Positions 1 to 64,000 of a stretch of 64,000 bases of DNA are shown piece by piece. This DNA comes from Gemmatimonadota bacterium (GTDB lineage: Bacteria; Gemmatimonadota; Gemmatimonadetes; Longimicrobiales; Gaopeijiaceae), in the NCBI GenBank assembly GCA_022826565.1, contig JAJDUP010000026.1, positions 62,001 through 126,000 of the forward strand. Direction: 5' to 3'. A model generated the notes under the pieces. That model saw only the letters and a list, made by a program, of their open reading frames with translations. It had not been told where the DNA came from and did no database searches. The translations under genes were made by a program, and so were the position numbers. How positions within the stretch are numbered: the first letter of the stretch is position 1; each line of letters starts with the position of its first letter.

Positions 1-2
1 AC

Positions 3-44
3 GGCGTGCTCGACGCGGTCTATCGCGCGTCGAGACCGGACTGA
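3..44 (+). CDS. C-terminal tail of an upstream gene cut by the window edge
   Basis: Reading from base 3 gives thirteen codons ending in TGA at 42-44, with G or C at most third positions as in the neighbouring genes. The residues (GVLDAVYRASRPD) are too few to assign a family. Another frame stays open to a TGA at 61-63 that touches the next start codon, but its codon use fits the region less well. The gene probably belongs with the glycosyltransferase that follows. Confidence 0.35.
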   Translation, partial: GVLDAVYRASRPD

Positions 45-62
45 AGCTGTGCGGTCGCGCTG

Positions 63-1208
63 ATGCTCTCCGGGGGCCGGCTGCGGATCCTCGTGGTGAA
101 TTGGCAGGATCGCCTCAATCCCAACGCCGGCGGTGCCGAGGAACATCTGCACCAGGTGTTCGGCCGCCTGTCCCGCAGGGGACACGACATCACCCTGCTG
201 TGCTCCGGCTGGGACTCGTGCGATCCCTCGGACGATATAGACGGCATCCGCGTTCTCCGAACCGGGGGCCGGTACTCCTTCAACCTGGCGGCACCGCTCC
301 ACGGCGAGCGACTCCTGCGGGGCCGGCGCTTCGACGTGGTCGTCGAGGACCTGAACAAGGTTCCGATGCTCTCTCCCCTGTGGGCACCGGCGCCCGTACA
401 CCTCCTCCTGGTCCACCACCTCTTCGGAGCGACCGCGTTCCGCGAGGCCAATCCCGGTCTCGCCACCGCGACCTGGCTCTTCGAGCGCGTCATCCCGGCC
501 GTGTATCGGGGGATGCCCTGCGTGGCGGTTTCGGAGAGCACCAGGGAGGACCTGACGGGCCGCGGCCTCGACCCCGCCAACATCGCCGTCATCCGCAACG
601 GTGTAGAACTCGACGACCTGAAGCCGGCCGCGGAGCGCTTCCCGAGGCCCACGCTCGTGTATCTCGGCCGGCTGAAGCGATACAAGCGGGTCGACCTCGT
701 CCTGAAGGCTGTGGCGCGGCTCCGCGACCGCGGGATGGGCGCGGATCTGATCGTGGCGGGCAAGGGGGACGCCCGCGCCGCGCTGGAGGCCACCGTCCGT
801 GATCTCGGGATCGGCGATCGGGTTCGCTTCGCCGGGTTCGTCTCCGAGCGGCAGAAGGCCGAACTGCTCTCCAGGTCCTGGGCGCACATCCTCACCTCCC
901 CCAAGGAGGGGTGGGGAATCGTGAGCATGGAGGCGTCGGCGTGCGGCACCCCGACAGTGGCGTCCGACTCGCCGGGACTTCGCGAGACGGTGCGTCACGG
1001 CGACACCGGATACCTCGTCCCGCACGGGGATGTGGCGGCGCTCGCGACGGCCCTGCAGCAAGTCATGCAACCGCAGAACCGTGACAGACTCGGACGGGCT
1101 GCCCGGTCAATGGCGGAGGAGTATTCCTGGGAGGCGATTGCCGACGCATTCGAAGCCCACCTGATGTTGCTGGCAGAGGATGCGCCGACGGTAGGGCGGG
1201 GCTGTTAG
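63..1208 (+). CDS. GT4-family glycosyltransferase
   Basis: The 381-residue protein has the two-Rossmann-domain GT-B layout of family 4 glycosyltransferases, which move a sugar from a nucleotide donor to lipid- or polysaccharide-linked acceptors at the inner face of the membrane. The N-terminal acceptor domain opens with a glycine-rich GGAEEHLHQVF loop near residue 23. The C-terminal donor domain begins near residue 200 (LVYLGRLKRYKRVD) and carries the retaining-enzyme E-x7-E motif at E282 and E290 in EGWGIVSME. ATG 63 overlaps a TGA at 61-63. The donor sugar and product cannot be read from the sequence; a role in LPS or exopolysaccharide assembly is an inference from the envelope genes nearby. 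Confidence 0.88.
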   Translation: MLSGGRLRILVVNWQDRLNPNAGGAEEHLHQVFGRLSRRGHDITLLCSGWDSCDPSDDIDGIRVLRTGGRYSFNLAAPLHGERLLRGRRFDVVVEDLNKVPMLSPLWAPAPVHLLLVHHLFGATAFREANPGLATATWLFERVIPAVYRGMPCVAVSESTREDLTGRGLDPANIAVIRNGVELDDLKPAAERFPRPTLVYLGRLKRYKRVDLVLKAVARLRDRGMGADLIVAGKGDARAALEATVRDLGIGDRVRFAGFVSERQKAELLSRSWAHILTSPKEGWGIVSMEASACGTPTVASDSPGLRETVRHGDTGYLVPHGDVAALATALQQVMQPQNRDRLGRAARSMAEEYSWEAIADAFEAHLMLLAEDAPTVGRGC

Positions 1209-1357
1209 CCGCCGGATAGACTCCCGCGGAATACCCGCCGCTACCGGTGCTCACACGGGCTTGTCCATGGGCTGTTAGACTAGGACTGTGTGCCGGACAT
1301 CCGCATCGCAAGGGTGGATGCGGCATTGCCGCCAACCGTCCACTTTCACCGCTTCTC

Positions 1358-1364
1358 AAGGAGG
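1358..1364 (+). promoter_or_regulatory. Strong ribosome binding site fixing the hpf start
   Basis: AAGGAGG lies seven bases before TTG 1372. It is why the short hpf start is preferred over the first codon of the longer open frame at 1288. Confidence 0.75.
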
Positions 1365-1371
1365 TCGACAC

Positions 1372-1674
1372 TTGACGCCGACACGCATAACCGCGCAGGG
1401 ATGCGAGATCACTCAGGCCATCCGCGACCAGGCCGAGGCATTGGCCGCGCGCTGGCCCCGCTTCGACCCTGCCACCATGGGAGTCAGCTTCGTATTTCAG
1501 ACCGAGGGCCGAACCTGCACCGCGGAGGCCATTGTATCCCGGCGACGCCGAAACCCGGTCGTCGCCCGAGGCAGGGGACCCGATTTCCGAATCGCCATGG
1601 ATGAGCTGGACGGCCACGTCAAGCGACTCCTGAGAAGAGACCGTACCAAGAGGAAGGAGCACCGCATTTCGTGA
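1372..1674 (+). CDS. hpf: Short-form ribosome hibernation promoting factor (HPF/RaiA family)
   Basis: The 100-residue protein belongs to the HPF/RaiA family, which binds the 30S decoding centre and silences or dimerises ribosomes in slow growth. The family start (TPTRITAQGCEITQAIRDQA) and the later acidic-basic pattern fit the short form; there is no C-terminal dimerisation domain. The frame is open from 1288, but the residues before 1372 look non-coding and TTG 1372 has an excellent AAGGAGG site. Its TGA overlaps the GTG of hprK, so this is the first gene of the PTS operon. The pairing recalls the rpoN-hpf-ptsN operon of Proteobacteria, although rpoN and rapZ are not in the window. Confidence 0.8.
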   Translation: MTPTRITAQGCEITQAIRDQAEALAARWPRFDPATMGVSFVFQTEGRTCTAEAIVSRRRRNPVVARGRGPDFRIAMDELDGHVKRLLRRDRTKRKEHRIS

Positions 1675-2630
1675 CGGGTTCGATCACCGTCGAGGAACTG
1701 GTGGGCGCAAGGGGGGATGCGCTGAACCTGCGGTGCGCCACATCGGGCGTTTCGCTGGAGGGCCGGATCACGCACCCCGATCTTTCGAATCCGGGCCTGT
1801 CGCTCGCCGGATACACCGCCCGCATCGCCGAGGGACAGATCCAGGTGTTCGGCGAGACCGAGATGAGCTACCTGTCCACCCTCTCGCCCGACCAGGCCAG
1901 GTGGCGGCTCGACGCGGTATTCGCCAGGGGGGTTCCCGCAGTATTCATCACGGGCGGGCAGGAAGTCCCGCAGCTGTTCCTCAGGGCGGCGGAGGAGGCC
2001 GGCATTCCGGTCTTCAGCACCCGCCTGCCCACAGTGGACTTCTACCGTATCCTGAAGCCCTATCTGGAAGACATGCTGGCGCCCACCACCACCGTCCACG
2101 GATCGCTGGCCGACGTCTACGGAATCGGGCTTCTCTTCACCGGCCCGAGCGGGGTCGGCAAGTCGGAGTGCGTGCTCGGCCTGGTGCAGCGTGGACACAG
2201 GCTTGTCGCGGACGATCTCGTACTGGTCTCCCGGCGCGGAACCGACGTGCTGATGGGGAAGGCCCACGCACTCCAGGATTTTCACATGGAGATCCGCGGG
2301 ATCGGCATCATCGATATCGCGTCGATGTTCGGTACGCGGGCGACCCGGCAGAGGAAGCGCGTGGAGATCATCGTGGATCTCCAGTCGTGGGACGACGCGC
2401 AGGAGTACGATCGCACCGGCTTCGGCCGCGAATTCACGAATATCCTGGGCGTGGACATCCCGCGCCTCGTCATTCCGCTGAACCCGGGGAAGGACCTCAC
2501 GGCCATAAGCGAGGTGATCGCGATGAACCAGCTCCTCGCCTACTCCGGAGTCGATGTCCCGACCCGTTTCAACGAGCGGCTGCGTCACGCGATGAATCCG
2601 CGTGATTCCCTGATCGAGGACTATGAGTGA
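1671..2630 (+). CDS. hprK: HPr(Ser) kinase/phosphorylase
   Basis: This 319-residue enzyme phosphorylates and dephosphorylates a regulatory serine on HPr. It has the usual two parts: an N-terminal domain to about residue 130, then the kinase domain with the P-loop GPSGVGKS at 158-165 and the HprK signature EIRGIGIIDI at 207-216. Length is normal for the family. The GTG start overlaps the hpf stop (GTGA), and its 3' end overlaps the EIIA gene by eight bases, so translation is probably coupled. The matching serine is present in the HPr encoded two genes downstream. No catabolite-control regulator is seen in the window. Confidence 0.95.
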   Translation: MTGSITVEELVGARGDALNLRCATSGVSLEGRITHPDLSNPGLSLAGYTARIAEGQIQVFGETEMSYLSTLSPDQARWRLDAVFARGVPAVFITGGQEVPQLFLRAAEEAGIPVFSTRLPTVDFYRILKPYLEDMLAPTTTVHGSLADVYGIGLLFTGPSGVGKSECVLGLVQRGHRLVADDLVLVSRRGTDVLMGKAHALQDFHMEIRGIGIIDIASMFGTRATRQRKRVEIIVDLQSWDDAQEYDRTGFGREFTNILGVDIPRLVIPLNPGKDLTAISEVIAMNQLLAYSGVDVPTRFNERLRHAMNPRDSLIEDYE

Positions 2631-3036
2631 CGCGGCGCACCCCGGGCCCGAGCCGGTGCGGGGCGTGGTGGTCGCGCACGGCGAGCTGGCCGACGGGCTC
2701 GTAAGCGCGGTCAGGCAGATCGCCGGCGCCACGCCCGAGGCCCTGGTCGGCGTGCCCAACATCGGCGTCGGCCGCGAGGAGCTCTGCCAGCGTACCCGCG
2801 ACGCACTCACGGGTGACCGCAATCTCGTGTTCACGGATCTGCCCGGCGGCAGCTGCCATCTGGCCGCCATGATCGTCACCCGGGAGTTGCCCGAGGTGCC
2901 GGTCATCACCGGCGTGAATCTCCCGATGCTGCTGGACTTCGTCTTCAACCGGGGACTCGAGCTCGAGGAGCTGGTGCCCCGCCTCACGGAAAAGGGGCGG
3001 ACGGCCATCGTCGGCAACCGTCCCACTCCCTGCTGA
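2623..3036 (+). CDS. PTS EIIA domain protein, mannose type
   Basis: A single-domain, 137-residue EIIA of the mannose/sorbose family. The phosphate-accepting histidine is H19 in VVVAHGELADGL, followed by the conserved DLPGGS segment near residue 73. In sugar-transporting PTS this protein passes phosphate to an EIIB, but no EIIB, EIIC or EIID gene is in the operon, so it most likely acts as a phosphorylation-dependent regulator, as in the hprK-EIIA-hpr clusters of Alphaproteobacteria. Its start lies inside hprK and its stop is three bases before the HPr start. Confidence 0.88.
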   Translation: MSDAAHPGPEPVRGVVVAHGELADGLVSAVRQIAGATPEALVGVPNIGVGREELCQRTRDALTGDRNLVFTDLPGGSCHLAAMIVTRELPEVPVITGVNLPMLLDFVFNRGLELEELVPRLTEKGRTAIVGNRPTPC

Positions 3037-3039
3037 GCC

Positions 3040-3306
3040 GTGAAGCACACCGTCGCGGTCGAGGTGCCCAACCCGCTGGGGATGCACGCGCGTCCGTCCG
3101 CCGAGTTCGTCAAGCTGGCGGCGACGTTCGCCTCGTCCATCACCGTGATGCGAAATGACCTGTCGGTAAATGCCAAGAGCATCATGGGCGTGCTGATGCT
3201 GGCCGCCGAGCAGGGGAGCACGCTGGTCATCACGGCCCGGGGAGCCGATGCGGAGCGCGCGGGAGAGGCACTGGCCGCTCTGGTCAGGGGCGGATTCGAT
3301 GAGTGA
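3040..3306 (+). CDS. ptsH: Phosphocarrier protein HPr
   Basis: An 88-residue HPr with both regulatory sites. The histidine phosphorylated by enzyme I is H16 in GMHARPSAEF, and the serine targeted by HprK is S47 in NAKSIMG. It starts with GTG three bases after the EIIA stop. Keeping both sites means that sensing by enzyme I (PEP) and by HprK (ATP, Pi, metabolites) could meet on this protein. The last codons overlap the start of ptsI. Confidence 0.93.
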   Translation: MKHTVAVEVPNPLGMHARPSAEFVKLAATFASSITVMRNDLSVNAKSIMGVLMLAAEQGSTLVITARGADAERAGEALAALVRGGFDE

Positions 3307-5101
3307 CGGCGGCAGAAGCGATCCGGCCAGTCGGAGCGGGCGCCGCGGGCCGATCGTCCTGGCCGGTTCCGCCGCGTCGGAGGGAATCGCCATGGGAACG
3401 GTCTGCAGCGTCGCGTGGCGCGTTCCCGAGGTGCCCCGGGAGACAACGACCGGTCCGCGGGCGCGCGAGGAGGAGCTGACGCGTTTCGGCGCGGCCCTCG
3501 AGTGGGCGCGGTGCCGGCTCGAAGAGCTCAAGCGCGACACTGAGTCCCGCCTCGGGAGCGTCGAGGCCCGCATCTTCGACCCGCAGATTCTCATGCTGGA
3601 CGACCCTGAGGTCGTGGCCGGCACGGAGGGGTACATCACGGACAACCGCCTGACCGCGGCCCGCGCCTTCGACCTGCGCATGCTGGAACTCAAGGAGCGC
3701 TGGTCGCACACCTCTCACCCGATGGTGCTGGACCGGCTCAACGACCTCCAGGACCTCAAGCTGCGCGTCCTCAGCCACCTGCTGGATCTGCCCAATCCCT
3801 GGGACATCGAGACCGGCAGCGGCGTGGTCGCGGTCGCGCGGAACCTGACGCCCAGCTTCGTGGCTCGCCTCGACGCCGCAGACGTCGTCGGGATCGCCAC
3901 CGATGAAGGGTCGCGCACTTCGCACTGGGCGATCCTGGCCCGATCTCTCGAGATCCCCGCCGCGGTGGGACTGGGGGATGTATCGAGCAAGGCCGGCGAT
4001 GGCCAGCTGATCATTGTGGACGGTGGCACGGGGAGGACCGTCATCGATCCCGACAGCGAAGAACAGGAGCGTCTGGAACGCCGCCGCTCCAGGATCCGCG
4101 ACTGGAGGCGTGTCGCCCTGGAGGAGGAGGACCCGTCAACCCCGGATTGGAACGGCATCACCCTGCGGGCGAATCTGGACCTGCCCGCGGATGCGGTCCG
4201 CGCCCGGAACCACGGGGCCCGCGGCATCGGTCTCTTCCGGACCGAATTCCTGGTCGTCGGCCGCAACACGATGCCCGGAGAAGAGGAGCAGTATCAGGCC
4301 TACCGAACCGCCGCGCGCGCGTTTCCCTCCGATCCGGTCTTCATCCGGACCTTCGATCTCGGCGGCGACAAGTTCCCCATGTTTCTCCGCGCGGCATTCG
4401 AGGAGAACCCCCTGCTCGGACGCCGAGGGGTTCGGGTGTGCCGGGACGAACCCGAACTCTTCGTCACCCAGTTGCGCGCCATCCTTCGCGCGGCGGTCCA
4501 CGGCGACATCCGGATCATGGTTCCCATGGTGAACGGCACGGACGAGATCACGGTCGTCCGCGAACTGCTGGAGCGCGCCAGGGGCCAGTTGCGCAGCCAG
4601 GGGGTTCCCATGGGCGACGGGATCGAGGTCGGCGCAATGATCGAGACGCCGGCCGCGGCGCTCCATGCCGCGGCCCTGGCGCCCCACGCGGACTTCCTCT
4701 CGATCGGCACCAACGACCTGGTCCAGTACGCCCTGGCGGTGGACCGCACCAACGCGCGGCTGGCCCACCTCTACGATCCGCTGCACCCCGCCGTACTCCG
4801 CCTGATCGAGATGGTAGCGTCGGCAGGCCGCGACGCCGGCATCGAAGTCAGCGCCTGCGGAGAGATGGCCGGCCGGCCCAGGGGGGCGTTCGTGCTCGTG
4901 GGTCTCGGGGTGGAGGTCCTCTCGGTGGCGTGGCCCTCGCTCCCCGAGATCAGGAGCCTCCTCCGGTCCTACTCCCTCTCCGACATTCGCGCCGCGGCCG
5001 CCCGCGCGCTCGATGCACCCACGGGTGAAGCGGCTGGCCGGGTTCTCTCCGAGTCCCTGCACGACGCGGCAGGCCGCCGCCTATTCCCCTTTGGGCCGTG
5101 A
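3299..5101 (+). CDS. ptsI: PTS enzyme I (PEP-protein phosphotransferase)
   Basis: The 600-residue enzyme transfers phosphate from PEP to HPr. The frame is open from 3248, but ATG 3299, which overlaps the HPr TGA, gives the expected length and coupling. The N-terminal domain carries the phosphohistidine H209 in EGSRTSHWAIL; the TSH core is kept although the flanking residues differ from the common GGRTSH. The C-terminal PEP-binding barrel has RTEFL, the SIGTNDLVQY segment and the active cysteine in SACGEMAGRP. With HPr and EIIA it completes a phosphorelay that lacks any sugar permease in this operon. Confidence 0.94.
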   Translation: MSDGGRSDPASRSGRRGPIVLAGSAASEGIAMGTVCSVAWRVPEVPRETTTGPRAREEELTRFGAALEWARCRLEELKRDTESRLGSVEARIFDPQILMLDDPEVVAGTEGYITDNRLTAARAFDLRMLELKERWSHTSHPMVLDRLNDLQDLKLRVLSHLLDLPNPWDIETGSGVVAVARNLTPSFVARLDAADVVGIATDEGSRTSHWAILARSLEIPAAVGLGDVSSKAGDGQLIIVDGGTGRTVIDPDSEEQERLERRRSRIRDWRRVALEEEDPSTPDWNGITLRANLDLPADAVRARNHGARGIGLFRTEFLVVGRNTMPGEEEQYQAYRTAARAFPSDPVFIRTFDLGGDKFPMFLRAAFEENPLLGRRGVRVCRDEPELFVTQLRAILRAAVHGDIRIMVPMVNGTDEITVVRELLERARGQLRSQGVPMGDGIEVGAMIETPAAALHAAALAPHADFLSIGTNDLVQYALAVDRTNARLAHLYDPLHPAVLRLIEMVASAGRDAGIEVSACGEMAGRPRGAFVLVGLGVEVLSVAWPSLPEIRSLLRSYSLSDIRAAAARALDAPTGEAAGRVLSESLHDAAGRRLFPFGP

Positions 5102-5158
5102 CCATTATCGTATTTGTCCCGCCTGTTTCCTCCTGCCCTCCCTGAAAAGCCAAAGAAC

Positions 5159-6373
5159 TTGAACTGTCGCCTTTTCACCTCCGAGTCGGTTACGGAGGGT
5201 CACCCCGACAAGATCGCGGACCAGATCTCCGACGCCGTGGTCGACGCAATCCTCAGGAACGATCCGGACGGCCGCGCCGCCTGCGAGACGCTGGTCACCA
5301 CCGGGCTGGCCCTCGTTGCCGGCGAAGTGAGCCCTACAGCCCAGCTTGACGTTCCGGGCCTGACCCGCAAGACCATCCTGAAGGCGGGCTACGACCGGCC
5401 GGAGTACGGCATCGACGGGCAGACCTGCGCGGTCCTGACGGCGATGGACCGCCAGTCGCCCGAGATCGCGGCCGCCGTGAACGCCAGGAGCGACGGTGGG
5501 ACCTCGAAGTCCCTCGGCGCCGGCGACCAGGGGATGATGTTCGGATTCGCCTGCGACGAAACGCCCGAACTCATGCCCGCCCCGATTTCCGTCGCCCACG
5601 CCCTGGTCAAGCAGTTGTCCCGGGTCCGCCAGGACGGCGAAGTCGATTGGCTCAGGCCGGACGGCAAGTCCCAGGTCACATTCGCCTACGACGAGCACGG
5701 GAAGCCCCGGCACATCACGACGGTGGTCCTGAGCGCCCAGCACGACGAGGACATCCCCCACAGCCGGATTCGGGAGGAACTCATCGCAAAGGTGATCGTT
5801 CCGGTGCTCCCGGAAGCCTTCGCGCCCGACCCGCGCGCAATCACCTATCACGTCAATCCCAGCGGGAGCTTCACCCGCGGAGGGCCGCACGGAGACGCCG
5901 GATTGACTGGCCGCAAGATCATTGTGGATACCTACGGGGGGCTCGGGCGCCACGGGGGCGGCGCATTCTCCGGCAAGGATGCCACCAAGGTCGACCGGTC
6001 GGGTGCCTACGCGGCGCGGTGGGCGGCCAAGAACCTCGTTGCTGCCGGGGCGGCATTGCGATGCGAGGTGCAGCTCGCCTACGCGATCGGAGTTGCGGAG
6101 CCGGTGCAAATCTGGGTGGACTCCTTCGGTACGGCCGCTCGCGGCCTCGACGACGGCATGCTTTCGGCTGCCGTGCAGCAGGTCTTCGACTTCCGCCCGG
6201 AATCGATCATCCGCGACCTGGAGCTGGCGGCACCTGTGTTCGCGCCGACCGCGGCATATGGGCACTTCGGCCGGTCTCCGCGGCGGGAGAAGATCGACGG
6301 GCGCGATGTCCAGCTCTTCGGCTGGGAGCGGCTCGACAGGGTAGGGGACCTGAGGTCCGCACTGGGCCTGTAG
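5159..6373 (+). CDS. metK: S-adenosylmethionine synthetase
   Basis: MetK makes S-adenosylmethionine from methionine and ATP. All family signatures are present: FTSESVTEGHPDKIADQISD at the N-terminus, the GAGDQGMMFGFA loop, and the late GGGAFSGKDATKVDRSGAYA segment. The frame is open from TTG 5114. TTG 5159 places the protein start (MNCRLFTSES) where the family normally begins, but neither codon has a good ribosome site, so the start is uncertain. It follows ptsI by about 57 bases and could be cotranscribed. Length is about 404 residues, slightly above the usual 380-400. Confidence 0.95.
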   Translation: MNCRLFTSESVTEGHPDKIADQISDAVVDAILRNDPDGRAACETLVTTGLALVAGEVSPTAQLDVPGLTRKTILKAGYDRPEYGIDGQTCAVLTAMDRQSPEIAAAVNARSDGGTSKSLGAGDQGMMFGFACDETPELMPAPISVAHALVKQLSRVRQDGEVDWLRPDGKSQVTFAYDEHGKPRHITTVVLSAQHDEDIPHSRIREELIAKVIVPVLPEAFAPDPRAITYHVNPSGSFTRGGPHGDAGLTGRKIIVDTYGGLGRHGGGAFSGKDATKVDRSGAYAARWAAKNLVAAGAALRCEVQLAYAIGVAEPVQIWVDSFGTAARGLDDGMLSAAVQQVFDFRPESIIRDLELAAPVFAPTAAYGHFGRSPRREKIDGRDVQLFGWERLDRVGDLRSALGL

Positions 6374-6553
6374 CGGCGCGCAGCGGAGGCGCCGGGCGCT
6401 GCGGCAGGGGCGACGGAGGATGTGCCGCGGCGTCCCGTCCTGAAACCGGCGGGTTGTGCAACGGGACACCACAGCGCATCATCGGCTGAGGGATTGGAGA
6501 CCCCGGCGGCGTAGCACTCGTCGAGACGCAACCGGCAACGCCAGGAGAAAGAC

Positions 6554-7063
6554 GTGATCGAGGTGAGGGTGCAGAGCCTGGCGTTCGACAAGACTTCGAA
6601 CACTCCCGTGGTCATTCTGAAGGACCCGGAGAGCGAACGCGTCCTCCCGATCTGGATCGGTCCGGGAGAGGCGAGCGCCATCGCCATGCACATGGGAGGG
6701 GTGGCGTTCCAGCGCCCGCTCACGCACGACCTGCTCGTGGCGGTACTGGGCGGTCTCGGGGGAACCCTCCAGCGCGTGCTGATCACCCGGGTCCAGAACA
6801 GCACCTACTTCGCCGAGCTCATCATAGACCAGGACGGCGAGATCATCTCGGTCGACGCCCGGCCCTCCGATTCCATCGCGATCGCACTCAGGGCGCGGGC
6901 GAGCATCTTCGCCGACGAGGCTCTGCTCGAAGCGGTGACCAACGCGATGGCCGCCGAAGAGGGCGACGCCGGCGGCGACGATGAAGACCGCATGACCCCG
7001 GAACAGCTCGAGGAATACCTGCGCGGCATGCATCCCGAAGATCTCGGGCGGTTCGAACGCTGA
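6554..7063 (+). CDS. Bifunctional nuclease (BFN/DUF151) family protein
   Basis: The 169-residue protein matches the BFN/DUF151 family in its first 135 residues: VRVQSLAFDKTSNTPVVILKD, then LPIWIGPGEASAIAMHMGG and the VDARPSDSIAIALRARA segment. Members have been described as DNase/RNase proteins, but the bacterial role is mostly unknown. The acidic C-terminal tail (EEGDAGGDDED) is variable in the family. GTG 6554 is preceded by AGGAGA at a suitable distance. The next gene follows without a clear promoter and may be cotranscribed. Confidence 0.88.
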   Translation: MIEVRVQSLAFDKTSNTPVVILKDPESERVLPIWIGPGEASAIAMHMGGVAFQRPLTHDLLVAVLGGLGGTLQRVLITRVQNSTYFAELIIDQDGEIISVDARPSDSIAIALRARASIFADEALLEAVTNAMAAEEGDAGGDDEDRMTPEQLEEYLRGMHPEDLGRFER

Positions 7064-7149
7064 CCTCCTTCCCACCTCGCTGCGCGCCGCGACTGAGCCG
7101 GGCCCGCCGAGCCCTGTACGGCATTGCGTGGTGCTGCTGCGCCACATTC

Positions 7150-8193
7150 ATGCCTCAGGGCGTCACATCCCAGGAGCCCGCCACCCTCGTGATTTCGGGC
7201 GAGGTCCGCGTGGCCGACGAGCCCGCCGACAGCGGAACGGTCGTACTCCACCGCGTTTCCACGTTTTTCACCGGAGAGGTGGACAGCGTCGCGGTGGATC
7301 CGGGCGGCGGCTTCGAGTTCGTCATCCCGCGACTCTCCGAAATCCTCGGCGACGACGTCTACTTCGCCTCCATCCGCTATCAGGGAGTGCTCTACTTCGG
7401 CGGGCCGGTGACCGAGGCGGCGGATACCGTCGGCACCTACCTGATCCGAGCCTGGCCGGCCGTCGGCGCCACCCTGGAGACACGGCTTCCCCTCAGGGTC
7501 CGCAACACCTTCGTCGAACGGGCGGAATCGGGCACGGGCTGGCGGGTCACCGACCTCTTCGAGATCGCGAACCACACTCGGACGACCATCATCGCCAGCG
7601 AGCACGGTCCGTCGTGGTCCTACGCGCTGCCTCCCGGCGCTGCAGACTTCGCGGTAGGCGAGAGCGACCTTGCGTCCGAGGCCGCTTCGTTCAGCGGCGG
7701 GCGCGTGAACACGTCGGCGCCCGTGCCCCCGGGAGAGAGCGTGTACCTGTTCCGCTACCGCCTCCCCGACGACGCCTTCACGCTGCCGCTGGAGGGATTG
7801 ACCGAATCCATGGAACTCCTCTTCCGGGAGCCGGCCGGCGAGCTGACGGTCGGCGGACTCGCGGCCGTCGGCCCCATGGACCTCGAGGGGGGCACCTTCC
7901 GGCGCTTCGCCGGCCGGGAACTCGCTCCCTCGGTGGTGACGGTGGAGCCCGGGCAGGCGCTGACCCCGGCGAACTCGGTCCCCCTCGTGGCTGTTCTCCT
8001 GGCGCTGGCGCTGACCGTCGCCGGTTCATTCCTCGCGATGCGCACGCGCCTGCACCCGGCCCGGGCCGCCAGCGCGCGGCGGCAGGCGCTGGTCGAGATC
8101 GCGCGCCTCGATGAAGCGTGGAGCCGCGGCGAGCTGGAGGTCGACGACTACGACCGCCGGCGGACGCGGCTTTTAGGGGAGCTGCAGAGGTAG
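7150..8193 (+). CDS. Membrane-anchored exported protein of unknown function
   Basis: The 347-residue product is not recognised. Its first half resembles beta-sandwich domains of the carboxypeptidase-regulatory type (ISGEVRVADEPADSGTVVLH), a hydrophobic segment lies at about 280-297 (LVAVLLALALTVAGSFLA), and a short basic-acidic C-terminal helix follows (GELEVDDYDRRRTRLLGELQ). This suggests an outward-facing domain held by one membrane helix with a short cytoplasmic tail. Codons just before ATG 7150 encode a hydrophobic, signal-like run (ALYGIAWCCCATF), so the true start may be an upstream non-ATG codon. It lies between the BFN gene and recO, all on the same strand. Confidence 0.65.
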   Translation: MPQGVTSQEPATLVISGEVRVADEPADSGTVVLHRVSTFFTGEVDSVAVDPGGGFEFVIPRLSEILGDDVYFASIRYQGVLYFGGPVTEAADTVGTYLIRAWPAVGATLETRLPLRVRNTFVERAESGTGWRVTDLFEIANHTRTTIIASEHGPSWSYALPPGAADFAVGESDLASEAASFSGGRVNTSAPVPPGESVYLFRYRLPDDAFTLPLEGLTESMELLFREPAGELTVGGLAAVGPMDLEGGTFRRFAGRELAPSVVTVEPGQALTPANSVPLVAVLLALALTVAGSFLAMRTRLHPARAASARRQALVEIARLDEAWSRGELEVDDYDRRRTRLLGELQR

Positions 8194-8210
8194 AATCCAC
8201 GTCCAGCCCG

Positions 8211-8981
8211 ATGCCGATCCTGACGACTCCGGCGATCCTGCTTCGCTCGCATCCCTATTCGGAGACCAGCCGGGTGCTGCGCTTCTACACCCGTGACATC
8301 GGCCTTGTGGGCGCGATGGCGCGAGGCGTACGGAAGGGCGCATCCAGGGGGCGGGGCGGGACCGCGTCCTTCGGTGAGGGCGTGGCGGTTATCACCTTTC
8401 GCGACAGCCGCGACCTCCAGTCGCTGCACGAATTCACGCCGACGAATGCTCACCTGGGACTTGCCCGGGACTTCCGGCGTCTGGCGGGCGCTTCGGTGGC
8501 GGCCGAACTGGTGCTGCGCCACGCCCAGCAGGAGCCGCACCCCGAACTCTTCGAGGCTCTCTCCGGCGGCCTCGGGCGGCTGGAGGCGACCGGCCCCGAA
8601 GGAGTGGTCGGAGAAGTGCTGTCCTTGTGCTGGAGCATCGTGCAGCTGCTGGGATTCGGTCCCGAACTGGAGGTGTGCACCGCGTGCGGCGTGGTGTTGG
8701 AGGACGGGGACATGGGGCGCTTCGACCTGGAGGAAGGCGCGATTCGCGGGCCCGGCTGCCCGGCCGCGGAGGGGGCACGCCGCATCGGCCCGGTAGCCCG
8801 GACTCACCTAACCGCATTTCTGCACGGCGAAGTGCCGCCCGGACTGCGCGGCCGGCGCGCGCACCTTTCCCTGCTGGACGACTTCACCACCTTTCACATG
8901 CTCGGCGGACGCCGCCTCGAATCGTTTCGCTTCCTCGAGCCCGAGAGCTTCCCCGACCGCGATGCACCCGCCCACACCTGA
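8211..8981 (+). CDS. recO: DNA repair protein RecO
   Basis: RecO anneals single strands and loads RecA in the RecF pathway. The 256-residue product starts with the typical OB-fold N-terminus (TTPAILLRSHPYSETSRVLR, then GARGVRKG-like GMARGVRKGAS) and has the helical C-terminal domain with the CTACGVVL zinc-site remnant near residue 160. Only three of the four usual cysteines are obvious. The frame is open from 8118, but ATG 8211 gives the family N-terminus. It precedes selB by 44 bases. Confidence 0.88.
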   Translation: MPILTTPAILLRSHPYSETSRVLRFYTRDIGLVGAMARGVRKGASRGRGGTASFGEGVAVITFRDSRDLQSLHEFTPTNAHLGLARDFRRLAGASVAAELVLRHAQQEPHPELFEALSGGLGRLEATGPEGVVGEVLSLCWSIVQLLGFGPELEVCTACGVVLEDGDMGRFDLEEGAIRGPGCPAAEGARRIGPVARTHLTAFLHGEVPPGLRGRRAHLSLLDDFTTFHMLGGRRLESFRFLEPESFPDRDAPAHT

Positions 8982-9025
8982 TCCCGTTTCCCCACCGCGC
9001 CGCGCCGCCGCAGGAGAGCAGGGCC

Positions 9026-10921
9026 ATGCCGCCCACTAGCCTGATCCTGGGGACGGCCGGCCACATCGATCACGGCAAGACGTCACTGGTGCGCGCCCTC
9101 AGCGGCGTGGACACCGACCGCCTGGCCGAAGAGAAGAAACGCGGCATCACGATCGAGCTGGGCTTTGCGTCGTACTCCCCCGAGGACGGCTGTTCCTTCG
9201 GGATCGTGGACGTGCCCGGGCATGAGGGATTCGTCCGCACGATGGTGGCGGGGGCGACGGGGATGGACCTGGTGCTGCTGGTCGTCGCGGCCGACGAGGG
9301 CGTGATGCCCCAGACCCGCGAACACATGGCGATCGTGAGGCTGCTCGGTGTCGAGGGAATGGTGGTCGCACTCACGAAGACCGACCTGGTGGACGAGGAG
9401 TGGCTCGAACTGGTTACCGAAGACGCTCAGGACCTCCTCGACGGCACTCCCTATGAGGACTCGGCGATCGTGCCGGTCTCGGTGGAGGATCCGGCCAGCC
9501 TGGCGGAGCTGTCGCGGGCGCTGGTGCGGTGCGGCGCGGCGGCCAGAGAGAGGGCCGTGGACGACCTGTTCCGCCTCCCGGTTGATCGCGTCTTCGCGGT
9601 CGAAGGCGCGGGGACTGTGGTGACGGGGACCCTCTGGTCGGGAGCGTTGTCCAGGGGAGACACCGTGCGGATTCTGCCCGGCGGGGGCGAGGCCCGCGTA
9701 CGGGCCGTGCAGGTCCACGGAGCGCAGGTCGACCGTGCCGAGGCAGGCCAGAGGACGGCCCTCGCCCTCACGGGGGCGGCCGTACGCCGCGGGATGATCT
9801 CGCGCGGTGATGTGCTGGTCACCCACCCGAGCTGGTCCCCCTCGATGATGCTCACCGTCGAACTGGACGCCCTGCGCGACAGCGGATGGCGACTTGTTGC
9901 GGGCCAGCGCGTCAGGGTACACCTCGGAACCGTCGAGCGCATGGCCCGGGTCGCCCTCTTCGCCTCCGACGAGGTCCTCCCGGGCGAGCCGGCCCTCGCG
10001 CAACTGCGGCTCGAAGGCCCCGTCGTCGCCCGCTCCGGCGACCGCTTCGTGGTCCGCTCCTATTCGCCCGTCACCACGATCGCCGGCGGCGTCGTCCTGG
10101 AACCGGCACCCCCGAAGCGGAAGCGCATTTCACGCGCGGAGACCAGGGCTCTGGAGGCCCTGTCGCGGGGCGGTGAGGCCGCTGTCCGTGGAGCCGCCGC
10201 CCTCGCCGCATGGCAGGGACTGGACGCCAGCGCCCTCGGCGTCCAGGCCGCCTGGACCGGAACCGGGGCGAACCTCTCCCGCGACCTCCCGCTCATCGAC
10301 GGCCATCTCTTCGATCCCGACATCGTCGCCGACGGCGAGGCGCGCATCCTGGCGGCGGTGAGGCGCCACCACGAAACCCATTCGCTGGAGGCTGGGGCCC
10401 GACTGGACCTGCTGCGCGCCTCCCTCGCCGCGCGGTCCCACCCCAGACTCGCCGACGGTCTCGCGGGACGGCTGGCGGCCGCCGGGCGACTTGTGATCGA
10501 AGGAAAAGTGGCGCGCCTTCCGGACTTCGAGGCCGCCCTGTCGCCCGATGATGAGGAGATCGCCGGCCGCATCATGGAGGCCCTCGCGGCCGCCCGGCTC
10601 CAGGGACCCACGACGGACGAACTCAAGATGCGGTTGTCCGGTGCCGGCCCGCGCCTCGAAGCCATCCTCGGCTTCCTCAGGGCGCGGGGCCGGATCCATC
10701 GGCTGGGCGACGCCTTCTGGGTTGATGCCGGTGCCCTGGCCAGCGCCGCATCCAGCGTCGTGAAGCACTTCGCGGGCCAGTCCGGCCTCGGACCTGCCGA
10801 TTTCCGCGAAGTGCTCCCGGTGACCCGCAAGCACCTCATCCCGGTGCTCGCCCACTTCGACTCGGTCGGCGTGACCCACCGCACCGAAGCCGGCCGCCAG
10901 GTGGCCGCCGCCGCTCCATGA
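9026..10921 (+). CDS. selB: Selenocysteine-specific elongation factor SelB
   Basis: SelB delivers selenocysteyl-tRNA to UGA codons followed by a SECIS hairpin. The 631-residue protein has the GTPase signatures GHIDHGKT (12-19), DVPGHEGFV and [10 protein letters not shown]-Tu-like beta-barrel domains ([15 protein letters not shown]), and a long C-terminal region expected to hold the winged helices that bind SECIS RNA. The frame is open from 8627, but ATG 9026 with AGGAGA upstream gives the exact family start. A tRNA with a UCA anticodon at 44907-45003 supports a working system. selA and selD are not in the window. Confidence 0.94.
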
Positions 10922-11004
10922 GACGGTCCGGCGGCGTTGGAGGCAACCGGGCGGCCCGCCACGCGTGTCCAATTGGCACGTGCACCGTATCGATCGGAGT
11001 TTTC

Positions 11005-11034
11005 TTGACTTGGGCAGTCCATTGCGAGTACAAT
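11005..11034 (+). promoter_or_regulatory. Candidate sigma-70 promoter
   Basis: TTGACT (11005-11010) and TACAAT (11029-11034) are 18 bases apart, close to the housekeeping consensus and unusual in such GC-rich DNA. The start point would be near 11041, leaving a leader of about 130 bases before the small secreted protein at 11172. Confidence 0.55.
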
Positions 11035-11171
11035 TGCCGATAGTCAGCCCGTGGCGAAGCGCCTGCAGCTGGCAGGGCCGCCGCGCCAGGGGTAGCGAGA
11101 AGCCATCCGAATTCCCTGGGCCGTGGAGGGACACTCGTAACAACGCTACTGATCTGCAGGCAGGGCATTCC

Positions 11172-11621
11172 ATGAGGCTCCTGCCACTGATTGCGGCCCT
11201 CCTTGTCTTCGGCTGGGCCGAGTCGGGCATCGCCCAGGGGCCTCCACTGCCCGACGACGAGCGGGACGGCAACGGGGACATGGGGTTCACGCTGGGACAG
11301 AACTACCCCAACCCCTTCAACCCCGAAACGCGGATTCCCTTCGAACTGTCGGAGCGGCTGTTCGATGCCGGGGAGCCGGTTGTCGTCTCCATCCGCATCT
11401 TCAATATCCTACAGCAGTATGTCGCCGCGCCGGTGGCAATGGGATTCATGGGCGGAGAGGGACTGCCGATGCTGCAACTCGAATACACCTCTCCCGGGCG
11501 CTATGAAGCGTACTGGGACGGGCGCGACCGAAACGGCAACCAGGTCGCGTCAGGGGTGTACTTCGTCCAGATGCTGGTGAATGGCCAGACGGCCATGCGA
11601 AAGATGTTCGTCACGAAGTAG
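11172..11621 (+). CDS. Small secreted protein with FlgD-Ig-like C-terminal domain
   Basis: The 149-residue product has a signal peptide (about 1-21, ending GIAQ) followed almost at once by the motif LGQNYPNPFNPETRI. This motif opens FlgD-type Ig domains at the C-termini of many secreted proteins in Gemmatimonadota, Bacteroidota and related groups. The end is typical too: WDGRDRNGNQVASGVYF and a basic KMFVTK tail. Normally this module follows a large catalytic or adhesive part; here it is nearly the whole protein. The frame is open from 10965, but ATG 11172 gives the signal peptide. A good promoter lies upstream. Confidence 0.78.
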   Translation: MRLLPLIAALLVFGWAESGIAQGPPLPDDERDGNGDMGFTLGQNYPNPFNPETRIPFELSERLFDAGEPVVVSIRIFNILQQYVAAPVAMGFMGGEGLPMLQLEYTSPGRYEAYWDGRDRNGNQVASGVYFVQMLVNGQTAMRKMFVTK

Positions 11622-11671
11622 CCTCGACCCGCTGCCCGCCACCTCCGGAACCGCTCCCGCGAACGCCGCCG

Positions 11672-12124
11672 TCAGATCCCCTTCGCGTCGAGCAGGCTCA
11701 GCATCTCCTCCGGGGTCGCGATGGCGTCGAGCCTGGCCGGGACCTCGGGATCCCTGGCGAACTGCGCCACCTTGCCCAACACCGGCAGGTACTGTCCCGA
11801 CACCTCCAGCGGAGGGGCGACGATCAGGAAGAAGTGGCTGACCGGGCGCCCGTCGATGGCCTCGAAGTCCACGCCCCCGGGCCTGCGGCCATAGGCCAGG
11901 TGGAGATGGTTGACGACCAGGGAGCGGCAGTGCGGGATGGCGATGCGTTTGCCGATCCCCGTGGAACCCAGGTTCTCGCGCCGTCTCAGCGTTCGCAGCA
12001 GGGTGCCGAGGGACCGCCGGTCGAGGTCCAGCAGCGCAAGCAGCGCGCGCAGGATCTCGTCCTTGCTGTCGCCGGCCAGATCGAGGTCGATCCTCTGCGG
12101 ACTCAGATAGTCCCGAAGCTGCAT
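11672..12124 (-). CDS. ptsN: PtsN-like EIIA domain protein (fructose/Ntr type)
   Basis: The 150-residue protein is a fructose/nitrogen-type EIIA. It has an acidic N-terminus with YLSPQRIDLDL, the active histidine H65 in GKRIAIPHCRS, and the family's PVSHFFLIVAPP strand near residue 92. It is the second EIIA in the window and can take phosphate from the HPr of the 1.4-5.1 kb operon. In Proteobacteria such proteins regulate potassium transport and other processes; the target here is unknown. It sits alone on the minus strand, convergent with the FlgD-Ig gene and divergent from dus. Confidence 0.87.
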   Translation of the reverse strand: MQLRDYLSPQRIDLDLAGDSKDEILRALLALLDLDRRSLGTLLRTLRRRENLGSTGIGKRIAIPHCRSLVVNHLHLAYGRRPGGVDFEAIDGRPVSHFFLIVAPPLEVSGQYLPVLGKVAQFARDPEVPARLDAIATPEEMLSLLDAKGI

Positions 12125-12235
12125 GGCGGGCCGAAACTCCGTAGGCGGGAAGGACGGTCAACGTGCGGAGGCGAAGGTACACCGGGACGCCGCCGGCGGG
12201 CTACCCCCGCGGGCGCGCACGATTAGCTTGAAGTC

Positions 12236-13303
12236 ATGAACACGCTGCCCTTCGAGATACCGGGAAACCCCGCAACGCCCCTGTTCCTGGCCCCCCAGGC
12301 CGGGGTTTCGGAGGCTCCCTTTCGCAGACTGTGCAGGGAATTCGGCGCCGATGTCGTCCTGACCGAGTTCGTCAGCGCCGAGGGCATCGTGCGCCACAAC
12401 GAACGCACCGCCCGCTACCTCCGCTTCGACGACGACGAGCGGCCGATCGGCGTGCAGATCTTCGGCGCGGACCCCGCGTGCATGGCGGAAGCGGCCGCGC
12501 TCGTGACGGAAACCTACGCCCCCGACTTCGTCGACATCAACTTCGGATGCCCGGTCAAGAAGGTCGTGAAGCGCAACGGGGGCTCGGGCTGTCTGCGCGA
12601 CCTGAACCTCGTGGGGCGGATCGTCGAGGCCGTGGCTGGCGCCACCGCACTGCCCGTCACCACGAAGATCCGCTCAGGGTTCGACGAAGCCACCCGCGAC
12701 CCCGTGGCGATCGGCAGGGTTTGCGCGGAGGCCGGCGCCCGCATGGTCACGCTTCACCCCCGGACCCGGGCCGACATGTATTCGGGGAGTGCGCGCTGGG
12801 AGGAGATCGCCGCGCTCGGGGGCTCACTCGAGGTCCCCGTGATCGGCAACGGCGATGTGCGCAGCGGCGAGGACGCGCGCCGCATGAGGGACGAGACGGG
12901 CTGCCGCGGTATCATGATCGCGCGGGGGTCGCACGGCGCCCCGTGGCTCTTCCGCCAGTCGCGCGCGGCGCTGAACGGGGATCCCGTTCCCGGCGAACCC
13001 GATATCGCGACCCGCTTCTCCATCTGCATGCGGCACGCCGACAACGCGGCGGCCTACGAGGACAACCCGGACAAGGCTGTGCGCGAATTCCGGAAGCACC
13101 TGGCATGGTACACGAAGGGGATCCCCGGCGGGCGCAGCCTGCGCCAGACGCTCTTCCGGATCGAGGATGCCGGCGAGGTGCGGGCAGTGCTGGAAGACTA
13201 CCTGCGGCGGCAGGGGGTTTTCACCGGCCCAGGCCAGCTTTATCGTTACGATAGCGTCGGCGCGGCGCGTGACCGGTTGGAATTCGCGGGTGCCGGCCGC
13301 TGA
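12236..13303 (+). CDS. dusB: tRNA-dihydrouridine synthase
   Basis: An FMN-dependent enzyme that reduces uridines in tRNA D-loops. The 355-residue protein has the family order: FLAPQAGVSEAPFRRLC, then DINFGCPVKKVVKRNGGS with the catalytic cysteine C105, then TKIRSGFD, HPRTRADMYSG and VIGNGDVRS for flavin and phosphate binding. The sequence is closest in style to DusB; the subgroup is an inference. Its stop lies 12 bases before the tmRNA gene. Confidence 0.93.
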   Translation: MNTLPFEIPGNPATPLFLAPQAGVSEAPFRRLCREFGADVVLTEFVSAEGIVRHNERTARYLRFDDDERPIGVQIFGADPACMAEAAALVTETYAPDFVDINFGCPVKKVVKRNGGSGCLRDLNLVGRIVEAVAGATALPVTTKIRSGFDEATRDPVAIGRVCAEAGARMVTLHPRTRADMYSGSARWEEIAALGGSLEVPVIGNGDVRSGEDARRMRDETGCRGIMIARGSHGAPWLFRQSRAALNGDPVPGEPDIATRFSICMRHADNAAAYEDNPDKAVREFRKHLAWYTKGIPGGRSLRQTLFRIEDAGEVRAVLEDYLRRQGVFTGPGQLYRYDSVGAARDRLEFAGAGR

Positions 13304-13314
13304 TTGAAACTCAT

Positions 13315-13667
13315 GGGGGCGATACGGCTTCGACGTGTCTGGTGAGCTCGGGGCTGCGTGCCGAGGTCCGGGGACCTCGCAAAAACCTCGGAAACACCAC
13401 AAGTGCCAACACTGACTTGGCCCTGGCCGCTTAACACATAAGCAGCCCGCTTCCCGGTCTGCCCGCCCGAGGCGAACCGGAGAAGCGTCGACGAGTCGGG
13501 CTGGTTCGACGGTCTGGGCCACCGGACCGACGGACGAGACTTCAGGTGGCTAGCCCGGGACGGATTGTTCGCCGCTCCGCCCGGTAGTGAACCCCGGCGG
13601 TGATCTACGCACGTAGATGTCTCGAAGGACCCATTCGCGGACGCGGGTTCGACTCCCGCCGCCTCCA
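13315..13667 (+). ncRNA. ssrA: Transfer-messenger RNA (tmRNA)
   Basis: The 5' end GGGGGCGATACGGCTTCGAC and the 3' T-arm GCGGGTTCGACTCCCGC are diagnostic. GGGGGC (13315-13320) pairs with GCCTCC (13661-13666) with one G-U pair, and A13667 is the discriminator. The tag frame runs from GCC 13405 to TAA 13432-13434 and encodes ANTDLALAA, a typical degradation tag ending LALAA. The bases after the discriminator are CTA, so CCA is not encoded and must be added afterwards. A terminator hairpin follows. Confidence 0.95.
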
Positions 13668-13680
13668 CTATCCCACAGCG

Positions 13681-13714
13681 GCCGCCCGCCGCATGAGTCT
13701 CCGCGGGCGGCTTT
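13681..13714 (+). terminator. Rho-independent terminator of tmRNA
   Basis: A perfect 9-bp stem (13681-13689 GCCGCCCGC with 13703-13711 GCGGGCGGC) is followed by TTT, 14 bases after the mature tmRNA end. Confidence 0.72.
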
Positions 13715-13732
13715 CCCCTGGAGAAGCACCAA

Positions 13733-14278
13733 GTGAAGCGAAAGCTGACAATCCTCGGCGTCCTCCTGCCGTTTATCCTGATCGCCGATATCGTGACGAA
13801 GCGTTGGGCACTCGCCACGCTGGAGCTGGGCGTCGTCAATACCGGCTACTTCATGGGTGACTACGTCCCCCTCACGCTGGCCTACAACACGGGGGCCGCG
13901 TTCGGGATCTCCATCGGCAACAATCCGGCCTGGTTCTTTATCCCGGTGGCGCTGCTGGCGCTGGGGCTTATGGTCGTCCTGCTGATCCGCGCTCTGGACA
14001 ATGACAACACGCGGATCGTTTCACTGGCGCTCGTGATTTCCGGAGCGCTGGGGAATCTGTACGACCGAATCCGTTGGGACAGAGGCGTCGTCGACTTCCT
14101 CGGACCGATCGACCTTGGCTTCTACCACTGGCCGATCTTCAACATCGCCGACATGGCCATCTCGTGCGGCGCCGTCCTCCTCGCCATCTCGTTCTGGCAG
14201 GAGGAGCGGCAGCTCGCGCGCGTGCGCAAGGCCAGCGGCTCCGGGATGGGCGCGGCGCCGGAGCCCTCCGAAGGCTGA
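13733..14278 (+). CDS. lspA: Lipoprotein signal peptidase II
   Basis: LspA cleaves signal peptides of lipoproteins in the inner membrane. The 181-residue protein has four hydrophobic segments and the two catalytic aspartates: D121 in RGVVDFLG and D140 in FNIADMAIS, with the NTGAAFGI motif at 52-59. GTG 13733 is preceded by TGGAGA. Its substrates probably include the many lipobox proteins in this window. The C-terminal tail is basic and cytoplasmic. The gene is convergent with the CNNM/CorC gene. Confidence 0.94.
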   Translation: MKRKLTILGVLLPFILIADIVTKRWALATLELGVVNTGYFMGDYVPLTLAYNTGAAFGISIGNNPAWFFIPVALLALGLMVVLLIRALDNDNTRIVSLALVISGALGNLYDRIRWDRGVVDFLGPIDLGFYHWPIFNIADMAISCGAVLLAISFWQEERQLARVRKASGSGMGAAPEPSEG

Positions 14279-14368
14279 CGCACCGGCGTTTGGGGACGGG
14301 CCGGCAGCCGCGCGTTCGCCCGGCGCTGCGCGCGCTCGGTGCATCGCCGCGCTTTCCCGATCCGCGGA

Positions 14369-15727
14369 CTACGGTGACTTCGCGCCCGGAACGAAGACGA
14401 CGTACTCGATCCGCCGCCGGCGCACCCTGACGATGCGGAACTCTCCGGCCCCGGTCTCCACCGAGTCCCCGATCCGCCCGATCCTGTCCAGCGCCCCGAA
14501 GACGTACCCGCCGATCGTGTCGTAGTCCTCGCCGAGGTCGATCCCCAGCCGGTCCTCGACATCCTTGACCGGGGTGCCCCCCCAGATGACGATGCGGCCG
14601 CCGCCCGTGTCGACGAAGTCGCGGGGCAGGTCGCTTTCGTGCTCGTCGCGGAACTCGCCGACGATCTCCTCGATCAGGTCCTCCAGCGTCACCAGGCCGG
14701 CGGTTCCACCGAACTCGTCCAGCACGATCGCGAGCTTGGTGCTGCGCGCCCGCATCTCCCGTATCAGGTCCTCGACCGGCTTGGTGGCGGGAGCGAACGG
14801 AACCGGCCGCGTGATCTCGCGGATGCCGCTCTCCCCGTCCCGTGCCGCCCGCCACAGGTCCCTCGCGAGCAGCACCCCGACGATCCGGTCGAGGCTGTCC
14901 TCGTGCACGGGGAGACGCAGCTTGCCGGTGTCCAGCATGAGGTCCATCGCCTCGCGCACGGTGGCTCCCTGGGGCACCGCGACGATGTCGATCCTCGGTG
15001 TCATCACTTCGCCCACGTCGATCTCGTCGAGCTGCATGACATTGGACATCACCCGGAACTCGTCTTCGTCAAGCGCGCCCTCCCGGCGACCGATCTCGGC
15101 CAGCGCCTCGATCTCGGCGCGGCTGATCGTCGCCTGCCGCGCCCGCCTCGGCTTGATCCAGCGGCTGAGGTAGCCCAGGGGCACGAGCGCCGGCCTCATC
15201 ACGAACACCATGATGCGCAGCAGGTGCGCCGTGGGGCGGGCCAGCGGCTTGCAGAACGTGGCGCCGATCGTCTTGGGGATGATCTCGGAGAGCACCAGCA
15301 CGGCGAAGGTCAGGGCAGCCGTGAACACGCCGACCGCTACACCTCCGCCGAAGACGATGATCGCCAGCGCCCCCCCGACGGTCGCACCCACGGTGTGGGC
15401 GATGGTGTTCAGCGTCAGGATCGCCGCGATCGGCTCGTCGATCTGCCGCTTCATCCGCGCGAGGATGTCTCCGGCACGGTCGCCGCGACCCTGCAGAACG
15501 GCGACGTAGGAGTGGTTGACTGAAAGCAGCACGGCTTCCAGGACCGAGCACAGGAAGGAGACCGACAGCGAGGTTCCGACGACGGCGGCGAGCTGGAGTA
15601 GCACTTGGGCGGCGGTTGTGGCGGGGATGGTGGGCCGTTGGCGGGTTCGCAGGGGTCCGCGGCCCGGGTCTTGCCCTGACCGACAAGCTGTACCTAACCT
15701 AGCCTGCGGGCAACCAGCCACCATCAT
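14369..15727 (-). CDS. CNNM/CorC (HlyC) family membrane protein with CBS pair
   Basis: The protein has the full layout of CorC-type transporters or regulators linked to magnesium and cobalt homeostasis: a DUF21/CNNM membrane domain (about residues 40-215, with PKTIGATFCKPLA), a CBS pair (220-350, starting EVMTPRIDIVAVP), and the CorC_HlyC C-terminal domain (360-452). The open frame starts at ATG 15727, but the first 41 residues look untranslated; GTG 15604 (VLLQLAAVV) is the more likely start and gives 411 residues. No clear ribosome site supports either. It is divergent from the propeller gene at 15788. Confidence 0.88.
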   Translation of the reverse strand: MMVAGCPQARLGTACRSGQDPGRGPLRTRQRPTIPATTAAQVLLQLAAVVGTSLSVSFLCSVLEAVLLSVNHSYVAVLQGRGDRAGDILARMKRQIDEPIAAILTLNTIAHTVGATVGGALAIIVFGGGVAVGVFTAALTFAVLVLSEIIPKTIGATFCKPLARPTAHLLRIMVFVMRPALVPLGYLSRWIKPRRARQATISRAEIEALAEIGRREGALDEDEFRVMSNVMQLDEIDVGEVMTPRIDIVAVPQGATVREAMDLMLDTGKLRLPVHEDSLDRIVGVLLARDLWRAARDGESGIREITRPVPFAPATKPVEDLIREMRARSTKLAIVLDEFGGTAGLVTLEDLIEEIVGEFRDEHESDLPRDFVDTGGGRIVIWGGTPVKDVEDRLGIDLGEDYDTIGGYVFGALDRIGRIGDSVETGAGEFRIVRVRRRRIEYVVFVPGAKSP

Positions 15728-15787
15728 CGCCGCGGGGTTCCGAGCGGGAGTTTCCCCCGCGGGCTGCCGGACGGGAGGGAAGCGACT

Positions 15788-16951
15788 GTGAGATTGAAGC
15801 GGTGTGCGGGCGGGTCCGCGATCCCGACGCTTGCGACCGTGGCGGTCCTCGCGACCGGCGCGGTATCATCGGCCGCACAAGAGCCTCCCCCCGCCGACTA
15901 TTACGTGTACGTGGGCGCCGAGTCGGCGGATCTCCTGCACCGCATTCGCTTCGGCCCGGAGGGTGCCGCCCTCGACCGCACGATCGTCGTGGGCGAGATG
16001 GCGACCGAGACGGAAGGCCCCCACGGCCTGAACATCTCGCCGGACGGCCGGTTTCTCTTCATGACCACGGGCCACGGCGTGCCCGACGGCAAGCTGTGGA
16101 AATTCCACGCCGGCCCCGACACCCTCGTGAGCGACCCGATTCTGCTCGGGTACTTCCCCGCGACGCTAGACGTCACGCCGGACGGGCTCTACGCCTTCGT
16201 CGCCAACTTCAACCTGCACGGCGAGATGGTGCCGTCCACGATCTCGGTGGTGTACACGCCGGACATGATCGAGGTCGACCAGATCGAGACCTGCACCATG
16301 CCGCACGGCGCCCGCCTCGACGCAGATGGCGACTTTCTGTATTCGGCGTGCATGATGGACGACCAGATCGTCGAGGTCGATACCCGTACCTTCCAGGTTG
16401 CACGGCGCTTCTCGGTGGCCTCAGGCAGCGAGGGCCCGCTGCCGCTGGCGTTGCCGGACGACGCGCCCGGGGAGCACGACGGCCACATGGCCGCCGCCGC
16501 ATCGCCCGCCACCTGCTCGCCCACCTGGGTGGTGCCCGCCAGCCGCGGCCCTTCGCTTTTCGTGGCCTGCAACCGCGGCAACCGCGTCCTGGAGATCGAC
16601 CGCGCATCCTGGTCGCTGACCCGCACCTTCGAGACGGGCGCGGGGCCCTACAACCTTGCGCTCACCCCCGACGACGCGATCCTGGTCGCCACCCTCAAGC
16701 AGGGCGCCGGGGTGGAGTTCATCGATCTCGCCTCGGGACACTCCGCCGCCACGACCCCGTCGTCCACCACGGTCACCCACGGCGTCGCGGTCAGCCCCGA
16801 CGGGCGCTACGCCTTCGTCTCCGTCGAGGGCGTGGGGGCCGAGCCCGGAAAGGTGGACATCTTCGACCTGTCCGACTTCGCGCGTGTTGGGGAGGTGGAG
16901 GTGGGCCAGCAGGCCGGCGGCATCGTCTTCTGGCGTATGGACGGCAATTAG
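15788..16951 (+). CDS. Secreted YVTN-type beta-propeller protein
   Basis: The 387-residue product has a signal peptide (about 1-30, ending SSAAQ) and repeated propeller blades of the YVTN/lactonase-like kind (NISPDGRFLFMTTGHG, DVTPDGLYAFVANF, AVSPDGRYAFVSVEG). A histidine-rich insertion (GEHDGHMAAAAS) and paired cysteines lie around residues 233-255, which could bind a metal, but this is an inference. Such propellers act as enzymes, binding proteins or surface proteins; the substrate is not evident. GTG start. It stands alone between two minus-strand genes. Confidence 0.75.
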   Translation: MRLKRCAGGSAIPTLATVAVLATGAVSSAAQEPPPADYYVYVGAESADLLHRIRFGPEGAALDRTIVVGEMATETEGPHGLNISPDGRFLFMTTGHGVPDGKLWKFHAGPDTLVSDPILLGYFPATLDVTPDGLYAFVANFNLHGEMVPSTISVVYTPDMIEVDQIETCTMPHGARLDADGDFLYSACMMDDQIVEVDTRTFQVARRFSVASGSEGPLPLALPDDAPGEHDGHMAAAASPATCSPTWVVPASRGPSLFVACNRGNRVLEIDRASWSLTRTFETGAGPYNLALTPDDAILVATLKQGAGVEFIDLASGHSAATTPSSTTVTHGVAVSPDGRYAFVSVEGVGAEPGKVDIFDLSDFARVGEVEVGQQAGGIVFWRMDGN

Positions 16952-16994
16952 CTGAGTTGGCTGCCAAGTCAGGTACCGGACCAAGCCGGCCAGG

Positions 16995-17525
16995 CTACCC
17001 CACCGGGACGGTCACGTTGTCCTCGTCCCAGGTGAAGTAGTAGGTCCTCTCCCTGCCGCGGCGCGTCTTCATGTTCACGAGGTTGCGCTGGTCTTCGAAC
17101 ATGTTGAAGAGCAGCCGGTTGGTTACATGAATGCGGTCGGCCGCCGGAACAAGCGGGTACTCGAACCGGTACCACCACATGACTTCATCCGGGTTGCGCG
17201 CTTCCCGGATCCCGCGTTCGACGAGCGTGCCCTGGAGCACGGTGCCTTCCGTCTGGAGGTTGAACATGTCGTTGACGTACTGCGCCACGACGGCATCGAC
17301 CTCCTCGTCTTCGACCAGCCGGAACTCCATGTCCGAGGTGTGTTCCATCACGGCGAACTGCAGGTCGTCCCAGAAGAAGCGGATGCTCACGTCGAGCGTC
17401 GAGCCGTCAACCACGGCGTCGGCGACGGAGAGACGGAAGGGGTGGGGCGGCGAGGCCGCGCTGACCCCAAGCAGGCAGATGGCCGCCGCAATCGCCCCGG
17501 GTCCGCGCGCGCGGCGCGGCCGCAT
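16995..17525 (-). CDS. DUF6702-like exported protein
   Basis: The 176-residue product has a signal peptide (RGPGAIAAAICLLGVSAA) followed by HPFRLSVADAVVDGSTLDVSIRFFWDDLQ, the pattern of the DUF6702 family in Gemmatimonadota and Bacteroidota: a secreted immunoglobulin-like protein of unknown role. The frame is open up to 17816, but ATG 17525 is chosen because it sits directly before the signal peptide and leaves an intergenic space to the divergent gene at 17671. The middle region alternates aromatic and charged residues (WWYRFEYPLV). Confidence 0.7.
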   Translation of the reverse strand: MRPRRARGPGAIAAAICLLGVSAASPPHPFRLSVADAVVDGSTLDVSIRFFWDDLQFAVMEHTSDMEFRLVEDEEVDAVVAQYVNDMFNLQTEGTVLQGTLVERGIREARNPDEVMWWYRFEYPLVPAADRIHVTNRLLFNMFEDQRNLVNMKTRRGRERTYYFTWDEDNVTVPVG

Positions 17526-17670
17526 CCCGCCGGGCCGCCTCACACCGCGCAATGCGCCGTCCTGGCCGAGCATTCCCATGACCCGATTCCGATACATGTT
17601 TAGATTGATGCGGGGAAGGTTGTCCGTGTATTCTGGCAGCCTCACGACCATCCGATCAACAGGGGGCACC

Positions 17671-18216
17671 GTGCCCGGAGGCAGATCGACGGTTTGGGCG
17701 CGCGCCGCGACCCTTGCCGTTGCATTGGCGGCGACGGCGATCTTCGCGACTTCGGCCAGGGCCCAGGTGCGGGCGGGAGCCCATGTACTGTACAAATCAC
17801 AGGCATTCGACGGCACCTTCGGTGCGGGTGGGCGCGCCGAGGTCGACCTGAATTTCCTGCGCGAGGGACTGGTGGTGGCCGGCCTCTACGACCGCCTCTT
17901 CCCGGGGTGCGAGGGCTGCTCCTCGACGGAACTCGGGGCCCAGGTTCTCTTCGCTACGCCGCAGAATCCCCTCTACTTCGGACTCGGTGCCGGCTACCGC
18001 ACCGACAGGGAAGAGGGCGCGGCCACGGACACGCCCGGCGAGTGGTCCTACAACATGGTTGCCGGCCTGCGCCTGCGCGGGATCCCGGTGATCATTCCGT
18101 TCTTTGAATTCCGCCAGCAGTTCGGCTCCTCGCTTAACGAGCAGGCGTTCGCGTTCGGCGTCCTCCTCAGTCCGACCGGCTCGCGCCGGGCGCCCCGCCA
18201 GCCCTTCGGTTCTTGA
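17671..18216 (+). CDS. Predicted outer-membrane beta-barrel protein of the Mla operon
   Basis: The 181-residue product starts at GTG 17671 after AGGGGG. It has a signal peptide (to about residue 32, ATSARAQ) and then alternating amphipathic strands rich in glycine and aromatics (FGLGAGYRTDREEG, WSYNMVAGLRLRG, IIPFFEFRQQF), as expected of an 8-strand barrel. Two close cysteines (GCEGCSS) lie in one loop. Its TGA overlaps the TTG of mlaE, so it is probably translated with the lipid-transport genes and may be their outer-membrane partner. That partnership is an inference; the protein is not MlaA by sequence. Confidence 0.68.
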   Translation: MPGGRSTVWARAATLAVALAATAIFATSARAQVRAGAHVLYKSQAFDGTFGAGGRAEVDLNFLREGLVVAGLYDRLFPGCEGCSSTELGAQVLFATPQNPLYFGLGAGYRTDREEGAATDTPGEWSYNMVAGLRLRGIPVIIPFFEFRQQFGSSLNEQAFAFGVLLSPTGSRRAPRQPFGS

Positions 18217-19004
18217 GGGACATCCCCTTCGTCGGACGTCCGATCCGGGCGGTCGGCCGGTGGTGGCAGCTCTGGGCGGAACACGCCGGCCAGTTGGGAT
18301 TGCTGACCTGGCACACCATGGCGGCGACGGTCCGTCTTCGCGTGTCCGGCAGCGAATTCGTGCGCCAGATCTACGTGATGGGCGTGCAGAGCATCCCCAT
18401 CGTGGTGATCACCGCGATCCTGTCCGGCATCGTCACCTCGCAGCAGGGCGGCTATCAGATCACCGCCACCGTGCCGCTGTACGTGCTCGGCAGCGTGACC
18501 GTCACCAGCGTCGTGCTCGAGCTCGGTCCGGTCCTGACCGCCGTCGTACTGGTGGGACGGGTCGGCGCGCGGATCACCGCCGAGCTCGGGACCATGGTCG
18601 TCTCGGAGCAGATCGACGCGTACCGCTCCCTGGGACGCGACCCGGTGACCATGCTGGGCGCCCCCCGCATCCTGGCCGGGATCGTGGTCATGCCCCTGCT
18701 GGTGGGGATCGCCGACATCGTCGGCATCCTGGCCGGAATGATCGCGGCCGACCTGACCCTGGATCTCGGCTACGAGACCTTTTTCTACGGGGCCCGCCTA
18801 TTCTGGCACTCGTGGGACCTGTGGTACTCGTGCATGAAGGCACTCACCTTCGGCTTCGCGATCCCGGTCATCGCCATTCACATGGGATTCCGCACGAGCG
18901 GGGGGGCCGAGGGCGTCGGGAGCACGACGACCGCCTCGGTGATGTTCCAGACCCTCACGGTCCTGATCCTCGACGCGATGTTCCCGCCGCTCTTCCTCAA
19001 TTGA
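18213..19004 (+). CDS. mlaE: MlaE-family ABC transporter permease
   Basis: The 263-residue MlaE permease spans the inner membrane in the phospholipid transport complex that maintains outer-membrane asymmetry. Family motifs are clear: VRQIYVMGVQSIPIVVITA at about 49-67, LGPVLTAVVLVGRVGARITAE, and EQIDAYRSLGRDP, the coupling-helix region. TTG start overlapping the upstream stop (TTGA). mlaF and mlaD follow directly; mlaB and mlaC are missing from the operon. Confidence 0.92.
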   Translation: MRDIPFVGRPIRAVGRWWQLWAEHAGQLGLLTWHTMAATVRLRVSGSEFVRQIYVMGVQSIPIVVITAILSGIVTSQQGGYQITATVPLYVLGSVTVTSVVLELGPVLTAVVLVGRVGARITAELGTMVVSEQIDAYRSLGRDPVTMLGAPRILAGIVVMPLLVGIADIVGILAGMIAADLTLDLGYETFFYGARLFWHSWDLWYSCMKALTFGFAIPVIAIHMGFRTSGGAEGVGSTTTASVMFQTLTVLILDAMFPPLFLN

Positions 19005-19011
19005 CCCTGCA

Positions 19012-19794
19012 ATGAGCGCCCGCTCCGTCATCCGCTACCGCAACACCCACAAGGCCTACAAGCGGCCGGTGCTGACCGGGGTGAACCTCGATATCCACGA
19101 AGGCGAGATGTTTGCGCTGTTCGGCCCTTCCGGGACCGGCAAGAGCGTGCTTCTGAAGACGACGATCGGCCTGGTCGTGCCCGACCGCGGCGACGTCGAG
19201 GTCAACGGCGCGTCCGTGTATTTCGGGGGCGATGGGGCCCTCGAAACCGTCAGGAAGCAGGTCGGCTACGTCTTCCAGCAGGCGGCCCTCTTCGATTCGC
19301 TGAGCGTTTACCGGAACGTCGAGATGGGGCTGCCCGTCGACCGGCTCCGCCGCATGGGGACCACCGCGGCCGCCAGGGCGATATGGAGAGCGCTGGAGCT
19401 CGTCAATCTCGAGCCTTCCGAGGTGATGCCGATCTATCCGGCCGAACTGTCCGGGGGCATGAAGAAGCGGGTGGGCATTGCGCGCGCCATCGTGGGGCGG
19501 CCGGGCATTCTGCTCTGGGACGAGCCCACCACGGGCCTGGACCCCGTCAATACGGCGGCCGTGGAGCGGCTGATCAAGCAGCTCGCAGAGGAGTTGAGGG
19601 TGACTTCGGTGCTGGTCACCCATGATGTCGAAGGCGCTTTGTGGATGTGTGACCGCGTGGCCATGCTGGAAGGCGGCCGCATCCGTTTCTGTGGGACTCC
19701 GGGTGAGTTCCAGACCGAGACCGACCCGGTGGTCAGAGCTTTTGTGGATCGGGCGGCCGCCGAGGCCGCACTTGACGTGGTGGAGATGACATGA
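19012..19794 (+). CDS. mlaF: MlaF-family ABC transporter ATPase
   Basis: A 260-residue ATPase with Walker A GPSGTGKS near residue 39, Q-loop YVFQQAALFDSLSV, signature LSGGMKKRVGIARAI and Walker B ILLWDEPTTGLDP. It powers the MlaE/MlaD lipid transporter. The MKKR in the signature segment is characteristic of Mla-type (formerly Ttg2A) ATPases. Its last bases overlap the start of the mlaD gene. Confidence 0.93.
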   Translation: MSARSVIRYRNTHKAYKRPVLTGVNLDIHEGEMFALFGPSGTGKSVLLKTTIGLVVPDRGDVEVNGASVYFGGDGALETVRKQVGYVFQQAALFDSLSVYRNVEMGLPVDRLRRMGTTAAARAIWRALELVNLEPSEVMPIYPAELSGGMKKRVGIARAIVGRPGILLWDEPTTGLDPVNTAAVERLIKQLAEELRVTSVLVTHDVEGALWMCDRVAMLEGGRIRFCGTPGEFQTETDPVVRAFVDRAAAEAALDVVEMT

Positions 19795-20735
19795 ACAACG
19801 CGGTATCGTCCAAACAGCGACTCTCCGACGACGAGGTCATGCGCGCCGTCCCCCCCGTGGCGGGTTCACGGGAGTTCCGCGTGGGGATGTTCGTGATCCT
19901 GGGGATCGTCGGATTCATATCGGTCCTGTTCCTGATGACCAGTCCGGCCCTCTTCAGGGGCCGCTACATGCTGGTGACCGAAGTCCCGAACGCCCACGGG
20001 ATCCGCGCCGGAGACCCCGTGCGCATGCGCGGCATCAACATCGGTCGCGTGTACTCGTTCGAACTGGCCCCGAGCGGCGGCGTGTTCATCACCCTCGAGG
20101 TGGAGGGGGAATTCAGGGTTCCGGCGCCTGCCCGCACCGAGTTGGCGTCCATGGGGGTCCTGGGCGGGATGGTGGTGTCGGTCATACCGGGTGACGGCGA
20201 CGGTTATGTCGCATCGGGAGACATCATGCCCGGAGAGGCGGTGACCGACGCGTTTCAGGCGGCGGGGGACCTGGCGGGCGACGCGTCGGACGTGATGGGC
20301 AGGGTCCAGAGGTTCCTCTCGGATTCGACCCTGGCGGCGACCGGCGAGGCCGTGCTCTCGATGCGCGACCTGCTGGAGGACTTCAAGGAGATCACCGATG
20401 GCCGGGCAGTCGAGCTGCAGTCCCTCATCGAAAGCCTGCAACGCTCGGCCGGCAACGTGGAGGGGATCACTGGCGCCGAAGACTGGAGCCGGACATTGGC
20501 CTCCGCAGACAGTGCGATGGCGACCCTGCGGCGCACCTCGACCGCCGCCGAGGAGTCGATCAATTCCCTGAATGTGATCCTCGGGCGGATCGAGCGCGGC
20601 GAGGGCACGCTGGGCAAGCTCATCGCGACCGACGAGTTGCACACCAACATGAACGAGGTTGCGGTGAGCCTGACGGAACTCCTGGACGACATCCGGGAGA
20701 ACCCCGGACGCTACGTCACGATCGAGATCTTCTGA
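19791..20735 (+). CDS. mlaD: MlaD/MCE-domain lipid-binding protein
   Basis: The 314-residue product has one membrane helix (about 31-50, VGMFVILGIVGFISVLFLMT) followed by the MCE domain (about 60-140, NAHGIRAGDPVRMRGINIG). MCE proteins form hexameric rings that carry lipids across the periplasm. After the MCE domain come about 150 residues of predicted helix and coiled coil, longer than in E. coli MlaD and closer to Mce-type proteins, which may extend the channel toward the outer membrane. ATG 19791 overlaps mlaF by four bases. Confidence 0.9.
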   Translation: MNNAVSSKQRLSDDEVMRAVPPVAGSREFRVGMFVILGIVGFISVLFLMTSPALFRGRYMLVTEVPNAHGIRAGDPVRMRGINIGRVYSFELAPSGGVFITLEVEGEFRVPAPARTELASMGVLGGMVVSVIPGDGDGYVASGDIMPGEAVTDAFQAAGDLAGDASDVMGRVQRFLSDSTLAATGEAVLSMRDLLEDFKEITDGRAVELQSLIESLQRSAGNVEGITGAEDWSRTLASADSAMATLRRTSTAAEESINSLNVILGRIERGEGTLGKLIATDELHTNMNEVAVSLTELLDDIRENPGRYVTIEIF

Positions 20736-20759
20736 CCTCCACCTGCCCGCCGGGCCTCC

Positions 20760-23700
20760 CTACCAGCCCGGCCCCAGGTGGAAGCCCCAGTGCCACCCCT
20801 TTACGGGCCGCTGCCAGGGATAGGCGTAGTACGCTTCGAGGATCAGGAACCCCAGCAGGTTCATGCGCGCCGAGAAACCGCTGCTCGCCACCGGCACCCG
20901 GTCCGGCGTGTTGCGTGCCCATGTCAGCTCTCCGGGCCGCGCCTCGTCCCACGCGAAGCCGACATCCGTGAACGCGGTCAATTCGACGGGAACGTACGGG
21001 AAATTGATGAGCCCAAACTCCTCGATGCCCGTGAACGGCATGCGGAACTCGATGTTGAAGACGCCGATCCGGTGCCCGTACAGGCGGTCGATGGGCGGAC
21101 AGGTGGATCCGGTGAGGCCGATCCTCGTGTCGGCGGGGCACTCGCCCTCGTCGAACGAGTTCCAGTCGTACCCGCGAATGAAGGACTCGAATCCCATGAA
21201 GTACGGTCCGAGCTGCTGGTCGTCCAGTCCCCTGATGTCGCCGTAGCGGCCGAGGTGCAACCCGCGCACCCCCAGCGTAAGCGGACCGCCGTTGTTGAAG
21301 TAGCGGCGGTAGTCGGCCGTGATCGTATTGAAGTTCACGGTGCCGTAGGACAGTTCGCCACCGAACCGAAAGCGTCCACCCCTGACCGGACTCGTCCAGG
21401 CGCTGTATGAGTTGTCTCCGACGAACGCAAGGGATACGGAAGCAAAGTGCAGCGGATCCCGCCATTCCTCCTCGATGCGTTCGAACCCGACTACACGCTG
21501 GAAGGGGTCGGTGTAGTAGACCTCTCTCTCCAGGTCGAACCCGAATCGCCTGACGCCCAGTCCTCCCTCGAGACGCCGGGTGGCTGAGAGCGGATACGCC
21601 GTCAGCCCCTGGACCGCGTCGATGAAGATCCGCTGGTTGTACACCTCGAAACCGTTCAGGCCAAAGGTGAAGAAGCGTTGCAGGTAGGGGGTGTGCTGTA
21701 CGCCGACGCCCCAGTTCCAGCGGCTCGTCTGGTTGAGATAGGAAGCCTGACCTCCAATGTCCTTGATTGTTCCGTTGGCATTCAGTGCCGTAACCAGGAA
21801 TCGGTCGCCCAGCATGTCCGTGAAGATCGCGTAGGTGCCGCCGCCGACGTAGGAACCGAAGGTATCGGCACCGACCCCGATGTTCGGCTGTCCAACGTAG
21901 TCGAGTTGCAGGGAGGGCGAGTAGTCCTCGGCCTGCTCGCCCGTATAGACCTCCGGCGACACCAGGCCCGTGTGCTGGTCGGCGAGATAGCCGGCCACCC
22001 GGCTGCGGATCCCGGGACGGCCGGGAGGCAGGAGGCGCCCCGGGTGCGTTCCACCGTCCGCCACCACATCGACCAGCGTCGACATGTCGCCCGGCCTGAC
22101 CGTGTTCACGATGTAGCCGCGCTCGTGGAAGACCGAGAAGGCCAGAAGATCCTGCGCGGGCGAATACGACAGCGCCGGCGAGAGCATGGTGATTCCGCTC
22201 ACCCCGGTGACCGCCCGCGTAATGCGGCGCATCTCGCCGTCGGTCAGATTGAGGTGGTAGACGTCCGGGAAGCCGTCCGGATCCGAGATGAAGAAGATGC
22301 CTTCGCCCGTGGCGTCGTAGACCGGGTTGATGTGCTTGGCTCCGGCGAAGACCGTCATGGGCTGCACCGCGAGGGATTCCACGTCGAGGAAGGCCAGGAC
22401 GTAGTTGCCGAAAACCAGCTCGTTGAAGTCGGTGTCGGGGCCGCGGTCGGAGACGAAGGCCAGGGTTCTGCCGTCGCGCGACCAGGCCGCGTGTACGTCG
22501 GCGTGCTTGTCGTTGGTCAGTTGCTGGACGCTCTCGGTCTGGAAATCGTAGAGGTACAGGTCGCTGATCCCGCCCTTCAGCCCGGTGAAGGCGATTCGCT
22601 GTCCGTCGGGGGACCATGCGGGGTTCTGAATGGCGCCGAGGCCCTCGATCGAAATCCGGTCCTCGATCCGCCCGCTCTGGACGTCGAGGATTGCCAGCTG
22701 GTTGTCCCCGCTCGAGAAGATCACGATGGCGAGCTTGCGGCTGTCGGGCGACCAGGAGCCGCTGCTGTCGATGTAGCGGATGCCGTCGATGTACGGCGTC
22801 TCGTTGCGCTGCAGCGGACGCAGGACCTCGCCCGTCTCCACGTCGGCGAGGAAGAGGTCCATCGAGAAGAGGTCCTTCTCGGACTGGAAGACGATGTAAC
22901 GGCCGTCCGGACTGAGCGACGGGGCCACGTTGGTGCGCCCTCCGCCGCACTCCACGCACAGGAGCACGTCGCCCGTCTCGTACGGGTCGGACTTGCCGGC
23001 CATGAGCGGCCTGTATTCGGCCTCGACCGCCTCCCACCACTCCATCGCGATGCTGTCCTCGGGCATGGCGAAGACCTGCCCGATCGCCGCCTCCCAGCCG
23101 ACCCTGAGCGCCGTGCGGAAGAGGTCCTGGACGGCTTCGTCCCCGTAGGTGCCGCCCAGGTACGAGATGAAGCCCTGGCCGAAGCGATACGCGAAGTACT
23201 TGGGATCGCGGGTGATCTCCTTGAGCGTCGGCTTGTCGTCCCGCAGGATATGGTCCCTCAGCCACATGGCCGTGTGGGGGTGATTGCGCCCCATGGACAT
23301 GTACTCCGCCATCCCCTCCACGACCCAGAGCGGCATCGCCGCCAGCCGCATGATCCCCCCTCCGCTGCGGCTCTGCGAGATGTTGTACTGGAAGGCGTGC
23401 ACCAGCTCGTGGCCGAGGATCCTGTCGGTCTCCCGGTACGAGGTGCTCAGCGGCATGATCACCCGGTTCTTGAGCGATTCGGTAACGCCGCCGGTGCCCT
23501 GGCCGATGGCGCCGGAGAGGGTGTTGGTCTGCTGGAAATCCGGATGGTCGGCGTAGATGATGAGCGGCTTGGGGATGTCGAAGTCGTGCTGGAAGATGCG
23601 CGAGAACCGCTCGTACCACCGCTCCGCCAGGCGCGCAATGTCCTCCACCGCGCTCTCCGCCTGGGGGTAGTAGTGAATGTCCCAGTTCTGCGTGGACAGT

Positions 23701-23858
23701 ACCTTGAAGTCGAAGCCGCCTTCGTACTGCACCTTGTTGCGGCCGAAGTACTGGGCCGAGCCCGCCATGGGCAGGGAAAGCAGGAAGGCGGCCGCGCCCG
23801 CCCACGAAACGAGAATGCGGGCGAACCGGAACCGGAAGGTGCTCTTCGCTGCTGCCAT
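20760..23858 (-). CDS. Metalloprotease / TolB-like propeller / outer-membrane barrel fusion
   Basis: This 1032-residue protein joins three modules. After a signal peptide (to about 36) comes a peptidase-MA-like zinc domain with HELVH at 150-154 and a downstream EGMAEY (E181-Y186) that supplies the third ligand typical of gluzincins. Residues about 320-640 form PD40/TolB-type blades (APSLSPDGRYIVFQSEKD, PAWSPDGQRIAFTGLKGG). The last 350 residues look like an Omp85/surface-antigen barrel and end with an aromatic-rich strand (GWHWGFHLGPGW). ATG 23858 follows AAGAGG; the longer frame to 24323 has no signal peptide at its start. It probably sits in the outer membrane with protease and propeller on one face. 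The substrate is unknown. Confidence 0.83.
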   Translation of the reverse strand: MAAAKSTFRFRFARILVSWAGAAAFLLSLPMAGSAQYFGRNKVQYEGGFDFKVLSTQNWDIHYYPQAESAVEDIARLAERWYERFSRIFQHDFDIPKPLIIYADHPDFQQTNTLSGAIGQGTGGVTESLKNRVIMPLSTSYRETDRILGHELVHAFQYNISQSRSGGGIMRLAAMPLWVVEGMAEYMSMGRNHPHTAMWLRDHILRDDKPTLKEITRDPKYFAYRFGQGFISYLGGTYGDEAVQDLFRTALRVGWEAAIGQVFAMPEDSIAMEWWEAVEAEYRPLMAGKSDPYETGDVLLCVECGGGRTNVAPSLSPDGRYIVFQSEKDLFSMDLFLADVETGEVLRPLQRNETPYIDGIRYIDSSGSWSPDSRKLAIVIFSSGDNQLAILDVQSGRIEDRISIEGLGAIQNPAWSPDGQRIAFTGLKGGISDLYLYDFQTESVQQLTNDKHADVHAAWSRDGRTLAFVSDRGPDTDFNELVFGNYVLAFLDVESLAVQPMTVFAGAKHINPVYDATGEGIFFISDPDGFPDVYHLNLTDGEMRRITRAVTGVSGITMLSPALSYSPAQDLLAFSVFHERGYIVNTVRPGDMSTLVDVVADGGTHPGRLLPPGRPGIRSRVAGYLADQHTGLVSPEVYTGEQAEDYSPSLQLDYVGQPNIGVGADTFGSYVGGGTYAIFTDMLGDRFLVTALNANGTIKDIGGQASYLNQTSRWNWGVGVQHTPYLQRFFTFGLNGFEVYNQRIFIDAVQGLTAYPLSATRRLEGGLGVRRFGFDLEREVYYTDPFQRVVGFERIEEEWRDPLHFASVSLAFVGDNSYSAWTSPVRGGRFRFGGELSYGTVNFNTITADYRRYFNNGGPLTLGVRGLHLGRYGDIRGLDDQQLGPYFMGFESFIRGYDWNSFDEGECPADTRIGLTGSTCPPIDRLYGHRIGVFNIEFRMPFTGIEEFGLINFPYVPVELTAFTDVGFAWDEARPGELTWARNTPDRVPVASSGFSARMNLLGFLILEAYYAYPWQRPVKGWHWGFHLGPGW

Positions 23859-24013
23859 GACCAGCCTCTTTCCCTTGAATGGCGGTAGTGCAGGTGGCGT
23901 CCCGCCTACATGACCGCCGGGCGTGTCTTTATTGTTAGCCGAGCCCCCGCGGCTCGCGCTGCCACGGTTATACACTACGTTCCGCTCAGGGATCCTTACG
24001 GGCCTGCGCGGGC

Positions 24014-24041
24014 ACGCGGGCATTGCAACGCGGGCATTGCA
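24014..24041 (+). repeat. 14-bp tandem duplication
   Basis: ACGCGGGCATTGCA occurs twice head to tail (24014-24027 and 24028-24041), in the divergent spacer between the fusion protein and the lipoprotein gene. It may be a slippage product or a paired binding site. Confidence 0.7.
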
Positions 24042-24075
24042 ACGGCTACATCGACAATACACACTTGGGAGCGAC

Positions 24076-25317
24076 ATGACCACAGTAGTGAGAGCGTGCA
24101 CTGCGCTGGCGATGAGTGCGCCGGTCCTGTGGGGGTGTGCCGGGGACGTGGCGGATCCTGCCGCCTCGGCCGAAATCGCGACCCCCGCCGCCCCGGGAGC
24201 GGGGCAGCCGTACCTCGAGCCGTCCGGCGGTGGCGTGTGGATGAGCTGGACCGAGCCCACCACTGCGGGGCACCGCGTGGCCGCTTCGTACTTCGACGGT
24301 ACCTGGAGCACGCCGGGCACCATCGCCGAAGGCGACGCCTTCTTCGTGAACTGGGCCGACTTTCCCTCGGTCCGGGTCTTTGGCGGCCGGCTCTACTCCC
24401 ACTGGCTGTGGAGGGGCGGGCAGGGGACGTACGACTACGGCGTGCGCCTTGCCTGGTCCGACGACCGGGGCGCCACCTGGTCCGAGCCGTGGACTCCGCA
24501 CGGCGACGGCACCCCGACGGAGCACGGCTTCGTCTCGTTCTTCGGCGACGAGAACGGGGTGTGGGCCGCCTGGCTGGACGGGCGCGCAATGGTGGAGGAC
24601 GGGGGAACCATGTCGCTGCGCGCGCGGATGCTGCCCGGAACGCGTGCGGGCGGCACTGATCCGCCTGGCGGCACAACGCCCGGGCCGGAGACGGTCGTGG
24701 ACGGCATGACCTGCGAGTGCTGCCAGACCGATGCCGTGGTGGTCGACGGCGTGCCGGTCGTCGTGTACCGCGACCGGGCCGAGGGCGAGATCCGCGACAT
24801 ACATGTCAGCCGTCTGAAGGGGTCCGGATGGGAACCCGGCGGCGCCGTCCACGACGATCGCTGGGTCTTCGGCGGCTGCCCGGTGAACGGGCCGGCGATG
24901 GCGGCGCGCGGGGCGGACGTCGCGGTGGCGTGGTTCACCGCCCCTGACAACAGGTCCGAGGTGAAAGTGGCGTTTTCGGGCGACGGAGCCGTGAGCTTCG
25001 AACCGCCGGTGCGTCTGGACGGGGGCCGCCCGATCGGCCGGGTGGATGTGGTGATGCTCGACGACGGGTCGGCTCTGGTAACCTGGCTCGAGGCGGGCGA
25101 TGCAAGCACGGCCATCGTCAGCCGCCGGGTGGGGCCCGACGGAACCCTGGGCGAGACCGTCACCCTCGCGGCGACCGACGCGGCGCGGGCCTCGGGGTTC
25201 CCGCGCATGGCCCGCCTGGGGACCGACCGGCTGATGCTCGCCTGGACCGACCCGGCGGGGGAGGGACGGGTCAGGGCCGCGATCTTCGACCTCGCGCTGT
25301 GGGACATGGCCCAGTGA
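24076..25317 (+). CDS. Sialidase-like BNR propeller lipoprotein
   Basis: The 413-residue product has a lipoprotein signal (PVLWGC, lipidated C21) and an Asp-box blade (AWSDDRGATWSEP), with repeated strand patterns of a sialidase-type propeller. A cysteine cluster (GMTCECCQTD, about residue 215) together with a later GGCPVN is conserved-looking and may form disulfides or bind metal. Enzyme activity is not shown: the arginine triad of sialidases is not evident. ATG 24076 has GGGAG upstream. Its stop overlaps the start of the next gene (GTGA). Confidence 0.75.
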   Translation: MTTVVRACTALAMSAPVLWGCAGDVADPAASAEIATPAAPGAGQPYLEPSGGGVWMSWTEPTTAGHRVAASYFDGTWSTPGTIAEGDAFFVNWADFPSVRVFGGRLYSHWLWRGGQGTYDYGVRLAWSDDRGATWSEPWTPHGDGTPTEHGFVSFFGDENGVWAAWLDGRAMVEDGGTMSLRARMLPGTRAGGTDPPGGTTPGPETVVDGMTCECCQTDAVVVDGVPVVVYRDRAEGEIRDIHVSRLKGSGWEPGGAVHDDRWVFGGCPVNGPAMAARGADVAVAWFTAPDNRSEVKVAFSGDGAVSFEPPVRLDGGRPIGRVDVVMLDDGSALVTWLEAGDASTAIVSRRVGPDGTLGETVTLAATDAARASGFPRMARLGTDRLMLAWTDPAGEGRVRAAIFDLALWDMAQ

Positions 25318-26429
25318 ACCTCGCCGCCGTCGAGACGCCCGCTGGCGTGGTCGACCTGCCCCGGGCGCGCGACAATCTGCGGCGCGCGGCGGCCTACTGC
25401 CGCGGCCACGGCATCGCCTGGCGGCCCCACGTCAAGACGCACAAGTCGCTCGAGATGGCGCGGCTGCAGCTGGAGTTCGGCGCCGTCGGGCTCTCCGTGG
25501 CCACTCCCCACGAGGCGGAGGTCATGTCGCAGGTCACGGACGACGTCCTCGTAGCCCATCCCCCGGCTCACCCGTCCAAGATCGCCCGCCTCTGTGCGCT
25601 TCCAACGGAAGTCGACATCAAGGTGGGCCTCGATTCCCTCGACGCGCTGCGCCCCCTCTGCCACGCAGGCGCCGCCATCGGGCGCACCTTCGGCATCCTG
25701 GTCGAATTCGACGCGGGACTGGGCCGCACGGGTGTCGTGGATGTGGACGACGCTGTCCGCATCGCCGAGTGCGCAGCCTCCCTCCCCGGCGGCCGCTTCG
25801 ACGGCCTCATGTTCTACCCCGGCCACATCCGCATCCCCCGCCGCGACCAGCACGACCGCCTCGCCCGCCTGGCCGACCGCCTCCGCCGCTTCCTGGGCGC
25901 GCTGGCGGAGGCCGGACTCCCGGCCCACACCGTCTCCGGCGGGTCGACCCCGACGCTCTGGGACTCCCACCTGCTCCCCGGGCTGACCGAAGTCCGCCCC
26001 GGGACCAGCATCTACAACGACCGCGACATCCTGGGCATGGGCGCGGCCCGCCGCGACGAACTCGCCTTTTCCGTGCTCGCCACGGTAATCAGCGTTGCCG
26101 TGCCCCGTCAGGCCGTGGTCGATGCCGGGTCCAAGGCGATCTCGAAGGAAGCGCTGGCCTCCGGCGTGCCCGGATACGGCATGCTCCTCGACCGTCCCGA
26201 GGTGACCGTCAAGGCGCTCAACGAGGAACACGGCATGCTCGACCTGAGCGGCACGGAGTGGCGGCCGTCGGTCGGTGACCGGGTGCGGATCGTGCCGAAC
26301 CACGTATGCGCCTGCGTGAATCTGCAGGACCAGCTGTGGGGGTTCGAGAACGAGAACGGGGCCGTGCGGCCGATCACGCTGGAGGGGCGGGGAAGGGGCG
26401 CTCCGGCGGCGCACCGCCTGACGTTGTAG
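25314..26429 (+). CDS. D-threonine aldolase / D-serine dehydratase-like PLP enzyme
   Basis: The 371-residue enzyme belongs to the fold-type III (alanine-racemase-like) PLP family that includes D-threonine aldolase and DSD1-type D-serine dehydratase. The PLP lysine is K41 in RPHVKTHKS, and the metal-binding tail NHVCACVN lies near residue 330. The substrate should be a 3-hydroxy-D-amino acid, but aldolase and dehydratase cannot be told apart by eye. GTG 25314 overlaps the previous stop; a GTG five codons earlier is also possible. Its last base overlaps the GTG of rfaE1. Confidence 0.85.
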   Translation: MNLAAVETPAGVVDLPRARDNLRRAAAYCRGHGIAWRPHVKTHKSLEMARLQLEFGAVGLSVATPHEAEVMSQVTDDVLVAHPPAHPSKIARLCALPTEVDIKVGLDSLDALRPLCHAGAAIGRTFGILVEFDAGLGRTGVVDVDDAVRIAECAASLPGGRFDGLMFYPGHIRIPRRDQHDRLARLADRLRRFLGALAEAGLPAHTVSGGSTPTLWDSHLLPGLTEVRPGTSIYNDRDILGMGAARRDELAFSVLATVISVAVPRQAVVDAGSKAISKEALASGVPGYGMLLDRPEVTVKALNEEHGMLDLSGTEWRPSVGDRVRIVPNHVCACVNLQDQLWGFENENGAVRPITLEGRGRGAPAAHRLTL

Positions 26430-27436
26430 TGGACCGCGACCGCTTCGCGGAACTCGCTGCCGCGTTTGCCGGGCAGCGCCTGGTCGTCCTGGGCGATCTG
26501 ATGCTCGACCGCTACATGGCCGGTCCCGCGGACCGCGTGTCCCCCGAAGCCCCGGTGCCTGTGGTGCGCGTGGAGCGGGAATGGCACGCGGCGGGAGGCG
26601 CGGCGAACGTGGCCGCGAATGTCCTTGCCCTCGGCGCGCAGTGCGATGTGATCGGGGTGGTGGGGGAGGACAGGGCGGCGCGGTCGCTCCGGCGCGCCCT
26701 CGAAGCGATGGGGGGCGGCTGCCGGTTCGTCCGCGAGGGAAGCTGTGGCACCACCGTCAAGACGAGGGTCCTCGCGCGTGGCCAGCAGGTCGTGCGCATC
26801 GACCGGGAACGGGTCGTTCCGGCCACCCGGGCCACGCAATCGGCTCTGGAGGCCCGCCTGGACGAGTACCTGCCCGGCGCCGCCGGCCTCCTGTTGGCCG
26901 ACTACGACAAGGGCGCTCTGTCGGCCGAATCGATCCGCCGCGCGATCGATCTCGCCACCGGCCTCGGCATCCCCGTGATCGCCGACCCGAAGCGGTCCAA
27001 CTTCTTCGCCTTCCACGGCGTGACCGTCTTCAAGCCCAACCGCACCGAGCTCGAGGCCGCGTTGGGAGAGGCGGCGCGTCCGGCCGACGCCGACTGGATG
27101 GAAGCCGCCCGCTTGCGCACGGGTGCGCGGCACCTGCTGGTGACGCTGGGCGCGGACGGGATGGCGCTGGCGTCGCCGGGCACTTCGGTGCGCCGAATAC
27201 GCGCGCGTGCGCACGCCGTCTACGACGTGTCGGGTGCCGGGGACACGGTTGCCGCCGCCCTCGGCGTCGCGCTGGCTGCCGGGGCCCAGTTGGCCGAGGC
27301 CGTGCAGCTGGCAGCGACCGCGGCCGCCATCGGCGTCGCCAGGGTCGGCGTGGCAACGGTATCGGCGAACGAGATCGCCTCGCTCCTCCCCGGCAGAGGC
27401 GTTCGGGCCGGATCGGCCCCGGAATCCCCCGGCTGA
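26429..27436 (+). CDS. rfaE1: D-glycero-beta-D-manno-heptose-7-phosphate kinase (stand-alone)
   Basis: A PfkB-family sugar kinase of 335 residues matching the N-terminal half of HldE. It has GDLMLDRYMAGPADRVSPEA at the start, GGAANVAANVLALG, ADYDKGALS, and the catalytic DVSGAGDTVAAALG. It makes heptose 1,7-bisphosphate for ADP-heptose, the precursor of LPS core. The nucleotidyltransferase half is encoded separately at 63327-63809. The frame is open from 26306, but GTG 26429 next to the upstream stop matches the family start. Confidence 0.9.
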   Translation: MDRDRFAELAAAFAGQRLVVLGDLMLDRYMAGPADRVSPEAPVPVVRVEREWHAAGGAANVAANVLALGAQCDVIGVVGEDRAARSLRRALEAMGGGCRFVREGSCGTTVKTRVLARGQQVVRIDRERVVPATRATQSALEARLDEYLPGAAGLLLADYDKGALSAESIRRAIDLATGLGIPVIADPKRSNFFAFHGVTVFKPNRTELEAALGEAARPADADWMEAARLRTGARHLLVTLGADGMALASPGTSVRRIRARAHAVYDVSGAGDTVAAALGVALAAGAQLAEAVQLAATAAAIGVARVGVATVSANEIASLLPGRGVRAGSAPESPG

Positions 27437-27576
27437 GCAGCGGCTCCCGGCGGCCGCCCTTCATACACCACCAGCCACATCCGGCGCCCTGGCGTTCCCG
27501 TATATTGTTGGCGCGCGCCGCACCGGCACCGACCCGGGGCGGCATACCCATCCACACCTCACGGAGAATCCCTTCC

Positions 27577-27963
27577 ATGGCACAGCTCACCACCATTCAC
27601 ACCGACGGCGCGCCTGGCGCCCTGGGTCCCTACTCGCAGGCCATAGTCACTGACGGCTGGATTTTCGCTTCAGGCCAGATCGCGATCGACCCCGCTACCG
27701 GCGACCTCGTGGACGGAGACGTGAGTGAACAGGCGGACCAGGTGCTGCGGAACCTCGCCGCGGTGCTCGACGCCGCGGGCGGCAGCTTGCAGACGGTGGT
27801 GAAGACGACGGTCTTCCTGTCGGACATGGGACTTTTCGCCGACATGAACGCGGTCTACGCGCGCCACTTCGGAGATCACCGGCCCGCAAGGGCGACAGTG
27901 GGAGTCGGCGGGCTGCCGCAGGGCGTCGATGTCGAGATCGAGGTAGTCGCCAGGGTCGGGTAG
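27577..27963 (+). CDS. ridA: RidA-family reactive enamine/imine deaminase
   Basis: A 128-residue RidA/YjgF protein with all family marks: GPYSQAIVTDGWIFASGQ, the AVLDAAGGSLQTVVKTTVFL helix, and the late RPARATVGVGGLPQGVDVE with the conserved arginine. It hydrolyses toxic enamines and imines released by PLP enzymes, which fits the PLP enzyme two genes upstream, although the genes are not tightly coupled. ATG 27577 follows CGGAGA. A terminator begins in its stop codon. Confidence 0.94.
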   Translation: MAQLTTIHTDGAPGALGPYSQAIVTDGWIFASGQIAIDPATGDLVDGDVSEQADQVLRNLAAVLDAAGGSLQTVVKTTVFLSDMGLFADMNAVYARHFGDHRPARATVGVGGLPQGVDVEIEVVARVG

Positions 27964-28010
27964 ACTGCGGCCCGGAACCGGCATCGTCCACCCGCGCCGC
28001 AGTCGTTTTC
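27963..28010 (+). terminator. Rho-independent terminator after ridA
   Basis: GACTGCGGC (27963-27971) pairs with GCCGCAGTC (27996-28004), with CCGG/CCGG pairing inside the loop, and GTTTTC follows. The stem starts in the last base of the ridA stop. Confidence 0.65.
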
Positions 28011-28272
28011 CAGGTTCCGCGCCGCCCGCACCGGTCTGCGGCATTGGACTCGCTTGACATCAAACGGGTCTGGCGCAAGTATGTCTATTGGTCCCTTGCG
28101 TACCGGCAGGGGCGGGGTCCATGTGCCCCGTACCGTACCGGTGCGCTTGCGTTTTCTGCTTTTGCGGCAGAGCGGCGGACCTGAAATGAAGTGCTGGCCC
28201 TAGCCGGGAACGTCCCGGTGCAAATAGCAGGGTGTGTCGAAGTCCAGTCACTCGAAAAGGAGAGGACAACTC
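27964..28272 (+). other. Intergenic leader of the susCD operon
   Basis: This 309-base spacer holds the ridA terminator, a TTGACA-type promoter candidate (28054-28082), a GC hairpin (CCGGGA 28204-28209 with TCCCGG 28213-28218) in the presumed leader, and the AAGGAGAGG ribosome site near 28257. No small gene was recognised. The leader of roughly 180 bases leaves room for RNA-level control, but it matches no riboswitch known to me. Confidence 0.5.
28054..28082 (+). promoter_or_regulatory. Candidate promoter of the SusC/SusD operon
   Basis: TTGACA (28054-28059) is a perfect -35 box. The best -10 at 17-base spacing is AAGTAT (28077-28082), which is weak and could suit an activated promoter. Confidence 0.4.
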
Positions 28273-31200
28273 ATGACACGTAACTGGTTAGCAGTAAGCC
28301 TCAGGAATGGGGCAGGAGGGCTTTGCCTGGCCTTGATGGCCGGCCTTGCCTTCGCCTCCGCGGCGGAAGCCCAGACAGGGACCGTCACGGGGCAAGTAAC
28401 CGACGCCGCGTCGGGCCGGCCGCTTGAGTCGGCCCAGGTGTACATCGAGGGCACGGCGCTCGGCACGCTCACCAACAGCACGGGCCGCTATCTCTTCGTG
28501 AACGCGCCGGCGGGTGAGCACACGGTAATCGCCGAACTGGTCGGCTACAGAGCCGGCTCGCAGACGGTAACCGTCACCGCGGGCGCAACCTCGACTGCGG
28601 ACTTCGGCCTCACCGTCACCGCGATCGCGCTGGACCAGATCGTCGTGACGGGGACCGGTGTGGCGACCGAGAAGAAGCGGCTCGGGAACTCGATCGCGAC
28701 GGTGGACGTTTCCGGCCTGCAGGACAAGCCGATCACCAGCTTCAGCGACGTGCTCCAGGGCCGTGAGCCCGGCGTCGTTGGTCTGCCAGGCGCCGGAGAT
28801 ACCGGATCGAGCGGCCGGATTCGCATTCGGGGCTCCGCATCGCTCTCACAGTCCAACGAGCCGATCATCTATCTGGATGGCGTGCGCATCGACCGCGGCG
28901 GCGGCGGCGGCTGGGGTGCGGCCCAGGCGGCCACGCGCCGGTTCGACGACATCGACCCGAACTCCATCGAGCGGATCGAGATCCTCAAGGGCGCGGCCGC
29001 GGCGACGCTGTACGGCACGGAGGCGTCGAACGGGGTGATCCAGATCTTCACGAAGCGTGGTCAGCAGGGCGCGCCGCGCTGGACCTTCCAGACGGACCAG
29101 ACCGCGGTCACGTCGCCCAACGACCGGTTCATCCCGCACGCCGACTTCCCCCGGACTGCGGAGGAAGTGGCGCGGATGCAGCACCGCTGGGGTGTTTCGC
29201 TGCAGCCCTACGAGGTGTACGAGGTCGACTACATGAGCGAGCTCTACAACACGGGCTTCGCGCAGACGTATTCCGGCTCGGTGTCAGGTGGCGGCGATCT
29301 GATCACCTACTTCGCCTCCGGCCGCTACCACAGCGAAAACGGCCCGTTCAGCAAGCTGGAAGGCGTCTTTGCCGATGGCGGTAGCCTTGGCAACGAGGAC
29401 ACGATCAGGCGGCGTCAGGGCACCATGAACCTGAACGTCTTCCCGTTCGACAATCTGCGTCTGCGGATCACTGGTCTGTACTCCGAGTTGAACCAGACTC
29501 GCCTCAGGGGCGGGAACAACATCTATGGCGTCTTTTCGCTCGGACTGATGGGACAGTTGCGGCTGGCCGACGACAACAACAGGTACGGAAGCCTGGCCTT
29601 TGCCACGTTGCGCGAGACGGGCGAGGCGCAGGTCACCGAGGATGTCGAGCACTTCGCCGGCAGCGTAAACGCCAACTGGACGATCACGGATGCCGTCGTT
29701 TTTGATGGCACCTTCGGCGTCGACGTCACGAACGGCACCAATGTTTCGTTCTATCCGTTCGGTTGGAACGTGGACCAATTCTCGGTCTACAACTCATCGG
29801 GGATCCGCTGGTTCGGCGACCGGAACAACCGGGAAGTCACCGGCGACTTCAAGCTCTCCTACGATGCCGAGTTCGGCGACAACATCAGCAGCCAGTTCCT
29901 GGCCGGTGGACAGGGCTTCCTCAGCCAGAACGTCTACCATGGCGGCAACGGACAGACGTTCCCCGGTCCGGGACTCGAAGTCGCGAGCGCCGGGGCCAAC
30001 CAGTCCACTTCCGAGAGCTGGAGCCGTGTGGTCAACACGGGGGTGTACTTCCAGGAGCAGGTCGGCTGGCAGGATTGGGCGTTCCTGACCGTAGGGGCGC
30101 GCTTCGACGCGAACAGCGCCTTCGGCTCGGACTTCGAGACCGCGACCTATCCCAAGGCGGCGATTTCGGTGATTCCCACCGACCTGTTCGATTGGGAAAG
30201 CGAAACGCTCTCCACATTCCGGGTCCGCGCGGCCTGGGGGCAGTCGGGTCTGCAGCCCGGTGCCTTCGACAAGTTCACGACATTCTCGCCGAGGCCAGCC
30301 GAGGTGGGTGCCGGACTTGCACCCGCGAACCTCGGAAACCAGGCGCTCCGGCCCGAGATCTCCAACGAGATCGAGTTCGGTGCCGAGTTCGGACTCTTGA
30401 ACGACCGGGTCGGTGTCGACGTCACGTACTGGAATCGTTCCACCACCGACGCCCTGGTCGCTCGTCAGTTCCCGGTCACCGGAGGCTTCACCAGAACGCA
30501 GCTGGACAACATCGGCCAGATCGACGCCACCGGTGTCGAGCTTGCGGTCAACGGGTCGGTTTACAACAGCGAAAACCTGTCGATCAACGTCTTCGCGAAC
30601 ACTGCGTATATCGACGAGATCGTTACCGACCTGGGCGGCGCGCCGCCGCTGAAAACGGGTGGTTCGTACCCGCGCTATCGCAACTTCCTCAAGGAAGGCT
30701 ATGCGCCGGGCTCGTTCTTCGGGGCGATCCTCGATCCGAACATGGCCATCCCGCTCGACCTTAACCGCAATTGCTCGGAGCCGAGTCGGGCCGAAGCGCT
30801 CGAGTTCTTCAGCGTCGCCCGGAATCCGTCCTCCTTCGAGGTGATTCCCGTAGGGTGCGCCGGAGGTTCGGCCGAGTATCTGGACTCCTACATCGGGAAG
30901 CCGACACCCGACTTCGCGGGTTCCTACGGATTCGACATGACCTTCATGGGCAACTTCGAACTCTCCACGAACTTCGAGTACCGGGCCGGCAACTATCACA
31001 CCCAGGATCTGACGGGTGCGTTCCGGCAGGCGAACGCGGTGATCGGGCGCAATGTGCCGGGCACCGCCCGGGTCGCGTCGATCATGCAGAACCCGGCGTC
31101 CACGGCCGAGCAGCGGCTTGAGGCGGCGCTGGAGTGGGCCAGGGAATACCGTGCACTGGCCCCGATGTCCGGCATGAACCAGATCTGGACTTCGGACTTC

Positions 31201-31464
31201 ATCCGGTTGCGCGAGATCTCGCTGTCCTACCGGGTGCCCTCGGACATGATCGAGGGACTGGGTCTCGACAACGCTACGATCACCTTCGGCGGCCGCAATG
31301 TGAAGCTGTGGATGTTCGGTGACTACCGGGGAATCGACCCGGAGATCAACCCGTCCGCCAACTGCACGGGCGGGGGTGTGAACTGCAACTTCCTCACCGG
31401 AACTGAAGCGTTCGGTGTGCCCATCCCGCGGCGGTTCGCTATTTCCGCGCGCATCGGCTTCTAA
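28273..31464 (+). CDS. SusC/RagA-like TonB-linked outer-membrane transporter
   Basis: The 1063-residue protein has a signal peptide (to about residue 33, ASAAEAQ), a carboxypeptidase-regulatory-like domain (TGTVTGQVTDAASGRPLE, about 35-110), the plug domain (GSSGRIRIRGSASLSQSNEP), and a 22-strand-type barrel ending in an aromatic C-terminal residue (SARIGF). With the SusD-like lipoprotein 18 bases downstream it forms a lidded importer for glycans, peptides or similar large nutrients, driven by TonB. ATG 28273 follows AAGGAGAGG; the frame is open from 28234. The substrate is not indicated: no glycoside hydrolase of known specificity is adjacent. Confidence 0.93.
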   Translation: MTRNWLAVSLRNGAGGLCLALMAGLAFASAAEAQTGTVTGQVTDAASGRPLESAQVYIEGTALGTLTNSTGRYLFVNAPAGEHTVIAELVGYRAGSQTVTVTAGATSTADFGLTVTAIALDQIVVTGTGVATEKKRLGNSIATVDVSGLQDKPITSFSDVLQGREPGVVGLPGAGDTGSSGRIRIRGSASLSQSNEPIIYLDGVRIDRGGGGGWGAAQAATRRFDDIDPNSIERIEILKGAAAATLYGTEASNGVIQIFTKRGQQGAPRWTFQTDQTAVTSPNDRFIPHADFPRTAEEVARMQHRWGVSLQPYEVYEVDYMSELYNTGFAQTYSGSVSGGGDLITYFASGRYHSENGPFSKLEGVFADGGSLGNEDTIRRRQGTMNLNVFPFDNLRLRITGLYSELNQTRLRGGNNIYGVFSLGLMGQLRLADDNNRYGSLAFATLRETGEAQVTEDVEHFAGSVNANWTITDAVVFDGTFGVDVTNGTNVSFYPFGWNVDQFSVYNSSGIRWFGDRNNREVTGDFKLSYDAEFGDNISSQFLAGGQGFLSQNVYHGGNGQTFPGPGLEVASAGANQSTSESWSRVVNTGVYFQEQVGWQDWAFLTVGARFDANSAFGSDFETATYPKAAISVIPTDLFDWESETLSTFRVRAAWGQSGLQPGAFDKFTTFSPRPAEVGAGLAPANLGNQALRPEISNEIEFGAEFGLLNDRVGVDVTYWNRSTTDALVARQFPVTGGFTRTQLDNIGQIDATGVELAVNGSVYNSENLSINVFANTAYIDEIVTDLGGAPPLKTGGSYPRYRNFLKEGYAPGSFFGAILDPNMAIPLDLNRNCSEPSRAEALEFFSVARNPSSFEVIPVGCAGGSAEYLDSYIGKPTPDFAGSYGFDMTFMGNFELSTNFEYRAGNYHTQDLTGAFRQANAVIGRNVPGTARVASIMQNPASTAEQRLEAALEWAREYRALAPMSGMNQIWTSDFIRLREISLSYRVPSDMIEGLGLDNATITFGGRNVKLWMFGDYRGIDPEINPSANCTGGGVNCNFLTGTEAFGVPIPRRFAISARIGF

Positions 31465-31482
31465 GAGGGGAGACCAAGCAAA

Positions 31483-32805
31483 ATGACAAGCAAGATTTCA
31501 AGGTCGATCCTGACCGTGTGCGGAATCGCGCTCCTCGGGGCGTGCGACATTCTGGAGGTCGACAACCCCAACGCGCTGGTGCAGGAAGACATCGAGAAGG
31601 TCGAAGCCGCATCCGCGGCCGTGAACGGTGCCCAGGCGCTGACCGCCAGCGGCATCGGGGGCATTTATGCTCCGTTCTCCACGGTGGGTGACGAGATCAC
31701 CTGGATCGGATCGCGCGACGCGTGGAACGAGCTCGATCAGGGCACACCCGACAATCCGGGCAACGAGTTTGCCGACGGAGCATTCCCGGGCATTGCCCAG
31801 GCCAGATGGATGACCAACTTCGCCGTGAGCCTGGTGGAGGGCCATGTGTCGGAGAACGCCGGAAACGCGGCGTTGCAAGGCCACCTTGCGCGCGCGAACC
31901 TCTACGCGGGCGTGGCGTATTCGGCCATCGCACAGATGTTCGACGACTTCGCCTTCAGCGACCGCACCGAGCCCGGTCCCCTCATCGGTCCTGCCAACAT
32001 GGTCCAGGTCTTCGACCAGGCAATCGCCTACTTCAGCGCGGCCATGGCCGGCGGTGGAGAGACGGCCATGAGGGCGCAGGCGGCGAGAGCCCAGGCCCAT
32101 CATCAGAAGGCGATCTGGGGATTGCTGAATCCGCCCGGGTCCACTCCCGGCAATCCGCTGATCAACGACTCCAACGCTAACAGTGATGCAGCCGCGGTTC
32201 TCGGCTCGGTGGCCGGGACCGATTGGGCCTACCGATTCGGGTATTCGAGTGCGACCGTCAGCAACAATCTGTCGTGGCAGGTCAATCAGCGCGGCGAACT
32301 CCAGATCGGGCCGGAGTACGCCACGCAGAGCGAATCTGATCCGACGGACATTACGGGCCACAACCTCATGGATCCCATCGAGGGTGCTCTGGATACTCGC
32401 TACATGGCGAACGTGACGGAGTTTCTCGGTGGCGAGGGATACTCGCCCTTGACGGTTGTGAGTGAACGCGGCCTGCGGCTCATTCTGGCCGAGTCGGCGC
32501 TTGCGGGCGGCGACATGGGAGCTTTCACGGACCACATCAACATGATCCGCGAAGGGCTCGATGGCCTCACCGCCTACTCGGGCCAGATTCCCGCGAGCGA
32601 CATGCTCCAGCATGAGCGGCGGGTGAATCTGTTCCTGCAGTACAAGCGGCTGCAGGACCACTATCGGTTCGGAACGACCAGCATGAACTGGCTCGCCGGT
32701 TCGAAGGCGGCATCGACCCCAGGGACGATGTTGCCGATCACCAGGATCGAGATCCTGGCAAACTGTCACCATCCGGATAACGCCCTCCACCCCTGCTCGA
32801 ACTAG
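31483..32805 (+). CDS. SusD/RagB-like substrate-binding lipoprotein
   Basis: The 440-residue product has a lipobox (IALLGAC, lipidated C21) and the SusD-type start (DILEVDNPNALVQEDIEK). Helical repeats follow (GHLARANLYAGVAYSAIAQM) and the C-terminal segment has the usual LLPITRIEILAN-like end (MLPITRIEILANCHH). It should cap the SusC barrel encoded just upstream. It belongs to the RagB/SusD type common in Gemmatimonadota rather than the starch-specific Bacteroides protein. Confidence 0.9.
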   Translation: MTSKISRSILTVCGIALLGACDILEVDNPNALVQEDIEKVEAASAAVNGAQALTASGIGGIYAPFSTVGDEITWIGSRDAWNELDQGTPDNPGNEFADGAFPGIAQARWMTNFAVSLVEGHVSENAGNAALQGHLARANLYAGVAYSAIAQMFDDFAFSDRTEPGPLIGPANMVQVFDQAIAYFSAAMAGGGETAMRAQAARAQAHHQKAIWGLLNPPGSTPGNPLINDSNANSDAAAVLGSVAGTDWAYRFGYSSATVSNNLSWQVNQRGELQIGPEYATQSESDPTDITGHNLMDPIEGALDTRYMANVTEFLGGEGYSPLTVVSERGLRLILAESALAGGDMGAFTDHINMIREGLDGLTAYSGQIPASDMLQHERRVNLFLQYKRLQDHYRFGTTSMNWLAGSKAASTPGTMLPITRIEILANCHHPDNALHPCSN

Positions 32806-32849
32806 AGGGCGATTAGCAAGGAACGACAGCCGACATTCGAGGCTGCTCG

Positions 32850-32884
32850 GACGGGGCCCGGGGGCTTGGCTCCCGGGCCCCGTC
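32850..32884 (+). promoter_or_regulatory. Very stable intercistronic hairpin after susD
   Basis: A perfect 13-bp stem (GACGGGGCCCGGG at 32850-32862 with its complement at 32872-32884) and a 9-base loop lie between susD and the next lipoprotein gene. No T-run follows, so it is more likely an mRNA-stabilising or partial-attenuation hairpin than a full terminator. Confidence 0.6.
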
Positions 32885-32912
32885 GCAGCACACTGAGTGG
32901 AGTGACTGGAAA

Positions 32913-33347
32913 ATGACGAGACTGTTGGTTTCGGCAGGTCTGTCGCTGCTCCTGGCGCTACCGATGGCAAGTTGCGACTGGCTGGACGACCCGAGCCCCG
33001 AGATCGCCCGGGTAATGATAGACAGCGACGACGAGTCGCTGATGCTCATCACGTCGACCCAGTTCTTCCAGACGACCAACGAAGTCGGAGAGGTCGGCGT
33101 TCAGGTCTTCGATTCGGACACCACGTTTACTTCCTTTCCGTTCGATCAGAGCTGGGACATCAGCGAAGAGCAGCGCTTCCTGCTGATGGGGTTCCCGGCG
33201 GACTCGGGCGCTGTTACCGTTCGCCTGAGGGTCCTCATCGATGGCGACACCGACTACGACAAAACGGTGACGGTACTCATCGACGAACCCGTCCGCTACA
33301 TCTATCTCTTCAACCAGCAGATCATTCAGGACTTCGTGTTGCTCTGA
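32913..33347 (+). CDS. Small lipoprotein of unknown function
   Basis: The 144-residue product has a lipobox (LPMASC, C21). The mature part is acidic and beta-rich (VGVQVFDSDTTFTSFPF, VTVRLRVLIDGDTDYDKTV), suggesting a small immunoglobulin-like fold. No family was recognised. It follows the susD hairpin by 28 bases and may be an accessory subunit of the SusCD system. The next gene starts three bases after its stop. Confidence 0.68.
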   Translation: MTRLLVSAGLSLLLALPMASCDWLDDPSPEIARVMIDSDDESLMLITSTQFFQTTNEVGEVGVQVFDSDTTFTSFPFDQSWDISEEQRFLLMGFPADSGAVTVRLRVLIDGDTDYDKTVTVLIDEPVRYIYLFNQQIIQDFVLL

Positions 33348-33350
33348 GCC

Positions 33351-33854
33351 ATGGATTCAGCGATTCGACTTCGGCGCCTTGCATCCGCAGTAGTTGCAGC
33401 GGCGGCGCTCTGGTTTGCCGGCGGCTGCTATACGTTCGCGGCGGTGCAGGGAGATCCGACGGTAGGAACCGATGTCAGGGCCACCGTCACCGACGAGGAA
33501 GCGCTCAAGCTCAGCAGTCAGACCGGACAGCTTTCCCGGACACTGGATGGACGGCTCGTCGGCGTCACGGACGACTCGGTGTTCGTATCCGTGGTGACCT
33601 TCAGAGCCGTGTCCGAGGTGTCCGGATCACGTCAGTTCCGGCAGTCGCTGGTCATACCGCGGAGTGGCCTCGAGGCATTGGAGACACGCGAGCTATCCGT
33701 GATGCGGAGCACATTGGTGGGCGCCCTGGCTGCGACAGGTGTCGCGCTCGTCATCAACCAGGTCGTGGCCGGTGGGTCCAGGGACGACATAGACGGTCCC
33801 GACCTGCCCACCGGTGCACTGGTCCCCATCATCCGCATCCCGATCAGCAGGTAG
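33351..33854 (+). CDS. Lipoprotein-like protein of unknown function
   Basis: The 167-residue product has a lipobox-like end of its signal sequence (LWFAGGC, C26). The middle part is beta-rich (LDGRLVGVTDDSVFVSVVTF) and a hydrophobic helix lies near residues 120-140 (STLVGALAATGVALVINQVV). That arrangement, a small beta domain followed by a helix with a proline-rich end, recurs in uncharacterised Gemmatimonadota lipoproteins, but I cannot name a family. It is probably cotranscribed with the lipoprotein three bases upstream. Confidence 0.65.
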   Translation: MDSAIRLRRLASAVVAAAALWFAGGCYTFAAVQGDPTVGTDVRATVTDEEALKLSSQTGQLSRTLDGRLVGVTDDSVFVSVVTFRAVSEVSGSRQFRQSLVIPRSGLEALETRELSVMRSTLVGALAATGVALVINQVVAGGSRDDIDGPDLPTGALVPIIRIPISR

Positions 33855-34048
33855 CAGGGGGCTGTAGAGCCCTGTGCCGGGTAGCCGGTCGCGCAGGATT
33901 GCCAATTGTCCCATCGAGCCATTCCATCGCCCACCCTCAGGGACCATCGTTGGCGGCGACCGTCCTGGCGCTTCGGTCCATTGCCGAAAGCGCCTTGACC
34001 TGCCGATTACGATGTGATATGCTGCCCGCCAGGGTGACGGAGGGGAAG

Positions 34049-34531
34049 ATGACCGGAACAGATCTCGGCATGGCGGTGGGGTTCGCTACCCTCGCATCGT
34101 TCATGATCGCCCTTTTTCGGCTGATGAAGGTCGAGGCGCGAGAGCTTCGCCAGGAGTTCAAGACTCTGCGCGAAAACGACCTCATGCACATCAGCGTGCG
34201 ACTCGGCGATCTGAGGGCCGACATTGACGCCCGGTTCGGGGATCTGCGCGCCGACATGGACACGCGGTTCGGCGAAATGAATGCCCGTTTCGGCGACCTC
34301 AAGGATGGCATGGACGCGCGATTGGGCGAAGCGACCACAACGTTGCACGACAGGATCGACCGGGTCGACGGGCGGATCACCGTGGTGGAAGCTCGCCTTG
34401 GGGAGCAGATCGAGAGTGTCCGGCAGGATGTGCGGGACGTGAGGCACGACGTTCGGGAGGTGCGGCAGGAAGTGCGCGGAATGCGGTCGGAGTTGCGGGG
34501 GGTCATTGACGGGCTGAAACGGGCGAGCTGA
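34049..34531 (+). CDS. Membrane-anchored coiled-coil repeat protein
   Basis: The 160-residue protein has one N-terminal membrane helix (about 5-22, LGMAVGFATLASFMIALF), then a long coiled coil. The repeats mix 11-residue units (LGDLRADIDAR, FGDLRADMDTR, FGDLKDGMDAR) with heptads (VRDVRHD, VREVRQE). The DNA repeats too. Similar short anchored coiled coils occur in many bacteria without a known role; scaffolding or filament formation is possible. ATG 34049 is chosen because a near-perfect GGAGGGG site precedes it; the open frame extends far upstream as a shadow. Confidence 0.75.
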   Translation: MTGTDLGMAVGFATLASFMIALFRLMKVEARELRQEFKTLRENDLMHISVRLGDLRADIDARFGDLRADMDTRFGEMNARFGDLKDGMDARLGEATTTLHDRIDRVDGRITVVEARLGEQIESVRQDVRDVRHDVREVRQEVRGMRSELRGVIDGLKRAS

Positions 34532-34672
34532 CCCGGCGGCAACGGGAGGGACCCGCGCAGTTCTTGATCCACCCGTTTCGCGGGTCTATGGTTCACGGCA
34601 CACAGTCCCCGCGCAGGCTCTGCGTCGGGGCTTCGTTTCCACCGTTTTTCCGTGCATAGGAGAAGTCGCCAA

Positions 34673-37600
34673 ATGCGGCATCCGTACCGTTTCGTACCTG
34701 TGGCCGCCCTGGCCGCATCCATTCTCGCGGCCACTGCCCAGAACCCCGCCCCCGCACATGCCCAGGAAGCCTACGACGAAGCCCTCTGGGGCTCCCTCGA
34801 ATGGCGCAACGTCGGTCCGCCCCGGGGTGGCCGCTCGATCGCCGCGGCGGGCTCGGACGCCCGCCCCTTCGAGTACTTCATGGGCACGACCGGCGGCGGA
34901 CTGTGGAAGACCACCGACGGTGGCCTGAACTGGGATCCGGTTACCGACGGGCAGATGAACAGCGCCTCGATCGGCGCGGTGCAGGTCTGCGAGAGCAACC
35001 CCGACATCGTCTACATGGGGACCGGGGAGACGCAGATTCGCGGCAACATCCAGCAGGGCGACGGGGCCTACAAGTCGACCGATGCCGGCGAGACCTGGGA
35101 GCATATCGGACTGACCGAAACGCAGAACATCGCGCGCATCCGCATCCACCCCGAGAACTGCGACATCGCCTGGGTCGCCGCCTTCGGGAAGCACTCCGCC
35201 GACAACCCCGAGCGGGGCATCTTCAAGACCACCGACGGCGGGCAGACCTGGCGCAATGTGCTGTACAAGAGCGACGGGGCGGGCGGCGTGGACATCAGCA
35301 TCGACGTAACGAACCCCGACGTCATCTACGCGGCGATCTGGGAGGCGTGGCGGCGCTCCTGGGGCATGTCGTCGGGCGGCGAGGACAGTGGGCTGTACAA
35401 GTCGACCGACGGCGGCGAGAGCTGGACCGAGATCACCGGCAACATCGGCCTGGCTGACGGGCCGGTCGGCAAGATCGGGGTGGCCGTCTCGCCGGCGAAT
35501 CCGAACCGCGTCTGGGCGCTGATCGAGCACGAGCCCGACGGGGGCGTGTGGCGCTCCGACGACGCGGGCGCGACCTGGGAACGCGTGAACGAGGAGCGCA
35601 AGCTCAGGCAGCGCGCCTTCTACTACACGCGCATCTACGCCGATCCGAACGATGAAGACGTGATGTACGCCCTCAACACGGGGCTCTACCGGTCGCGTGA
35701 CGGCGGCGAGACCTTCCCGCGCGGCATCCAGGTGCCGCACGGCGACAACCACGATCTATGGATCGCCCCAAGCGACTCGGACCGAATGATCAACGCCAAC
35801 GACGGCGGCGCCAACGTCACCATGAACGGCGGCGCATCGTGGACCGACCAGGATTACTCCACCGCCCAGTTCTACCGGGTGATCACTACCGAGCACACGC
35901 CGTACCACATCTGCGGCGGGCAGCAGGACAACTCGACTGCGTGCATTCCCGTGCGCGGCTGGAACCAGATGTCGGCCCGCGGACCGGGCAACCGTGCGTG
36001 GTACTACGCCGTCGGCGGGTGCGAGAGCGGTTACGTGGCCCCCAACCCGATCAACCTCGACGTCTTCTACGCGGGCTGCTACGGCGGCGCGCTGTCCCGC
36101 TTCGACATGAAGACGGGGGCGACCCGAGCCGTCAACGTCTGGCCCGAGAACCCCATGGGGCAGTCGTCGGAGGACCTCATCGAGAGGGTGCAATGGACCT
36201 TCCCGATCGTCTTCTCGCACCACGACCCCGACGTACTCTACACCGGTACGCAGAAGGTCTGGAAGACGACGAACGAGGGACAGAGCTGGGAGCAGCTCAG
36301 CCCGGACCTGACCCGCGCCGACGCGATGACCATGGGCCCCTCGGGCGGCCCGATCACCAAGGACCAGACGGGCGTGGAGACCTACGCCACAGTCTTCGCG
36401 ATCGCGCCTTCGTACCATGATGCCGAGGTCATCTGGGCCGGCTCGGACGACGGCCTCGTGCACGTGACCCGTGACGGCGGCCTCAACTGGGCCAACGTCA
36501 CACCCCCCGACGCACCCGATTTCGTGCGCATCAACACCATCGACGCCTCCCCGACCACGCCGGGCAAGGCGTACGTTTCGGGTATCCGCTACCTGGTCGA
36601 CGACGACCGCGCGCCCTACATCTGGAAGACCGACGACTATGGGCAGTCCTGGACGAAGATCGTCGGCGGGATCCCCGGGGACGACTTCATCCGCGCCACC
36701 CGCGAGGATCCGCAGCGCCCCGGGCTACTCTACGCCGCCTCCGAGCGAACCGTGTACGTCTCCTTCGACGACGGCGCCCGCTGGCAGCCCCTGTCGCTGA
36801 ACCTGCCCGTGGTCCAGGTCTCGGACCTCGTGGTAGAGGAGAACGACGTGGTGATCGCCACCCACGGCCGCTCCTTCTGGGTCCTCGAGAACATCGGGCC
36901 GCTGCGCCAGCTGAGCGATGAGGTTGCCGCCGCCGGCGTGTGGCTCTACGAGCCCACCGATCCGGTCCGCGGGGTCGATTTCGGGGCCGAGTTCCAGTAC
37001 TACCTGGCCGAAGACGCCGAGAGCGTCGCTTTCGAGGTCATGGACGCCGCCGGCGACGTGATCCGCACCTGGGAGGCCGTCGCGGGCGACGAGGAGGAAG
37101 AGGAGGAGGAGAATCCCTTCGCCGCGTTCTTTGGAGGTGGGGGGGGAGGTGGCCCGTCGGTCGAGCAGGGAGCCCATTCGTTCCGCTGGGACATGCGGTA
37201 TCCGTCCTGGACGGATTTCGAGGGACGGATCATGTGGGCCGCGCGTCCCATGGGTCCCACAGCTGTCCCGGGCACCTACACCGTGCGGATGACGGTCGAT
37301 GGCGGCCCCCCCCAGGCGCGGGACTTCGACATCCGGATCAACCCCAATCTCGAAGGGGTCACCGTGGCCGATCTGCGCGAGCGGTTCGAGCTGGCGATCC
37401 AGATCCGCGACCGGGTCTCGGAGGCCAACGAGGCCGTGATCAAGGTGCGGGACATCTACAGCCAGATCGACGAGCGCCTCGAACAGACCGACGACGACGA
37501 GGTCGAGACCCAGTCGGTCGTCGTTGAGGAGAACCTGGGGGTGGTGGAGGCCGAGATCTACCAGGTCCAGAACCAGAGCAACCAGGACCCGCTGAACTAC

Positions 37601-37825
37601 CCCATCAAGCTCAACAACAAGCTGGCCGCGCTGCTGGGCGTGGTCGAGGGTTCCGAAAACAGGCCGACCGACCAGTCGTATGAGGTGTTCGAGCATCTCT
37701 CGACGCTGTTGGACGAGCAGATGTCGGAGATGGAGATCGTCGTCCGCAGGGATCTGGGACGGCTCAATGAACTCCTGATTCGCGAAGGACTCGAGCCGAT
37801 CGAGGATCGGCGATTGGTAAGCTAG
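34673..37825 (+). CDS. Sortilin/VPS10-like secreted propeller protein with many Asp-boxes
   Basis: The 1050-residue product has a signal peptide (to about residue 30, PAHAQ). About ten Asp-box blades of the BNR/VPS10 kind follow (GLWKTTDGGLNWDPV, IFKTTDGGQTWRNV, LYKSTDGGESWTEI, VHVTRDGGLNWANV, IWKTDDYGQSWTKI), enough for a two-domain or 10-blade propeller. After an acidic-glycine linker (EEEEEENPF, about 813-822, then GGGGGG) comes a beta domain and a helical tail to 1050. Such proteins are often labelled glycosyl hydrolases, but no catalytic residues are evident. They are abundant in Gemmatimonadota. ATG 34673 follows AGGAGA. It is probably extracellular or periplasmic. Confidence 0.85.
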   Translation: MRHPYRFVPVAALAASILAATAQNPAPAHAQEAYDEALWGSLEWRNVGPPRGGRSIAAAGSDARPFEYFMGTTGGGLWKTTDGGLNWDPVTDGQMNSASIGAVQVCESNPDIVYMGTGETQIRGNIQQGDGAYKSTDAGETWEHIGLTETQNIARIRIHPENCDIAWVAAFGKHSADNPERGIFKTTDGGQTWRNVLYKSDGAGGVDISIDVTNPDVIYAAIWEAWRRSWGMSSGGEDSGLYKSTDGGESWTEITGNIGLADGPVGKIGVAVSPANPNRVWALIEHEPDGGVWRSDDAGATWERVNEERKLRQRAFYYTRIYADPNDEDVMYALNTGLYRSRDGGETFPRGIQVPHGDNHDLWIAPSDSDRMINANDGGANVTMNGGASWTDQDYSTAQFYRVITTEHTPYHICGGQQDNSTACIPVRGWNQMSARGPGNRAWYYAVGGCESGYVAPNPINLDVFYAGCYGGALSRFDMKTGATRAVNVWPENPMGQSSEDLIERVQWTFPIVFSHHDPDVLYTGTQKVWKTTNEGQSWEQLSPDLTRADAMTMGPSGGPITKDQTGVETYATVFAIAPSYHDAEVIWAGSDDGLVHVTRDGGLNWANVTPPDAPDFVRINTIDASPTTPGKAYVSGIRYLVDDDRAPYIWKTDDYGQSWTKIVGGIPGDDFIRATREDPQRPGLLYAASERTVYVSFDDGARWQPLSLNLPVVQVSDLVVEENDVVIATHGRSFWVLENIGPLRQLSDEVAAAGVWLYEPTDPVRGVDFGAEFQYYLAEDAESVAFEVMDAAGDVIRTWEAVAGDEEEEEEENPFAAFFGGGGGGGPSVEQGAHSFRWDMRYPSWTDFEGRIMWAARPMGPTAVPGTYTVRMTVDGGPPQARDFDIRINPNLEGVTVADLRERFELAIQIRDRVSEANEAVIKVRDIYSQIDERLEQTDDDEVETQSVVVEENLGVVEAEIYQVQNQSNQDPLNYPIKLNNKLAALLGVVEGSENRPTDQSYEVFEHLSTLLDEQMSEMEIVVRRDLGRLNELLIREGLEPIEDRRLVS

Positions 37826-37923
37826 CCGCGAGTGGCCGGGCGCACCGCTTGCGAAGGCGGGGCGCCCGGCCCCCGAGGGTTTGCCGGAACGCAGGCGCCG
37901 GGCCGCCTGCCAAGGAGGTGCGC

Positions 37924-38307
37924 ATGAAACGCAGGCTGAGTTGCTGGACTTGCCTGGTGGCCGCGGTGGTGGCCGTAGCGGGGTGCAGTTCGTCCCGCCG
38001 CGACCTGTCCAATCCGTTCGAGGGGGGTGGCGCGGCTGCTCAGAGCATCCGCATCAACGTTCAGAACAACAACTTCAACGAAGCGACGGTTCGCGCGGTG
38101 GCCCGCATCGAGAGGCGGCTCGGGGTCGTATCGGGCAACGGACGCGAGTCCTTCACCCTCAACTGGCCGACGGTCGACGATCTCAGGATTCGCATCGACA
38201 TCCTGGCCGGGGATCGCTTCACGACGAACCGGGTGTCCGTGGGGCCGGGCGAGACCGTGTTCCTGACGATTGCGAATCCGGTGTATCGGTCGCTGCTTCG
38301 GCGATAG
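37924..38307 (+). CDS. Small lipoprotein of unknown function
   Basis: The 127-residue product has a lipobox (VVAVAGC, C21) and a mature domain of about 100 residues (IRINVQNNNFNEATVRAVA, then VGPGETVFLTIANPVYRS) that looks like a compact beta-sandwich. ATG 37924 is preceded by a perfect AAGGAGG at 37912-37918, so the gene should be well translated. It follows the propeller gene by 98 bases. No family was recognised. Confidence 0.72.
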   Translation: MKRRLSCWTCLVAAVVAVAGCSSSRRDLSNPFEGGGAAAQSIRINVQNNNFNEATVRAVARIERRLGVVSGNGRESFTLNWPTVDDLRIRIDILAGDRFTTNRVSVGPGETVFLTIANPVYRSLLRR

Positions 38308-38328
38308 GTCCTCGACGGCTGCGATGAA

Positions 38329-38344
38329 GTAATGTAAACATTAC
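38329..38344 (+). promoter_or_regulatory. Palindromic operator upstream of metY, copy 1
   Basis: GTAATGTAAACATTAC has perfect 7-base arms around AA. It is very AT-rich for this genome and shares both arms with the site at 54496-54511. Confidence 0.68.
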
Positions 38345-38349
38345 GATTT

Positions 38350-38365
38350 GTAAACGTAACATTAC
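38350..38365 (+). promoter_or_regulatory. Palindromic operator upstream of metY, copy 2
   Basis: GTAAACGTAACATTAC keeps the right arm ACATTAC and the outer GTAA of the left arm. Its centre is 21 bp from copy 1, two helical turns, as expected for cooperative binding on one DNA face. Confidence 0.55.
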
Positions 38366-38519
38366 TTTTCTTGCACCAGTTAATTGCGGTCGTCCGGCAG
38401 CGCGGGTGTACGGCCTCAGGAATTCGAGATTCCATCCCACAGTCTGCACGACTTCCGTTAGCTTCCTCTGCTTCTGGTGTGTCCCACCCCATTCAAGTCA
38501 TTCAATACATACGAGCAAG

Positions 38520-39791
38520 ATGAGAGACGAAACCATTGCCATTCACAGCGGCTTCGGGTCCGATCCCGCGACTCACGCCGTAGCGGTTCCCGTCTACCAG
38601 ACGGTGGCCTATCAGTTCGACAACGCCCAGCACGGGGCGGACCTCTTCAACCTGGCCGTGCCGGGCAACATCTACACCCGCATCATGAACCCGACCCAGG
38701 CGGTGCTGGAGGAGCGCGTGGCAGGGCTTGAAGGTGGCGTCGCGGCGCTGGCGCTGTCGGCGGGCAGCGCGGCGGTCACCTATTCCATCCTCAACCTGGC
38801 CACGGTCGGCGACAACGTCGTGACCGTACCGCAACTCTACGGCGGCACCTACACGCTCTTTGCGCACACGCTGCCCGGGATGGGGATCGAAGTGCGCTTC
38901 GCGGAGGGCGACAGTCCGGAGGATCTGGCGAAGCTGATCGACGGGCGGACGAGGGCCATCTTCTGCGAGAGCATCGGCAACCCTGCCGGGAACATCGTCG
39001 ACCTCGCCGCCGTGGCAGATCTGGCCCGTGCGTACGGGATCGCGACCATTGTGGACAATACCGTGGCGACGCCGGCCCTGCTGAAGCCGGTCGAGCACGG
39101 CTTCGACATCGTCGTGCATTCGCTCACGAAGTACATGGGCGGGCACGGCAACTCGCTTGGCGGCGCGATCGTCGACTCGGGGAAGTTTCCGTGGGCCGAG
39201 CACGCGGACCGATATCCGATGTTCTCGACACCGGAGCCCAGCTATCACGGCGTCGTCTATACGGACGCGCTGGGGCCCGCGGCATACATCGGGCGAGCGC
39301 GGACCGTGCCGCTGCGCAACACGGGTTCGGCGATCTCTCCCTTCAACGCCTTCCTGATCATGCAGGGGCTCGAGACACTGAACCTGCGAATGGAGCGTCA
39401 CTGCGACAACGCGCTGGCAGTGGCCAGGCACCTTCAGGGCCACTCCGGGGTCGCGTGGGTGAGCTACGCCGGCCTGCCGGGCGACCGCTACCACGATCTC
39501 GCGGTCCGGTACATGGACGGACGCGCCTCGGGGATCCTGACCTTCGGCCTGAAGGGCGGCTTCGAGAACGGCGTGCGCTTCTACGATGCGCTGCAGCTCT
39601 TCAAGCGGCTGGTGAACATCGGGGACGCGAGGTCGCTGGCGTGCCATCCGGCCTCGACCACGCACCGGCAGCTCACCGAGGCGGAACAGGAGAGCGTGGG
39701 GGTGCGGCCCGAGATGATCCGGCTTTCGGTCGGAATCGAGCACATCGACGACATCATCGAGGATCTGGACCAGGCGCTGGCCGCGGCCTGA
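38520..39791 (+). CDS. metY: O-acetylhomoserine sulfhydrylase (PLP-dependent)
   Basis: A 423-residue Cys/Met-metabolism PLP enzyme of the MetY type, which makes homocysteine from O-acetylhomoserine and sulfide. It has the family start TIAIHSGFGSDPATHAVAVP, NIYTRIMNPTQAVLEER, the PLP lysine in HSLTKYMGGHGN, and the late CHPASTTHRQL. The long MetY length and the GFENGVRF-type insert distinguish it from cystathionine enzymes. ATG 38520 is not preceded by a strong ribosome site. Two palindromes 155-190 bases upstream suggest repressor control. With metK at 5.2 kb it adds to the methionine cycle. Confidence 0.9.
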   Translation: MRDETIAIHSGFGSDPATHAVAVPVYQTVAYQFDNAQHGADLFNLAVPGNIYTRIMNPTQAVLEERVAGLEGGVAALALSAGSAAVTYSILNLATVGDNVVTVPQLYGGTYTLFAHTLPGMGIEVRFAEGDSPEDLAKLIDGRTRAIFCESIGNPAGNIVDLAAVADLARAYGIATIVDNTVATPALLKPVEHGFDIVVHSLTKYMGGHGNSLGGAIVDSGKFPWAEHADRYPMFSTPEPSYHGVVYTDALGPAAYIGRARTVPLRNTGSAISPFNAFLIMQGLETLNLRMERHCDNALAVARHLQGHSGVAWVSYAGLPGDRYHDLAVRYMDGRASGILTFGLKGGFENGVRFYDALQLFKRLVNIGDARSLACHPASTTHRQLTEAEQESVGVRPEMIRLSVGIEHIDDIIEDLDQALAAA

Positions 39792-39887
39792 GCCGCGTCC
39801 CGGGCAGACAACCGGGGGCCGGCGGCCGCGTTTCGAGTGGGTGACGATCCCGCCGGACGTGGCGGCCCGGCCATCCGGCAGCCCGTG

Positions 39888-42278
39888 CTACACGCCGTAG
39901 GGGACCCAGATGTTCTTTACGCGGGTGCCCTTGCGGAGGAGCATTGCGGTGGCGAGGTCCGACAGGGCGAGCCAGTCGGTGACGCGCTCCCGGTCGACCC
40001 ACACGCGCTTGAGGTTGCCGGCCGAGAGGCGCTCGGCTTCGCCCGAGAGGTCGTCGGCGACGAAGTCCCAGAGCTGATCCACGTCGTCGTGGGCGGCGAG
40101 GGTGGGGAAGACCTCGTCGTGGATGCCCGACAGCACGTTGACGGTCCCGGGGGGGATGTCGGAGGTCTCGAGGATCTGCACCAGGTCGAGGGCAGGGAGG
40201 GGATAGCGCTCGCTTGCGACGACCACCGCCACATTGCCCTGTGACAGGGCTGCCGCGAGCGAGGCGATCGTCGCGGCCACGGGGACCGCGTCGCCGCAAC
40301 GGATGGCCACGGTCCCGACGGGCTCGTTCATGGCGAAGGTGACGTTGCGGAATGGCGTCGAGTGCACCTGGCCGTCGTACTTGTCGGCCCAGGCGGCGAA
40401 GGTGAAGACGGCCTGGACCGCGGCGTCGACTTCGACGACCGCTGCCGCTGCGGTCGCTCCCGTGACCCGCGACAGCGTCGCGGCAAACTCTTCCGCGCGC
40501 ACGGAGAGGTTCTCGGCCAGGAAATACAGTATCTGGGCGCGGAGGTAGGCGGTGGTTGCGCCCCAGGAGGCCCGGGCCCTGGCGGCGGCCTCGACGGCGT
40601 TGCGGACATCCTTGCGGTTGCCGCGCGGCACCTCGCCACAAGGCGCGCCCCGTGCGCCCAGCTGCGGGAGCGAATAGCCGCCGTCGGGGCGCATCTGCCT
40701 GCCGCCGATCCACAGCTTGCGGGTGCGGTCGATCGGGTCGCGGGGGGCGCGAGCGGTGGTGGAGGCGGCTCCGGTGCCCTCGTCGGAATCAGGTCCGGGC
40801 GCCGGGCCCTCTCGCGACGCCGGTTTCAGGTACTCCCACATCCCTTCGCGGCCCCCTTCGCGGCCGAACCCGGATTCGCGGTAGCCGCCGAAGCCGGAGG
40901 CCGCGTCGAAGAGGTTGGTGCAGTTCACCCACACCGTCCCGGCCTTCACCGCCGGCGCGACGTCCAGCGCCAGGCTGAGATCCTCGGTCCAGATGCTGGC
41001 GGCGAGGCCGTAGCGGGTGTCGTTGGCGAGGGCCACCGCCTCGGCGGGGGTGCGGAAGGTGAGGCTGACCAGGACGGGGCCGAAGATCTCGTCGGTGACG
41101 ATGGTGCTGGAGGCGGGGGCGCCGGTGCAGAGGGTGGGCGGGAGAAAAAAGCCGTCTTCCGGGACCGCGGCGGAGGGCTGCCAGATGGTCGCCCCGTCCT
41201 CCGCGCCGGCCGCGAGGAAGCCCTCGATGCGCTCCTTCTGGGTCGAGTCGACGATCGCCCCCATGTCGATCGACTTGTCGAGGGGGTGGCCGACGCGGAT
41301 CCGCTCCATCCTCGCGCGCAGGCGGTCGAGCATCTCCTCCTCCACGCTCTCCTGCACCAGCAGCCGCGACCCGGCGCAGCACACCTGTCCCTGGTTGAGC
41401 CAGACGCCGTCCACGATGCCCTCGACCGCAGCGTCCAGATCGGCGCTCTCGAAGACGACGAATGGGGACTTGCCGCCGAGCTCGAGCGAAAGATGGCGGC
41501 CGGTTCCGGCGGTCGCGCGGCGGATCTCGCGGCCCACCTCGGTGGAGCCGGTGAAGGCGATCTTGGCGACGCCGTCGTGCCGGGTCAGGGCGGCCCCGGT
41601 GGCGCCGTCGCCGGTGACGATGTTGAGTACCCCGGGGGGAAGGCCGGTCTCGCGGGCGACCTCGGCGAAGAGGAGCGCTGAGAGGGGTGTGTACTCGGCC
41701 GGCTTGAGGACGACGGTGTTCCCGGCCGCCAGCGCCGGCGCCACCTTCCAGCTCAGCATGAGGAGGGGGAAGTTCCAGGGGATGATCTGGCCCACGACGC
41801 CGACCGGCTCATAGCCCGCGAACTCCGAGGCCGCGAGCTGGGCCCAGCCGGCGTGATGGTAGAAGTGGCGCGCCGCGAGGGGGATGTCGAGGTCGCGGGC
41901 TTCGCGGATCGCCTTGCCGTTGTCGACGGATTCCAGGACCGCGAAGAGGCGCGACCGCTTCTGGATCTGGCGGGCCAGGCGGTACAGGTGACGTGACCGC
42001 GCGTGTCCCCCGATGGCCTGCCACCGGGGGAGCGCGGCGGTGGCGGCTCCGACCGCCTGGTCGATATCGTCGGCGGTACCGTAGCGGAAGCTCGCCAGGA
42101 GCCGCCCGTCGCCGGGGCAGCGGGTCTGGTGGATGGCGCCCTCGCCGTCGGTCCAGCAGCCGCCGATGTAGTGGCCGAAGACGCGCTCGCCGCCGTGCAG
42201 CCATTCGTCGGCGAGGGTCTCGCTCTCGGGCGCGGGACCGTACTCAAGGGTCTGGAACGCTTCGCGGACCTGGGTCAT
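39888..42278 (-). CDS. ALDH16-type two-domain aldehyde dehydrogenase
   Basis: The 796-residue protein has a complete aldehyde dehydrogenase domain (about 1-480) and a second, degenerate one (about 500-796). Domain 1 has the NAD-site PWNFPLLMLSWKVAPALA, the catalytic glutamate in ELGGKSPF and the nucleophile in GQVCCAGSRLL. Domain 2 keeps the general fold (NEPVGTVAIRCGDAVPVAAT) but shows no catalytic cysteine segment. This is the layout of ALDH16 enzymes. It follows deoC on the same strand by 20 bases and may oxidise the acetaldehyde that DeoC releases. ATG 42278 is chosen as the family start; the frame is open to 43115 through deoC. Confidence 0.88.
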   Translation of the reverse strand: MTQVREAFQTLEYGPAPESETLADEWLHGGERVFGHYIGGCWTDGEGAIHQTRCPGDGRLLASFRYGTADDIDQAVGAATAALPRWQAIGGHARSRHLYRLARQIQKRSRLFAVLESVDNGKAIREARDLDIPLAARHFYHHAGWAQLAASEFAGYEPVGVVGQIIPWNFPLLMLSWKVAPALAAGNTVVLKPAEYTPLSALLFAEVARETGLPPGVLNIVTGDGATGAALTRHDGVAKIAFTGSTEVGREIRRATAGTGRHLSLELGGKSPFVVFESADLDAAVEGIVDGVWLNQGQVCCAGSRLLVQESVEEEMLDRLRARMERIRVGHPLDKSIDMGAIVDSTQKERIEGFLAAGAEDGATIWQPSAAVPEDGFFLPPTLCTGAPASSTIVTDEIFGPVLVSLTFRTPAEAVALANDTRYGLAASIWTEDLSLALDVAPAVKAGTVWVNCTNLFDAASGFGGYRESGFGREGGREGMWEYLKPASREGPAPGPDSDEGTGAASTTARAPRDPIDRTRKLWIGGRQMRPDGGYSLPQLGARGAPCGEVPRGNRKDVRNAVEAAARARASWGATTAYLRAQILYFLAENLSVRAEEFAATLSRVTGATAAAAVVEVDAAVQAVFTFAAWADKYDGQVHSTPFRNVTFAMNEPVGTVAIRCGDAVPVAATIASLAAALSQGNVAVVVASERYPLPALDLVQILETSDIPPGTVNVLSGIHDEVFPTLAAHDDVDQLWDFVADDLSGEAERLSAGNLKRVWVDRERVTDWLALSDLATAMLLRKGTRVKNIWVPYGV

Positions 42279-42298
42279 GGGGCTCGTTCCATGGACTT

Positions 42299-43300
42299 CT
42301 ATCCGAGAGGATGACGGTGGAAGGCGGAGTAGCGCCCGGTGACGTGGTGCTCCAGCTGCCGCTCGATGTCCGCCAGCAGGGAACTGGCGCCGATGCGGAA
42401 GAGGTCGGGGTGCAGCCAGCGGTCGCCGAGCTCTTCCTTGACGAGGATGAGCCAGGCCAGCGCATCCTTCGCCGTCTTGAGACCACCGGCAGCCTTGAGG
42501 CCGACCCGGATGCCGGTGGACCGGTGGTAGTCTCGGATCGCCCGGGCCAGCACGAGGCCGACGGGGAGAGTGGCGTTCACGGTCTCCTTGCCGGTCGAGG
42601 TCTTCACGAAGTCGGCGCCGGCCATCATGGCGGCGATGGCGGCGCGCTTCACGTTGGCCAGAGTGCCGAGTTCCCCGGTGCCGAGGATGACCTTGATGTG
42701 GGCGTCGCCGCACGCCGCGCGGAAGGCGGCGACCTCGTCGTAGAGGCGCTCCCAGTCGCCTTCGAGGACCAGGCCGCGCGTGATCACGACATCGACCTCC
42801 TCCGCACCCGCGGCGACCGATTCCTCGATCTCGATGAGACGTGTGCGGAGCGGGGACAGGCCCGCCGGGAAGCCGGTGGAGACGACCGCGACCGGTACGC
42901 GGCTGCCCCGCAGCGCCTCGCGCGCCGCCGGGACCAGTCCGTGGTAGACGCAGGCCGCGGCCACGGTGATGTCGCGCGGGGGGACGCCGAGGGCGCGCAG
43001 GATGTCGCCGCGCACCGGCCGCCGCGCCTTGCCGCACAGACGGCGCACCCGGCCGCCGGTGTCGTCGCCGGCCAGGGTGGTGAGGTCGATCAGGGTGACG
43101 GCGCGCAGCAGCCATCCCGCCTGCCAGGCGCGCTTCACCGAGCGGCGCGTGGTGAGGGTGGCCGCGCGGTGGTCGGCGGCCGCGCGATTCACGCGCGCTT
43201 CGCGCACGAGATCGAGATCGAGGGGAATGCCGGGATTCCGCAGGCTCGAAGTCGGTGCCTCGCGGGCCGGTCGCGCCGGTGTCGTGGTATTGCTGGCCAT
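42299..43300 (-). CDS. deoC: Deoxyribose-phosphate aldolase
   Basis: DeoC splits 2-deoxyribose 5-phosphate into glyceraldehyde 3-phosphate and acetaldehyde. The 333-residue protein carries LIDLTTLAGDDTGGRV, VAAACVYHGLV, EVDVVITRGLVLEG and the Schiff-base lysine in FVKTSTGK, plus the late GLKAAGGLKT. It is longer than the E. coli enzyme because of an N-terminal extension of about 60 residues. It forms a two-gene unit with the aldehyde dehydrogenase and is divergent from the acyltransferase. Confidence 0.92.
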   Translation of the reverse strand: MASNTTTPARPAREAPTSSLRNPGIPLDLDLVREARVNRAAADHRAATLTTRRSVKRAWQAGWLLRAVTLIDLTTLAGDDTGGRVRRLCGKARRPVRGDILRALGVPPRDITVAAACVYHGLVPAAREALRGSRVPVAVVSTGFPAGLSPLRTRLIEIEESVAAGAEEVDVVITRGLVLEGDWERLYDEVAAFRAACGDAHIKVILGTGELGTLANVKRAAIAAMMAGADFVKTSTGKETVNATLPVGLVLARAIRDYHRSTGIRVGLKAAGGLKTAKDALAWLILVKEELGDRWLHPDLFRIGASSLLADIERQLEHHVTGRYSAFHRHPLG

Positions 43301-43423
43301 GGCCGCCCTTTACTTCACTACCTTTGCTTGTGGCGAACAGTGGGGCAGGGGCGCCAAGATAACGATTGCGGCCCGTTTGGACGAAGGGCAGGGCTCGGAC
43401 CCGTTGTGGACGGAGGCGTCCTT

Positions 43424-44872
43424 TTGGATCGGATACCCAGGCTGATCACCGGCGTGGTGGGCGCTGCGGCAGGGATGTTCTACCGTCTGGATCGACACGG
43501 GCCGCCGCTTCCCGATGGACCGCTGCTGGTGGCGGTCAATCATCCCAACAGCCTGATCGATCCCCTTCTGATCTTTCGCTGCAGCGAGCGGATTGCGCGT
43601 CCCCTGGGGCGGGCGCCGCTCTTCGACAGGCGCCTGCTGGGGCCGGTGGTGCGCGCGCTCGGAGGGATTCCGGTGTACCGCAGGCAGGACGATCCCGGCG
43701 CGATGCACCGAAATGAGGACATGTTCCGGGCCGCGGTGGAAGTGCTCCACGGGGGTGGCGCGATCCAGATCTATCCGGAGGGCAAGAGCCACTCCGGGGC
43801 CCGGCTGGCGGAGTTTCGCACGGGGGTGGCGCGCATTGCGCTGCTCGCCGAGGAGCGGGCGGACTGGCGGCTCGGGCTGTCGATCGTTCCCGTGGGGATC
43901 ACGTACTCGCGCAAGGAGCGGGCGCGGACGGGGGCGGTGGTCCGCTTTGGCAGAGCCTTCGCATGCGCGGACCTGAGGGAGACGTACGGAGACGATCCGA
44001 TGGCGGCGGCGCGGAGTCTGACCGAGCGGATCGAGGAGGGGATCCGTCGCCAGACGCTGAACTTCGACCGGCACCGGGACCGGACGCTGGTCTCGGTGGC
44101 CGAGCAGCTCTACGTGCGCGAGTCGCGCCGGGTGCCGTGGCGGGTGCGGGAGCGGCTGGGGACGCGCTTCCCCCGCCTGCAGCGGTTTGCCCGCGGGCTC
44201 GAGTGGCTGCGCGGTACGGATCCGGCCGAGCACCGGCGGCTGCTCGGCGAGGTGGAGCGATACGCCCGGCTCAACGAGCGGCTCCGTGCGGGAGAGGGGG
44301 ATGTGCCTCCCCGTTTCGGCTTCCTCCCCGTCACGAAGTACGTCCTGGTGCGGGGAAGCCTGCTGCTGCTGGGACTCCCCTTCGCGGTGGCCGGATCGGT
44401 GTTCTGGGCCCCTCTGGCGCGGGTTCCCGGCATGGTCGTCCGCCGGGTCAGGCCCGAGATCGAGGTCACGGCGACGATCAAGCTGGTGACGTTGCTGGCC
44501 GGTGTGTTCACGGCCTGGGTCCTGTGGGCGGCCGTGGGCTACCTCGCGGGTGGGGCGTACGCAGCCCTCGCGGCCGCGGCGCTGGCCCCGCTGTGCGGCT
44601 ACGTCACCATCCGCTGGACGGAGCTGGCGCAGGAGGTGCGCGAGGACACGTCACTCTTTCTGCGGCTGCAGGGCCGGCCCGATCTGCGCCGGCGCATCGG
44701 TGAGCTGCGGCGCGAACTGACCCGCGCCTTCCGCCGGCTGGAGCGGCGGTGGATGGAGGAGGAGTTGCCCGGATCCGGGAACGGCGACAACGTGTCCGCT
44801 CCCGGTGCGGGCCGGGACGGGGGGGAGCGAGCGCGGCAGCGGCGGCCGAAGCAGGGTCGGCGAGGTGGCTAA
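43424..44872 (+). CDS. PlsC-like acyltransferase with C-terminal membrane segments
   Basis: The 482-residue protein has the phospholipid acyltransferase domain in its first 230 residues: a variant HPNSLID motif (H40, D46, one residue longer than the usual H-x4-D), IPVYRR and YPEGKSHSG. Two hydrophobic stretches follow at about 305-330 and 350-390, then a basic tail. This architecture is seen in HPN-type acyltransferases of Bacteroidota and Gemmatimonadota. It probably acylates a glycerol-phosphate or lysophospholipid in the inner membrane. TTG 43424 is preceded by GGAGG at seven bases; the frame is open much further upstream as a shadow of deoC and the ALDH gene. Confidence 0.82.
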   Translation: MDRIPRLITGVVGAAAGMFYRLDRHGPPLPDGPLLVAVNHPNSLIDPLLIFRCSERIARPLGRAPLFDRRLLGPVVRALGGIPVYRRQDDPGAMHRNEDMFRAAVEVLHGGGAIQIYPEGKSHSGARLAEFRTGVARIALLAEERADWRLGLSIVPVGITYSRKERARTGAVVRFGRAFACADLRETYGDDPMAAARSLTERIEEGIRRQTLNFDRHRDRTLVSVAEQLYVRESRRVPWRVRERLGTRFPRLQRFARGLEWLRGTDPAEHRRLLGEVERYARLNERLRAGEGDVPPRFGFLPVTKYVLVRGSLLLLGLPFAVAGSVFWAPLARVPGMVVRRVRPEIEVTATIKLVTLLAGVFTAWVLWAAVGYLAGGAYAALAAAALAPLCGYVTIRWTELAQEVREDTSLFLRLQGRPDLRRRIGELRRELTRAFRRLERRWMEEELPGSGNGDNVSAPGAGRDGGERARQRRPKQGRRGG

Positions 44873-44906
44873 CGCGCGGTGCCGACGACACGTCAGCGGC
44901 CAACGC

Positions 44907-45003
44907 GGGGACGGATCGGGGCTGGTGTCCCGTCTGGTCTTCAAAACCAGTGTGCCCGGCTAAGACCCGGGTGGGTGGGTTCGATTCCCACACGTCCCCG
45001 CCA
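44907..45003 (+). tRNA. selC: Selenocysteine tRNA (anticodon UCA)
   Basis: All marks of a bacterial tRNA-Sec are present. The acceptor stem is GGGGACG/CGTCCCC plus a non-canonical eighth position, the D stem has 6 bp (CGGGGC/GTCCCG) with a TGGT loop of only four, and the anticodon loop CTTCAAA has TCA at 44941-44943. A 6-bp variable arm (44954-44959 with 44967-44972) precedes the T arm GTGGG-TTCGATT-CCCAC. G45000 is the discriminator and CCA is encoded. It pairs functionally with selB at 9.0-10.9 kb. Confidence 0.93.
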
Positions 45004-45032
45004 CCGCGCCCGCTTTGCCTTATCTTGAGGTC

Positions 45033-46016
45033 ATGCGGACCGATCCCCAACGTGAGCAGACCCGGCCCCTGCGGCTGATCGTGAACCCCGCGGCGTCGGG
45101 CGGACGCGGTCGAAAGGCGGCGGCGGAGCTGATCCGGGTCCTGGAGGGGCGCGGGATGCGTTGCGACGCGCGCTATACCCGGGCGCCGGGGCACGCCGAA
45201 GAGCTGGCCGGCGAAGCGGTGCGGGAGGGGGTGCGCCAGGTCGTGTTGGTCGGTGGTGACGGGACGGTGCACGAGGTCGCGCAGGGGCTGCTCGCTGGCG
45301 GTGCGGATGCGCGGCGCGCGGATGCTCGGTCGCCGAACTCTGTCCCGCCGCTGGCCCTCTTCCCCGTTGGAACCGGGAACGATTTTCATCGTATGGTGGG
45401 GGCCGACCGAAGCGCGGAGATGGTCGCGGAGCTGTTGGGGAAGGGGGAGGTGGAACGATTCGATGTTGGACGCGTGCGGTGGGAGAACGGAGAGAGGGTT
45501 TTCGTGAATCTGTTGGGGGTGGGCATCGATGTTGACATCCTGCGGTGCCGGACCCGCTTTCAGCGACTCCGCGGGTTGCTCCAGTACCTGGCCGCGCTGC
45601 TGAACGCGATGGTGACCTTTCGCGCGCCCGAGGTGGAGATTGAGGTGGGGGGGAGTGGCGGGCGGCGCATCCGTTCCGGAACCACCCTGTCCGTGATCAC
45701 CGTGGGGCCGTCGATCGGCGGCGGCTTCATGATCAACCCCGCGGCGAAGGCGTCCGATGGAAAGCTGGACCTGTGCCACTGCGCCGCGATGAGTTGGCTG
45801 CGTCTGCTTTCGCTCGTCCCCAGAGTCATCCGCGGCACCCACGGGGAGTCGCCGCTGGTGACGATGGGCCAGATCGAACGGGCCGTCGTGCGGCGGCCCG
45901 GAGGCGATCCGTTCTGGTTCGAGATGGATGGAGAGCTGGCCCCCCAGCCCGCCCGGGAGCTCCGCGTGGAAGTCGTGCCGAGTGCGCTCCCCGTGCTGGT
46001 GCCGGCCCATGGGTAG
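45033..46016 (+). CDS. Diacylglycerol/sphingosine kinase-like (YegS/DagK) lipid kinase
   Basis: The 327-residue protein has the DAGK catalytic fold: IVNPAASGGRGRKAA at the N-terminus, the nucleotide-binding GGDGT at 74-78, FPVGTGNDFHRM, and the beta-sandwich C-terminal domain (GGGFMINPAAKASDGKLDL). The expected reaction is phosphorylation of diacylglycerol or a related lipid, recycling it for phospholipid synthesis. ATG 45033 is 30 bases after tRNA-Sec. The neighbouring acyltransferase fits a lipid-metabolism cluster. Confidence 0.88.
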   Translation: MRTDPQREQTRPLRLIVNPAASGGRGRKAAAELIRVLEGRGMRCDARYTRAPGHAEELAGEAVREGVRQVVLVGGDGTVHEVAQGLLAGGADARRADARSPNSVPPLALFPVGTGNDFHRMVGADRSAEMVAELLGKGEVERFDVGRVRWENGERVFVNLLGVGIDVDILRCRTRFQRLRGLLQYLAALLNAMVTFRAPEVEIEVGGSGGRRIRSGTTLSVITVGPSIGGGFMINPAAKASDGKLDLCHCAAMSWLRLLSLVPRVIRGTHGESPLVTMGQIERAVVRRPGGDPFWFEMDGELAPQPARELRVEVVPSALPVLVPAHG

Positions 46017-46704
46017 GCAGTCCCTGGAACAGGTCCCCGCTGCATTCGGACGGCGATGGATCCGTGCTGGGCGCGGCGCTCGCGCACCCCGCACTGCCAG
46101 GGTTGTGGGAGGGGTGGCCGGGTTGCTGTGCGGGATGATGGCCGGAGCGTGGGTGCCTGCGAGTGCCCAGGAGGCCGCAGGGCCGGATACGGTGGTTGTG
46201 GACTCGATCGCGGCAGCGGACTCGCTCGCCGCCGCCACCTCCGGGATCAGCCCCTCCGGCGCCTTCCTGAGGGGCGCGCTCATCCCGGGATGGGGGCACA
46301 CCGCCACCGGATCGCTGACCAGGGGTGCGTTCTACTTCAGCATGGAGGCGCTCGCGGGGTGGATGGTCTTCAAGACACAGCAGCGGCTTGGGGTCGCTCA
46401 GGACCAGGCGGCGCTCTGGGAGGAGCGCGTGACCGCGGAACTGATGGCACAGGGGATCACCGAGTTCGAAGCGCTCGACGCGGCGTTGCAGGACAACGAG
46501 CAGGTGGCGCGTTTCCGCGGCCTGGTCGACGCACGCAAGGAACAGCGAGAGGACTGGCTCGCCGTCGCCATCTTCACGCTACTTCTCTCGGGAGTGGACG
46601 CGTTCGTCTCCGCCCACCTGGGCGACTTCCCCGAGCCGCTGACGGTCGAAGGCGATCCCGGGGGTGGCACGGTGGAGGTGGCCCTGCGGTTGCCGGTGGG
46701 CTAG
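46009..46704 (+). CDS. DUF5683-like membrane protein
   Basis: The 231-residue product overlaps the lipid-kinase gene by eight bases. It has a signal-type helix near residues 17-43 and then the pattern ALIPGWGHTATGSLTRGAFY and LLSGVDAFVSAHLGDF, which marks the DUF5683 family of small membrane proteins with a C-terminal barrel-like strand region in Bacteroidota and Gemmatimonadota. Their function is unknown. The frame is open from 45928, but ATG 46009 begins directly before a basic, hydrophobic N-terminus. Confidence 0.7.
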   Translation: MGRQSLEQVPAAFGRRWIRAGRGARAPRTARVVGGVAGLLCGMMAGAWVPASAQEAAGPDTVVVDSIAAADSLAAATSGISPSGAFLRGALIPGWGHTATGSLTRGAFYFSMEALAGWMVFKTQQRLGVAQDQAALWEERVTAELMAQGITEFEALDAALQDNEQVARFRGLVDARKEQREDWLAVAIFTLLLSGVDAFVSAHLGDFPEPLTVEGDPGGGTVEVALRLPVG

Positions 46705-46769
46705 TGGGTTCGGGTACGACCTCCCCGGGGGGTCGGTGTCCGGTCCGACGAGGACGTCGTGCCGGGACG

Positions 46770-47510
46770 CTAGTCTTCCCACTCGTGCAGCATCGGCTCC
46801 CCGCCGTCCTCCAGGGTCACGTAGCTGCGGTGCGTGACCCAGTCTCCGGAATTCACGTAGTAGCGCCCGGGCGCCGCCTCCACGACCGCGGGGCAGTGCG
46901 CGTGACCGGTCACGACGATGTCGAGGCCCGGATCGAGGACCAGCTGCTCGGAGGCCCACGCCGAGAGGAATGCGAGCCTCCCCCGCGCGGCTTCGCCAGC
47001 CGGTTCGGTCAGTGAACTGCCGGTGCCCGACACCCGGTCAGCGAGCCGCGCCCCCAGATCCGGGTGGAGCCAGCGGAAGAGCCAGCGCGTGACGCGCCCC
47101 CGGAGGATCAGGCGCAGGCAACGGTATCCGAGATCCCCCGCGCCCAAACCATCGCCGTGAGCGATGAGGAGGGATCTGCCCTGGACCTGCATCCGGATGG
47201 GCTGACGATGGAAATCCACACCGATGCGCCCGGTCAGGAAGCTCCCTCCCCACCAGTCGTGGTTGCCGCCCATCAGCACTACGGGGATACCGGCTTCGAC
47301 GATGTCGGCCAGCAGAGCGAGGACGCGCACATGCTCACCGAGGACGACCCGGTCGTATTCGAACCAGAAGTCGAAGAGGTCCCCATTGATGATCAGGCGG
47401 CTACCCGATTCCTTTACATGGAGGAGCCACCGCCGGAAGGACCGCTCCGTCTCGGGCGGCACGGCGCCCAGGTGCACGTCGGATACGATGAAAACCGGTT
47501 TGGAGGACAT
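46770..47510 (-). CDS. lpxH: UDP-2,3-diacylglucosamine pyrophosphatase-like (LpxH-type) metallophosphatase
   Basis: A 246-residue calcineurin-like phosphoesterase with the full metal-site set: SDVHLGA (about 10-16), NGDLFDFWFEYD, MGGNHDWWGG, AHGDGLG and GHAHCPAV. The DFWFEYD segment and size match LpxH, which hydrolyses UDP-diacylglucosamine to lipid X in lipid A synthesis; LpxH2 or a related phosphatase is the alternative. ATG 47510 gives the family start MSSKPVFIVSDVH; the frame is open to 47615. It is convergent with the DUF5683-like gene. Confidence 0.82.
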   Translation of the reverse strand: MSSKPVFIVSDVHLGAVPPETERSFRRWLLHVKESGSRLIINGDLFDFWFEYDRVVLGEHVRVLALLADIVEAGIPVVLMGGNHDWWGGSFLTGRIGVDFHRQPIRMQVQGRSLLIAHGDGLGAGDLGYRCLRLILRGRVTRWLFRWLHPDLGARLADRVSGTGSSLTEPAGEAARGRLAFLSAWASEQLVLDPGLDIVVTGHAHCPAVVEAAPGRYYVNSGDWVTHRSYVTLEDGGEPMLHEWED

Positions 47511-47568
47511 GATGCGCGAAGCTAGCAGTCCGTGGATAAACCCGCACGAGCACCGAGAGCGGTGAGGC

Positions 47569-47580
47569 GCCGGGCTGGCA
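47569..47580 (+). repeat. Candidate left attachment core of the accessory region
   Basis: GCCGGGCTGGCA recurs in direct orientation at 54389-54400, just beyond the integrase gene. The repeat is short and GC-rich, so chance is possible. Confidence 0.25.
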
Positions 47581-47729
47581 GATTGCGGGTCGCGAAAATC
47601 AAGGCAAGAAGTCACGTAAGTTCAAACAGGACTGCACGATCTGCGCTTCTTGCCGTTGGGTAATAGCGAGTTCCGCCGAGCGCGAACAGCAAGAGAGTCG
47701 CCAACGTATGGCGGGAGTATTCCGGGAGG

Positions 47730-49601
47730 CTACCGTCCACCAACAGGGGCATCCAGCGCGTACACATGCAAGTATTCGATCCCAAGATCATCCGTCCAGA
47801 CACCGATGATCTCATCCCCAGTTATAGAATGGGGGCGAAACCCTGGTGGCAGAACAGCCTCTCCCAGATCTCGACCATCCAGATCATAGATACGCCAAGT
47901 CGAAGGTCCGAGCGCATCCGCAGGCATGCGAAACTCCTCCACCCACACGCGTCCACCCTCCTGAACGGCCAGCGCCCGGAACGCAGGCAAGGTGGCGGGC
48001 AGTACGACGGTCTCAAGAAGAGAACGCCTACTCCTGCGGACGCCGACATCATCAATCTTCCCGAGTTCGCCTTCGATCCATCGGTCACGATCGGCGTCCG
48101 TGACCTCGACCGCCCCCAACGAGCGCCGAATGGTCGCGATGTCCTGGCCGTCCGGGTAAGCGATCCGGATTTCGTAGCTGTCCGTATTTCCGAACGCGAC
48201 AATACCCCAACCGACAGCCGCTTCAAGCGTCCTAAGGAACGGAACATCGACGCGGGTACTGCCTACCGTGAGGGAACCAGAACTCGACTGCCTCTGCACG
48301 AACGACACTCTCTCTGGACCCATCAGACCACGCACCGCACCCAAGCCAGTTCCACGGTCATCGAAGAACAGCAGTTCCGCTTCGGGGCGTCGCTGATGAA
48401 TCGACTCCGTTGTTGGCAATTCCTCGGGCAGGGACATGCCGGTCGATTCTACTGCGACCCTTTGCGAGAGGGTTCGGGAGGCCACAAACACGCCGTCGGT
48501 GGTCCAGCCTACGGGGGATAAGAATACTCTAGGACCGGCGGTCTGCCCCATTGTTTGCGGTATCTCGGATTCTGCGTCCACGGGGGCGGTTCTGGCCAGT
48601 CTGCCGTAGGAATCAAAGACCGAGATGCGCCCGTTCCATCGGTCGAACACGAACAGGGTGTCGTTACTGCCAACGCCGATTGCCCCGATTCGCAGGAACT
48701 CGCCCGGACCGTCACCCCTCCGACCGACCGCTTCCTGAAACTCCCCGTCTGCCGCAAAGAACAACAGTTCTGAAGTGCCGCTGTTCCCTACGACGATACG
48801 TCCATCGCCCAGGAATGATGCTCCGACGACCTCGTGGAACACGAAGTCACTGTCGAATACCGAACCGATTTCGATGTGAGGACGTGGGCTAACCCTCCAG
48901 GAGTTGCCCGTGGCCCACTCCGCAGCTGTGGCAGGGGGCGGCCGGGGAAGACTTCGCAGCGCTTCCTCGAAGTCTGCGGGAAACACGCCCTCGACGGTCA
49001 CGTACGCCGGAGTACCGGTGACGCCCAACCGAGCCGCAAGTCGCATGTCGTCCTCGATACGGCGGGCGGTCTCCACGTCTTGCAGGCAAGCGGCGAACAT
49101 CGCCGTGTCGCGGATTCCTAAGGTGGAGGCCCACGCCACCCAATCGCGGTCCTCCAACCAATCGTCATCCATCAGGAGCCTACGGTGAGCTTCCGCAAAC
49201 ACGCCGTGTCGCTCGCTACAGATCGCGGCAGCAGCGGCAGATCGCGCACCGGGGTGAATCCGGTCCAAGGGAAGGTGGCGGATCACTATGTCGGCTTCTT
49301 CCAGAGCGACCACGTCGAGCACTCGCGATGCTCCTCGGCGACAGTACGGGCACTCGTAGTCGACGAACTCGACAACTGTGCGGCTCGGTTGGACAGTGCT
49401 GTTCGCCAATCGGGACGACCCTTGAGTGAGGCCCGGCCAAACCTCTGTGATCGTACGCCCCATCTGCCAATCGTCGTAGACGCCCTTCACGGTTCGTCCC
49501 AGCGAACCTTCGAACAGGACGAACGCCAACGTGGCCACAATGGCCACATTGATAAGCAGATTCAGCTTACCCCGAGCGGGTGGCGCCGACGGTTCGGACA
49601 T
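47730..49601 (-). CDS. DsbA-like thioredoxin fused to a six-bladed propeller, membrane anchored
   Basis: The 623-residue protein has an N-terminal membrane helix (about 13-30), then a DsbA-type thioredoxin fold with active site CPYC (C84, C87) and a cis-proline loop GVTGTPAYVTV near residue 195. From about 225 to 623 it forms an NHL/6-bladed propeller (GDGRIVVGNSGTSELLFFAADGEF, read as several blades). Thioredoxin and propeller domains are usually separate. It is the last gene of a minus-strand operon, nine bases after the PDZ-like gene. Codons are visibly less GC-biased than in neighbouring housekeeping genes, suggesting transfer. A role in oxidising or handling the Cys-rich peptide of this operon is an inference. 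Confidence 0.82.
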   Translation of the reverse strand: MSEPSAPPARGKLNLLINVAIVATLAFVLFEGSLGRTVKGVYDDWQMGRTITEVWPGLTQGSSRLANSTVQPSRTVVEFVDYECPYCRRGASRVLDVVALEEADIVIRHLPLDRIHPGARSAAAAAICSERHGVFAEAHRRLLMDDDWLEDRDWVAWASTLGIRDTAMFAACLQDVETARRIEDDMRLAARLGVTGTPAYVTVEGVFPADFEEALRSLPRPPPATAAEWATGNSWRVSPRPHIEIGSVFDSDFVFHEVVGASFLGDGRIVVGNSGTSELLFFAADGEFQEAVGRRGDGPGEFLRIGAIGVGSNDTLFVFDRWNGRISVFDSYGRLARTAPVDAESEIPQTMGQTAGPRVFLSPVGWTTDGVFVASRTLSQRVAVESTGMSLPEELPTTESIHQRRPEAELLFFDDRGTGLGAVRGLMGPERVSFVQRQSSSGSLTVGSTRVDVPFLRTLEAAVGWGIVAFGNTDSYEIRIAYPDGQDIATIRRSLGAVEVTDADRDRWIEGELGKIDDVGVRRSRRSLLETVVLPATLPAFRALAVQEGGRVWVEEFRMPADALGPSTWRIYDLDGRDLGEAVLPPGFRPHSITGDEIIGVWTDDLGIEYLHVYALDAPVGGR

Positions 49602-49610
49602 GTTCCCCCC

Positions 49611-50051
49611 CTACAGAAGGGCCGGATGATCTTTCCGTGGAACCGTCAGCAAGGTCACTTCGAACTCCTTCTCCTCCCGCCGAAGCTTGAACTTGTAGCT
49701 CCTGCCCGGAATCCGAGGTGGAAAAGGACTCGTCCGCGCATCGGCATTCTCGACCTCTAGGATCGCATCCCCGACTCGAACCCCAGCTCGGTGCGCCGGG
49801 CCGTCACACTCCACCTTCTGTACAAGGGGGTAGTCGGCCCAAGCCACCCGACCGTCTCGTCTGGTCATGACCCCACCCCAACTGAACCCCCAAGTACCTG
49901 GTGACGGAGTCCCGGCGACGATCCCGCCTGTCCTATCGGGTGTACCGGGCGGTGTGCAGTCCAACTCCGGATCCGGCTCCTGCGGAAACGCAGAAGCCGG
50001 AAGGAGGGTGGCGACGATGATTGCCGCGACTCGGATTAGTGGCAGTAACAT
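49611..50051 (-). CDS. Small exported PDZ-domain-like protein
   Basis: The 146-residue product has a signal peptide (LIRVAAIIVATLLPASAFPQ) and a C-terminal domain with the PDZ pattern GPAHRAGVRVGDAILEVENA followed by FKLRREEKEFEVTL. The N-terminal mature part is proline-rich with one cysteine (LDCTPPGTPD). PDZ domains bind protein C-termini or internal peptides, so it could present the neighbouring peptide or dock the propeller protein. ATG 50051 follows AGGAGATCGA; its start overlaps the peptide gene by 16 bases. Confidence 0.72.
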   Translation of the reverse strand: MLLPLIRVAAIIVATLLPASAFPQEPDPELDCTPPGTPDRTGGIVAGTPSPGTWGFSWGGVMTRRDGRVAWADYPLVQKVECDGPAHRAGVRVGDAILEVENADARTSPFPPRIPGRSYKFKLRREEKEFEVTLLTVPRKDHPALL

Positions 50052-50242
50052 TCGATCTCCTGGGTGTCGCACCAGAAGATGCACGTCGCCCCACCGCCGC
50101 ACCACTCCGCAACCTCCATGGTGTACTCGATAGCCCACTCGATGTCGACGCACATGTCGGGGGCAGGGGTGGCGGTGGCCTTGGATCCCACGGAGAGCGC
50201 CACGATCAGCGCTACGGCGAGGACTTGGAAGCGTCGGATCAC
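50036..50242 (-). CDS. Small exported Cys-rich peptide
   Basis: A 68-residue product from GTG 50242, which has a perfect AGGAGG site. Residues 1-25 form a signal peptide (FQVLAVALIVALSVGSKATA), and the mature part of about 43 residues has six cysteines, one near its start and five in the last 22 residues, ending ECYCH. Even cysteine number and export suggest three disulfides. I recognise no family; bacteriocin-like, adhesive or signalling roles are all open. It is the first gene of the operon with a PDZ-like protein and a DsbA/propeller fusion, which could fold or bind it. Confidence 0.7.
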   Translation of the reverse strand: MIRRFQVLAVALIVALSVGSKATATPAPDMCVDIEWAIEYTMEVAEWCGGGATCIFWCDTQEIECYCH

Positions 50243-50609
50243 GAGATTTCCTCCTGTGTTGATGGAATTGAAGCGAAATGAGCGTCCGCAACGTACACCG
50301 GTCCCGCCCGGCCTGTCAACGACTAGTTCAGTGTTTTCCAACCCGTACATGAGCATGAACGAGCCGGGGGGAGGGGCCGAGGTGGGAGGGTGCGATAGTG
50401 AGGGGTGGTGGAGGTTGGGATGGTGGGGTCGCGGAGGGGGCGGCGCACTCTTGCTCGGCTTGTCGGAACCTCCATGGAGGCGATTCCCGCGCCGCTGGCG
50501 GCGGCGTGTCGCGGGCTGGAGGCGGTGCGGAACATCCTGAAACGTCCCCGGACTGTAGGTCGTTTCCGACAGGTTGACGGGCTTGCGGGAGGGCTTTCAG
50601 CGTTCGGAC
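50243..50609. other. Divergent spacer between the peptide operon and the integrative element
   Basis: About 370 bases with no gene I can support. It holds the minus-strand promoter at 50290-50319 and a G-rich, repetitive plus-strand stretch (about 50365-50450). A strong element boundary was not found here. Confidence 0.5.
50290..50319 (-). promoter_or_regulatory. Candidate promoter of the Cys-rich peptide operon
   Basis: On the minus strand TTGACA (complement of 50314-50319) is followed after 18 bases by TACGTT (complement of 50290-50295). Transcription would start about 40 bases before the GTG start. Confidence 0.5.
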
Positions 50610-51101
50610 ATGGAGACGCTGGAAGAGTACTTCAGCACGCGAGTTAGCGCGTTCCTCGACGACACGGGACTGAGCCCGACGAGGTTCGGCAGGCAGGCGC
50701 TGGGCGACCCGAACCTGGTGCGCCAGATCGAGGGTGGCCGGTCCCTGACGCTGCGCTCGGCGGATCGTGTTCTGGCGTTCATCTCCGGGCTCGGCCGGGA
50801 GTCGGGCGGCGCGCGCGATCCGCCCCGCCGCCGCCGGTACCGGAAGCCTGCACCGAGAGCGAAGAGAACGAGGAGGAACACAGCGATGACCAAGCAACAG
50901 ACGGAACCGAGAACGAACCCAGCGGTCCGCTTCGTGCGGCTGCCCGAGGTGATGGCCCGCACGGGGCTGTCGAGGAGCACGATCCATGTGAGAGTGGCCG
51001 AGGGCCGGTTCCCCAAGCCGATCCCGCTGGGGGCGCGGTCCGTGGGCTGGATCGAGTCGGAGTTGGACGAGTGGTTCAGCGACCGGATCGTGGAGCGATG
51101 A
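50610..51101 (+). CDS. XRE-like/AlpA-like double helix-turn-helix regulator
   Basis: A single open frame of 163 residues encodes two DNA-binding parts. Residues 1-60 resemble phage-type XRE proteins (FLDDTGLSPTRFGRQALGDP, then IEGGRSLTLRSADRVLAFI). A basic linker (RRRRYRKPAPRAKRTRR) leads to an AlpA-type MerR-like helix-turn-helix (VRLPEVMARTGLSRSTIHVR, WIESELDEWFSDRI). AlpA proteins activate excision genes. ATG 50610 is the most sensible start, but its ribosome site is poor. A strong internal site before ATG 50886 suggests that AlpA is also made alone. Its stop overlaps the next gene (ATGA). Confidence 0.7.
   Translation: METLEEYFSTRVSAFLDDTGLSPTRFGRQALGDPNLVRQIEGGRSLTLRSADRVLAFISGLGRESGGARDPPRRRRYRKPAPRAKRTRRNTAMTKQQTEPRTNPAVRFVRLPEVMARTGLSRSTIHVRVAEGRFPKPIPLGARSVGWIESELDEWFSDRIVER
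50886..51101 (+). CDS. AlpA-like protein from an internal start
   Basis: GAGGAGG lies about 10 bases before ATG 50886, in the frame of the longer regulator. It would yield a 71-residue AlpA protein (MTKQQTEPRTNPAVRFVR start), the usual size for stand-alone AlpA excisionase regulators. Either this is the only real product or both forms are made. Confidence 0.55.
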   Translation: MTKQQTEPRTNPAVRFVRLPEVMARTGLSRSTIHVRVAEGRFPKPIPLGARSVGWIESELDEWFSDRIVER

Positions 51102-52030
51102 CCGCTCGTCTTGAAGAACGGGCCGAGGCCCTGAAGCCGTTCGGCTGGAAGGGCCGCAAGGCCGAGTGGATCGCCTTGGTGTGCCTGCACAGCGGGGTGT
51201 TCACCCGCACGCAGGCGACGGCCTTCCTGAAAACGCACCACGAGCGGGCGAGGCGTATGGTGCATGCGCTGATCGCGCAGGGTCTGGCTGCCGAGGAGAC
51301 CGTTCCGCGTGTCCGGGGGATCGGCCGAGTCTGCCGGATCTACGCACGACGCCTCTACCGCGCGCTCGGAGCCGAGCACATCCGCCACCGCAGGACCGCC
51401 TCCCCGGTCGTGCTCCTGCGCCGCCTGCTGTCGCTCGAACACGTGATCGAGCATCCGAACCTGCCGTGGCTCCCGACCGAGGCCGAGAAGGTGGCCGCGT
51501 TCGATGCGCTTGGCATCGAGCGCGGGCTGCTGCCCGTCCGGGTGTACCGGGGCGCCGCCGGAACCACGCGCCGGTACTTCCACGTCAAGCTGCCCGTCGC
51601 GCTGGACTCGAAGCGCGCCGTGTTCGTCTACGCCGATCCCGGCCACGACACCGCGACCGCGCTCCGGTCGTGGGGCGACGCGCACCGGGGCCTCTGGCGG
51701 GCACTCGGGACTCTGGGCTGGTCCGTCGAGACGGTTGTAGTCGCCCGTTCGCTGCGCGAGACCAACCGGGCCAGGAAGGTGATGCGCTACTGGACCGAAG
51801 GATTCGGCCCCGCCGAGCCCGACCCCAAGACTGCTGAGGAGCTCGCCCGGATCGAACGCGCGATCCTCGAAGGCGCGGTCGAGATCCTCGATGAGTACGG
51901 AGGGCTGCAACCCGCCTTGCAGCGCAGCGTGGCGCTGGAGAAGGTGGCCCGGCGGCAGCCCCGGCGCGCCATGATCCACCACGCCAGCGCTTGGCGGACG
52001 GTTCGCCTCCAAGGGGTGCGTTACCTGTGA
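51098..52030 (+). CDS. Winged-helix protein of an integrative element
   Basis: The 310-residue product is not recognised with certainty. Residues about 20-80 form a winged-helix region (GVFTRTQATAFLKTHHERAR, RMVHALIAQGL), the rest is mixed alpha/beta with a nuclease- or replication-relaxation-like feel (YFHVKLPVALDSKRAVFVYAD, VETVVVARSLRETNRARKVM). Such proteins accompany AlpA and integrase in mobile elements and may start replication or transfer. ATG 51098 overlaps the AlpA stop, so the two are translationally coupled. Confidence 0.62.
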   Translation: MTARLEERAEALKPFGWKGRKAEWIALVCLHSGVFTRTQATAFLKTHHERARRMVHALIAQGLAAEETVPRVRGIGRVCRIYARRLYRALGAEHIRHRRTASPVVLLRRLLSLEHVIEHPNLPWLPTEAEKVAAFDALGIERGLLPVRVYRGAAGTTRRYFHVKLPVALDSKRAVFVYADPGHDTATALRSWGDAHRGLWRALGTLGWSVETVVVARSLRETNRARKVMRYWTEGFGPAEPDPKTAEELARIERAILEGAVEILDEYGGLQPALQRSVALEKVARRQPRRAMIHHASAWRTVRLQGVRYL

Positions 52031-52193
52031 CCGGCCCGCGTCCCATGACCGTACCTGAGCGCGCAAACGACACGGGGGTCCGATGCGCACTTTGGCTTTC
52101 CGGCGATGCGCAGCGGTGGCGTGGCAGAAGCCACCACCCCCCAACGTCTTGCGGCTTCGCGGACCACTCGGCGCGTGCCGTGCGGGCCGCTCT

Positions 52194-52216
52194 GGCCGTG
52201 GCGGTAGCGACCCCCC
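52194..52216 (-). repeat. 23-bp dispersed inverted repeat, left copy
   Basis: Its reverse complement matches 52759-52781 at 22 of 23 positions. The shared core is GGGGGGTCGCTAC followed by a GCCACGGCC segment. Confidence 0.8.
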
Positions 52217-52294
52217 TCGCCAAGGGCTCGGTACGGGTTCGGGGTCAGGTGTGTTTGCGCACCCCTGCCCCCGATCCCTCGGGGTCGCTACCGC
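52201..52294 (+). repeat. Perfect 14-bp inverted repeat with 66-base loop
   Basis: GCGGTAGCGACCCC (52201-52214) pairs with GGGGTCGCTACCGC (52281-52294), about 30 bases before the coupling-protein-like start codon. Confidence 0.75.
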
Positions 52295-52758
52295 AGCATC
52301 AATCCCTACGGGAAGGTTGAACCACCGATGAAGCTCACTACGCTCGTCATCATCGGCGCGGCCATCGGTGCCGCGGCGGGACGCGCCATCGGTGCTCCGT
52401 TCCCCGGCGCTGGCGCGAACCCCCACCTCGACCTGATCGCCTACCACGGTCCGGCCTCCACGCCGTTGGCCCACCTCCGCTACTACGCAGCCCCGTCCGC
52501 CCGGGATTCGATGCTTCGGAGACCTGTCGTCTCGGCAAAGCGAAGCGGCAGCCTTCGCGCTCGGGTGGAGCGCGAGAGACCGGCCAACCGCACCGGAGCC
52601 GGTGACGGGCGGTGGCTGTCACGGCCCGGCAGCCATCTTCGCGGAGCGCCACTTGACGGCCTTCCTGCAAGGATCGCTGGCCCGGAGCGACCCGCCGCGG
52701 AGGATGGGATGGAGTGCACATCCCAACCTCCGCAGATGCCACGGCAGGCATCGAAAAT

Positions 52759-52781
52759 GGGGGGTCGCTACGGCCACGGCC
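52759..52781 (+). repeat. 23-bp dispersed inverted repeat, right copy
   Basis: It is the inverted partner of 52194-52216, 543 bases away, and runs into the 12-bp hairpin that starts at 52773. Confidence 0.8.
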
Positions 52782-52821
52782 TCCTGTTCCAGCGCGGCAC
52801 AGCCGCCCCGGAGGCCGTGGC
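52773..52821 (+). repeat. 12-bp perfect stem-loop with an inner hairpin
   Basis: GCCACGGCCTCC (52773-52784) pairs with GGAGGCCGTGGC (52810-52821). The 25-base loop contains its own GCGGC-ACA-GCCGC hairpin. Confidence 0.75.
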
Positions 52822-52884
52822 ACAACCACAGTCTGGACAACGACATATGCAGTCGCCGATCTGCACGTCCGAACCGCGATCTCG

Positions 52885-52912
52885 CGCACATGAGGTCTGT
52901 TTCACATGTGCG
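52885..52912 (+). repeat. 8-bp perfect stem-loop
   Basis: CGCACATG (52885-52892) pairs with CATGTGCG (52905-52912) across a 12-base loop, about 220 bases before the integrase start. Confidence 0.65.
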
Positions 52913-53130
52913 GTCCCCGCACGGCCCCAGGCGCGCGTCCGGAGTCCGATCAACCATCAGCCCCAGCTTTCATGCGCGCCACACCCTCACAGACCCCTGA
53001 CAACGCGCCTGAACCGCTTCCGGCGGGGCGTTGAGTACCCGTTGGACGGTCCGGCACTGGCCGGGAAGCCACGTTCACGCGAGATTGCGAATGCGCAGAT
53101 CGTGCAGTCCATCATCCAGAAGGGAATCGA

Positions 53131-54294
53131 ATGATGGCACGCACGAAACGAAGTCGGCGAGCATACAGCGCCGGCGAATGGGGCCGGAACCGGGTGAGGG
53201 TGTTCGCCGATCCCAAGACCGGCATGTACCAGATCGAGTGGCGGGAGAACGGGCGCAGGCTGAGCCGGTCGCTCAGACACCGCGACTGGCGGCGCGCGAA
53301 GCGGCAGGCGGACGAGTTCGCCGCGGGCTTCGTTCTGCCGGAGGTGAACGGGAGCCGGAACGCCGAGCCCGAGCCGCTCACGCTGGGAGCGCTTTTTGAA
53401 ATCTACGGGGAAGAGGTGACGCCCACGAAGGGCAGGCACACCCGGAAGCACGACCGGATCACGATGGGGATGTTCCTCCGGTTCTTCGGACGGAACCGGG
53501 ACCCGGCAACGCTTTCGCAGCGCGACTGGGACCGGTTCATCCGGGCTCGCAGGGCGGGCAGGGTTGGTCCGAGCGGGAGGCCGGTGTCCGACCGCACGGT
53601 CGAGTACGACCTCAAGCTCCTGATCGCGATCTTCAACTGGGCCGCGAAGTCCCGGGACGAGCGGGGCCGGTTGCTGCTCGACAGGAACCCGCTCAGGGGG
53701 CTGAGGACGCCCAAAGAGAAGAACCCGAGGCGGGTCGTGCTCGCCGAGGACGAGTACCAAGCCCTTCTCAAGGTGTCCCGCAAGGTGGACTGGCGGTTCC
53801 ACGTCGCGCTCGTGCTCGCGCACGAGACCGGGCACCGGATCGGAGCCATCCGCAAGCTGCGGTGGACGGACATCGAACTCGATGCCGGAATGATCCGGTG
53901 GAGGGCCGAGTACGAGAAGACGGGTTACGAGCACACGACGCCCGTCACCGCCGAAGCGCTCGCCGCACTCGCGGAGGCGCGGGAAATGAAGGTCGGGGGC
54001 GGCGACGCTCACGTCCTGCCCTCGCCCGGGAATCCCTCGGTGTGTTTGGGCTCCTCGCGGGCGCGCTCGTGGTGGGCCAAGGCCCAGAGGCTCGCGGGGC
54101 TGGAGCCCAAGCGCGGGAGGGGCTGGCACTCGCTCAGGCGGAAGTTTGCGACCGACCTCATGGACCAGCCGCTGAAGGTGCTGTGCGAACTCGGCGGTTG
54201 GAAAACGGCCAAGACGGTCCTACGTTGCTATCAGCGAGCCGACGAGGGACAGCTTCGGAAGGCACTGGACGCCCGCCGCCGGGCGCACGGCTAG
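53131..54294 (+). CDS. Tyrosine-type site-specific integrase
   Basis: The 387-residue recombinase has an N-terminal arm-binding region, a core-binding SAM-like domain (about 85-185, LGALFEIYGEEVTPTKGR) and the catalytic domain (about 200-375). Catalytic residues are visible: arginine in ETGHRIGAIRKLRW, HxxR in WHSLRRKFATDL, and the nucleophile tyrosine in TVLRCYQRA, with GGWKTAKT in place of the common GH(S/T). It integrates and excises the element. ATG 53131 (or 53134) follows GGGAATCGA. It is the last gene of the element. Confidence 0.92.
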   Translation: MMARTKRSRRAYSAGEWGRNRVRVFADPKTGMYQIEWRENGRRLSRSLRHRDWRRAKRQADEFAAGFVLPEVNGSRNAEPEPLTLGALFEIYGEEVTPTKGRHTRKHDRITMGMFLRFFGRNRDPATLSQRDWDRFIRARRAGRVGPSGRPVSDRTVEYDLKLLIAIFNWAAKSRDERGRLLLDRNPLRGLRTPKEKNPRRVVLAEDEYQALLKVSRKVDWRFHVALVLAHETGHRIGAIRKLRWTDIELDAGMIRWRAEYEKTGYEHTTPVTAEALAALAEAREMKVGGGDAHVLPSPGNPSVCLGSSRARSWWAKAQRLAGLEPKRGRGWHSLRRKFATDLMDQPLKVLCELGGWKTAKTVLRCYQRADEGQLRKALDARRRAHG

Positions 54295-54388
54295 AAGCCG
54301 CAAGTAGCGGGAACCATCCAGAGGGAATCAGACCCCGCCACGCATGCAACCGCAACCACCACAACGATATGCGATACTGTCGGCCTCT

Positions 54389-54400
54389 GCCGGGCTGGCA
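54389..54400 (+). repeat. Candidate right attachment core
   Basis: GCCGGGCTGGCA, direct copy of 47569-47580, lies about 95 bases after the integrase stop, where an attachment site is usually found. Confidence 0.25.
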
Positions 54401-54475
54401 AGGCGCGACGAGGGAAGAATAGCACCGCTATTCGCCCGAGGAGCAACGCAGAGCGAAGTCTCGAAAAGGAAGATG

Positions 54476-54481
54476 TATACT
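54476..54481 (+). promoter_or_regulatory. Candidate -10 box (TATACT) before the second palindromic operator
   Basis: TATACT stands out in GC-rich DNA. A start site near 54488 would place the palindrome at 54495-54512 directly downstream, where a bound protein would block the polymerase. No clear -35 box was found. Confidence 0.35.
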
Positions 54482-54494
54482 GAACATGACAAAA

Positions 54495-54512
54495 TGTAAT
54501 GTTAACATTACA
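54495..54512 (+). promoter_or_regulatory. Perfect 18-bp palindromic operator
   Basis: TGTAATGTTAACATTACA is a perfect palindrome. Its core differs from the metY copy at 38329-38344 by one base in the centre. The 7-2-7 geometry resembles Fur-superfamily sites, but the regulator is unknown. Confidence 0.68.
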
Positions 54513-54561
54513 GGATGAACAGGCTGGACGAAGCGGCCAACGCGGATGCATCGCCGTTCGA

Positions 54562-55302
54562 ATGCCGAGAGGGTTTTGTCTACGGGCTGCTAGGGTCGGC
54601 AGATGCGCCGCGGTAGTTGCCGCGGTGGCGTTGGCCGGGGCTTGCGCGGGCTTCGGGGGGCGTTCCCCTGGGACCTGGCCTGCGGTGGCGCCAGGAGCCC
54701 GGCCGGCCGCGGAGGTGCAGGGAACTGCGCTGGAAGCCCGGAACAGGACCCGCCCCCGGGAAGCCAGCAGCGTCGTATTCCGGTGGAGTGCCCGGGAACC
54801 CGACTTCCGTGGCTCCGGGATGGGGGTGGCGCGGGTGGAGCCGCCGTACCGGGCCAGGCTGGATCTGTTTCTCGACAACGGAGAGACGGTCGCGATCGCC
54901 GCCCTCGTGGACGATGAGTTGAGGATCCCGGAATCGCTCCCCACCGGACTCGTCCCGCCCGCGCCGCTGATGTGGGCCGCGCTGGGCGTCTTTCGGCCCG
55001 GGGCCGGCGCCGAGGTATTGCAGGGGAGTGTCGTGGATGGCACGATGGAGGTGCGTTACCGGCTGCGGGCGGGCGATCAGGTCGGCTTCCGCCTCCGCGA
55101 CGACGCGCTCCGCGACGCGGTCCTGCTCAACGGCGATGTGGTGGTGCAGCATGTCTTCGTTTCGGAGCCTGCCGCGGGCGTCGGCTTCCCGGGCGAGGCG
55201 ACCTACCGCAACCTGCCGGACTATCGCGAACTCAAGCTGATCCTGGAGTCGGTCGAGGATGTCGATTCATTTCCGCCGGATATCTGGACCCCTCGTGGGT
55301 AG
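54562..55302 (+). CDS. Lipoprotein of unknown function
   Basis: The 246-residue product has a lipobox (AVALAGAC, lipidated C28). The mature region contains a DUF4292/LolA-like beta pattern (RFRWSAREPDF-like FRWSAREPDFRGSG, then RVEPPYRARLDLFLDNGE), suggesting a lipid- or peptide-binding half-barrel. The family is not certain. ATG 54562 is chosen for the signal peptide; the open frame starts at 54499 inside the operator. Its end overlaps the LptE-like gene by 44 bases, so the two are probably an operon under the operator at 54495-54512. Confidence 0.72.
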   Translation: MPRGFCLRAARVGRCAAVVAAVALAGACAGFGGRSPGTWPAVAPGARPAAEVQGTALEARNRTRPREASSVVFRWSAREPDFRGSGMGVARVEPPYRARLDLFLDNGETVAIAALVDDELRIPESLPTGLVPPAPLMWAALGVFRPGAGAEVLQGSVVDGTMEVRYRLRAGDQVGFRLRDDALRDAVLLNGDVVVQHVFVSEPAAGVGFPGEATYRNLPDYRELKLILESVEDVDSFPPDIWTPRG

Positions 55303-55804
55303 GCGAGTGGCGATCCTGGCCACGGCGGCCGCGCTTTCCATGGCCGGCTGCAACTACTCCTTCACCTCCGGCGCCGGGTTCCCCGAACACATCCGCACCA
55401 TCGCCGTCGTCCCATTCGAGAACGATACCAACCGTTTCGAGCTCACGCAGGAGGTGCACGAGGCGTTGCTCAGGCAGGTCCCCCGGTCGCTGGGGCTGAC
55501 CCCTGCCGGCGAGGAAACCGCGGACGCGGTCCTGACCGGGACCATCCTGCGCTACGAGCTGACGGCGCCGCTCTATCGGCGCGGCCAGGAGGCCGAGACC
55601 GTCCAGGTCCTCCAGCGCGAGGTGATTCTGGTGGTGCAGGTTGAGGTGCTCGACCGGGAGGCGTATACGATCCTCTGGGACCAGTCGCAGCTGCGGGTCG
55701 TGGGGCAGTATCTGGATGCCAGCGAGACCGAGGACGTGGGGAGAGTCGAGGCCATCGAGCTTCTCGTTCAGGAGATAGTGGACGGGGCCCAGTCCAACTG
55801 GTAG
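55259..55804 (+). CDS. lptE: LptE-like LPS assembly lipoprotein
   Basis: The 181-residue product has a lipobox (LSMAGC, C31) and the LptE-family pattern: GFPEHIRTIAVVPFENDTN, then LTQEVHEALLRQV and ADAVLTGTILRYEL, ending in a helical tail. LptE plugs the LptD barrel and helps insert LPS in the outer membrane. ATG 55259 overlaps the upstream lipoprotein gene; GTG 55295 is an alternative start that also keeps the lipobox. The link to LPS fits the rfaE and lpxH genes of the window. Confidence 0.82.
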   Translation: MSIHFRRISGPLVGRRVAILATAAALSMAGCNYSFTSGAGFPEHIRTIAVVPFENDTNRFELTQEVHEALLRQVPRSLGLTPAGEETADAVLTGTILRYELTAPLYRRGQEAETVQVLQREVILVVQVEVLDREAYTILWDQSQLRVVGQYLDASETEDVGRVEAIELLVQEIVDGAQSNW

Positions 55805-55863
55805 ATTCGCCTGCGGAAATCTGGATTCACGGCAACCACGAACCCCCTGGGAGCGCGATAACC

Positions 55864-56346
55864 TTGAACCGGGCTGTTTGGCTCTGGGGGATCCTCTTCG
55901 CGATCTGGGTGCTGCTTTCGTGGCACTTCACCCCGCTTCTGATCGTGTTCGGTGTGGCGACCTGCACGATTGCGGTGTGGGTCGGCCTGCGCATCGAGAC
56001 CGTGGACCGCGAGTCGGTTCCGGTGCACCTGGTTCTCAGGGCGTTCCTGTACGTTCCCTGGCTGGTATGGGAGATCTTCAAGTCGAACGTGCGGGTGGCC
56101 CGGATCATCCTGGCGCCGCGCCTGCGGGTCGATCCCTCGATCGTGCACTTCCGGGCATCCCAGAAGTCGGATCTGGGACGCTTCATCTACGCCAACTCGA
56201 TCACGCTGACGCCCGGCACCGTCACCACGGGGATCGTGGGGGACGACTTCGAGGTCCACGCGATCGTCCAATCCGAGATCGACGGTTCCGAGGAGAACGA
56301 CATGAACCGGCGGGTGGCGGTGCTGGAAGGGGAAGCTGCACAATGA
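55864..56346 (+). CDS. mrpE: Mrp-type antiporter subunit E
   Basis: A 160-residue membrane protein of the MnhE/MrpE family: two N-terminal helices (WLWGILFAIWVLLSWHFTPL), then LRAFLYVPWLVWEIFKSNVR and the conserved YANSITLTPGTVTTGI. It is the first gene of a tightly overlapping operon of ten genes to 63311 that forms a multisubunit cation/proton antiporter. TTG 55864 follows GGGAG. Its TGA overlaps the ATG of mrpF. Confidence 0.9.
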   Translation: MNRAVWLWGILFAIWVLLSWHFTPLLIVFGVATCTIAVWVGLRIETVDRESVPVHLVLRAFLYVPWLVWEIFKSNVRVARIILAPRLRVDPSIVHFRASQKSDLGRFIYANSITLTPGTVTTGIVGDDFEVHAIVQSEIDGSEENDMNRRVAVLEGEAAQ

Positions 56347-56630
56347 TGTTCACGGTCACTGCCGCGGCCCTCCTGGTCGCGATGGGGCTGGTGATGTGCC
56401 GGGCGCTCCTTGGGCCCACGGCCTACGATCGCGTCCTGGCGCTGAACAACATCGGCACCAAGACCGTCATCCTGATTGCGGTCCTGGGCTTTCTCAACGG
56501 GCGCCCGGAGTTCCTGGACCTCGCGCTGGTGTACGCCCTGATCAACTTCATCGGGACGATCGCGGTGCTGAAGTACATCGAGTACGGTGACCTCGGCGCC
56601 CGGTCACGCCCCGACAGGACGGTGCGCTGA
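56343..56630 (+). CDS. mrpF: Mrp-type antiporter subunit F
   Basis: A 95-residue, three-helix protein with the MrpF signature CRALLGPTAYDRVLALNNIGTK (read as RALLGPTAYDRVLALN) and ALVYALINFIGTIAVLKYIE. ATG 56343 overlaps the mrpE stop; a second ATG follows immediately. It ends in TGATGG with the start of mrpG. Confidence 0.9.
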   Translation: MMFTVTAAALLVAMGLVMCRALLGPTAYDRVLALNNIGTKTVILIAVLGFLNGRPEFLDLALVYALINFIGTIAVLKYIEYGDLGARSRPDRTVR

Positions 56631-57016
56631 TGGACCAGGTCGCGGCCGCGGCGAGCTGGGCGCTGCTCCTCGGGGGCTCGTTCTTCCTGCTGACCGGTTC
56701 GCTGGGGATGGTCCGCCTCCCCGATGTCTTTACGCGCATGCACGCCGGGGGGATGACCGACACGATGGGCGCCGGGATGATATTGGTGGGATTGGCCGTG
56801 TACAACGGGCCCGATCTCATTGCGGTGCGCCTGCTGCTGATCCTCGCTTTCCTCTGGTTCACCAGTCCGATCGCGACGCATGCGGTGGCGAAGGCCGCGC
56901 TTTCCGGCGGCCTGGACCCTTACACGCTCGAGGGAGGGCCGGCTGCCGCGGCCGACGACTCGACGGGGCCGCGTGGCGGCGACGCGGCGGGCACGGCGGG
57001 AGGTGCGACATCGTAA
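56630..57016 (+). CDS. mrpG: Mrp-type antiporter subunit G
   Basis: A 128-residue membrane protein of the MnhG/PhaG family: FLLTGSLGMVRLPDVFTRMH, DTMGAGMILVGLAVY and WFTSPIATHAVAKAAL are diagnostic. A glycine/alanine-rich tail extends the usual length by about 25 residues. One-base overlap with mrpF. Confidence 0.9.
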   Translation: MDQVAAAASWALLLGGSFFLLTGSLGMVRLPDVFTRMHAGGMTDTMGAGMILVGLAVYNGPDLIAVRLLLILAFLWFTSPIATHAVAKAALSGGLDPYTLEGGPAAAADDSTGPRGGDAAGTAGGATS

Positions 57017-57030
57017 CCGTCATCGATATC

Positions 57031-57570
57031 GTGCTGCTGACCCTGCTGGCGGCGACGGGCCTCGGCCTTCTCAGGATTCGCAATCTCTTTGCAGTGGTGA
57101 TGCTGGCCGGCGTCTATTCGCTGCTCTCGGCGGGCCTGTTCACCGTGATGGATGCGGTCGACGTGGCCTTCACCGAGGCGGCCGTGGGCGCGGGGATTTC
57201 AACGGTGCTCTTCCTCGGCGCGCTGGCGCTCTGCGGTCACCACGAGAGCAGGCCGGGACACACGCCGCTGCTGCCGCTCTTCGTGGTGTGCCTGACCGGA
57301 ATCGCGCTGGTCTACGGGACCATGGACATGCCGCCCTTCGGGGGCGCGGACAACCCGGTCCACCATCACGTCGCCGACCACTACCTCGAGGAGAGCTACC
57401 ACGAGATCGGGATCCCCAACGTGGTCACCTCGGTCCTGGCTTCCTACCGCGGCTACGACACCATGGGCGAGACCACGGTGGTCTTCGCGGCCGCGGTCGG
57501 CGTCATGATCCTGCTCATCGGCGCCAGAACGCGCAGGGAGCGGCCGGGTGGGGAAGAGGGCGACGGATGA
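57031..57570 (+). CDS. Mrp-type antiporter subunit with DUF4040 (MrpA C-terminal/MbhD-like) domain
   Basis: The protein of about 180-186 residues matches the DUF4040 module (LAGVYSLLSAGLFTVMDAVD, then FTEAAVGAGISTVLFLGALAL), which in Mrp is the C-terminal part of MrpA and in membrane hydrogenases is a separate subunit. A histidine-rich loop (NPVHHHVADHYLEE) follows. GTG 57031 is the nearest normal start, but a GGGAGGT site lies six bases before ATC 57010 and the family usually begins a few residues earlier, so an ATC start is possible. Confidence 0.78.
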   Translation: MLLTLLAATGLGLLRIRNLFAVVMLAGVYSLLSAGLFTVMDAVDVAFTEAAVGAGISTVLFLGALALCGHHESRPGHTPLLPLFVVCLTGIALVYGTMDMPPFGGADNPVHHHVADHYLEESYHEIGIPNVVTSVLASYRGYDTMGETTVVFAAAVGVMILLIGARTRRERPGGEEGDG

Positions 57571-58001
57571 GGGAGGAAGTGATCGTCCGCGTCGGCGCCA
57601 AGGTGCTCGCGCCCTTCATCATCACCTTCGCGCTCTACGTGCATTTCCACGGTGACTACAGCCCCGGCGGTGGCTTCCAGGCGGGCGTGATCCTCGCCGC
57701 GGCGTTCGCGCTTCTCGCGCTGGTCTACGGTCTCGACGAAGTGCAGCGGGTTCTGCCGCCCTGGTTCGTGCAGACCTGCGCTGCCATGGGCGTGGTGATC
57801 TACGCCGGAGTGGGCGTGGCGACGATGCTCCTCGGGCACAACTACCTCGGATACAACGCGCTGGCCCCGGATCCCACGCACGCCGAACACGGTCAGCACT
57901 ACGGCATCCTGCTTGTCGAACTCGGCGTGCTGGTCACCGTTTTCGGGGTGATGGTGTCGGTCTTCTACCTGTTCGCGGGCCGGGTGAGGAAGGCGCAATG
58001 A
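57567..58001 (+). CDS. mrpB: Mrp-type antiporter subunit B
   Basis: A 144-residue MnhB/MrpB-type protein: IVRVGAKVLAPFIITFALYV, then the hallmark HGDYSPGGGFQAGVILAAAF and ILLVELGVLVTVFGVMVSVF. ATG 57567 overlaps the DUF4040 gene by four bases and its own stop overlaps mrpC. Confidence 0.9.
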   Translation: MREEVIVRVGAKVLAPFIITFALYVHFHGDYSPGGGFQAGVILAAAFALLALVYGLDEVQRVLPPWFVQTCAAMGVVIYAGVGVATMLLGHNYLGYNALAPDPTHAEHGQHYGILLVELGVLVTVFGVMVSVFYLFAGRVRKAQ

Positions 58002-58372
58002 ACATCGGTCTCCTCGTATCGCACTACAACTACTGGGTCGTCATCTTCCTGATGATGGTCGGCTTCTACATCCTGATCTCGCGCGGTAATCTGATCAAGA
58101 AAGTCATTGGCCTGAATGTATTTCAGACCTCTGTCTTCATGTTGTACATAACCCTGGGGAAGATAACTGCGGGGACGCCTCCCATCCTGACCGAGGGCGA
58201 GGTCGTCTACTCGAATCCGCTGCCGCATGTGCTGATCCTGACGGCGATCGTGGTGGGGATCGCCACGACTTCGGTGGCGCTGGCGCTGGCCATACGGATC
58301 AAGGAGGCGTACGGGACGGTGGAGGAGGACGAGATCAACCGCATTGAGGCCGGAATCGAGGCCGGCGGCTGA
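57998..58372 (+). CDS. mrpC: Mrp-type antiporter subunit C (NuoK-like)
   Basis: A 124-residue protein with three helices and the MrpC/NuoK pattern (YILISRGNLIKKVIGLNVFQ, then LPHVLILTAIVVGIATTSVA). NuoK-like subunits line the proton path beside the antiporter-like subunits. ATGA overlap with mrpB and one-base overlap with mrpD. Confidence 0.9.
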   Translation: MNIGLLVSHYNYWVVIFLMMVGFYILISRGNLIKKVIGLNVFQTSVFMLYITLGKITAGTPPILTEGEVVYSNPLPHVLILTAIVVGIATTSVALALAIRIKEAYGTVEEDEINRIEAGIEAGG

Positions 58373-59850
58373 TGTCGCAGCACTTCCCGATCCTCCAGGT
58401 GGTGGTGCCGCTTCTGGCCGCGCCGCTGTGCATCTTCGTGCGCAACGGGCGGGCCGCATGGGGCCTGGCGGTGCTCGCGAGCTGGGTGTCGCTGGGAATC
58501 GCCCTGGCGTTGCTGGGGCAGGTGGGGACGGGTGGGGTGATTTCGTACGCGATCGGCGACTGGCTGCCCCCGATCGGCATCGAGTACCGCGTCGACATCG
58601 TGAACGCGTGGGTGCTGGTGATCGTCGCCGGGATCGGCGCCCTGGTATCGCCCTACGCGCTCGTCAGCGTAGAGCGTGAAATCGAGGCTCGCCGCATCCC
58701 CCTCTTCTACTCCGCCTACCTGCTCTGTCTCTGCGGGCTCCTCGGCATCGCCATCACCGGCGACGTCTTCAACGTCTTCGTCTTCCTGGAGATCTCGTCG
58801 CTGTCGGCCTACGCGCTGATTGCCCTGGGCAAGGATCGGCGGGCACTCACCTCCGCCTTCCGCTACCTGGTGATGGGGTCGGTGGGCGCGACCTTCATCG
58901 TGATCGGCATCGGGCTGCTCTACTCGATGACCGGTTCGCTGAACATGGCGGACCTGGCGCAGCTTCTGCCGGGGGTGTGGGAGTCCCGGACCGTCAGGGT
59001 CGCCTACGGCTTCCTCGCGGTGGGGTTCTGCCTCAAGCTGGCGCTCTTCCCGCTGCACCTCTGGCTGCCCAACGCCTACACCTACGCGCCTTCGCCGGTC
59101 ACGGCCTTCATGGCGTCGACCGCCACCAAGGTCGCCGTCTACATGCTGTTGCGGTTCTTCCTGACGGTGTTCGGCTGGCACTTCTCCTTCGAGCAGATGG
59201 AGCTCGACCGGGTGCTGCTGCCGCTGGCGCTGGTCGCGATCGTGAGCATGTCGCTCGTGGCGATCTTCCAGGTCAACGTCAAGCGGCTGCTTGCGTACTC
59301 GTCGGTGGCGCAGATCGGGTACATGGTGCTGGGGCTCTCGTTTGCGACCGTCACCGGGCTGACCGCGACGCTGCTGCACCTCTTCAACCACGCGCTGATG
59401 AAGGGCGCCCTCTTCATGGCGATGGGGTGCGTGATGTACCGGGTCGGGTCGGTGCGGATCGGGGCAATGGCCGGGCTGGGGCGGCGGATGCCCGTGACGA
59501 TGGCGGCGTTCGTGGTCGGGGGGCTCAGCCTCGTCGGCGTGCCGCTTACCGTCGGATTCGTCAGCAAGTGGTACCTGATCCTCGGGGCGCTGGAGCGGGG
59601 GTGGTGGCCGGTGGCCGTGCTGATCCTGCTGACCTCGCTGATGGCGCTGGTGTATGTCTGGCGCGTGGTCGAGGTGGCCTACTTCCGCGAGTACCAGGGT
59701 GAGGGCGAAGCTCGCGAGGCGCCGTGGATGCTGCTGTGGCCCACCTGGGCGCTGGTTGCGCTCAACCTCTACTTCGGCATCGATGCCGGCCGGACCGCCG
59801 GTATCGCGCGGCAGGCGGCCGAGGTTCTGATGGCGGGGATCGGGCCATGA
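58372..59850 (+). CDS. mrpD: Antiporter-like proton-channel subunit D, copy 1
   Basis: A 492-residue ND2/ND4/ND5-type subunit with 13-14 helices. Conserved parts include the lysine-containing LAVGFCLKLALFPLHLWLPN, the histidine SAVT-type segment YAPSPVTAFMASTATKVAVY and the KRLLAYSSVAQIGYM motif. It is the best match to MrpD by length and order. A four-base overlap joins it to the next copy. Confidence 0.88.
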   Translation: MSQHFPILQVVVPLLAAPLCIFVRNGRAAWGLAVLASWVSLGIALALLGQVGTGGVISYAIGDWLPPIGIEYRVDIVNAWVLVIVAGIGALVSPYALVSVEREIEARRIPLFYSAYLLCLCGLLGIAITGDVFNVFVFLEISSLSAYALIALGKDRRALTSAFRYLVMGSVGATFIVIGIGLLYSMTGSLNMADLAQLLPGVWESRTVRVAYGFLAVGFCLKLALFPLHLWLPNAYTYAPSPVTAFMASTATKVAVYMLLRFFLTVFGWHFSFEQMELDRVLLPLALVAIVSMSLVAIFQVNVKRLLAYSSVAQIGYMVLGLSFATVTGLTATLLHLFNHALMKGALFMAMGCVMYRVGSVRIGAMAGLGRRMPVTMAAFVVGGLSLVGVPLTVGFVSKWYLILGALERGWWPVAVLILLTSLMALVYVWRVVEVAYFREYQGEGEAREAPWMLLWPTWALVALNLYFGIDAGRTAGIARQAAEVLMAGIGP

Positions 59851-61367
59851 CGACCGAACTCATCCTCTCCCTCGTCCTGCCGGTCGTCGGGGCCGCCCTG
59901 ATCCTGCTGCTGCGCAGGAATCCCAACGCCCGGGAAGCGGCCAGCCTGGTAACCGCGGGCGCCCTCTTCGCAGTCGTGCTCAGGATCTACGGTGCAGTCA
60001 GCGACGGCGCACTGCCCGAGGTCGTGCTGGCCGAGCCGATCCCGGGAATCAGCATCGCGCTGGAGGCCGAGCCGCTGGGGGTGCTGTTCGCGCTGATCGC
60101 CTCGTTCCTTTGGATCGTGACCACGGCCTACTCGATCGGCTACATGCGTGGCCACCACGAGAAGAACCAGACGCGCTTCTACCTCTTCTTCGCCTTCGCG
60201 ATCTCCTCGGTGATGGGAGTGGCCTTCGCGGGGAATCTCTTCACCCTCTTCGTCTTTTACGAGGTGCTGTCTCTCACGACCTTCCCCCTGGTCACCCATG
60301 CAGGAACCGAGAAGGCCAAGCGGGCGGGACGGGTCTACCTGGGGGTCCTCTTCTCGACCTCGATCGTCTTCCAGCTACTCGCGATCATCTGGGTGTACGC
60401 GATGACGGGCACCCTCGATTTCGAACCCGGCGGGATCCTTCGCGGCGTCATGCCGGTGCCCGCCGGGGTGGTGCCCGTGCTGCTGGCCCTCTTCGTCTTC
60501 GGGATCGGCAAGGCGGCTGTGATGCCATTCCATCGCTGGCTCCCGGCCGCGATGGTGGCGCCGACCCCGGTGAGCGCGCTCCTCCATGCGGTCGCGGTGG
60601 TGAAGGCGGGGGTGTTTGCGGTGCTGAAGATCACCGTCTACGTGTTCGGGATCGACTTCCTGAGCGAACTGGGCGCCTCCACCTGGCTGATGTGGATCGC
60701 GGCGGCGACGATCATCCTGGGCTCGCTGGTCGCCTTCACCAAGGACAACCTCAAGGCGCGGCTGGCCTATTCCACGGTAAGCCAGCTGTCTTACGTCGTG
60801 CTGGGCGCCATGCTGGCGAATAGCTGGGGCGTGATCGGCAGCGGCATGCACATCGCCATGCACGCCTTCGGCAAGATCACACTCTTCTTCTGCGCCGGGG
60901 CGATCATGGTCGCCGCCCACCGCAGCGAGGTGAGCCAGCTGGGGGGACTGGGGCGCAAGATGCCGGTGACGTTCGCGGCGTTCTTCATCGGGACGCTGTC
61001 GATCGTCGGACTGCCGCCCACCGGAGGTTCCTGGAGCAAGTGGTTCCTGGGGCTGGGGTCGCTGGAGGCGGGGCAGGTGGGGCTGATGGCGGTGCTGATG
61101 GTCAGCTCGCTGCTGTCGCTGGCCTACCTGTTGGAGATCCCGCTTAAGGGCTTCTTCGGCAAAGACGCGGAGATCGCCGATCACCATGGGGATTCCGCGG
61201 GCCATGAGGGCCATGGGGGTCACGAGGACCCCGACGGCCACGAGGACCATTACCGCGCGCCCCGTTGGTCCCTCGCCGCGATCGTAACCACGGCGGCCGC
61301 CTGCCTGGCCCTCTTCGTGTACCCCGAGCCGTTCTACCGGCTGATGGTGATGGTGGTGGGACAATGA
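59847..61367 (+). CDS. Antiporter-like proton-channel subunit D, copy 2, with His-rich loop
   Basis: A 506-residue second ND4/ND5-type subunit: FVFYEVLSLTTFPLV with the conserved glutamate, GKAAVMPFHRWLPAAMVAPT, PVSALLHAVAVVKAGVFAVL and KARLAYSTVSQLSYVV. Near the C-terminus a hydrophilic loop holds about eight histidines among acidic residues (ADHHGDSAGHEGHGGHED), a possible metal site not usual in MrpD. The frame is open from 59724; ATG 59847 is set by the ATGA overlap. Confidence 0.86.
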   Translation: MTTELILSLVLPVVGAALILLLRRNPNAREAASLVTAGALFAVVLRIYGAVSDGALPEVVLAEPIPGISIALEAEPLGVLFALIASFLWIVTTAYSIGYMRGHHEKNQTRFYLFFAFAISSVMGVAFAGNLFTLFVFYEVLSLTTFPLVTHAGTEKAKRAGRVYLGVLFSTSIVFQLLAIIWVYAMTGTLDFEPGGILRGVMPVPAGVVPVLLALFVFGIGKAAVMPFHRWLPAAMVAPTPVSALLHAVAVVKAGVFAVLKITVYVFGIDFLSELGASTWLMWIAAATIILGSLVAFTKDNLKARLAYSTVSQLSYVVLGAMLANSWGVIGSGMHIAMHAFGKITLFFCAGAIMVAAHRSEVSQLGGLGRKMPVTFAAFFIGTLSIVGLPPTGGSWSKWFLGLGSLEAGQVGLMAVLMVSSLLSLAYLLEIPLKGFFGKDAEIADHHGDSAGHEGHGGHEDPDGHEDHYRAPRWSLAAIVTTAAACLALFVYPEPFYRLMVMVVGQ

Positions 61368-61612
61368 GCGATCACAAGCCCAACAGCGTGCCGCAGCCGT
61401 GGCACCGGAGGATCCTGGTCGGGTTCTTCGCACTCTGCGCGATCGTGCTGGTGTGGGACCTGTTCGTGCAGCGCGACATCCACCACCCCCTCGAAGACCT
61501 GCCGGTCATGTACCCCTTCTTCGGGTTCTTCGGTATCGCGCTGCTGATCACACTGGCCAAGGGACTTCGCCGACTGACGATGCGCTCGGAGGACTACTAC
61601 GATGCCGAGTAG
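61364..61612 (+). CDS. Small two-helix membrane protein inside the Mrp operon
   Basis: An 82-residue protein with two predicted helices (ILVGFFALCAIVLVWDLFVQ and VMYPFFGFFGIALLITLAKG) and short charged ends. It is not a known Mrp subunit by name. ATG 61364 overlaps the upstream stop and its own end overlaps the next gene by 11 bases, so it is surely translated with the antiporter and probably fits between two D-type subunits. Confidence 0.78.
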   Translation: MSDHKPNSVPQPWHRRILVGFFALCAIVLVWDLFVQRDIHHPLEDLPVMYPFFGFFGIALLITLAKGLRRLTMRSEDYYDAE

Positions 61613-63311
61613 CATCCCTCCGTTCCTGATCTTCTTCGCGGGGGCGCTCGTGGTGCCCTTCCTGCGGGAGATGCCCCGGCTGCGCATGGCGTGGCTGGTC
61701 CTCATCCCCGTCCTGGGGGCACTGAACGTGTGGGGGCTCCAGGAGGGCTACGAGCTCTCGTACCAGCTCCTCGGCTACACGCTCACGCCGGTCCGCGCCG
61801 ACCGCCTCAGTCTCCTCTTCGGCTACCTGTTCCACCTCGGCGCCTTCATCTCGATCGTTTATTCCCTGCACCTGAAGAAGGGCGACCGGCCCACGCTGCA
61901 GCACACGTCGGCCGTGGTGTACGCGGGGAGCGCCCTGGGCGCGGTCTTCGCGGGCGACTTCATCACCCTCTTCGTCTTCTGGGAACTGCTCGCGATCAGC
62001 TCGGTCTTCCTGATCTGGGCCCGCCGCTCGCAGCGCTCGGTCGCGGCCGGCATGCGGTACCTGATCGTGCACGTCGTGTCCGGAGTGACGCTCCTCGCCG
62101 GAGCCATGGTGCACGCCCACCAGACCGGAAGCCTGGAATTCGGCGCGATGGGGCTCGAGGGGCTGGCGGGCTGGCTGGTCTTCCTCGCCTTCGGGGTGAA
62201 GGCGGCGTTTCCGCTGGTGCACAGCTGGCTCATCGACGCCTACCCGGAGGGGACTCCCACCGGTACCGTCTTCCTGAGCGCATTCACCACCAAGGTTGCG
62301 ATCTACGCCCTGGCGCGCGGCTACGCCGGCACCGAAATCCTCATCTACATCGGCGCCGTCATGGCGTGCTTCCCGATCTTCTACGCGGTCATCGAGAACG
62401 ACCTGCGCCGCACCCTTGGCTACTCGATGATCAACCAGATCGGCTTCATGGTGTGCGGGATCGGGATCGGGACCACCCTGGCGGTCAACGGCGCCGTCTC
62501 GCACGCCTTCAACGACGTGCTCTTCAAGGGGCTGCTCTTCATGGCGATGGGCGCGGTCATGCACATGACCGGCAAGACCAAGGCGTCCGATCTCGGCGGG
62601 CTCTACAAGACGATGCCGTGGACGGCGACGCTCTGCATCGTCGGGGCGCTGTCGATCTCGGCCGTGCCGCTCTTCAACGCCTTCGTGTCGAAGAGCATGA
62701 TCATGTCGGCGCTCCTCGAGGAGCACCACTACTGGATCTGGCCGGTCATGCTCTTCGCCTCGGCGGGGGTGGTCGAGCACGCCGGCATCAAGATCCCGTA
62801 CTTCGCCTTTTTCGCGCACGACTCCGGGATCCGCACGCGGGAGCCGCCGAGCAACATGCTCATCGCGATGGGGATCGGGGCGCTGGCATGCCTGGCCATC
62901 GGCATCTGGCCGAACCTGCTCTACGGGATGCTCCCCTACGCCGTCGACTACGAACCCTACACATATACTCATGTACTCACCCAGATTCAGCTCCTGTGCT
63001 TCGCGATCGGCGCCGTGGCGGCCTTTCACCTGTGGAAGATCTATCCCGCCGAGATCCCGTCGGTGAATCTCGATGCCGACTGGGTATACAGGCGTGCCGC
63101 GGTGAAGGTCACCCGCGTGACCGGGTCGGTGGTCGGCGCGGCCGATCGCGCCTTCCGGACCGCCGTCCTCAATACCGTGAGACGCGTACTGCGCGGCGCC
63201 TTCCGCGCGCACGGACCGCACGGGGTGCTGGCCCGCACCTGGCCGGCGGGGAGCATGGTGCTTTGGGTCTCGATCCTGCTGACCGCGTTCCTCTGCTTCC
63301 AGTTCCTGTAG
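61602..63311 (+). CDS. Antiporter-like proton-channel subunit D, copy 3
   Basis: A 569-residue ND5/ND2-type subunit: FVFWELLAISSVFLIWARRS, FGVKAAFPLVHSWLIDAYPE, TPTGTVFLSAFTTKVAIYAL and RRTLGYSMINQIGFMVCGIG. Unlike the other two it has a long C-terminal extension (about 470-569) with an amphipathic, basic stretch (VRRVLRGAFRAHGPHG) and a last helix, which recalls the lateral helix of NuoL/MrpA-type subunits. It may functionally replace MrpA's N-terminal part. It is the final gene of the operon. Confidence 0.87.
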   Translation: MPSSIPPFLIFFAGALVVPFLREMPRLRMAWLVLIPVLGALNVWGLQEGYELSYQLLGYTLTPVRADRLSLLFGYLFHLGAFISIVYSLHLKKGDRPTLQHTSAVVYAGSALGAVFAGDFITLFVFWELLAISSVFLIWARRSQRSVAAGMRYLIVHVVSGVTLLAGAMVHAHQTGSLEFGAMGLEGLAGWLVFLAFGVKAAFPLVHSWLIDAYPEGTPTGTVFLSAFTTKVAIYALARGYAGTEILIYIGAVMACFPIFYAVIENDLRRTLGYSMINQIGFMVCGIGIGTTLAVNGAVSHAFNDVLFKGLLFMAMGAVMHMTGKTKASDLGGLYKTMPWTATLCIVGALSISAVPLFNAFVSKSMIMSALLEEHHYWIWPVMLFASAGVVEHAGIKIPYFAFFAHDSGIRTREPPSNMLIAMGIGALACLAIGIWPNLLYGMLPYAVDYEPYTYTHVLTQIQLLCFAIGAVAAFHLWKIYPAEIPSVNLDADWVYRRAAVKVTRVTGSVVGAADRAFRTAVLNTVRRVLRGAFRAHGPHGVLARTWPAGSMVLWVSILLTAFLCFQFL

Positions 63312-63326
63312 GACCTCGGGGGACAC

Positions 63327-63809
63327 GTGCGATGCCCGGCTGGCAAGATACTCGGAAGACGCGAAGCCGTGCGGCGGGCGGGCCCGGGGCGGTCGTTTCG
63401 CCTGGTCTTCACCAACGGCTGCTTCGATCTGCTGCACCGCGGGCATGTGGAGTACCTGAACCGGGCGCGCCGCATGGGGGACGCGCTGCTGGTGGCGGTC
63501 AACTCGGACGCGTCGGTGCGGCGGCTGGGGAAGGGCACGGACCGCCCGCTGGTCGATGAGCGGAGCCGCGCGGCGGTGGTGGCGGCGCTCGAGTGCGTGG
63601 ACATGGTGACGATCTTCGACGAGGACACCCCGCGCGAACTCGTCGCCGAGCTGCAGCCCGACGTGCTGGTCAAGGGGGGCGACTACAGCGAGGACGAGGT
63701 GGCGGGGGCCGACCTGGTGCGCGCTCGCGGCGGCCGCGTGGAGATCGTGTCGCTCGTACCGGGGTGCTCCACGAGCGCGCTTGTGGAGCGGATTCGGGGC
63801 GGCAGGTGA
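63327..63809 (+). CDS. rfaE2: D-glycero-beta-D-manno-heptose 1-phosphate adenylyltransferase (stand-alone)
   Basis: A 160-residue cytidylyltransferase-like enzyme matching the C-terminal half of HldE: VFTNGCFDLLHRGHVEYLN (nucleotide-binding HxGH), VAVNSDASVRRLGKG and VLVKGGDYSEDEVAGAD. It forms ADP-heptose for LPS core. The kinase half, rfaE1, lies 36 kb away. GTG 63327 follows a GGGGG run. Its stop overlaps the next gene (GTGA). Confidence 0.9.
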   Translation: MRCPAGKILGRREAVRRAGPGRSFRLVFTNGCFDLLHRGHVEYLNRARRMGDALLVAVNSDASVRRLGKGTDRPLVDERSRAAVVAALECVDMVTIFDEDTPRELVAELQPDVLVKGGDYSEDEVAGADLVRARGGRVEIVSLVPGCSTSALVERIRGGR

Positions 63810-64000
63810 AGCTGCTCCTGGCCACGCGGAGCTCCCACAAGGCCGGCGAGGCCACGCGCATCCTGGCGGATGAGGGGCAGGAGGGGGCGCCCGCGGTCCT
63901 GACGCTGGATGACGCGGGCATCCCGTGGTCCGAGGCCGAGGATGGGCTGGAGCCCCATGAGACGTTCGAGGAGAACGCCGCATCCAAGGCCCGCTACTTC
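63806..64000 (+). CDS. rdgB: RdgB/HAM1-family XTP/dITP pyrophosphatase, cut by window end
   Basis: Sixty-five codons are visible from GTG 63806. They show the family start LLLATRSSHKAGEATRIL and the segment ETFEENAASKARYF, matching the ETGxTFEENAxxKA motif of HAM1 nucleotidases that clear inosine and xanthosine triphosphates. The GTG overlaps the rfaE2 TGA, indicating coupling. The rest of the gene is outside the window. Confidence 0.85.
   Translation, partial: MKLLLATRSSHKAGEATRILADEGQEGAPAVLTLDDAGIPWSEAEDGLEPHETFEENAASKARYF

What the first reader, a model, noticed from the sequence alone, without database searches (positions are those of the whole stretch)
47730..50242. Operon pairing a six-cysteine exported peptide with a PDZ-like protein and a DsbA/propeller fusion
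Seen: three overlapping or adjacent minus-strand genes behind one promoter. The first encodes a 68-residue exported peptide with six cysteines, the second a small exported PDZ-like protein, the third a membrane-anchored CPYC thioredoxin fused to a six-bladed propeller. Known: DsbA proteins make disulfides; PDZ domains bind peptide ends; in Bacteroidota, small exported peptides of the NVEALA type sit beside six-bladed propeller proteins. Inference: a dedicated system to oxidise, bind and display or export a disulfide peptide. The codons are less GC-biased than the surroundings and an integrative element is adjacent, so it may be cargo.
Basis: partly seen in the sequence, partly recalled or inferred. 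Interest (0 to 1): 0.75.

Follow-up and report, generated by a model that had tools for sequence, protein, structure and literature searches.

The report
Mobile disulfide-peptide and DsbA cassette
A bacterium of the little-studied phylum Gemmatimonadota carries, on a small jumping DNA element, a fast-evolving cysteine-rich exported peptide together with what looks like its own disulfide-making enzyme, and the same pairing recurs in relatives, pointing to an apparently undescribed family of bacterial disulfide peptides.

Summary
Genes at 50242-50036, 50051-49611 and 49601-47730 (minus) encode a six-Cys exported peptide, a small PDZ-like protein and a membrane DsbA fused to a six-bladed NHL-type propeller. 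It is not a one-off: of 62 DsbA-domain places in the genus, 43 have an exported ORF with 6 or more Cys upstream on the same strand, against 1 of 280 random windows. 20 propeller loci without DsbA had none. 39 of 40 peptide loci also have a propeller gene near the DsbA. Outside the genus, 11 of 22 class-level loci have such a peptide. Orders are peptide>fusion, peptide>DsbA>propeller and peptide>propeller>DsbA. Mature peptides change faster than their DsbA while keeping cysteines; 52 of 57 have an even Cys count. The trio is cargo of a 6.8-kb integrative element: relative L274 has the empty site, with a 12-bp att core. Most likely the cassette folds and presents a diversifying exported disulfide peptide. 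That the DsbA serves the peptide is strongly inferred; what the peptide does (competition or recognition) is a guess.

The parts
47569..47580 (.). att core copy 1 (12 bp GCCGGGCTGGCA), left end of the element
   Evidence: Identical to 54389-54400; single copy at the empty site in L274
47730..49601 (-). Membrane-anchored DsbA fused to six-bladed NHL-type propeller, 623 aa
   Evidence: Pfam DSBA and DUF5128; AF2 model pLDDT 86.3, pTM 0.64; 12 further fusions in relatives (one cut by a contig end) plus L060
48930..49418 (-). DsbA-like domain (about residues 62-224), CPYC at residues 84-87, Thr-Pro at 197-198
47742..48908 (-). Six-bladed propeller (about residues 232-620)
49611..50051 (-). Small exported PDZ-like protein, 146 aa, overlaps peptide end by 16 nt
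   Evidence: Pfam PDZ_2 4.8e-5 here (under cut-off), PDZ_6 1.6e-9 in homologue L265; dN/dS 0.22-0.35
50036..50242 (-). Exported six-cysteine peptide, 68 aa, GTG start
   Evidence: Frame and six Cys conserved in L060, L061; mature part modelled as helix plus hairpin, pLDDT 88.2, pTM 0.61
50250..50319 (-). Promoter-like TTGACA-N18-TACGTT (50319-50290) and Shine-Dalgarno AGGAGG (50255-50250)
   Evidence: Read; same in L060 and near in L061 by eye
50574..51101 (+). AlpA-type excisionase/regulator of the element
   Evidence: Phage_AlpA 6e-21; PHROG excisionase
51071..52030 (+). 319-aa element protein of unknown family
   Evidence: No Pfam, PADLOC or PHROG match at E 0.01; homologues in 19 of 23 genus genomes
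52328..53134 (+). ORF whose start is a remnant of a conjugative coupling-protein gene (only about the first 58 aa alike)
   Evidence: 65.5% identity to residues 1-58 of the 675-aa L302 protein, which matches TrwB_AAD_bind/TraG-D_C
53131..54294 (+). Tyrosine integrase of the element
   Evidence: Phage_integrase 4.6e-17
54389..54400 (.). att core copy 2, right end of the element

Best explanation
The trio is a mobile cassette of a system, spread through one class of Gemmatimonadota, that makes exported multi-disulfide peptides. Shown by sequence: the recurrent gene grouping, the kept Cys, fast mature-peptide change, the integrative element. Inferred: the peptide leaves by Sec; the membrane-anchored DsbA, whose fold is closest to ScsC-type and related trimeric disulfide isomerases/oxidases, forms and proofreads its disulfides; the genome's VKOR re-oxidises the DsbA. 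Inferred more weakly: the NHL propeller (and here the PDZ) holds, escorts or presents the folded peptide at the envelope, and in one family an outer-membrane barrel encoded next door takes part. Guess: the peptide then acts outside the cell in competition or recognition, which would explain diversification and mobility.
For: 43 of 62 genus DsbA places have a same-strand exported ORF with 6 or more Cys within 2.6 kb upstream vs 1 of 280 random windows. 0 of 20 DsbA-less propeller loci of the own genome. A propeller gene lies within 3 kb of the DsbA in 39 of 40 gene-called peptide loci vs 15 of 80 random 7-kb windows. Three arrangements of the same parts, with PDZ and barrel in family f3. 11 of 22 class loci outside the genus, and Gemmatimonadaceae L075, L082. 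Even Cys in 52 of 57 non-redundant peptides. Mature dN exceeds DsbA dN in the 19 listed pairs with 51-91% peptide identity (13 of them among six related loci), cysteines kept in nearly all. DsbA and peptide similarity correlate weakly but beyond shuffles (48 loci, Mantel r 0.112 for mature residues without Cys, 1 of 2000). CxxC in 57 of 60 and Thr-Pro in 56 of 60. VKOR found, DsbB not (assembly 93% complete). Empty site and att core. Transfer: fusion 89% identical to G019 though LpxH is 66%; 96% to the G139 contig though LpxH is 53%.
Against: 19 of 62 DsbA places have no detected upstream peptide, including L143 and L154 with 5 kb of upstream sequence. No exporter or immunity gene stood out among the 25 largest neighbour clusters, judged by eye. 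Redox direction, oligomeric state and substrate are untested. The active-site dipeptide varies a lot (CPFC, CPYC, CPAC, CAVC, CRHC and others), so some DsbAs may not be oxidases. Mature dN/dS is below 1 in 14 of 19 pairs, so relaxed constraint could mimic diversification. 6 of the 13 element-linked DsbA loci have no upstream peptide.
Confidence: 0.6

Rival explanations
1. The peptide is a small structural or catalytic subunit of a periplasmic enzyme whose large subunit is the propeller, with the DsbA as maturation factor, on the logic of methylamine dehydrogenase (MauA, MauB, MauD; recalled).
For: Same three kinds of part: Cys-rich small protein, beta-propeller, dedicated thioredoxin-fold protein; a propeller is fused or near in 39 of 40 peptide loci.
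Against: Mature sequences vary strongly between close relatives, unlike a catalytic subunit. The propeller is six-bladed NHL-like, not seven-bladed as recalled for MauB. 12 of 19 peptide-less DsbA loci also have a propeller and 20 propeller loci have neither.
Confidence: 0.15
2. The peptides are exported metal-binding (copper or similar) Cys-thiolate peptides and the ScsC-like protein serves metal tolerance.
For: ScsC is among the closest solved structures, and Caulobacter ScsC binds copper(I) (PMC8900818, passages seen).
Against: Cys counts are even in 52 of 57; inter-cysteine sequence is not conserved. No metal-transport gene stood out among the 25 largest neighbour clusters, judged by eye from examples.
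Confidence: 0.08
3. Host-directed peptide of a sponge symbiont.
For: Sponge origin of several genus bins (SB and RHO names) is recalled; the titles do not state it.
Against: The same pairing is found in other families of the class and in two Gemmatimonadaceae bins; habitats were not examined.
Confidence: 0.1
4. Chance neighbourhood: high-GC spurious Cys ORFs beside ordinary envelope genes.
For: High-GC genomes give many false ORFs, and detector thresholds were set after a first look.
Against: 1 of 280 random windows, 0 of 20 propeller loci, 2 of 69 wider DsbA loci under the same kind of thresholds; even Cys counts; conserved frames and cysteines.
Confidence: 0.02

Closest known systems
Class II bacteriocin operons with a dedicated thiol-disulfide oxidoreductase (pediocin PedA/PedC; also sublancin, BlpGst)
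   Same: Short secreted disulfide peptide encoded with its own CxxC thioredoxin-fold protein; PedC raises pediocin potency (PMC4919988, passages seen)
   Different: Here a Sec-type signal, 3-5 possible disulfides, membrane ScsC-like DsbA, propeller and PDZ; no ABC exporter or immunity gene noticed; activity unknown
ScsC / Wolbachia DsbA2 / BcfH trimeric DsbA-like proteins
   Same: DsbA fold with N-terminal helices, Thr-Pro at the cis-Pro place, CPYC in the window protein; by sequence the best solved match is 3gyk
   Different: Transmembrane-like anchor, fused or adjacent propeller, linked to Cys-rich peptide genes; trimer not tested
Methylamine dehydrogenase gene cluster (mau)
   Same: Cys-rich small subunit, beta-propeller large subunit and thioredoxin-like MauD (recalled)
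   Different: Six-bladed NHL propeller, hypervariable peptides
NVEALA peptides with 6-bladed propellers of Bacteroidota
   Same: Short exported Cys peptides near DUF5128/TolB-like propellers (from the finding and recall, not tested)
   Different: No PF14055 match in 21 genomes or among the 22 peptides; here propellers without DsbA have no peptide

Membership tests
DsbA-family thiol oxidoreductase | DSBA fold with CxxC and cis-Pro | tested here: met
   PF01323 4.7e-14; C84, C87, P198 invariant in 13 fusions; model matches solved DsbA-like proteins
ScsC-type trimeric isomerase | N-terminal helical trimerisation domain | tested here: inconclusive
   Helices 9-31 and 33-59 precede the domain and align with ScsC 7rgv from residue 3, but the first is membrane-like and oligomers were not modelled
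ScsC-type trimeric isomerase | Disulfide isomerase activity | not testable with these tools
   Needs enzyme assay
NVEALA peptide family (PF14055) | Match to the family profile | tested here: not met
   0 of 21 genomes, control Bacteroides ihuae rings; not among Pfam matches of the 22 peptides scanned
Bacteriocin with dedicated oxidoreductase | Short exported Cys peptide next to a CxxC thioredoxin-fold gene | tested here: met
   disulfides themselves are inferred
Bacteriocin with dedicated oxidoreductase | Exporter and immunity genes in the operon | tested here: inconclusive
   None stood out among the 25 largest neighbour clusters, judged by eye; no profile scan of all neighbours
Bacteriocin with dedicated oxidoreductase | Antibacterial activity | not testable with these tools
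   Needs assay
PDZ domain | Match to PDZ profile over cut-off | tested here: inconclusive
   Window protein 24 bits vs 27 cut-off; homologues L265 and L266 over cut-off
Integrative element (tyrosine integrase) | Integrase, excisionase, direct-repeat ends, empty site | tested here: met

The most novel reading that the evidence does not exclude
Gemmatimonadota possess a widespread, horizontally mobile repertoire of diversifying Sec-exported disulfide peptides (mostly 6, 8 or 10 Cys), each locus carrying its own membrane DsbA as a private folding enzyme and nearly always an NHL propeller (sometimes a PDZ or an outer-membrane barrel) as holder or gate: a bacterial counterpart of toxin or defensin repertoires, used in rivalry or kin recognition.
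Probability: 0.35. Interest if true: 0.87.

Novelty: new variant of a known kind. Interest (0 to 1): 0.72.

Why it matters
It would give a little-studied phylum a large family of natural disulfide-rich peptides, with an enzyme encoded beside each. That offers a source of folded mini-proteins and a test case for how a bacterium folds many different multi-disulfide peptides. No NCBIfam or Pfam model matches the window's peptide, and among 22 peptides the best match is E 0.0065 to an unrelated family.

Tried and rejected

Element as dedicated carrier: of 20 other copies fetched, 1 (L297) has a six-Cys ORF. But I chose those 20 after setting aside four copies already held at DsbA loci (G014:C121 = L142, G020:C94 = L151, G003:C75 = L196, G003:C209 = L273). 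With these and the window, 6 of 25 copies have a 6-or-more-Cys exported ORF in the fetched stretch (L196's lies downstream of its DsbA). So the module is one cargo among several.

Literature (10 searches, listings only unless said): NVEALA 0 papers; '6-bladed beta-propeller' + 'cysteine-rich peptide' 0; Palauibacter 7 (PMC10469786 passages); 'disulfide, dedicated, DsbA, bacteriocin, cysteine-rich' 2 off-topic; 'Gemmatimonadota, disulfide, peptide, beta-propeller' 1 off-topic; MauD/MauE 1; BcfH/ScsC 1 (passages); pediocin 31, 10 listed (one paper's passages); 'Gemmatimonadota, cysteine-rich, peptides, secreted' 1 off-topic; 'disulfide-rich peptides' + oxidoreductase + gene cluster 0. I found no description in print within these searches; most subscription papers are missing.

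Caveats on counts: detector thresholds were chosen after seeing one search's looser list; the length limit was raised from 110 to 115 after a relaxed run showed a 113-aa ten-Cys peptide in L182. One search's random windows used 115, searches used 110. One search's 52 peptides in 503 kb counts the overlapping loci L146 and L172 apart. The 62 places are from 23 related genomes and are not independent; some loci are near-identical (L169/L170, L167/L168); Fisher's p ignores this. The 69 wider DsbA loci include 9 whose titles name Gemmatimonad- bacteria: 2 of those 9 have a peptide, 0 of the other 60. The 30 class loci are the best the tool returned among many more listed matches; the query came from a peptide-bearing locus (L075), and L314, L316 and L328 overlap stretches seen earlier. 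One search covers 40 loci by gene calls of my own; L273 was not in that set. The two L167/L168 rows (96% and 99% alike) were left out of the 19 pairs. L272 (10 bases) was a useless request and was dropped.

Full report
What is there. The three genes read as described: a 68-aa exported peptide with six Cys (50242-50036), a 146-aa exported PDZ-like protein overlapping its end by 16 nt (50051-49611), and a 623-aa membrane DsbA fused to a propeller (49601-47730), all on the minus strand behind one promoter-like pair. Two close relatives, L060 (96% fusion identity) and L061 (89%), keep all three frames and the six Cys. Nei-Gojobori dN/dS is 0.77-0.92 for the peptide in comparisons with L061 (1.79 on only 7 differences against L060), 0.22-0.35 for the PDZ and 0.27-0.42 for the fusion.

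Where it lives. Contigs of the same length and content in the named collection place genomes of the window's genus among bins recorded as Gemmatimonadetes/Gemmatimonadota (e.g. G019:C295 = L061, G014:C121 = L062). One more distant fusion (L066) is titled Candidatus Palauibacter; that the genus is Palauibacter or near it, and that several bins come from sponges, is recalled, not shown. One near relative (L060) is labelled Gammaproteobacteria, but a contig of the same length carrying the trio (C53, 3820 bases) sits in genome G139, which the tool places in the window's family, another genus; G139 has 6% contamination, so binning error is possible.

The trio is cargo. In relative L274 the window's 46141-47580 and 54389-56996 lie side by side, overlapping by 12 bases; GCCGGGCTGGCA occurs at both ends in the window. 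The 18 other genus loci fetched around lpxH (L275-L292) also have lpxH next to the lipoprotein and lptE genes, with no match to fusion or element genes. The element holds an AlpA regulator, a 319-aa protein without a family match, the start of a lost coupling-protein gene, and an integrase. Genes of this element family lie in 13 of 60 DsbA loci, 0 of 20 random loci and 2 of 20 propeller-only loci; 7 of the 13 have an upstream peptide. The element family is common (19 of 23 genomes); its copies mostly carry other cargo (with the selection told under Tried and rejected). Transfer is supported by fusion identities of 89% and 96% where LpxH is 66% and 53%, and by the lower third-position GC of PDZ and fusion.

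The pairing is general. A fixed detector (45-110 aa, signal-like segment, Shine-Dalgarno word, 6 or more Cys) found 52 peptides in 503 kb around DsbA loci of the genus and 1 in 400 kb of random sequence. By place, 43 of 62 DsbA-domain places have one within 2.6 kb upstream on the same strand, 1 of 280 random windows do. Propeller loci without DsbA, from the own genome, have 0 of 20, although that genome gives 90 match segments to the fusion, mostly propellers. So the peptide goes with the DsbA. A propeller profile made from these loci finds a propeller within 3 kb of the DsbA in 39 of 40 peptide loci, in 12 of 19 peptide-less loci and in 15 of 80 random 7-kb windows. Among 69 wider DsbA loci only two have a peptide, both Gemmatimonadaceae by title and both upstream of the DsbA match. 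Of 30 class-wide loci, 22 lie outside the genus and 11 of these have a peptide with 6 or more Cys upstream; two more have 4-Cys ones, one has an 8-Cys one downstream; 12 of the 22 hold a propeller gene within the short stretch fetched.

The parts are interchangeable in order: peptide>fusion, peptide>DsbA>propeller, peptide>propeller>DsbA. In family f3 there are peptide>DsbA>PDZ (L249, L252; L246 with 4 Cys) and peptide>PDZ>DsbA (L243, 4 Cys), and in several loci a large outer-membrane barrel with a carboxypeptidase-regulatory domain lies beside them. L266 has peptide>PDZ>propeller. Some loci have two or more peptides (L144, L162, L172, L186).

What the peptides look like. 52 of 57 non-redundant peptides have an even Cys number (6, 8 or 10), as disulfide pairing predicts. 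Related loci show conserved signal parts, kept cysteines, and mature-part dN above that of the DsbA in 19 of 19 informative pairs; in 5 of the 19 mature dN reaches or exceeds dS (L156/L158, L156/L161, L158/L161, L195/L273, L268/L269). The window's mature peptide is modelled as a helix followed by a hairpin, with no convincing solved match.

How it probably works. The DsbA part is structurally closest to ScsC, Wolbachia DsbA2 and 3gyk, with BcfH not far behind; ScsC of Caulobacter and Proteus, DsbA2 and BcfH are reported trimeric, as isomerases or oxidase/isomerase. Thr-Pro stands at the cis-Pro place in 56 of 60 genus loci. The genome has a VKOR, two DsbD-type proteins and no detected DsbB, so re-oxidation by VKOR is the likeliest route. 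The propeller is six-bladed and NHL-like. I infer: Sec export, folding by the private DsbA, holding or presenting by propeller and PDZ. Competition or recognition as the end use is a guess resting on fast evolution and mobility; bacteriocin operons with PedC-like enzymes are the nearest precedent.

Limits. Detector thresholds followed a first look, loci are related, 19 of 62 places lack a detected upstream peptide, and no biochemical step is shown. Absence from print was checked only by the searches listed.

Noticed in passing
G000 whole genome: 90 match segments to the fusion, mostly separate propeller genes: a large lineage expansion of six-bladed NHL-like propellers; the 20 DsbA-less ones checked have no Cys peptide beside them.
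   Followed up: partly
L302, L294, L299 (L305, L307, L309 by similar layout only): Larger relatives of the window's element carry a coupling protein (L302, L294), TrbI and TraG-like genes (L299) and an ArdC-type antirestriction gene (L294), i.e. conjugative or mobilisable elements; the window's copy looks like a shortened form.
   Followed up: partly
L265:4781-8341, L075:3282-6998, L259:9395-13001: A roughly 1200-aa outer-membrane barrel with a carboxypeptidase-regulatory domain recurs near DsbA/PDZ: downstream in L265 and L075, on the opposite strand in L259.
   Followed up: partly
L297:3145-3432: An element copy carries a six-Cys exported ORF with no DsbA gene labelled in the 12.5 kb held, beside a TonB plug-domain receptor gene.
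   Followed up: no
L060 / G139:C53: A contig recorded as Gammaproteobacteria carries the trio and element genes at 96%; likely mislabelled or misbinned Gemmatimonadota DNA.
   Followed up: partly
DsbA domains of 60 genus loci (L140-L198 without L172, L043, L273): The CxxC dipeptide varies unusually (CPFC 21, CPYC 9, CPAC 7, many rarer ones, none found in 3), which may tune redox behaviour to each peptide.
   Followed up: no
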